Of a stretch of 21,756 bases of DNA, positions 1 through 21,756 are shown piece by piece. The DNA is taken from positions 1 through 21,756 of the IMG/VR virus record IMGVR_UViG_3300024520_000543; one strand, 5' to 3'. This DNA comes from a virus. A program made the translations under genes and the position numbers. The stretch's first letter is position 1. Each line of letters starts with the position of its first letter. The notes beneath the pieces were generated by a model. That model ran no database searches and had not been told where the DNA came from. It saw only the letters and a list, made by a program, of their open reading frames with translations.

Positions 1-726
1 ACCCTGAATGTATTTATTGGAAATTCGTCCGGTGTTGGGGCTGTTGGCACGTCCCATTCTCGAAATAGTTGCTTCGGGGCTGAGGCATGCAGTGGATTGG
101 CAGCGTCAGGGAATAATAATATCGGGATAGGTTATCAAGGCGGCGATAATATCACGACCGGGGATAATAATTTGATTCTCGGGTATCAGGTTGATGCTCA
201 GAGCGCCACGGCCTCGAACCAGATGAGCATCGGCAACCTGCTGTTTAGCGAGGGGATTGACGGGACGGGGACGACGCTCTCGTCAGGATTTCTGGGTATC
301 GCCACACCAACCCCTGCTGGCATCCTCTCCCTGGGCAACGCGACTGAGGGTGGCACCTGGGCGTTTAACAAAATTACTACCCGCGAGGTCCACACGCTCG
401 CTGCTGCCAACACCAGCGACACGACGACGATTACGATCCCCTCTGGAGCCTCGCTGCGTGGCTGTTCGTTCAACGTCGATACGGCAGTCACGACCAGCTC
501 CGCCACGAATACCTGGAGCGCCGCGTTTATTACTGGCTCCACCGCCGCGCTGGCGACGGCCGTCGCCGGGGCTTTGAACACCAAGGCGAACCAGCTCATT
601 GTCCCGGAGATTGCCTCTGCTGCAACAGAAATTCGTTTCACAGCGCCTGGGGCCGAAACTTTCACCGCCGGGGTGATTGAGGCCCTATGTATATATGAAT
701 CACTCACCAGCATGGCTGATGCATAA
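1..726 (+). CDS. Fibre-like structural protein, C-terminal part (left end cut)
   Basis: The reading frame is open from base 1 and ends at TAA 724-726, so only the last 241 residues are visible and the true start is outside the window. The first third is rich in Gly, Asn and Ile with recurring patterns such as GNNNIGIG and TGDNNLILG. These resemble the repeated turns of beta-roll or beta-helix stalks in trimeric phage fibres and adhesins. The remainder is Thr/Ala-rich beta-type sequence, with predicted strands around TTTITIPSGASLRG and EIRFTAPGAETF. It is followed after 12 bp by the next gene, preceded by an AAGGA ribosome site. Assignment to fibre, decoration or other virion surface protein is inference from composition; no enzymatic motif is seen. 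Confidence 0.7.
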   Translation, partial: TLNVFIGNSSGVGAVGTSHSRNSCFGAEACSGLAASGNNNIGIGYQGGDNITTGDNNLILGYQVDAQSATASNQMSIGNLLFSEGIDGTGTTLSSGFLGIATPTPAGILSLGNATEGGTWAFNKITTREVHTLAAANTSDTTTITIPSGASLRGCSFNVDTAVTTSSATNTWSAAFITGSTAALATAVAGALNTKANQLIVPEIASAATEIRFTAPGAETFTAGVIEALCIYESLTSMADA

Positions 727-738
727 GAAGGAAGCCCT

Positions 739-1131
739 ATGCGTACTGCTCTCGTCCTGCTCATTTTGATGTGTTCGGCAACAGCCCTCCACGCCGCAAC
801 CATGACAATTACCATTCCCGGGTCGCCTGGTGACCCGACAAGCCTGGCGGCCCAGGTGATCGAGGCGTTTGCTGAACGCTACAAGTGCGTCTCGCACGCT
901 ACAGACGTGCCAGGCACGCCGCAGGATGATACCATTGGCTGCGTGAAAGCGCGGGATGCGGACGGCGTCCCGACAACGACAGTCACCAAGGCCACGTTTG
1001 CCCAGGAGATTATTCGACGGTTTATCCGGGAGGTGTATAAAGCCAACCAGCGAGTGCTCGCAGCGGACGTGGCAGGGCAGGCAGCCGGGACGCAGGCGGA
1101 TATTGACTCTGCCCCGGTGGACGTGCAATAA
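739..1131 (+). CDS. Small protein with N-terminal signal peptide, unknown function
   Basis: A 130-aa product starts at ATG 739 behind a good AAGGA ribosome site (about 730-734). Residues 1-19 look like a signal peptide: Met-Arg, a run of Leu/Ile/Val, then ALHA before the predicted cleavage point. The rest contains a TITIPGSPGD start, a segment around AAQVIEAFAERY, and a helical segment near FAQEIIRRFIREVYKANQR. This layout recalls small phage proteins placed near head genes whose members carry a similar AFxxxY plus long-helix pattern, but I cannot name a family. A secretion signal is unusual for a gene inside a virion operon. It could act in the envelope, or the N-terminus could be a hydrophobic assembly segment. 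The stop abuts the next start codon. Confidence 0.7.
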   Translation: MRTALVLLILMCSATALHAATMTITIPGSPGDPTSLAAQVIEAFAERYKCVSHATDVPGTPQDDTIGCVKARDADGVPTTTVTKATFAQEIIRRFIREVYKANQRVLAADVAGQAAGTQADIDSAPVDVQ

Positions 1132-1485
1132 ATGGTCAACCTTTTATCACCATGGGGGGCACGGGTGCCAGTCTTGCAGAATCGTGGCGCGGTGACCGTG
1201 GCGACGGGCGTGTTGACGTTGGTCGGGGTCGGGTCGTACACGGTCACAGGGGAAGGGGCCGTAGCGGATACGGTGGACACCATTAACGGGCTGCCGGCGG
1301 GAGGTATTGCCGTGCTCCGCCCGACGAGTGGCGCGGTCACCATTACCGTGTCGCACGGCACAGGCAACCTGCATTTGCTGAACTCGTTGAGTTGCCTGCT
1401 CAACCAGGCGAACGATACCATCATGCTGATTTCGCCGGACGGGTCGGCAGTGGAAGAACTCTCGCGGTCGAACAATCCGGCGTAA
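1132..1485 (+). CDS. Small fibre-type beta-rich structural protein
   Basis: A 117-aa product whose ATG follows directly on the upstream TAA, indicating translational coupling. The sequence is nearly all short beta segments (AVTVATGVLTLVGVG, AVTITVSHGTGNLHL) and ends DTIMLISPDGSAVEELSRSN. The same closing pattern (D-T-x-x-L followed by D-G-x and ELSRS) ends the fibre encoded at 15808-16923, so the two probably share a C-terminal fold. Proteins of this type are usually trimeric fibre tips or capsid decorations; that is inference. No catalytic residues are recognised. Confidence 0.65.
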   Translation: MVNLLSPWGARVPVLQNRGAVTVATGVLTLVGVGSYTVTGEGAVADTVDTINGLPAGGIAVLRPTSGAVTITVSHGTGNLHLLNSLSCLLNQANDTIMLISPDGSAVEELSRSNNPA

Positions 1486-1497
1486 GGATGGCTGGCC

Positions 1498-2070
1498 ATG
1501 GTGCCGTACTACGGAGATTTCAGCGAAGACGCCACGGTCCTGATGCCATGGCATTCGTTCGACGCTGGCGGGGCGAGCGTGACCGCCGGCGGATTTGTCG
1601 CCGCCGATGTCAAGATCTACAAGGACGGCGGACTGACGGAGAAAGCGACGACCAATGGCGTCACGGTGACCACGGATTTCGATAGCCGTACCGGCTTGCA
1701 CCTGGTGACGCTCGACACCTCGAATGATACCGGCGATGCCGGATTTTGGGTGACCGGGAGCGACTACCTCGTGGCGATTGATGCCGTGACCGTGGATAGC
1801 CAGTCGCTCCGCTTTTGGGTGGGGGCGCTGAGCATCGAGAACCGGGCCGGGAGCGCCGGGGACTTTCTCGATGTCGCCAATGGCGTGGAAACGGGCCTGA
1901 CGGTGCGGGAGGCCTTGCGGGTCATCGCGGCCGCCTGTGCCGGCAAAGCGTCGGGCTTGGCGACGACCACGGCGGTCTATCGCAATGCCGAGGCCGACTC
2001 GAAGGATCGGATCACGGCGACGGTCGACGTAAGCGGAAATCGGTCGGCCGTGACGTTGGATCTGACCTGA
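1498..2070 (+). CDS. Phage structural protein of unknown function (190 aa)
   Basis: Start ATG 1498 has an AAGGA ribosome site about 8 bp upstream. The N-terminal half (residues 1-115) reads as a beta-sandwich, with a GDFSEDATVLMPWHSFDAGG opening and alternating strands through DVKIYKDGGLTEKAT and GFWVTGSDYLVAID. The C-terminal half carries a helical EALRVIAAACAGKASGLAT segment followed by strands ending NRSAVTLDLT. This two-part layout recurs among uncharacterised proteins encoded between capsid and head-tail connector genes of siphophages. It may be a capsid-bound or neck-associated spike. The TGA stop overlaps the next ATG (TGATG), so the two are probably co-translated. Confidence 0.65.
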   Translation: MVPYYGDFSEDATVLMPWHSFDAGGASVTAGGFVAADVKIYKDGGLTEKATTNGVTVTTDFDSRTGLHLVTLDTSNDTGDAGFWVTGSDYLVAIDAVTVDSQSLRFWVGALSIENRAGSAGDFLDVANGVETGLTVREALRVIAAACAGKASGLATTTAVYRNAEADSKDRITATVDVSGNRSAVTLDLT

Positions 2071-2315
2071 TGTTCGGGCGCCGCTTTTTCGGGCATCGAC
2101 ATTTTGGCCCGCGCTACTGGGGGCCAATTGGAGTCTTGAGTGTACGGTTCAGTTTTGATGCGTCTGCACGAATCACCTCCCATCCAGGAATGGATAGGTC
2201 GAGCAATTCCTGGATGGGAACCGACTTCTCTGAGCGGTCATCTCCGGGAAAAGACCGCTCAGACCGCTCATTTCCAGGGGATGACCGCTCAGACCGCTCA
2301 TTTCCAGGAACGTAA
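2070..2315 (+). CDS. Small phage protein with aromatic N-terminus and decapeptide repeats
   Basis: The ATG at 2070 overlaps the upstream TGA by one base, so this frame is probably translated by reinitiation. It gives 81 residues. The start is rich in Phe, Gly and Arg (MFGRRFFGHRHFGPRYWGP), a pattern common in short phage proteins that follow this kind of upstream gene. The C-terminus consists of near-perfect ten-residue repeats (DRSDRSFPG twice, plus a diverged copy) encoded by 30-bp tandem DNA repeats. An alternative overlapping frame (GTG 2140 to 2325, 61 aa, GGAG upstream) is also open, but the coupled start and N-terminal composition favour this one. Confidence 0.6.
   Translation: MFGRRFFGHRHFGPRYWGPIGVLSVRFSFDASARITSHPGMDRSSNSWMGTDFSERSSPGKDRSDRSFPGDDRSDRSFPGT
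2179..2218. repeat. 13-bp perfect inverted repeat
   Basis: Arms at 2179-2191 (CCCATCCAGGAAT) and 2206-2218 are exact reverse complements, separated by 14 bases. There is no T-run after it, so it is not a canonical terminator. It lies within the 81-aa gene, just before the 30-bp repeats. Confidence 0.8.
2223..2312 (+). repeat. 30-bp direct repeat, three copies
   Basis: Copies start near 2223, 2253 and 2283. The second and third share 26 identical bases (2253-2278 and 2283-2308); the first matches at about 19 of 26. Each copy itself contains two GACCGCTC-like half repeats. The period is a multiple of three and keeps the frame open, giving decapeptide repeats in the 2070-2315 product. TGAGCGGTC (2231-2239) and GACCGCTCA (2253-2261) are also perfectly inverted. 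Confidence 0.85.
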
Positions 2316-2332
2316 AGGCGGGTAAGAGTACT

Positions 2333-2641
2333 ATGGCTCTCGTTGGACGTTTTACCAAAAACCCGTCAGAAGAATATGACATTGACATTGACTATACCAG
2401 CAAGCTGCCAACAGGCGCCGCGCTCAGCACTATTGCGATGAATGCAATTGACCTGAGCGATAATAGCGATGTGACCGCTACCGTCTTGAACTCAGCGACT
2501 GGCACGGTCTCTGGAGACAAAGCCGTCATCGGCGTGCAAGCCGGTACAGACTTGGCTGATTATAAAATCACCTTCACGTCAACATTAGACACGGCTGATA
2601 TTATCGAAGACGAAATCATTATGCGTGTCAGGGAGACGTAA
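2333..2641 (+). CDS. Small virion-module protein, unknown function (102 aa)
   Basis: The ATG at 2333 follows a purine-rich GGCGGGTAAGAG stretch. The product is acidic and beta-rich, opening MALVGRFTKNPSEEYDIDID and ending with strands TDLADYKITFTSTL and IIEDEIIMRVRET. Short proteins of this look occur immediately before the gp6-like connector in siphophages, where the recurring theme is a K-x-P-x-E-x-x-D-x-D-I-D-Y start and an Ig-like beta fold. A capsid-decoration or neck role is possible. The stop lies just before the connector start at 2643. Confidence 0.6.
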   Translation: MALVGRFTKNPSEEYDIDIDYTSKLPTGAALSTIAMNAIDLSDNSDVTATVLNSATGTVSGDKAVIGVQAGTDLADYKITFTSTLDTADIIEDEIIMRVRET

Positions 2642-2642
2642 G

Positions 2643-3245
2643 ATGCCGCTGACTCTTGCACAAACCGTAGGCCCGACAATAGAGCCTGTGACGACGGACG
2701 AAGCGAAAGACCATCTTCGCATTGACATTCCCGATGACGACTCCTTGATAGATGTTTTGATAACAGCGGCCAGGGCAGACGTCGAAGTCTGGACCCGTCG
2801 GCAAATATTGACGGCAACGTGGAAACTGTATTTGGACGCCTGGCCTTCGGGGACGACGCCCATCAGGCTTCCGAAACCCCCGACGGCTTCCGTCGCCAGC
2901 ATCAAATATCAGGATGGGGACGACGTCCAGCAAACCCTGGCAGGGACGGTGTACCAAACAGACCTGATCAGCGAGCCGGCACGCATCGCCCTGGTCGACG
3001 GTCAGGTGTGGCCCAGCTTGAAAGCCGGGGCCATCAATGCCATTGTCATCGAGTACGTGGCCGGGTGGGCAACCGTTGCCGCCGTGCCCTCGCAGATCAA
3101 ACACGCCATCAAGCTGATTGTCGGCGACCTGTACGAACACAGGGAATCAACGATTGATATTGTGCCGGGGCTCGTGTCCAGGGTCGACAACAACCTGACA
3201 ATCCAACGACTGCTCTGGATGCAGCGGCGGGAGTTTATTGGATGA
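2643..3245 (+). CDS. Head-tail connector protein (gp6-like)
   Basis: A 200-aa product from ATG 2643, with a GGGAG ribosome site upstream; a GTG 18 bp earlier is in frame but lies inside the preceding gene. The N-terminus shows the connector signature: PVTTDEAKDHLRIDIPDDDSL, followed by LITAARADVEVWTRRQIL. This matches the helical bundle of HK97 gp6 / Phage_connect proteins that form a ring beneath the portal. The middle has a WPSGTTPIRLPKPPTASV strand region and YQDGDDVQQTL. The C-terminus is helical (IKHAIKLIVGDLYEHRE). It overlaps the head-tail adaptor by 4 bp (ATGA), the usual partner in the neck. Confidence 0.85.
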   Translation: MPLTLAQTVGPTIEPVTTDEAKDHLRIDIPDDDSLIDVLITAARADVEVWTRRQILTATWKLYLDAWPSGTTPIRLPKPPTASVASIKYQDGDDVQQTLAGTVYQTDLISEPARIALVDGQVWPSLKAGAINAIVIEYVAGWATVAAVPSQIKHAIKLIVGDLYEHRESTIDIVPGLVSRVDNNLTIQRLLWMQRREFIG

Positions 3246-3562
3246 ACGCAGGCCAGCTTCGCCATAGATTGAACGTCCAGACCAAGGTCGAAACGCGAGA
3301 CACCAGGGGCGGTGTCACCGAAACCTGGAGTACCGCGGTAACCCGTTGGGGTTCTATTATGCCGCTCTCCATGAAGCAACAGATGGAAGCAGACCAGCTG
3401 GACGCCAAGGTGAGCCATCGAATCGTCATGCGCTATTTCTCGGGCCTGACGGATCAGCACAGGCTCCTGGAAGGCTCCTCGAGAGTCTTCCATATCTCGT
3501 CTATCAAGAACGTGTCCGAACGTGACAAGACGTCTGAGATACTGGCAATGGAGCAAGTCTAA
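3242..3562 (+). CDS. Head-tail adaptor (phage head-tail joining protein)
   Basis: A 106-aa product whose ATG overlaps the upstream TGA. It begins MNAGQLRHRLNVQTKVETRD, with GGVTETW and AVTRWGSI following. This is the typical N-terminus of the head-tail joining family (HK97 gp7 / SPP1 gp16 type), in which L-R-x-R-(I/V) and a conserved Trp-Ala/Gly-x-I motif recur. The middle contains VSHRIVMRYFSGLTDQHRL, the family's strand matching 'T-H-x-V-x-x-R-Y'. Length is normal. It should form the ring joining connector to tail terminator. Confidence 0.85.
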   Translation: MNAGQLRHRLNVQTKVETRDTRGGVTETWSTAVTRWGSIMPLSMKQQMEADQLDAKVSHRIVMRYFSGLTDQHRLLEGSSRVFHISSIKNVSERDKTSEILAMEQV

Positions 3563-3564
3563 TA

Positions 3565-3651
3565 ATGGTTCGTGTGGACAGCTCGCTACAGATAACCTAC
3601 GAGCAAGATGTCTTAAACAACTACGAACGAGATGTGGGACAAGACGACTGA
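3565..3651 (+). CDS. Possible 28-aa peptide between neck genes
   Basis: ATG 3565 lies 2 bp after the adaptor stop and the frame ends TGA 3649-3651, where the A begins the next ATG. The frame fills the gap exactly and couples the adaptor to the gp10-like gene. The predicted peptide is acidic and polar (MVRVDSSLQITYEQDV followed by a DV-GQDD end). A GGAG at 3550-3553 could serve as ribosome site. It may be only a coupling device for reinitiation; no homology is recognised. Confidence 0.35.
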   Translation: MVRVDSSLQITYEQDVLNNYERDVGQDD

Positions 3652-4085
3652 TGCGATTCGATGTGAGCATAGACGGCGATGCCGAACTCCAACGGGCCAT
3701 CGGCAGTTTGCTTCCGAAGCTTGAGAAGAAGGTCTTGCGTCAAGCCATGCGCGAAGCGGCAAAAAGCCTCCTGCTAGATGTGCGTGCAGCCATACGGCAG
3801 ATACGACAAACCGGAAAGCAGACTGATCCTCTTTCCAGAGGCATGACCATAAAAGCCCTGAAGCGGGGCAGGATAGGGGTCAGAATTGAAACGCCGACCC
3901 GTGCCAAACTTGGCATACCGGCCAGCGCCAAGAACTACTACCCGGCCCATATAGAACTTGGCAGCAGGAACGAACCAGCAGAACCGTATATGCGTGGTCC
4001 GCTTGACCAAGGCAGGCAAGAGCTTACACGCAAGGCCAGGAATCGCATTATCGCAGGAATAGAACGCGAGGCAGGCCGTGGCTGA
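3651..4085 (+). CDS. HK97 gp10-like neck/tail-completion protein
   Basis: A 144-aa product starting at ATG 3651 through a TGATG overlap. The N-terminus MRFDVSIDGDAELQRAIGSL, followed by helix LEKKVLRQAMREAAKSLLLDVRAAI, matches the HK97-gp10_like family, in which an N-terminal helix pair leads to a beta domain. The middle LKRGRIGVRIETPTRAKLG and YYPAHIELGSR (family pattern 'Y-x-x-x-x-E-x-G') and C-terminal AEPYMRGPLD (family 'PFLRPA') all agree. Family members help complete or join tails to heads. The C-terminal end overlaps the next gene by 8 bp. Confidence 0.85.
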   Translation: MRFDVSIDGDAELQRAIGSLLPKLEKKVLRQAMREAAKSLLLDVRAAIRQIRQTGKQTDPLSRGMTIKALKRGRIGVRIETPTRAKLGIPASAKNYYPAHIELGSRNEPAEPYMRGPLDQGRQELTRKARNRIIAGIEREAGRG

Positions 4086-4485
4086 CCTGAAGGTGGGACT
4101 TTATGCATTCCTGACGGGCAACAGCAACGTCACGGATGAGGTGGGTACGCGCATCTATCCGTTGCTGGCGCCAGCCACGGCAGCCTTGCCATTCATGACG
4201 TATCAGCGCATAGCGCGGCAGGAAACGGCACACCTGACAGGACTTTCGCAGCTTGTTTTTGCTGCATACCAATTCGATATTTGGGGGAGCACGGTTGCGG
4301 AGGCAGAAGACGCTTTGCTGGCTATCCTGGCAGAGCTTGATGGATATAGAGGACTCATGGGGACGGTACGGATTTCCAGGCTCTTGGTAACGAGTATTCT
4401 GGATGGCCTGGAAGACCCGTCGGATGGCAGAACGCTGGGCATATGGCGGCATACCATCACGGCTGATATCTGGTTCCAAGCATAG
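4078..4485 (+). CDS. Tail terminator / tail completion protein (DUF3168)
   Basis: A 135-aa product from GTG 4078, overlapping the upstream gene by 8 bp. The features of DUF3168 are present: an N-terminal helix ending in YAFLTGNSNVTDEVGTRIYP, then APATAALPFMTYQRI, then FDIWGSTVAEAEDALLAILAEL and a final strand ITADIWFQA. Members resemble lambda gpU and cap the tail tube after assembly. Position between gp10-like and tail-tube genes is standard. Confidence 0.85.
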   Translation: MADLKVGLYAFLTGNSNVTDEVGTRIYPLLAPATAALPFMTYQRIARQETAHLTGLSQLVFAAYQFDIWGSTVAEAEDALLAILAELDGYRGLMGTVRISRLLVTSILDGLEDPSDGRTLGIWRHTITADIWFQA

Positions 4486-4495
4486 GGGAAAGTCA

Positions 4496-4921
4496 ATGGC
4501 TTCACCATCGGTAGACCTTGGGTCGGGATTTGCGCTGACGTTGTCAGGCTTCACCATGGAAGCGCTGAACGCCAGATGGACAGGCGTCGAGCGAGAAGCA
4601 GTTGATACGACCCACTTGGGTACGGCTGCTGCTGGTGCCAACACGTTCGGGAACAGAACATTCATGGCAGGGCGTATGGTGAATCCCGGACAGATCGAAG
4701 GCAGTTTTCATTTCACACCCGATGATGAACCGCCCATCGAAGATGCCATTACGACCGTCACGGCGACGTGGCCAAGCACAGGCGCTACGACTGCAAGTAC
4801 ATGGGTCGCCCAGGGTTTCATGCAATCCTTTGACGTAGACGGGATCGGCATCGACGAAAAGATGGTCGTCAATGCTGTGGTCAAATTGACCAGCGGAGTC
4901 ACCGTCACGGCAGCAACCTAA
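4496..4921 (+). CDS. Major tail tube protein
   Basis: A 141-aa product from ATG 4496 with GGGGAAAG upstream; in-frame sequence further upstream overlaps the DUF3168 gene and is not needed. It shows the tail-tube beta layout: a LGSGFALTLSGFTMEALNAR start, the exposed loop VEREAVDTTHLGTAAAG, a GQIEGSFHFTPDDEP core, and late strands ATWPSTGATTASTWVAQGFM and KMVVNAVVKLTSGVTV. Ring-forming tube proteins of this size recur in siphophages next to the frameshifted chaperone gene, as here. It would polymerise around the tape measure. Confidence 0.75.
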   Translation: MASPSVDLGSGFALTLSGFTMEALNARWTGVEREAVDTTHLGTAAAGANTFGNRTFMAGRMVNPGQIEGSFHFTPDDEPPIEDAITTVTATWPSTGATTASTWVAQGFMQSFDVDGIGIDEKMVVNAVVKLTSGVTVTAAT

Positions 4922-4933
4922 CATGGAGTTCCT

Positions 4934-5344
4934 ATGCTGACGCGGGAAATGATCTTGTCATTGATGGACTTCGAGAAAGAGGAAGTCCACGTGCCGGAAT
5001 GGAACGGCTCAGTCTATATACGAACCATGAGCGCCCTGGCCAGAGATTGGATGCAGGTCTGGTTCATGAAGTACAGCTTGCAGGATGACGGGCAGCGTGA
5101 TGCTGCTGCCCTGATAGGCATGCAAGCGGCTATGGTATCGTACTGCCTTTGCAATGAAGACGGCGAGCTGCTATTTGACGATGACGAAGGCCGGGCGATC
5201 CTGTCCAGGAAGAACGGCCAGGTCATCAGCAGGTTGTATGACATCGCTTCTCGCGTCAATAAGATGGACGACGACGAAGTGCAAGGGGAAAAAAAAGACT
5301 TGCAACGAGCCCCTATAAACGGTTCAAGTACGCCCTCTGTATAG
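4934..5344 (+). CDS. Tail assembly chaperone (gpG-like, zero-frame product)
   Basis: A 136-aa product from ATG 4934 with GGAG about 6 bp upstream. It begins MLTREMILSLMDFEKEEVHV followed by PEWNGSVYIRTMSALARDW, the pattern of siphophage tail chaperones that coat the tape measure during tail assembly (lambda gpG role). The C-terminus becomes Lys/Asp-rich around a run of eight A residues in the DNA (5289-5296), after which the zero frame ends within 16 codons. This is the classical arrangement for a programmed -1 frameshift producing a longer GT-type fusion. Confidence 0.8.
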   Translation: MLTREMILSLMDFEKEEVHVPEWNGSVYIRTMSALARDWMQVWFMKYSLQDDGQRDAAALIGMQAAMVSYCLCNEDGELLFDDDEGRAILSRKNGQVISRLYDIASRVNKMDDDEVQGEKKDLQRAPINGSSTPSV

Positions 5345-5646
5345 CCTTGGGCTGTACGATGAGAGAGCTTCCTTTCCGCATGACGGCTGCTGAACTTCAG
5401 CAGTGGTGGGTACTGTATCAGATCGAACCATGGGGAGAAAAGCGTGCAGACCTACGAATGGCCATCCAGACAGCCGCCATGGTTAGGATGTGGGCCAGCG
5501 ACCCCTCGAAGATTACGGCCAATTCTTTCATGCCAGACTTTTACCGAGAGTTTGATACCAGAAGAAAACAACCGACGCCAGAAAGGACTGCCAGGGCCTT
5601 CAAGACCTTGGCCCTTCTGGGCGTGGGCACCATGCAGGAAGGGTAG
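4934..5646 (+). CDS. Tail chaperone GT fusion made by -1 frameshift
   Basis: After the A-run the -1 frame continues SPYKRFKYALCIALGCTMR, then LPFRMTAAELQQWWVLYQIEPWGEKRADLRM, and ends at TAG 5644-5646. The joined protein would have about 237 residues: 121 from the zero frame and 116 from the -1 frame. The join is seamless, with family-like sequence (LALGCT..EL..RMT..E...W..Y) starting directly after the slip. There is no ATG or ribosome site for independent expression of the second part; its first start-like codon is a TTG at 5347, already inside conserved sequence. In lambda-type phages the GT form recruits tube subunits to the tape measure. Confidence 0.75.
5290..5296 (+). promoter_or_regulatory. 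-1 ribosomal frameshift slippery site
   Basis: The zero-frame codons are GGG GAA AAA AAA GAC, giving the heptamer A AAA AAA at 5290-5296 followed by G. Slipping by -1 enters the frame that runs to 5646. A possible downstream hairpin pairs 5327-5334 with 5348-5356, but it is about 30 nt away and weak. Confidence 0.75.
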
Positions 5647-5724
5647 GTGGAAGGATTGGCGATTGCAAGGCAAGCTGAAGCAAGGCGCCATCCTATGCTA
5701 TCTGAATGCCTAATGCAAGGATAA
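5647..5724 (+). CDS. Possible 25-aa peptide before the tape measure
   Basis: A GTG directly follows the TAG of the chaperone fusion and opens a 25-codon frame ending TAA 5722-5724, filling most of the 85-bp gap to the tape-measure gene. The predicted peptide is VEGLAIARQAEARRHPMLSE plus a short tail. Some related phages have a short extra gene at this spot, but this one is too small to assign. It may serve only for coupling. Confidence 0.2.
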   Translation: MEGLAIARQAEARRHPMLSECLMQG

Positions 5725-5731
5725 AACGCAT

Positions 5732-7735
5732 ATGGCGACCGTCGGTCAGTTGGTCATCAATCTCGAAGCTCGTACCGACAAGCTCCAGCGAGAGCTGAAC
5801 AAGGCCAAGTCCATGCTGAAGCGCACCGGGCGCAACATGGAAGAGGTCGGCAATGATGCGGCTCGCACAGAGCGCAAGGTAAGCAAGGCCTTTGCCAGAA
5901 TGTCAGTAGGGGCGGGAGGTCTGAGTACCAGAATAGTTGCGACCTCAAGGGCCATGAAGGGCCTGGCTATAGCAGGAGCTGCCGCGCTTGGTGGGAGTTT
6001 TGTCTCGCGCACCATTGCGACGACCGATGCCTTGGGCAAGATGGCGGGTAGGCTTGGTGTCAATGTCGAAGCCCTCCAGAAGCTGACGTTTGCCGCATCA
6101 CAGAGCGGGGTCTCTCAGAAAGCCCTTGAGAGGGCCATGCAACGTACCATCCGCAAAGCGCAGGAAGCCGCTGATGGGAACAAGCAGATGGCGGCAAACT
6201 TCGCCGCGCTCGGCGTCTCTATTAAACAATTGCAGACCTTGGCCCCGGAAGACATCTTCATCAAGGTTGTGGCCAATGCCGGGAAGGTCGAGAATGGTTT
6301 CGCCAGACTCATCAAGATTACCGCCTCGGAAGGCGCGGCCCTCAAGAACATGGCCAACATTGGCGAGGAAGGCATCAACCTTTTGATGCAGAAGGCCTCG
6401 GATTTGGGCTTGGTCTTTTCCGAAGAAATGGTCAAGAATGCCGAAGCGGCAAACGATCAGCTTGACATCATGCAGCGCGTTATCTCGGCACAAGTCACGA
6501 CGGCTATTCTTCGGTTGGCACCAGCTATTACCAGGGTCGGCAATTCCTTTGCTCGCATTGTGACCTCCCTGGTCTCGGCCACTAAGGGATTCAATACACT
6601 CACAAGCAATGAACAGGCTATCGTTAATACACTCAACGCCATCGGAAGCTCTGCCTCATTCGTCGGAAAGACTATAGGCTTCGTTGTCACCGGCTTGCGC
6701 ACCATGGCCAGGGATGCAGCCCTGGGCGGGCTTCGCCGGCAGATCGCACTCCTCGATACGCAGATTTCCACATCGGAAAAACGCTTGGCGTCTATGGCGA
6801 TGAGTCAGGGGGTCGGGCGTACGATCAATACACAAGACCAACGGGCTGAGCGCCTTCGGCTTCAAAATTTCACGGCGCAGCGCAAAGCCCTGCGGCTCGA
6901 ATCGACTGCGCTGCATCAGGGCAGAGAACTCCCTGGCACAGACACCCCGGTGGTGCCCGTGCCGACAGGCGATCCACCGCCCGCACCGCCGCCGACACCG
7001 TCCCCGCTCGGGAGCCCGTCGGCGCAAGGCCAGAAAGCCGATAGCGCCTTTGCCAAGCAGACAATTGATCGTTTTCGCAAAGGCCTTGCCGCCCAGGAGC
7101 GTGCCAACGAAACGCGCCTCCAGAAAGAACGGCAAACTATGGAAGCCTTTCGGGCGATCCGCGACCGGAATACCAAGGAGGTGGAAACAACGGCCGCCAC
7201 GATTACCGAGAAGCTGCTCACGCCGATGCAAGCCTTTCAGGCCTCGGCCCAAGACACTTTTACGAATGTGCAAAATGCGGCCATCGGCATGGCGTTGGAT
7301 ATGGAAGATGCCATGGTGCAATTCGTGATGACTGGCAAGCTGGAATTTCAAAGTCTGGTGAATAGCATCCTCGCCGACTTGACGCGGCTGGCGGTCAGGC
7401 AAGCTTTCACCGGTGCCTTGGACGGGGGGCTTGGCGGCGGCATTGGTATGCTGTTCGGAGGTGGCGGTGCCACGGCCGATCCTAGTTTGTTCGCCGGGGC
7501 GAACCTCGGCGACTTCGCCCGGGGCGGCATCGTTCCAGGGCCGGTAGGCAGACCTCGTCTTGCCACAGTGCATGGGGGCGAAGCAGTCTTGACCCCTGGA
7601 CAACGCCGGAGTTCCGGGGGCATCACCGTCAATGTGTTTACGCCGGATGCCGAGAGTTTTCGGCGTTCGACCAGCCAGATTGCTCGTGACACGGCTCAGG
7701 CTATGGAACGGGTCCGACTCAGGGATAACGGATAG
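5732..7735 (+). CDS. Tail tape measure protein
   Basis: A 667-aa product from ATG 5732, with AAGGA at 5717-5721. Residues 1-60 are coiled-coil-like (LVINLEARTDKLQRELNKAK). A small hydrophobic stretch (GLAIAGAAALGGSFV) lies around residue 75. The next 170 residues are helical repeats, including RLGVNVEALQKLTFAASQSG. A Pro-rich linker (VPVPTGDPPPAPPPTPSP) occurs near residues 408-427. The C-terminus has the lambda gpH-like end: a helix with FVMTGKLEFQSLVNSILADL, a Gly-rich patch, then FARGGIVPGPVGRPRLATVH and GGEAVLTPGQRR. The size suggests a tail of very roughly 100 nm at about 1.5 angstrom per residue. Its position after the chaperone fusion is diagnostic. Confidence 0.9.
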   Translation: MATVGQLVINLEARTDKLQRELNKAKSMLKRTGRNMEEVGNDAARTERKVSKAFARMSVGAGGLSTRIVATSRAMKGLAIAGAAALGGSFVSRTIATTDALGKMAGRLGVNVEALQKLTFAASQSGVSQKALERAMQRTIRKAQEAADGNKQMAANFAALGVSIKQLQTLAPEDIFIKVVANAGKVENGFARLIKITASEGAALKNMANIGEEGINLLMQKASDLGLVFSEEMVKNAEAANDQLDIMQRVISAQVTTAILRLAPAITRVGNSFARIVTSLVSATKGFNTLTSNEQAIVNTLNAIGSSASFVGKTIGFVVTGLRTMARDAALGGLRRQIALLDTQISTSEKRLASMAMSQGVGRTINTQDQRAERLRLQNFTAQRKALRLESTALHQGRELPGTDTPVVPVPTGDPPPAPPPTPSPLGSPSAQGQKADSAFAKQTIDRFRKGLAAQERANETRLQKERQTMEAFRAIRDRNTKEVETTAATITEKLLTPMQAFQASAQDTFTNVQNAAIGMALDMEDAMVQFVMTGKLEFQSLVNSILADLTRLAVRQAFTGALDGGLGGGIGMLFGGGGATADPSLFAGANLGDFARGGIVPGPVGRPRLATVHGGEAVLTPGQRRSSGGITVNVFTPDAESFRRSTSQIARDTAQAMERVRLRDNG

Positions 7736-7738
7736 CCT

Positions 7739-10279
7739 ATGCCAGCCGCCGACTTTCATGAAGTCCAATTCCCGACGAACATCAGCCTGGGGGCCATTAC
7801 GTCGGTGACCTTCAAGACGACTGTCATCGCCTTGCGAGACGGCCATGAACAACGAAACGTTGAATGGCTTGAGCCGCTGGCCTCGTATGACGTCGCCCCG
7901 ATGATTACCAGTCAAAGCGAACTGGATACTCTCATCGCCTTCTTCCGGGCACGGGGCGGGCAGAAGAATTCCTTTCGGTTCAAGGACTGGCTGGACTTCG
8001 AAGCGACTGCTGTCGTCCTTGGCACAGGCGATGCCAGCAGAACGCAATTCCAACTTCTGCAAACCTATGCCAGCGGGATCACTGGCGATACCTACACGGC
8101 GACTCGACCGATTACCAAACCGCTGACCGATGCGTCTGAAGTCATCATGTTGGACGGGACTCCGACTGCTCTCTATACCCTGGATACGGCGACCGGCGTG
8201 CTGACAATGGACAGCGCGCCCGGATCTGGCGTCGTCGTCTCATGGACCGGAGACTTCGATACGCCCGTGCGCTTCGATGTCACAAGCCTTCAGACCCGTA
8301 TTGAACTCCACCATCAATATCAGCAAGCGTTGAACCTGATTGAAGATCGCATCCCGGCGACGGTCTTTCAGTGGACCGAGGCGGCGGTGCCTGAATTTGT
8401 CGAAGCCCGACTACCGAACACATTGTTCGAACCGACCGCTGGCGGACCGGGGCATGATACCGTAATTCTGAGCGCCGACAGCGGTGTGGAAGACCGAACG
8501 CAGCGTTGGACCGAAAGCCGTATCCCTTATGCTACGACGATGATGGCCCGGTCAAAGACGGAGATGGCGACAGTCCTGGCGTTCTTTCGATCTCGCAAGG
8601 GCCGCGGTACTGGCTTTCGGTTCAAGGACGTGTCGGATTTCGAAGCGACCGCCGAAGTGATTGGCACTGGCGATACCATCGAGACGGCCTTTCAAATGAC
8701 GAAAACGTATTCATCCGGCGGGGAGACCGAAGTTCGCACCATCACGAAACCATTGACCGATGGTTCGGAAACGATCCTGCTCGATGCTGTGCCTACGGCC
8801 CTGTACACCCTGGATACGGCGACCGGCATTGTCACCATGACCAGTCCGCCGGGTGCCGGCGTCGTTGTCACGTGGACCGGGGAATTCGATACGCCGATGC
8901 GCTTTGACACCGATACTTTCCGTGCGCAGCTCAATACCCTGGACGAGCGCAACTGGCTTGATGTTAGTATGATCGAAGTCCTGACCTCGGCGATCGGCGG
9001 CACCTACCTGGCCGGCACGACTGGACGTGTGTCCTCAGGAGTGACGGGCTGCTTGGGGACGCCGTACTACCCGGATGCGCCGGGGACATTAGTCGTGCGC
9101 TTTTCCGGCTCCGTCGCCAGCGGCGATACCCTGAAATGGTTCGCCGCGGCGGCGCAACCTGCGCGTTCATTTCACACGGCTGCCATGAAACGGGCGACAG
9201 CGGTGACGTTCTGGTTTGTCGTCTCGAATGTCAGTCTGACGGCCGGGGATGGCGAAACGCTGCTGAATATCAATACCGACTATGCCTGGATTCAGTTGCA
9301 ACTCAAAATCCTCAAGAGTGGTGGCGATCAAGGCAAGCTCCAAGTCAAGGCCAGTAACGGGAATCACAAGACGAGCCTGGTCGGCGCCTTTACCACGACG
9401 TCAACGCTGCATAGCGAACTCGGCTCAATCTTTCCGGCCGCCGGGATCATCGGCGATGCGACCGACAACGGAGATCTGTTCGTGCGCTACTTGGAAGCGC
9501 CGTTTACCAACACCACCCAAGCGACAGTCACGACCAACGACGACGATGACATTACCGTCTCAGGCTCGCCCTTCACCATTGATCCAGTGCCGCCGACCAT
9601 CGGTCCCTTCCCGGCCTTCACTATCGAAAACAACCATGCGGTGACCCTGACGAGCGATGATCCAATCGGGACGATCACCAGCAATGTGGTCGAAGACGTC
9701 TGTGTTTTGGGCGTATATATCAATTATTCGACCAATAAGATGGTTTTACTGGGCAGCGTTGCGGGCTTCACGACTCCCGCTTGGTGGCCTGGCGATCTGA
9801 CTTGGATCGACGGCGGAGATACGAGCAATCATCCGGCTATCGGGGCATTTCACGATGGATCGATCCCGTCGACCAGTAACGGCCAAAGCTTCGACCTGCA
9901 CGAGATGCTGTTTCAAGTCCACCGGCAACGCGACGACGTGGCCCAGATCGATCCAATCGTTGAACTCCAGAAAACCTTGGACTATTTCCAATTAAAATAC
10001 AAAAACAACATCGCCGTCCCGCTGGGGCCTATCGATCTACGCGGCTGGTATCTGCCGGAGCACGGCACCGACCGCGATCCGGCATCTCCCGGCGTGATTT
10101 CCCAATGGGATAGTGCCGAAAACTATCTGTTGCTGGGCCATGACAATGGTTTTGATACCGGCTTCGGATTGACGGAGCCCACGGCCTTTGCGCCAAACAT
10201 GGTCGAGTTGGGCACGTTGCCGCCGTTGGATGCGGACTTGAAGGCGTTGGTGCCTGCCCATTTTATGCCGGGGACTTAG
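7739..10279 (+). CDS. Distal tail protein: tandem DUF2460 with long C-terminal extension
   Basis: An 846-aa product from ATG 7739. Residues 1-200 match DUF2460 (the distal-tail family beside DUF2163): FHEVQFPTNISLGAITSVTF, then RARGGQKNSFRFKDWLDFEA, ITKPLTDASEVIMLDG, and TALYTLDTATGVLTM. A second copy follows at about residues 210-415 (RKGRGTGFRFKDVSDFEATA, ITKPLTDGSETILLDA, TALYTLDTATGIVTM), offset 210 residues. The single-domain family is normally about 200-210 aa. Residues 420-846 are a Thr/Asp-rich beta-type extension, including FWFVVSNVSLTAGDGETLLN and WWPGDLTWIDGGD, perhaps a carbohydrate-binding or host-contact region. The protein should form the ring joining tube to hub. Confidence 0.85.
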   Translation: MPAADFHEVQFPTNISLGAITSVTFKTTVIALRDGHEQRNVEWLEPLASYDVAPMITSQSELDTLIAFFRARGGQKNSFRFKDWLDFEATAVVLGTGDASRTQFQLLQTYASGITGDTYTATRPITKPLTDASEVIMLDGTPTALYTLDTATGVLTMDSAPGSGVVVSWTGDFDTPVRFDVTSLQTRIELHHQYQQALNLIEDRIPATVFQWTEAAVPEFVEARLPNTLFEPTAGGPGHDTVILSADSGVEDRTQRWTESRIPYATTMMARSKTEMATVLAFFRSRKGRGTGFRFKDVSDFEATAEVIGTGDTIETAFQMTKTYSSGGETEVRTITKPLTDGSETILLDAVPTALYTLDTATGIVTMTSPPGAGVVVTWTGEFDTPMRFDTDTFRAQLNTLDERNWLDVSMIEVLTSAIGGTYLAGTTGRVSSGVTGCLGTPYYPDAPGTLVVRFSGSVASGDTLKWFAAAAQPARSFHTAAMKRATAVTFWFVVSNVSLTAGDGETLLNINTDYAWIQLQLKILKSGGDQGKLQVKASNGNHKTSLVGAFTTTSTLHSELGSIFPAAGIIGDATDNGDLFVRYLEAPFTNTTQATVTTNDDDDITVSGSPFTIDPVPPTIGPFPAFTIENNHAVTLTSDDPIGTITSNVVEDVCVLGVYINYSTNKMVLLGSVAGFTTPAWWPGDLTWIDGGDTSNHPAIGAFHDGSIPSTSNGQSFDLHEMLFQVHRQRDDVAQIDPIVELQKTLDYFQLKYKNNIAVPLGPIDLRGWYLPEHGTDRDPASPGVISQWDSAENYLLLGHDNGFDTGFGLTEPTAFAPNMVELGTLPPLDADLKALVPAHFMPGT

Positions 10280-10283
10280 CCGC

Positions 10284-11138
10284 ATGAAGGCCGTCGAAAC
10301 GACTATGCAGACGCATCTCGGTCAGGCCGTCATGAGCACGGCGAAATGCCTGCGCATTACCACGACGGCCGGGGTGATCACCGGCTATACGAACCATGTG
10401 CGCGATCTCACGATTGCCGGAGTCACCTATCTGGCGACCGGCGGTATTTCCTATACCGCGGTGCGCAGCAACGAAGGTCTCCAGGTCGACAACCTGGACA
10501 TGACCGCCTTTTTGACGACGGCCTTCGAAGCCGACATCGACGCCGGGGTGTACGACTTCGCCGAGATTCTCTTATTCTTCGTGAACTATCTCGACTTGAC
10601 GATGGGCACCGTCATCTTACGGAAGGGGCATTGGGGCACGGTCACCCGGCAAGATGGCATCATGTCAGTGGAGATGCGAGGGTTGGCCGATCAATTGCGT
10701 ACCAAGACGGGCTTCCTGTTTGACACGCTCTGCGTCGCGACCCTGGGCGACCTGCGCTGTCGGGTGGACATGACGACCGCCGGCTTTCGGGTGACCGGGA
10801 CCGCCACGGCCGTCGACGCGGGCGAACCGCGCCGTCTCTTCTCGGATTCCACCAGGACGGAAGCGACCGATTTCTTTGCGCAAGGCAACGTGACCTTTAC
10901 GTCTGGCAACAACAGCGGCATTACCCGTGACGTGCGGTCGTTTATCGGCGTGGAAGTGAGTCTCTACCTGCCGTTTCCCAAAGATATCGTTCTCACCGAT
11001 GCCTACTCGATGGACATCGGCTGCGATAAACGGAAAGCGACCTGCAAAGATGTCTTTGCAAACGTCGACAACTTTCGAGGCTTCCCGTTTATCCCGACGA
11101 GCGCGGACATTCATAAACTGCCAGGGCAAGCACGATGA
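10284..11138 (+). CDS. DUF2163 tail hub protein (lambda gpL-like, Fe-S candidate)
   Basis: A 284-aa product, ATG 10284. The N-terminal beta domain contains ITGYTNHVRDLTIAGVTYLA and the central part DYFAEILLFF-like helical sequence; RDVRSFIGVEVSLYLPFP follows. The C-terminus GCDKRKATCKDVFANVDNFR followed by GFPFIP is the family end motif. Cys150, Cys159, Cys247 and Cys254 are placed as in lambda gpL-type and gene-transfer-agent hub proteins, where such cysteines hold an iron-sulphur cluster. The stop overlaps the NlpC/P60 start by 4 bp (ATGA). This gene is always adjacent to DUF2460 and the peptidase in such clusters. Confidence 0.85.
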   Translation: MKAVETTMQTHLGQAVMSTAKCLRITTTAGVITGYTNHVRDLTIAGVTYLATGGISYTAVRSNEGLQVDNLDMTAFLTTAFEADIDAGVYDFAEILLFFVNYLDLTMGTVILRKGHWGTVTRQDGIMSVEMRGLADQLRTKTGFLFDTLCVATLGDLRCRVDMTTAGFRVTGTATAVDAGEPRRLFSDSTRTEATDFFAQGNVTFTSGNNSGITRDVRSFIGVEVSLYLPFPKDIVLTDAYSMDIGCDKRKATCKDVFANVDNFRGFPFIPTSADIHKLPGQAR

Positions 11139-11572
11139 GTGTCAGAGATCGAATTGTCGAAGAAGCCTATACGTGGATCGGTACGCCGTATCATGTCGGC
11201 GCATGTCTCAAGGATATCGGCGTCGACTGCGCCCAACTGATTGCCGGGGTCGGCGTGGCATGCGATGTGCTCCACCGCGACCAAGTGGACGCGGTTCCCT
11301 TTTACCATATCGGTACGGCAGCGCATACCAAAACCGGCATCCTGGCCCGTGAGTTGTCGCGCTGTGGCTTCCAGCGCAAGCGAGTCGTTCAGGTCGTGCC
11401 CGGAGACATCCTGACCTTTCGTACCGGCATGGACGACGGGCATATAGGCATCGTGGTACAACCAGACCGTCTAGTGCATGCGTGCTGGCGTCGGGCTATC
11501 TATCGAGTCATCTTGCAACGAGGCAGTCTGGCGACTGCCCATCGTTGCTATGCCTATCCGGGGGTGGACTGA
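11135..11572 (+). CDS. NlpC/P60-family tail peptidase
   Basis: A 145-aa product, ATG 11135 overlapping the upstream stop. The catalytic motifs of NlpC/P60 cysteine peptidases are visible. TPYHVGACLKDIGVDCAQLI carries the nucleophile Cys32. DDGHIGIV carries His103. His115 in LVHACWRR fits the third polar residue. Length is typical of tail-associated cell-wall peptidases encoded between DUF2163 and hub genes (lambda gpK-like). It probably cuts peptidoglycan cross-links during DNA entry. The stop overlaps the hub start as TGATG at 11570-11574. Confidence 0.9.
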   Translation: MSVRDRIVEEAYTWIGTPYHVGACLKDIGVDCAQLIAGVGVACDVLHRDQVDAVPFYHIGTAAHTKTGILARELSRCGFQRKRVVQVVPGDILTFRTGMDDGHIGIVVQPDRLVHACWRRAIYRVILQRGSLATAHRCYAYPGVD

Positions 11573-14500
11573 TGGCATTCGCTGGACAAGGGTTGTTACC
11601 GCTAGGACTTGGTCTGGTGGGCGGTGCATTTCTCGGGCCATTGGGCTTTGTGGCCGGGGCAGCAGTTGGCGGGCTCATTGAATCGTTCATCTTTCAGCCG
11701 CCGTCCGAAGTCTTCGAACAAGAGAGCTTAGCCGATCTGTCCATCACTACCCAGACCTACGGAAAGCGTATTCCCAAGCTCATCGGGAGACGGCGCTTGG
11801 CCGGGAATATCATCTGGGCTACCGACCTGGTTGAGGTGGAACATCGGGACGAAACATCCAGCGGCAGCAAGAAAGGAGGTGGCGCGAGCAGTACGTCGAT
11901 TACCAAGACGCACACCGTGAGTTTTGCCATGGCGATTTGTGAGGGGACGGTCATTTCAATTGACCGCATGTGGTTCGATGCGACATTGGTCTTCGATGCA
12001 GCAGCACCGACAGATAGCGTGCAAATCGTGACGCCGGCGACCGATGGCACCGAAGGCGTCAAGGGCATCAGCGCGACAGGCACGCAGTTTTTTCGCTTAT
12101 TCAATGGCTCGGAAGAACAAGTCCCGTCGGCACTCCAGGAAGCGACCGAAGGCGTTGGCGACGTTCCGGCCTACCGAGGCACGGCCTACCTGGAATTTGA
12201 AGATCTGGAACTCGGCGCGACCGGGCGCATTCCGAACGTGACCGTGGAGGCGTCCACGTCGGTGTTGCCTAGCGGTCGCCCCATCGCCCTGGCGTACGAT
12301 GACATCAACCAAGAAGACACGCTGTGGATCGCCTATACTGCCGGCACTGTCGACGCGGCCGGGAAGGGGTTTGCTCAGGCCATTCTTGTGCCAGATCTGT
12401 TGGTGTCGGTCAAGGGGGGTGCCGGAGATAGCCCGGCCTTTATCGACATTGCCCTAGGCTTCAGTGGTACGACGTCGTTTCCTGTTGTCGTGGTCGGCAA
12501 CCTGGGGCCGACTGGTGACCCGACCTTGTCCATCTTGAATGCCGATACCGGCGTCGCCCTGGACGTAGGCGACAGCGGGGGCGGCGGGGCCGGCGCCGCG
12601 ACGTCGTTGCTTGAAGCACCCATTCTGGACGATGGCGAACTAGGGACAAGCCTCGCCCATGGCTTCCTGGACATGCTCTCGGCTACTACGGATACCTACT
12701 GTTTGTTGCAAACCATTCCCCGGATCGTCATGGTCGACCATTTGACCGGAGATCGAACCAAGACGACGCCAGCCGCGACGCCAGTCCACCTGGGAGCCGA
12801 TGCCACCAATCTCTACGTCGTCTGTCAAGGTGCCGATACGGTTGATGTCTTTGTCTTGGGTACGCTGGCCGACGCGGCGACGCCGACCGTCGCCGTAGGC
12901 GACGGGCCAAGCCGGATCGCGGTCGATGCGGCAAATGACCGGGCCTGGGTGACGAATACTACCGACGCCACGGTGAGCCGTATGACCTTATCGACCCTGA
13001 CCGTGGCGGCAACGCCGGCCGTGGGCACCGGGCCGGTCGCCGTTGTCGTCGATAGCGCTGGCTTCGTCTGGGTCGCCAATGCCGGGGCGACGACGCTGTC
13101 CTACATCGATCCGACACCGAACACCGCCTCGACCATTGCCTTGGAAGATACGCCGGGGGAACTGGCGGCCGATGCCAACGGCGGCGTGTGGGTGACCCTC
13201 CCCAACCTGTCCATGGTCGCGCATGTCACCAGCGCTGGCGCAGTCGTCACCGCCAACATTCCTTTAGGGCCGGGCGCCACTCCCATGTCGATTGTTACCG
13301 ATGCCGATGGCCTGGCGTACATCGTTTCGACAACGGCTGGCGTGTGGGTCCAGGCGACCTTCGATGCGACCACTACCGAGATTCACATCCTGGCGCCGCA
13401 CGATGCCAACGCGCTTGGCTGTGTGGTACGACACCTGGCCGAGGAAGCCGGTGTCGCCAGTCATAACATCGACATCAGCGCCCTGGACAATACTCCGGTT
13501 CACATGCTCATCAGTGGCGTCTCGTCGGCCATCACGCCGCTCGAAGAACTGATGCGGGCCTTCAAATTCACCATGGTCGAGAGCGGGGAATTCCTCAAGT
13601 TTTATTTCCTGGGTGGCACCAGTCAGGCCACCCTGCCGGAAAGCGTCACCGGCGCAGGAGCCGAAGATGCGGCTCGTGAAGGGCTCGCCATTAGCCGTAC
13701 TCAAGAGATGGACTTGCCGACACGGGCTACCGTGACCTATGCCTCACTGGCCCGGAATTACGACGACAATACGCAATCGGCGGCCCTGGTCAATAGTCAG
13801 GCGCCTGCCAATGTGCATAGCGCCCACTTGGCCGTGAGTATCCCGGACGACACGGCCAAGGCTCTGGCCGAAACGACCCTGTACGAAGCCTGGCTGAATC
13901 GCCTGGGCTTTCAGTTTAGTCTGCCGCCGAAGTTCAGCTTATTGGAACCCGTCGACATTGCCGACGTCACGTCACGCACCGTTGAATACAGCGTGCGCTT
14001 CTTGGAGATGGACTACGGCATCAATGGAGCGGTTGACGCCAAGGCAGTTGAGCACCATAGCTATATCTACCAGGGCTTCCGGGCCCAACCCGGCTCTGCG
14101 CCAGCCGCAGTCCAAACGACGTTGACCATGGCAGACCTAACAGCCTTCATCGTCGACCTGCCTCCGTTGGACTCGACGCACGTTGTGCTCGAATACGGCA
14201 TCGCCATACATACGACGGAAGACGGGGATTGGGACATTAGCACCCTGCACCGATCCATCGATAGCGAGGTGTCCTATCAACTCCAGCATACACAGAGCTT
14301 GGAAGCCATCGCCGGTACTGTCGCCTTGGCGACTGCCGACGCGCCGGAGACGGTTTGGGACGATACGACGACCATCGTCGTGGTGATGCGCAACGGGGTG
14401 CTGACGACAAGCACCGATTTACTTGTCCTAAACGGTGCCAACCGGGCCATGGTTGGCACCGAGTTAATTGGCTTCGTGACTGCCACACTCGGGGCAGCCA

Positions 14501-15798
14501 ATACGTACACGCTGTCTCGGTTGCTGCGAGGCCTCCAGGGCACCGAAAGCTTGACCGGCACGCACGCCGTGACAGAAAACTTTGTCTTCATCGATGCGTA
14601 CCAAGCCCTGCAAATGGCCCCCTACACTGTCGGCCAGCGTGGCATTGCCTTCGACTACAAGGCCGTGAATCTGCGGCAAGCCCTAGCAGATGTCACGGCG
14701 ACACAAGCAACCTTGAACGGTGCCCGCATGAAGCCCTGGGAGGTTGCTCCGGCAGTCTCGACGGTTGACGGGAGCGACAACTGGACCCTGAACTGGTTGC
14801 AACGCTCGCGTCTGGAAGGCGCATGGGTTGATGGCGTCGGCATCGGGAACGACTTCGATCATACGGGTTTTCGGGTCAAGATTTACCAGACCGAAGCCTA
14901 TACGACCGTGCTCCGAACGTTCACCGATACCGATGGCGGCAATCCGGCGGATGCCGAAGCCACTAAGACGCAAGCCTATCCGATTGCCAACCAGACAACG
15001 GACTTCGGAAAACACAACCCCCATCTCTTCATCGGCATTGCGCAGTTGTCGACATCGATGGTGGGGTATGAAACGCAGATTGAACTGCAAGAGATTGGCG
15101 TCTCCTCGTTGACGGATAACCTGGAAGCCTGGTGGAAACTGGAGGAGGCGTCAGGATCTCGGGCCGACGCGCAGGGATCGAATATCCTCACCGATATCAA
15201 TACCGTCACGCAGGCCACTGGCAAAATCGCATCGGCAGGCCAGTTTACCAGGGCGAATAGCGAATCGCTCACCATTGCCGACAATGCCAGCCTGAGCCTC
15301 GGGGCCGATTCGGATTTCGTCATTGCTGCCTGGGTGTATCTGGACAGTACCCCTGCCGGGGCGATGATTCTTGCCAGCAAAGGGGATTCGGCTGCGACGA
15401 TTTCGCAGGAATTTCAGTTGATTTATTCGTCAGGCCTGTTTCGCTTCAGCGTCGGCGATGGTGCCGCGTCGGCAGAGGTCACGGCATCGACATTCGGCGC
15501 CGCGTCGACAGGCGTCTGGTATTTCGTCTATGCCTGGCACGACTCGACATTGGATACCCTCAACATTATGATCAACAACGGCACGACGGATTCCGTCGCC
15601 TGGGCCAACGGGACGCAGGACACTGCCCAGGAATTCGCTATCGGACAATGGAGCAATATCGCGGCGGGTGGTGCGGCGGGCCATTGGGACGGACGCATCG
15701 ATGAGGTGGGTTTCTGGAAAGGCGGGTTGCATTTTCCGCAAGAACGCAATGACCTGTATAACGGCGGCGCGGGGGTGTCGCATCCATTTGTCAATTAG
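11572..15798 (+). CDS. Tail hub / host-specificity protein with beta-propeller insert and LamG end
   Basis: A 1408-aa product; ATG 11572 overlaps the peptidase stop, preferable to an in-frame upstream start at 11482 lying inside that gene. Residues 1-42 are a Gly-rich hydrophobic segment typical of hub N-termini. YGKRIPKLIGRRRLAGNIIW (about 63-82) matches the hub entry motif. From about 230 to 590 the sequence switches to repeated propeller blades (NLYVVCQGADTVDVF, RAWVTNTTDATVSRM, FVWVANAGATTLSYI, GVWVTLPNLSMVAHV). Residues 620-870 return to the phage-tail-3 type domain (LEELMRAFKFTMVESGEFLK). Residues 1180-1408 form a concanavalin-like LamG domain (LEAWWKLEEASGSRADAQGS; GHWDGRIDEVGFWKG). 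The product should bind the host surface at the tail tip. Confidence 0.8.
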   Translation: MAFAGQGLLPLGLGLVGGAFLGPLGFVAGAAVGGLIESFIFQPPSEVFEQESLADLSITTQTYGKRIPKLIGRRRLAGNIIWATDLVEVEHRDETSSGSKKGGGASSTSITKTHTVSFAMAICEGTVISIDRMWFDATLVFDAAAPTDSVQIVTPATDGTEGVKGISATGTQFFRLFNGSEEQVPSALQEATEGVGDVPAYRGTAYLEFEDLELGATGRIPNVTVEASTSVLPSGRPIALAYDDINQEDTLWIAYTAGTVDAAGKGFAQAILVPDLLVSVKGGAGDSPAFIDIALGFSGTTSFPVVVVGNLGPTGDPTLSILNADTGVALDVGDSGGGGAGAATSLLEAPILDDGELGTSLAHGFLDMLSATTDTYCLLQTIPRIVMVDHLTGDRTKTTPAATPVHLGADATNLYVVCQGADTVDVFVLGTLADAATPTVAVGDGPSRIAVDAANDRAWVTNTTDATVSRMTLSTLTVAATPAVGTGPVAVVVDSAGFVWVANAGATTLSYIDPTPNTASTIALEDTPGELAADANGGVWVTLPNLSMVAHVTSAGAVVTANIPLGPGATPMSIVTDADGLAYIVSTTAGVWVQATFDATTTEIHILAPHDANALGCVVRHLAEEAGVASHNIDISALDNTPVHMLISGVSSAITPLEELMRAFKFTMVESGEFLKFYFLGGTSQATLPESVTGAGAEDAAREGLAISRTQEMDLPTRATVTYASLARNYDDNTQSAALVNSQAPANVHSAHLAVSIPDDTAKALAETTLYEAWLNRLGFQFSLPPKFSLLEPVDIADVTSRTVEYSVRFLEMDYGINGAVDAKAVEHHSYIYQGFRAQPGSAPAAVQTTLTMADLTAFIVDLPPLDSTHVVLEYGIAIHTTEDGDWDISTLHRSIDSEVSYQLQHTQSLEAIAGTVALATADAPETVWDDTTTIVVVMRNGVLTTSTDLLVLNGANRAMVGTELIGFVTATLGAANTYTLSRLLRGLQGTESLTGTHAVTENFVFIDAYQALQMAPYTVGQRGIAFDYKAVNLRQALADVTATQATLNGARMKPWEVAPAVSTVDGSDNWTLNWLQRSRLEGAWVDGVGIGNDFDHTGFRVKIYQTEAYTTVLRTFTDTDGGNPADAEATKTQAYPIANQTTDFGKHNPHLFIGIAQLSTSMVGYETQIELQEIGVSSLTDNLEAWWKLEEASGSRADAQGSNILTDINTVTQATGKIASAGQFTRANSESLTIADNASLSLGADSDFVIAAWVYLDSTPAGAMILASKGDSAATISQEFQLIYSSGLFRFSVGDGAASAEVTASTFGAASTGVWYFVYAWHDSTLDTLNIMINNGTTDSVAWANGTQDTAQEFAIGQWSNIAAGGAAGHWDGRIDEVGFWKGGLHFPQERNDLYNGGAGVSHPFVN

Positions 15799-15807
15799 GG
15801 GCAGGCC

Positions 15808-16923
15808 ATGGTCACAACGAATCTCGAAATGGTGGAACTGACGATTGGGCAGGCGCAGAAGGAAACGACCGTCAACACCGCCTTGGGTGTCTTGGACGGC
15901 GCGGTCGCCGGGCGGGTGTCAATTGCCACGGCCGATGCCAACGTCACGTTGACCGACGCCCAGGCCTTCCAAAACATGACCTTTGATTTTACCGGGGCCA
16001 TGACTGCCGGGCGCAACGTCGTCGTCCCGGACAACACCAAGATGTATGTCATTACCAACAGTACGACCGGCGGCTTCGATCTGACGGTCAAGACGTCTGC
16101 GGGATCTGGGATTGCCGTCTCGGCAGGCAGTCCAAAAATCCTTTCCTGCGACGGGACCAACGTCATTGAGCTTGGCGGGGCAGGGCCCTTCACGGGCGAT
16201 CTGCTTATCAGTAATGGCAACGGCTTGGTCGTCGGACACTCAGCACAAGTCGTGGCAGGTGGTCTGACCTCGGAAGCTCAAATACTTGGCACGGCGGCTG
16301 CGGATGCTGCGCTTGTTGTTGGGAGGTGGTCGGCGGATGCTGTGGGTCCAACGCTCATCCTCGGGAAAAGCCGCAATGCAGCGATAGGCTCCTTCACGAT
16401 TGTGGCGGATGATGATGTCCTCGGTCAACTCCAGTTTGCTGCCGATGACGGGGCGGACTTGGCAACAATCGGGGCCGCGATTACCGCGGAGATTGACGGG
16501 ACACCTGGCGCAAACGACATGCCGACACGTCTGGTGTTTTTGACGACGGCCGATGCAGCTTCCACCCCGACGGAACGCCTGCGAATTAGCGCTGCCGGGG
16601 TGATAACAGTAGCTGGAACACTTGCAACCACACCTGGTTCGGTCACGCTTGGGGCGGCGGCGACCGTCATTGCTGTGACAGCAAACGTGATGACAATCAC
16701 GGGCGATGGTGGCGGCAATACCGTGGCGACTCTTACGGGTGGTACGTCAGGCATGACGTTGACGCTGATCTTCATCGATGCGTTGGTTACCATTACCGAT
16801 GATGGGACACATGGGGCAGATTCTGTCGACCTGTCGGCGGCGTTTACGAGTGCTGACGATACGACATTGCAGCTTGTGTATGACGGAACATCATGGTATG
16901 AGCTGTCCCGATCTGTCAATTAA
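15808..16923 (+). CDS. Tail fibre protein
   Basis: A 371-aa product from ATG 15808 with AGGGG about 7 bp upstream. The N-terminus (LEMVELTIGQAQKETTVNTA) resembles the DUF2793-type start that anchors fibres to the tail. Residues 30-115 are a beta domain (FDFTGAMTAGRNVVVPDN). A segment common to many phage fibres follows: LGTAAADAALVVGRWSADAV, then GPTLILGKSRNAAIG, then GTPGANDMPTRLVFLTTADA and ERLRISAAG. The C-terminal domain ends DDTTLQLVYDGTSWYELSRS, matching the end of the 1132-1485 product. It is the last large gene of the tail operon and a likely receptor-binding protein. Confidence 0.8.
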   Translation: MVTTNLEMVELTIGQAQKETTVNTALGVLDGAVAGRVSIATADANVTLTDAQAFQNMTFDFTGAMTAGRNVVVPDNTKMYVITNSTTGGFDLTVKTSAGSGIAVSAGSPKILSCDGTNVIELGGAGPFTGDLLISNGNGLVVGHSAQVVAGGLTSEAQILGTAAADAALVVGRWSADAVGPTLILGKSRNAAIGSFTIVADDDVLGQLQFAADDGADLATIGAAITAEIDGTPGANDMPTRLVFLTTADAASTPTERLRISAAGVITVAGTLATTPGSVTLGAAATVIAVTANVMTITGDGGGNTVATLTGGTSGMTLTLIFIDALVTITDDGTHGADSVDLSAAFTSADDTTLQLVYDGTSWYELSRSVN

Positions 16924-16925
16924 GA

Positions 16926-16947
16926 GGGACGCGTGGCCACGCGTCCC
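16926..16947. repeat. 22-bp perfect palindrome between fibre and 96-aa gene
   Basis: Two 11-base arms (GGGACGCGTGG and its complement) meet without a loop. No T-run follows, so it is not a standard intrinsic terminator. It may be an RNA hairpin limiting transcription or protecting the upstream mRNA, or a dimeric protein site. It lies directly before the ribosome site of the next gene. Confidence 0.8.
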
Positions 16948-16964
16948 ATACAGGAGGTCATCGA

Positions 16965-17255
16965 ATGGCAGAGCAGCTTGACGATACCGTATCCGGCCTT
17001 GCCCGGATACCCGTCAACGGGAAGGATTCGACGACAGAAGAAATACCACTCTCGGAGCTTGAATGCCTCCGAGTAAAGACTTTACAGCAGGAACTCCAGT
17101 TTCTACAGTTGCAAGCCAAGACTGCCATACAGGCAGCGGCAGCGGCTCTAGACGACGGCATTGGGAAACTCTTGACGGCACACTCCATACCAGCCGAAGC
17201 CCACTCTCTGTACGCTATCAATATCGATCAGATGTGTATCAGCCTCAAACGGTAG
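16965..17255 (+). CDS. Small helical protein of unknown function (96 aa)
   Basis: ATG 16965 is preceded by a strong CAGGAGG ribosome site 7 bp upstream. The N-terminal 35 residues are acidic and polar. Residues 35-75 form a predicted long amphipathic helix (LRVKTLQQELQFLQLQAKTA) with a Gln/Ala-rich face, suggesting a coiled coil. The C-terminus is short (INIDQMCISLKR). No transmembrane span is visible, so it is not an obvious holin. It is the last + strand gene of the tail operon and lies between two perfect palindromes, 16926-16947 and 17262-17285. Confidence 0.65.
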   Translation: MAEQLDDTVSGLARIPVNGKDSTTEEIPLSELECLRVKTLQQELQFLQLQAKTAIQAAAAALDDGIGKLLTAHSIPAEAHSLYAINIDQMCISLKR

Positions 17256-17261
17256 GAGTAC

Positions 17262-17285
17262 TCAGGGGAGGCCGGCCTCCCCTGA
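17262..17285. repeat. 24-bp perfect palindrome bounding the repeat locus
   Basis: Arms TCAGGGGAGGCC and GGCCTCCCCTGA are exact reverse complements with no loop. It sits 6 bp after the 96-aa gene's stop and immediately before the 35-bp repeat array. There is no T-run on either side. It could end tail transcription from the left, or end transcription of the array from the right. Confidence 0.85.
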
Positions 17286-17290
17286 AGCTC

Positions 17291-17889
17291 TTGCGTTATC
17301 GTGGTTCTTGTCCTTTCACAGAGTCTAGCTCGCGCATCGATCTTGAACCTTCGACTCATTCGGCTCACACTATAAGTGTGTTCTTACCGTTGACATGGTT
17401 CGCTCCTTGGCCCGATACCTGCGTCACCAACGAGCTCGCGCATCCACGTTGTTCTTTTGACTGCTTAGGCTCACGTCGAGTCTCCTGGACCGAGTCCCCT
17501 CCTGGTTCGCGAGTTTGGCTTGCGCCTGCATCTCTCATGACTCACGCCACATAGTTGGACCTACCTATGGTGTGGTTTGCTCTCTCGTGCTGGTCCTGCA
17601 TACGCACTGGCTCACGCTTCAGCCTTGCTCCTGTCCAGACCATGGTTCACGCTACTAGAATGTTCCTACTGTTCTACTGGTTCACATCGAGCGTCCTGAC
17701 CTGTTTACCCTCCTGGCTCGCTGATTCGGCTTGTTCATACATCTATCAAGGCTCATTCTCATGTCATAGTCATACGGGTGCGTTGGCTCACTCACGCTCG
17801 TTGTCCTGACGTTGTACTTGGCTCACTCGAGGGCTTTGTTCCTTCAGGAGCGATGGCTCGCACGTCTGCCTTGTTCCTGCCGCCAGATA
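17291..17889 (-). repeat. Array of 35-36 bp degenerate direct repeats (16 clear units and 1 weak unit)
   Basis: On the + strand clear units start at 17326, 17361, 17396, 17432, 17467, 17503, 17538, 17573, 17608, 17643, 17678, 17714, 17749, 17784, 17819 and 17854. All are 35 or 36 bp. Positions 1-8 read TGGYTCRC: in the 16 units position 5 is T in all, position 7 is a purine in all, and positions 3, 6 and 8 fit in 15. Positions 17-26 approximate CTTGTTCCTG (for example 17870-17879), less strictly. The 8 bases between boxes and the 9-10 after box 2 differ in every unit. A weak unit precedes at 17291. The period breaks all reading frames, so the array is not protein-coding. I put it on the minus strand because the adjacent gene runs that way; its transcription is unknown. 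Confidence 0.85.
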
Positions 17890-17892
17890 TGG

Positions 17893-18987
17893 CTAGTCGT
17901 CCTTCTTGTCGGGGGGCTTCTTGTACTTAAAGCCCGGCGGTGGCCAGCCCGGCGGCGGAATGATGTTCGTGTGTCCTTTGTATTCCACGACCCACGGCCT
18001 TACGACAGGCGTGTGATGCTGGAGTTCCCAACTGACCTGGTGCCAATGAGCCAGAAACATCTTCTCGATCCAACGGTAAGCGCGAGCTTGGATATGGGCA
18101 GGGGGAAGCCTCCCGGCAGCGTAGTGCTTATACGCTGCCGTTTCTCTTCCATAGCGCTTTTCTCTGAGAGCCCGCTCAGCTTCGTGAGCCAGCTCGCCCC
18201 GCTCATTAAGATCTTGCTCATAGGCTTTCCTTTCGTAGTAGAGCGGACCATACTGCGACTTGTCGGGATATCTATGGTAGAGCTTAATCTGCACCTGCGC
18301 GAAGCGCCACAGAATTGTTTTCAGGAACGCATTCCATGGACGTCTGGCTAAAGCCTTTGCCAGGTTCTGCACCGTGAGTGGGCGTTGCGTTCCTGTAGCC
18401 GTTGTCGTTGCAAACCTTCGAAGGGTTTCTCCCTTCCGCTTCGTGTTCAGCGCCACCTGGAACAGGTCGTCCAGGTCTATCGGCCCGGCCATCTTGCCAA
18501 TGATGTCACCTATGATCTGTTTGGATTTCTCTTCGCCCTGCCAGGTCTGCATCGGTTGCAGGCCGGCATAACTCCACCAATGCCCGACAGTCTTCGGCGT
18601 ATCCTCGGCAAGATTGGATACCAGGCCGGCACAGATCAACGGTCCGACGCCGAAGAGGTGCGGCTTGGCCCAGTCAGCAACAATAGGATACTGCCTGGAC
18701 CAGGTGTCCAAGGAGTTCTGGCAATTCTTTTCGAACGTGGCATAGTTCCGCACTGCCCATTCGAACAGGTCATAGGGCCGGTTGTCCTTCTTGGCGGCAT
18801 CCAGTTGGTTGTTCATCCTGACGCGTTGGCGCTGTTGATCGTAGTACAACTTCAGCATCAGGCGCACGTCGTCACGGGTCATTTGTTCGGCGGCGCGTTT
18901 GAGATCCTTGTCAAGCCTTTCAACGGCTAACCAATGAATGATTTTTTCTATTGGTTCATTGTCAGGTTCGAATTGATCTAGCTCCAT
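17893..18987 (-). CDS. IS110/Transposase_20-like protein without a visible RuvC-like domain
   Basis: A 364-aa product; start ATG at 18987, with AAAGGA 6 bp upstream (complement of 18993-18998). Residues 14-105 are helical (VRLMLKLYYDQQRQRVRMNN). Residues 112-144 contain FGVGPLICAGLVSNL and WWSYAGLQP, corresponding to the GIGP...YAGL helix-hairpin-helix core of IS110/IS116/IS902 C-terminal domains. RPWNAFLKTILWRF (216-229), YYERKAYEQDLNERGE (250-265) and LPPAHIQARAYRWIEKMFLAHW (294-315, here cited in parts) fit the later helices. The DEDD N-terminus of true IS110 transposases (V-G-I-D start) is missing, and where those carry Ser-Gly after YAGL-P this has Gln150-Gly151. Similar proteins recur in phage and metagenomic contigs, often labelled transposase. 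A domesticated nucleic-acid-binding role tied to the flanking repeat array is my inference. Confidence 0.7.
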   Translation of the reverse strand: MELDQFEPDNEPIEKIIHWLAVERLDKDLKRAAEQMTRDDVRLMLKLYYDQQRQRVRMNNQLDAAKKDNRPYDLFEWAVRNYATFEKNCQNSLDTWSRQYPIVADWAKPHLFGVGPLICAGLVSNLAEDTPKTVGHWWSYAGLQPMQTWQGEEKSKQIIGDIIGKMAGPIDLDDLFQVALNTKRKGETLRRFATTTATGTQRPLTVQNLAKALARRPWNAFLKTILWRFAQVQIKLYHRYPDKSQYGPLYYERKAYEQDLNERGELAHEAERALREKRYGRETAAYKHYAAGRLPPAHIQARAYRWIEKMFLAHWHQVSWELQHHTPVVRPWVVEYKGHTNIIPPPGWPPPGFKYKKPPDKKDD

Positions 18988-18998
18988 GGTATGTCCTT

Positions 18999-19101
18999 TC
19001 GTTCAGCGAGAATTTGTTCAGACGCCAGAATTGGCTCACTTAGGGCCTTTGTGCCTACCATGTCCCTGGCTCGCTCCCTAGCCTTTTTTCTGGTCCTTGA
19101 C
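18999..19101 (-). repeat. Three more 35-bp-type repeat units upstream of the IS110-like gene
   Basis: Units start at 19032 and 19067, each 35 bp. They begin TGGCTCAC and TGGCTCGC and show box 2 variants at the right spacing (TTTGTGCCTA at 19048-19057). A diverged 33-bp unit (18999-19031) has TCGTTCAG and TTTGTTCAG. They are the same family and orientation as the array on the other side, so the gene lies within the array. The TGGCT of a further unit at 17890 runs into the gene's TAG stop. Confidence 0.8.
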
Positions 19102-19104
19102 TAT

Positions 19105-19159
19105 ACAGCAGGGCCTGGTAGCATGGTCCTGCTGTGAGAAGCGTCCCGCATTGTGCGGG
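19105..19159. repeat. Two hairpins closing the repeat locus
   Basis: The first pairs 19105-19115 (ACAGCAGGGCC) with 19125-19135 (GGTCCTGCTGT) around a 9-nt loop, with one G-T pair. The second pairs 19145-19150 (CCCGCA) with 19154-19159 (TGCGGG) around TTG. Neither has a following T-run. They lie just beyond the last repeat unit, upstream of the IS110-like gene in its own direction, and could be the 5' structure of a non-coding RNA. Confidence 0.6.
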
Positions 19160-19250
19160 TACGTTAAGCGCTACAGGTCATGGCGCAGTTTTGACGGTTC
19201 TGCCTACGCATGTCACGCTTCGCCAGGCCAACACGAGGGGACGAAAATAG

Positions 19251-19544
19251 AGCCTTGGTGTCTGTTGGGCTGCGTCCCGAAGAACGGCCCAGGGGCTTGG
19301 CGCAGGTTCAGCCGCAGACGAAGGCAAAGACAAATCATACGAGATTAGAGCTAGATTTGAGGTTGGCAGACCACCAGGGTTGCTCTCTGGAACCCCCCTA
19401 GATGTGAATTTAGCCTTCAACTTTGCCCCGTTGCAACTGGACGTAGGCAAGCGATATGTGTGGCGTTGTTTTGTCGATGACAAGTTCGCAGAGGAGACAG
19501 CGTTTTCTACGCAAGGGGAACGTAAGCCACAAGGATCACGGTAG
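19251..19544 (+). pseudogene. DUF6941-like C-terminal remnant
   Basis: A frame open from 19251 to TAG 19542-19544 translates to a sensible protein end: IRARFEVGRPPGLLSGTPLD followed by VNLAFNFAPLQLDVGKRYVW and RCFVDDKFAEETAFS. This resembles the end of DUF6941-type proteins (GRPPGL-x-GTP, LAFN-x-x-PL-x-L, G-x-Y-x-W-x-x-x-x-D). The upstream part of the frame is not family-like, has no ATG, GTG or TTG start, and begins after a stop at 19248. An earlier ATG at 19164 hits a stop after four codons. I read it as a gene whose 5' half has been lost or frameshifted. Together with the hairpins at 19105-19159 it accounts for most of the gap 19102-19595; nothing is seen at 19545-19595. Confidence 0.45.
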
Positions 19545-19595
19545 CGCTACCTACCCAGCACCCTCGTCATCTTCGATCGTCAGGCCTATACGCCG

Positions 19596-19748
19596 TTAGA
19601 GCGCCCCAACCTCCAGCCCCCGCAGCGCCGGTTGCCCCAGGCTGCGCCGCAGCCAGTCATGCAGCGTATCCTGGATAATCCACACCGGGTACGTCCACTC
19701 CTTCCACTGCTCGGATTCCTGCTTGTAAATCGGCAAGCCTTTTTCCCG
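19596..19748 (-). other. In-frame extension after the DUF3326 TAG stop
   Basis: The DUF3326 frame continues past its TAG (19751-19749) for 50 sense codons to TAA at 19598-19596. The translation looks protein-like: REKGLPIYKQESEQWKEWTY then PVWIIQDTLHDWLRRSLGQP and ALRGLEVGAL. A TTG at 19736 could start a separate 46-codon frame but has no clear ribosome site. Other genes here end in TAG, so general recoding is unlikely. It may be a readthrough extension, a remnant of another gene, or a small gene. I do not recognise the sequence. Confidence 0.35.
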
Positions 19749-21098
19749 CTATTCAGCACCTGCCGCGAGTTGGTCACACTCCTCAATAGCCTTTCGCACC
19801 TTCGTGGCTGCAATGGGCCGGCGTACAGATTCAAGTGTCACTCCGGCCTTCAACGCATTCATGACACCGACGGCTTCCAGGTAATTGTCAACCTGCATAT
19901 ATTGCCCCCTGTGCCACGGAAGCTGTGACAGGTCATTGCGCATCAGGTTGCGGTTTTCACGCACGGCAATAACCGGAATGCCCTGCTCAAGTGCAGCCAC
20001 CGTTGGCAAACCGAAGCACCCATCCGGGATGACGAGGCATGACACATCTTCTACAGAGAACACATCGGGCCGAGCAAACAACATTTCGTCTCGAATGATC
20101 CTGGGGCTCTTCATGAGCCCCTTCAAGATACACTGGAGGAAGGACAGCGATATCGCCTCCGCTGACATCCTCGGCTCCACAATACCGGCCTCCAGCGTTT
20201 CAACCTTTCTGGATTCAAACATAGGAGAGTGGGCCGTTGGTACGTCGAGTAGCGATGAAATCGTATGAGTCAGCATGGCTTCGACGCCACCCCAGGGGTT
20301 GACCATTTTGCCTTCACTGCGGAAATAGTCGAGGTGATATGCCTGAGGGACACGGATGACCGAGGAGAGTGCGACTGCATCATACGTCCCTGCGGTGTCG
20401 TTGAGAACATCGAGGCAATATTCCAGGTTCTCGACCCGCCCGATGGCACGCCCGGAATCCGCATACTCAGCAACCATGCGAAGAGGCGGCTGAAGGCAAA
20501 CGACCTCGGGACAGTCGAGCCCAAAGGTCGCCCGGGCGGCACTTACGGAGTTAATCGCGGCATCCACAAAGTGCGTGTCCGGATGCTCATCGAGCATGAC
20601 CAAAACACGATTTGTACGCGTTGGCTGGAGACCGACTGTGCCCATCAGCAGGCGTGTGACGATGCTCCCCTCCACATAGAGCGCATTGGCTGGCATCTCA
20701 TTAATATCGGATGCATTGACGACGTTGGGATGGAGGACGAGCCTGTCGCAACTCTCAGACAGGAGACGCGCAACCGCTGTGGCATCACCGGCATGGCCGC
20801 CAATCTCGGCGCCGATGCCGGTGGGGATTAACAGCACGGCATTAAAGCTGTCAGTCGTTTCCAGGGTGCGCCTTCGCATCGCAAACAGGTTCGCGGTGTG
20901 CTCCTGAAGGCTTGCGGGTGCATCCATGATGACGCCGATCTCGCAATTGTATTGGTGATCATTGGACTCCGTGACCGCATAACGGACCGGTATCTCGTCG
21001 GCCTTCAGGTGAAACTCCACACCTGCCCGGATATGATCTATGAGGCGACCGCCGCCGGTGGGTGCGGGAAGCACGATGGCCTTTTCTCTAATGTGCAC
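19749..21098 (-). CDS. DUF3326 family protein
   Basis: A 449-aa product starting at GTG 21098, with AGGAG about 8 bp upstream on the minus strand. Many DUF3326 landmarks are visible: LLIPTGIGAEIGGHAGDATA, LVLHPNVVNASDINEMPANA followed by LYVEGS, GLDCPEVVCLQPPL, VNPWGGVEAMLTH, DVPTAHSPMFES, VIPDGCFGLPTVAALEQGIP and VIAVREN. The biochemical function of this family is not established to my knowledge; members are common in Cyanobacteria and other free-living bacteria. It lies 32 bp after the SpeD-like gene, so the two are likely one operon. This is not a virion gene: it is either cargo carried by the phage or flanking host DNA. Confidence 0.8.
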   Translation of the reverse strand: MHIREKAIVLPAPTGGGRLIDHIRAGVEFHLKADEIPVRYAVTESNDHQYNCEIGVIMDAPASLQEHTANLFAMRRRTLETTDSFNAVLLIPTGIGAEIGGHAGDATAVARLLSESCDRLVLHPNVVNASDINEMPANALYVEGSIVTRLLMGTVGLQPTRTNRVLVMLDEHPDTHFVDAAINSVSAARATFGLDCPEVVCLQPPLRMVAEYADSGRAIGRVENLEYCLDVLNDTAGTYDAVALSSVIRVPQAYHLDYFRSEGKMVNPWGGVEAMLTHTISSLLDVPTAHSPMFESRKVETLEAGIVEPRMSAEAISLSFLQCILKGLMKSPRIIRDEMLFARPDVFSVEDVSCLVIPDGCFGLPTVAALEQGIPVIAVRENRNLMRNDLSQLPWHRGQYMQVDNYLEAVGVMNALKAGVTLESVRRPIAATKVRKAIEECDQLAAGAE

Positions 21099-21130
21099 GC
21101 CTAGACTCCTGTGGTTATGTACTACCTGCT

Positions 21131-21505
21131 CTACAGTCTCTCGATGAACGTGGAGTTGCGTATCTCACCGCAAAACCATTTTTGGGTGAACTCGGCTGCC
21201 GCGTCAGGATCGTACTCCTTGCAGGAGAAGATGTTGACGAACACCTTCTCCTGTAAATCAAGGGTGTGAATGACGATCGTGCTGGTCAGAATGAAGCAGA
21301 CCGCAGATGTCCCTTTTGTGTGCGGCTCCGTTTGTTGCTCTTCTGGTGGTACATCGACGTCGTCCCAGAAATGCACCTCGCACTTCTCCATGTCAATGAG
21401 GTCGCACAGCTCAGTGAAAAATTGATCGATGCATGTCCGATTAAAGGTTGATGGGTCACAGTCGTGGAGATCCAGTGCCAGTTCATAGCCGTACGGCCGT
21501 ATCAT
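21131..21505 (-). CDS. AdoMet-decarboxylase-like (SpeD-like) protein
   Basis: A 124-aa product from ATG 21505, with AAGGGG upstream; an in-frame TTG at 21523 is the alternative. It keeps the SpeD layout: YGYELALDLHDCDPSTFNR, KGTSAVCFILTSTIVIHTLD and FVNIFSCKEYDPDAA. In standard SpeD the segment is ESH-x-x-I-H-T and the Ser becomes the pyruvoyl group. Here it is TST-x-x-I-H-T, so Ser, the later His and the FSC cysteine remain while Glu and His of ESH are Thr. Such diverged SpeD homologues occur in phages, and some SpeD homologues have been shown to decarboxylate arginine or ornithine instead of AdoMet. Substrate here is unknown. DUF3326 follows. Confidence 0.75.
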   Translation of the reverse strand: MIRPYGYELALDLHDCDPSTFNRTCIDQFFTELCDLIDMEKCEVHFWDDVDVPPEEQQTEPHTKGTSAVCFILTSTIVIHTLDLQEKVFVNIFSCKEYDPDAAAEFTQKWFCGEIRNSTFIERL

Positions 21506-21599
21506 CCTTATCCCCTTGTGCAATGGAAAACCTAGCTTGGCAGGGATTGTCGAATTCGTGCGATAGTACGCTCAAAAACAATTGTTCTCATCGATAGAT

Positions 21600-21629
21600 G
21601 GTATAACTGCCATATGAATCAGCGGTCAA
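21600..21629 (-). promoter_or_regulatory. Possible sigma-70-type promoter for the SpeD-like/DUF3326 pair
   Basis: On the minus strand TTGACC (21629-21624) and TATACC (21605-21600) are 18 bp apart, about 95 bp upstream of the ATG at 21505. A 10-bp palindrome AACAATTGTT lies between promoter and gene (about 21577-21586) and could be an operator. Pattern match only. Confidence 0.35.
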
Positions 21630-21756
21630 GGTGGTGTGCACTAGGAGCCTCAAGCCGAACCTAAAGAATCAAACCCCGCTTCTCTCTTCCACTCTCCCCC
21701 CCCAGCTTTCCCCGACGAGCCGTCCCGAGGCCGCAAGGCCATTGTAGCGCCAGCCC
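21630..21756. other. Right-end stretch without a recognised gene
   Basis: No coding frame with a plausible start is seen. A pyrimidine-rich run (CTCTCCCCCCCC region, about 21690-21706) and a small hairpin with arms GGCC (21729-21732, 21737-21740) around a GCAA tetraloop are present. The window ends here. Confidence 0.4.

What the first reader, a model, noticed from the sequence alone, without database searches (positions are those of the whole stretch)
17262..19159. IS110-like gene embedded in an array of 35-bp two-box repeats
Seen: about 20 degenerate direct repeats of 35-36 bp flank a minus-strand gene on both sides (17 downstream, 3 upstream). Each has TGGYTCRC, 8 variable bases, a CTTGTTCCTG-like box and 9-10 variable bases. 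The period is not a multiple of three, so conservation is not at protein level. Known: IS110-family recombinases use a structured bridge RNA with two short guide segments, encoded next to the transposase. Inference: a repeated unit with two constant boxes and two short unit-specific segments beside an IS110-domain protein could be a multi-guide RNA array, or an array of binding/recombination sites. I know no described system with this layout.
Basis: partly seen in the sequence, partly recalled or inferred. Interest (0 to 1): 0.9.

Follow-up and report, generated by a model that had tools for sequence, protein, structure and literature searches.

The report
Phage TIGR-Tas guide-RNA array, nuclease-free
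This phage fragment carries a TIGR-Tas locus, a recently described RNA-guided DNA-binding system in which an array of about 20 short two-part guide RNAs surrounds the gene for the protein that uses them; it is a divergent new member of a known kind, not a new kind.

Summary
On the minus strand, 17 units of 35-36 nt follow, and 2-3 precede, a 364-aa gene. Each unit is an edge repeat (GMGYGARCCA), a ~8-nt spacer, a loop repeat (GYAGGNNCAA) and a 7-9-nt spacer. The gene is not an IS110 transposase: it passes NCBI's curated cut-off for TIGR-Tas (123.8 bits, cut-off 100), and its model's top nine structure matches are all TasR or TasH. It has no HNH or RuvC nuclease, so it is TasA-like. Eight of eleven relatives, including the experimentally studied Salicola phage CGphi29 TasH locus, carry a dual-repeat array beside the gene on its coding strand, mostly with a near-identical edge box. 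This copy differs in a ~65-aa insertion in the Nop domain, unusually degenerate repeats, a loop box (CAA) that does not match the edge box (CCA), and a two-unit segment duplicated within the array whose guides then diverged, which bears on the open question of how TIGR arrays get new guides. No target was found beyond chance in the window, related phages or (two spacer pairs) IMG/VR.

The parts
17893..18987 (-). tasA-like gene, 364 aa: Nop-type guide-RNA-binding protein without a nuclease domain
   Evidence: NF052498 TIGR_Tas_endo 123.8 bits, cut-off 100; phmmer to TasR 9MTY E 2e-13; Foldseek top nine hits all TasR/TasH; no Pfam domain above threshold
17298..17896 (-). downstream TIGR array, 17 units of 35-36 nt (edge, spacer A, loop, spacer B); the first edge repeat contains the tasA stop codon (TAG in CTAGCCA)
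   Evidence: unit table; lag-35 test; same kind of edge box on the tas strand in relatives
19004..19109 (-). upstream TIGR units: 2 clear (19074, 19039) and 1 truncated or degenerate (19109), running up to the tasA ribosome-binding site (AAAGGA)
17686..17756 (-). units 5-6, one copy of the diverged two-unit duplication
   Evidence: 24 of 30 strict spacer bases equal to units 11-12; null mean 13.7, maximum 20 in 5000 column shuffles
17475..17545 (-). units 11-12, the other copy of the duplication
   Evidence: (family D1)
17262..17285 (.). perfect 24-bp palindrome TCAGGGGAGGCCGGCCTCCCCTGA between the end of the array (minus) and the end of the 96-aa plus-strand gene; likely transcription stop for convergent transcripts (no T run)
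   Evidence: sequence; function inferred
19106..19134 (.). hairpin with 10-bp arms (CAGCAGGGCC / GGTCCTGCTG) just upstream of the first unit
   Evidence: sequence; function unknown
18343..18549 (-). approximate part of tasA coding the ~65-aa insertion (residues about 146-214) in the Nop domain, absent from relatives
   Evidence: alignments A2 and A3; low-confidence helical in the model

Best explanation
A TIGR-Tas locus of the nuclease-free (TasA) type on a tailed-phage contig. The minus strand is transcribed through the short upstream array, tasA and the 17-unit downstream array. A host RNase cuts the transcript in the edge repeats with the help of TasA, giving ~35-36-nt guide RNAs. A TasA dimer holds one guide by the edge and loop boxes. 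Spacer A pairs with one strand of a target DNA and spacer B with the other, so that a ~16-18-bp site is opened and sharply bent without being cut. The most likely use is to block transcription or replication of a competing mobile element, or to regulate DNA in the infected cell. Shown here: the array, its strand by homology, the family of the protein and the lack of a nuclease domain. Taken from published homologues: processing, dual-strand pairing, bending. Inferred: the biological role. The confidence below is for the identity as TIGR-Tas; I put about 0.8 on guide-directed DNA binding by this very copy and about 0.4 on the proposed role.
For: Curated NCBI model above cut-off, while the control genomes in which it rings at all stay below it. 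PDB sequence match to TasR and fold matches only to TasR and TasH. Eight of eleven relatives have a dual-repeat array of 35-37 nt beside tas on its coding strand, with an edge box like GCGAGCCA (TGCAGCCA in L009): L002, L003, L005, L006 Microcystis phage Mvi-JY20, L007 Salicola phage CGphi29, L009, L010, L012. CGphi29 is the SpTasH system whose array was shown to give tigRNAs and guide DNA cleavage (PMC12045711). The tas stop codon lies in the first edge repeat here and in L009 and L006. L009, in the same starred clade (100/99), also has arrays on both sides of the gene with period 35.
Against: The repeats are more degenerate than the published description suggests, and loops of units 4, 6, 12 and 14 are poor, so part of the array may be decaying. 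The loop C box (CAA) does not match the edge C box (CCA), while published arrays almost always covary. Three relatives (L004, L008, L011), one of them in the same clade, show no dual-repeat array within 1.2 kb. No target was found. No clear promoter or T-run terminator.
Confidence: 0.95

Rival explanations
1. The locus is a decaying TIGR-Tas remnant: protein intact, but most guides no longer processed because the boxes have drifted.
For: Many loop boxes carry 2-3 substitutions. Between the duplicated segments 5-6 and 11-12 the boxes have diverged about as much as the spacers (roughly 68% and 70% identical, counted by hand), as expected with little constraint on boxes.
Against: The 364-aa frame is open with the family's conserved residues. 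The edge box is kept in nearly every unit. L009 and L010 also have variable loop boxes next to stable edge boxes, so loop variation may be normal in this branch.
Confidence: 0.2
2. An IS110-type element whose bridge RNA has been multiplied: the array gives recombination guides and the protein recombines DNA.
For: Distant shared Nop-type RNA-binding domain; weak Transposase_20 score; phrog_4285 is labelled transposase.
Against: No DEDD domain in Pfam, score below the Transposase_20 cut-off, TIGR-Tas model above its cut-off, fold matches only to TasR and TasH, no element ends recognised.
Confidence: 0.01
3. The repeats are DNA-level sites (iterons or operator sites) or a satellite, not guides.
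For: Phages do carry repeated binding sites (general knowledge); there are no transcript data here.
Against: Two alternating boxes with strictly spaced variable segments, the same strand and box next to homologous genes in distant phages, and proven transcription and processing in the homologue CGphi29 (PMC12045711).
Confidence: 0.02

Closest known systems
TIGR-TasA systems (Faure et al. 2025, Science, PMC12045711), e.g. Flavonifractor plautii FpTIGR
   Same: Solo Nop-type protein without nuclease beside an array of alternating edge and loop repeats with ~8-9-nt spacers and a 35-36-nt unit; such systems are common in phages
   Different: ~65-aa insertion, degenerate repeats, edge and loop C boxes that differ; FpTIGR sequence itself was not compared here
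Salicola phage CGphi29 TasH (SpTIGR), L007
   Same: Edge AAGCGAGCCA against GMGYGARCCA here, 35-36-nt unit, 8-nt spacers, phage structural-gene neighbourhood
   Different: TasH has an N-terminal HNH nuclease; its loop AAGACAACCA shares the CCA of its edge box
TasA of IMG/VR contig 3300044577_000130 (L009)
   Same: Same starred clade (100/99), similar N-terminal extension, period 35, arrays upstream and downstream
   Different: No 65-aa insertion, about 40 units, edge TGCAGCCA, no duplicated units detected
IS110 recombinase with bridge RNA
   Same: Related RNA-binding domain; two-part guide RNA
   Different: Here no DEDD catalytic domain, and many guides instead of one bridge RNA

Membership tests
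TIGR-Tas | Nop-type Tas protein | tested here: met
   NF052498 123.8 bits over the cut-off of 100; fold hits to TasR and TasH only
TIGR-Tas | Array of two alternating 8-12-nt repeats with ~9-nt spacers, unit ~36 nt | tested here: met
TIGR-Tas | Array upstream and/or downstream of tas, read on the tas strand | tested here: met
   Edge box on the minus strand only; same strand in relatives
[quoted passage not shown]
   Edge ends CCA, loop mostly CAA; both 10 nt and starting with G
TIGR-Tas | Array starts with a truncated edge repeat and ends with a truncated edge repeat and a terminator | tested here: inconclusive
   Truncated first edge at the stop codon; palindrome at 17262-17285 but no T run
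TIGR-Tas | Processing into ~36-nt tigRNAs bound by Tas | not testable with these tools
   Needs RNA sequencing
TIGR-Tas | Tandem-spacer DNA targeting, one spacer per strand | not testable with these tools
   Needs binding assays; target searches gave chance-level hits only
TasA subtype | No HNH or RuvC nuclease domain | tested here: met
   No Pfam nuclease; only ~30 residues precede the shared domain
IS110 transposase | DEDD catalytic domain plus Transposase_20 above cut-off | tested here: not met

The most novel reading that the evidence does not exclude
TIGR arrays gain new guides by copying blocks of existing units within the array and letting the copies' spacers drift, rather than by capturing foreign DNA. 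In this window units 5-6 and 11-12 are such a diverged pair, and in a related pair of phages (L003, L005) nearly all guides differ while the flanking DNA is 89% identical.
Probability: 0.35. Interest if true: 0.6.

Novelty: new member of a known kind. Interest (0 to 1): 0.42.

Why it matters
TIGR-Tas is a recently found RNA-guided family whose role, targets and source of guides are unknown, and nuclease-free TasA is its least understood form. This locus adds a divergent member with a domain-sized insertion and a readable trace of guide duplication and drift, and its relatives show fast guide turnover between close phages.

Tried and rejected
Close relatives of the Tas protein, tail protein or tail assembly protein by single-sequence pattern scans: none; annotated phages by tblastn with the window protein: none even at E 10. 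GTDB genomes: one scan, none. Self-targets of the array: best matches no better than shuffled pairs. Targets in the related phage records and loci held, with mismatches: no excess. Two exact spacer pairs against IMG/VR: 1 and 10 contigs (the 10 reduce to about four distinct sites) against 6 for a shuffled pair, so chance. Palindromic targets (A like B): no clear signal here (z 1.85). Rfam, tRNA and PADLOC: nothing relevant. Duplicated guides in L009: not significant. IS110 membership: rejected.

Full report
Observation. The array is real. Read on the minus strand, the DNA after the stop codon of the 364-aa gene (17893-18987) splits into 17 units, and the DNA before its start codon into two clear units and one degenerate one. 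Column by column, each unit has a conserved 10-nt edge box (GMGYGARCCA), about 8 variable bases, a conserved 10-nt loop box (GYAGGNNCAA) and about 7 variable bases; three units (6, 12, 14) are 36 nt, the rest 35. Lag-35 self-identity in 17299-17890 is 0.413, against a shuffle mean of 0.308 and maximum of 0.348 for the best of 41 lags. Tandem Repeats Finder missed the array because the units are too unlike.

What the protein is. Pfam gives nothing above threshold; Transposase_20 scores 13.8 bits against a cut-off of 21.3. NCBIfam gives NF052498, TIGR-Tas system RNA-guided endonuclease, at 123.8 bits over a curated cut-off of 100. In the same model's control search, E. coli, Corynebacterium glutamicum and Methanosarcina acetivorans gave matches but none over the cut-off. 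The only significant PDB sequence match is 9MTY, the TasR structure (identity of the entry from PMC12045711). The AlphaFold model (mean pLDDT 70.6) matches only TasR and TasH chains at the top of the PDB list (ranks 1-9; the next hit has E 1.1). 'Endonuclease' in the model name does not apply here: the N-terminus ahead of the shared domain is about 30 residues, too short for HNH or RuvC, so this is TasA-like by anatomy.

Relatives. Alignment-based scans of IMG/VR gave nine relatives, and annotated phages gave Microcystis phage Mvi-JY20 and Salicola phage CGphi29. Ten of these eleven pass the TIGR-Tas cut-off. Eight of the eleven have a dual-repeat array beside tas on its coding strand: downstream in most, on both sides in L009. 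Edge boxes are GCGAGCCA or close to it in L002, L003, L005, L006, L007, L010 and L012, and TGCAGCCA in L009. CGphi29 is the SpTasH locus for which processing into 36-nt tigRNAs and tigRNA-guided DNA cleavage were shown (PMC12045711). This fixes both the family and the functional strand of the window's array. In the window, L009 and L006 the stop codon TAG of tas lies in the first truncated edge repeat (TAGCC), so gene and array are directly joined. The tree puts the window with L009 and L008 (100/99), with long branches. L008, L004 and L011 have no dual-repeat array within 1.2 kb; they may have stem-loop arrays of the kind described in the paper or none; not tested.

How it works. By published homologues: transcript cut in the edge repeats, one guide per Tas dimer, spacer A on one DNA strand and spacer B on the other, target opened and bent by nearly 180 degrees. 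From the paper's C-minus-5 cleavage rule and 8-nt 3' overhangs I derived that a target reads A followed by reverse-complement B on one strand, with 0-2 bp between; the target searches used this. Without a nuclease the likely result is binding and bending. The paper names blocking of transcription or replication of rival elements, or help to integrases, as open options for TasA; I rank blocking first, as inference.

What is unusual. (1) A ~65-residue insertion (about residues 146-214) between the YAG motif and the conserved WN..L helix, not seen in the ten relatives aligned (L010 has a shorter, unrelated-looking one; L011 was not in these alignments); modelled as low-confidence helices. (2) Loop box ending CAA while the edge box ends CCA; published arrays almost always covary. 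L009's downstream loops (TTTTAAACA) and L010's loops also depart from their edge boxes, so this may be a trait of some branches. (3) Units 5-6 and 11-12 are a diverged duplication: 24 of 30 strict spacer bases equal, null mean 13.7, maximum 20 in 5000 shuffles; units 6 and 12 also share the 36-nt length and odd loops. Units 13 and 16 are a weaker case (10 of 15). (4) L003 and L005 are 88.8% identical over 3.48 kb including tas, but only two unit pairs share spacers (14 and 12 of 16). L009's ~40 units show no significant duplication, so the mechanism is not universal on this evidence.

Targets. None found: own contig, the related phage records and loci held, and two exact spacer pairs in IMG/VR with one shuffled control. 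The power of the last test is low, because 18 bases are expected by chance in a collection of that size.

Verdict. A solid new member of TIGR-Tas, TasA type.

Noticed in passing
L003 5342-5774 and L005 5171-5538: Two closely related phages (flanks 88.8% identical over 3.48 kb, tas included) share spacers in only two units of their TIGR arrays, which points to fast guide turnover.
   Followed up: partly
L006 3171-3530 (Microcystis phage Mvi-JY20, PP438412.1): A TIGR array with edge ATGCGAGCC and a T-run terminator follows a gene annotated only as hypothetical protein; the protein is over the TIGR-Tas cut-off.
   Followed up: partly
L009 4057-6576: A TIGR array of about 40 units on both sides of tasA; loop repeats upstream (TGATAACCA) and downstream (TTTTAAACA, TTCTTACCA) differ while edges stay constant.
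   Followed up: partly
L008 4893-6092: A 399-aa Tas protein in the window's clade with no dual-repeat array within 1.2 kb and a tRNA-like sequence just downstream.
   Followed up: no
window 19749-21098 and 21131-21523, minus strand: A DUF3326 protein (E 1e-92) and an S-adenosylmethionine decarboxylase-like protein upstream of the locus, possible host-metabolism genes on a phage.
   Followed up: no
window 16926-16947 and 17262-17285: Two perfect palindromes (22 and 24 bp) flank the 96-aa plus-strand gene between the tail fibre gene and the array.
   Followed up: no
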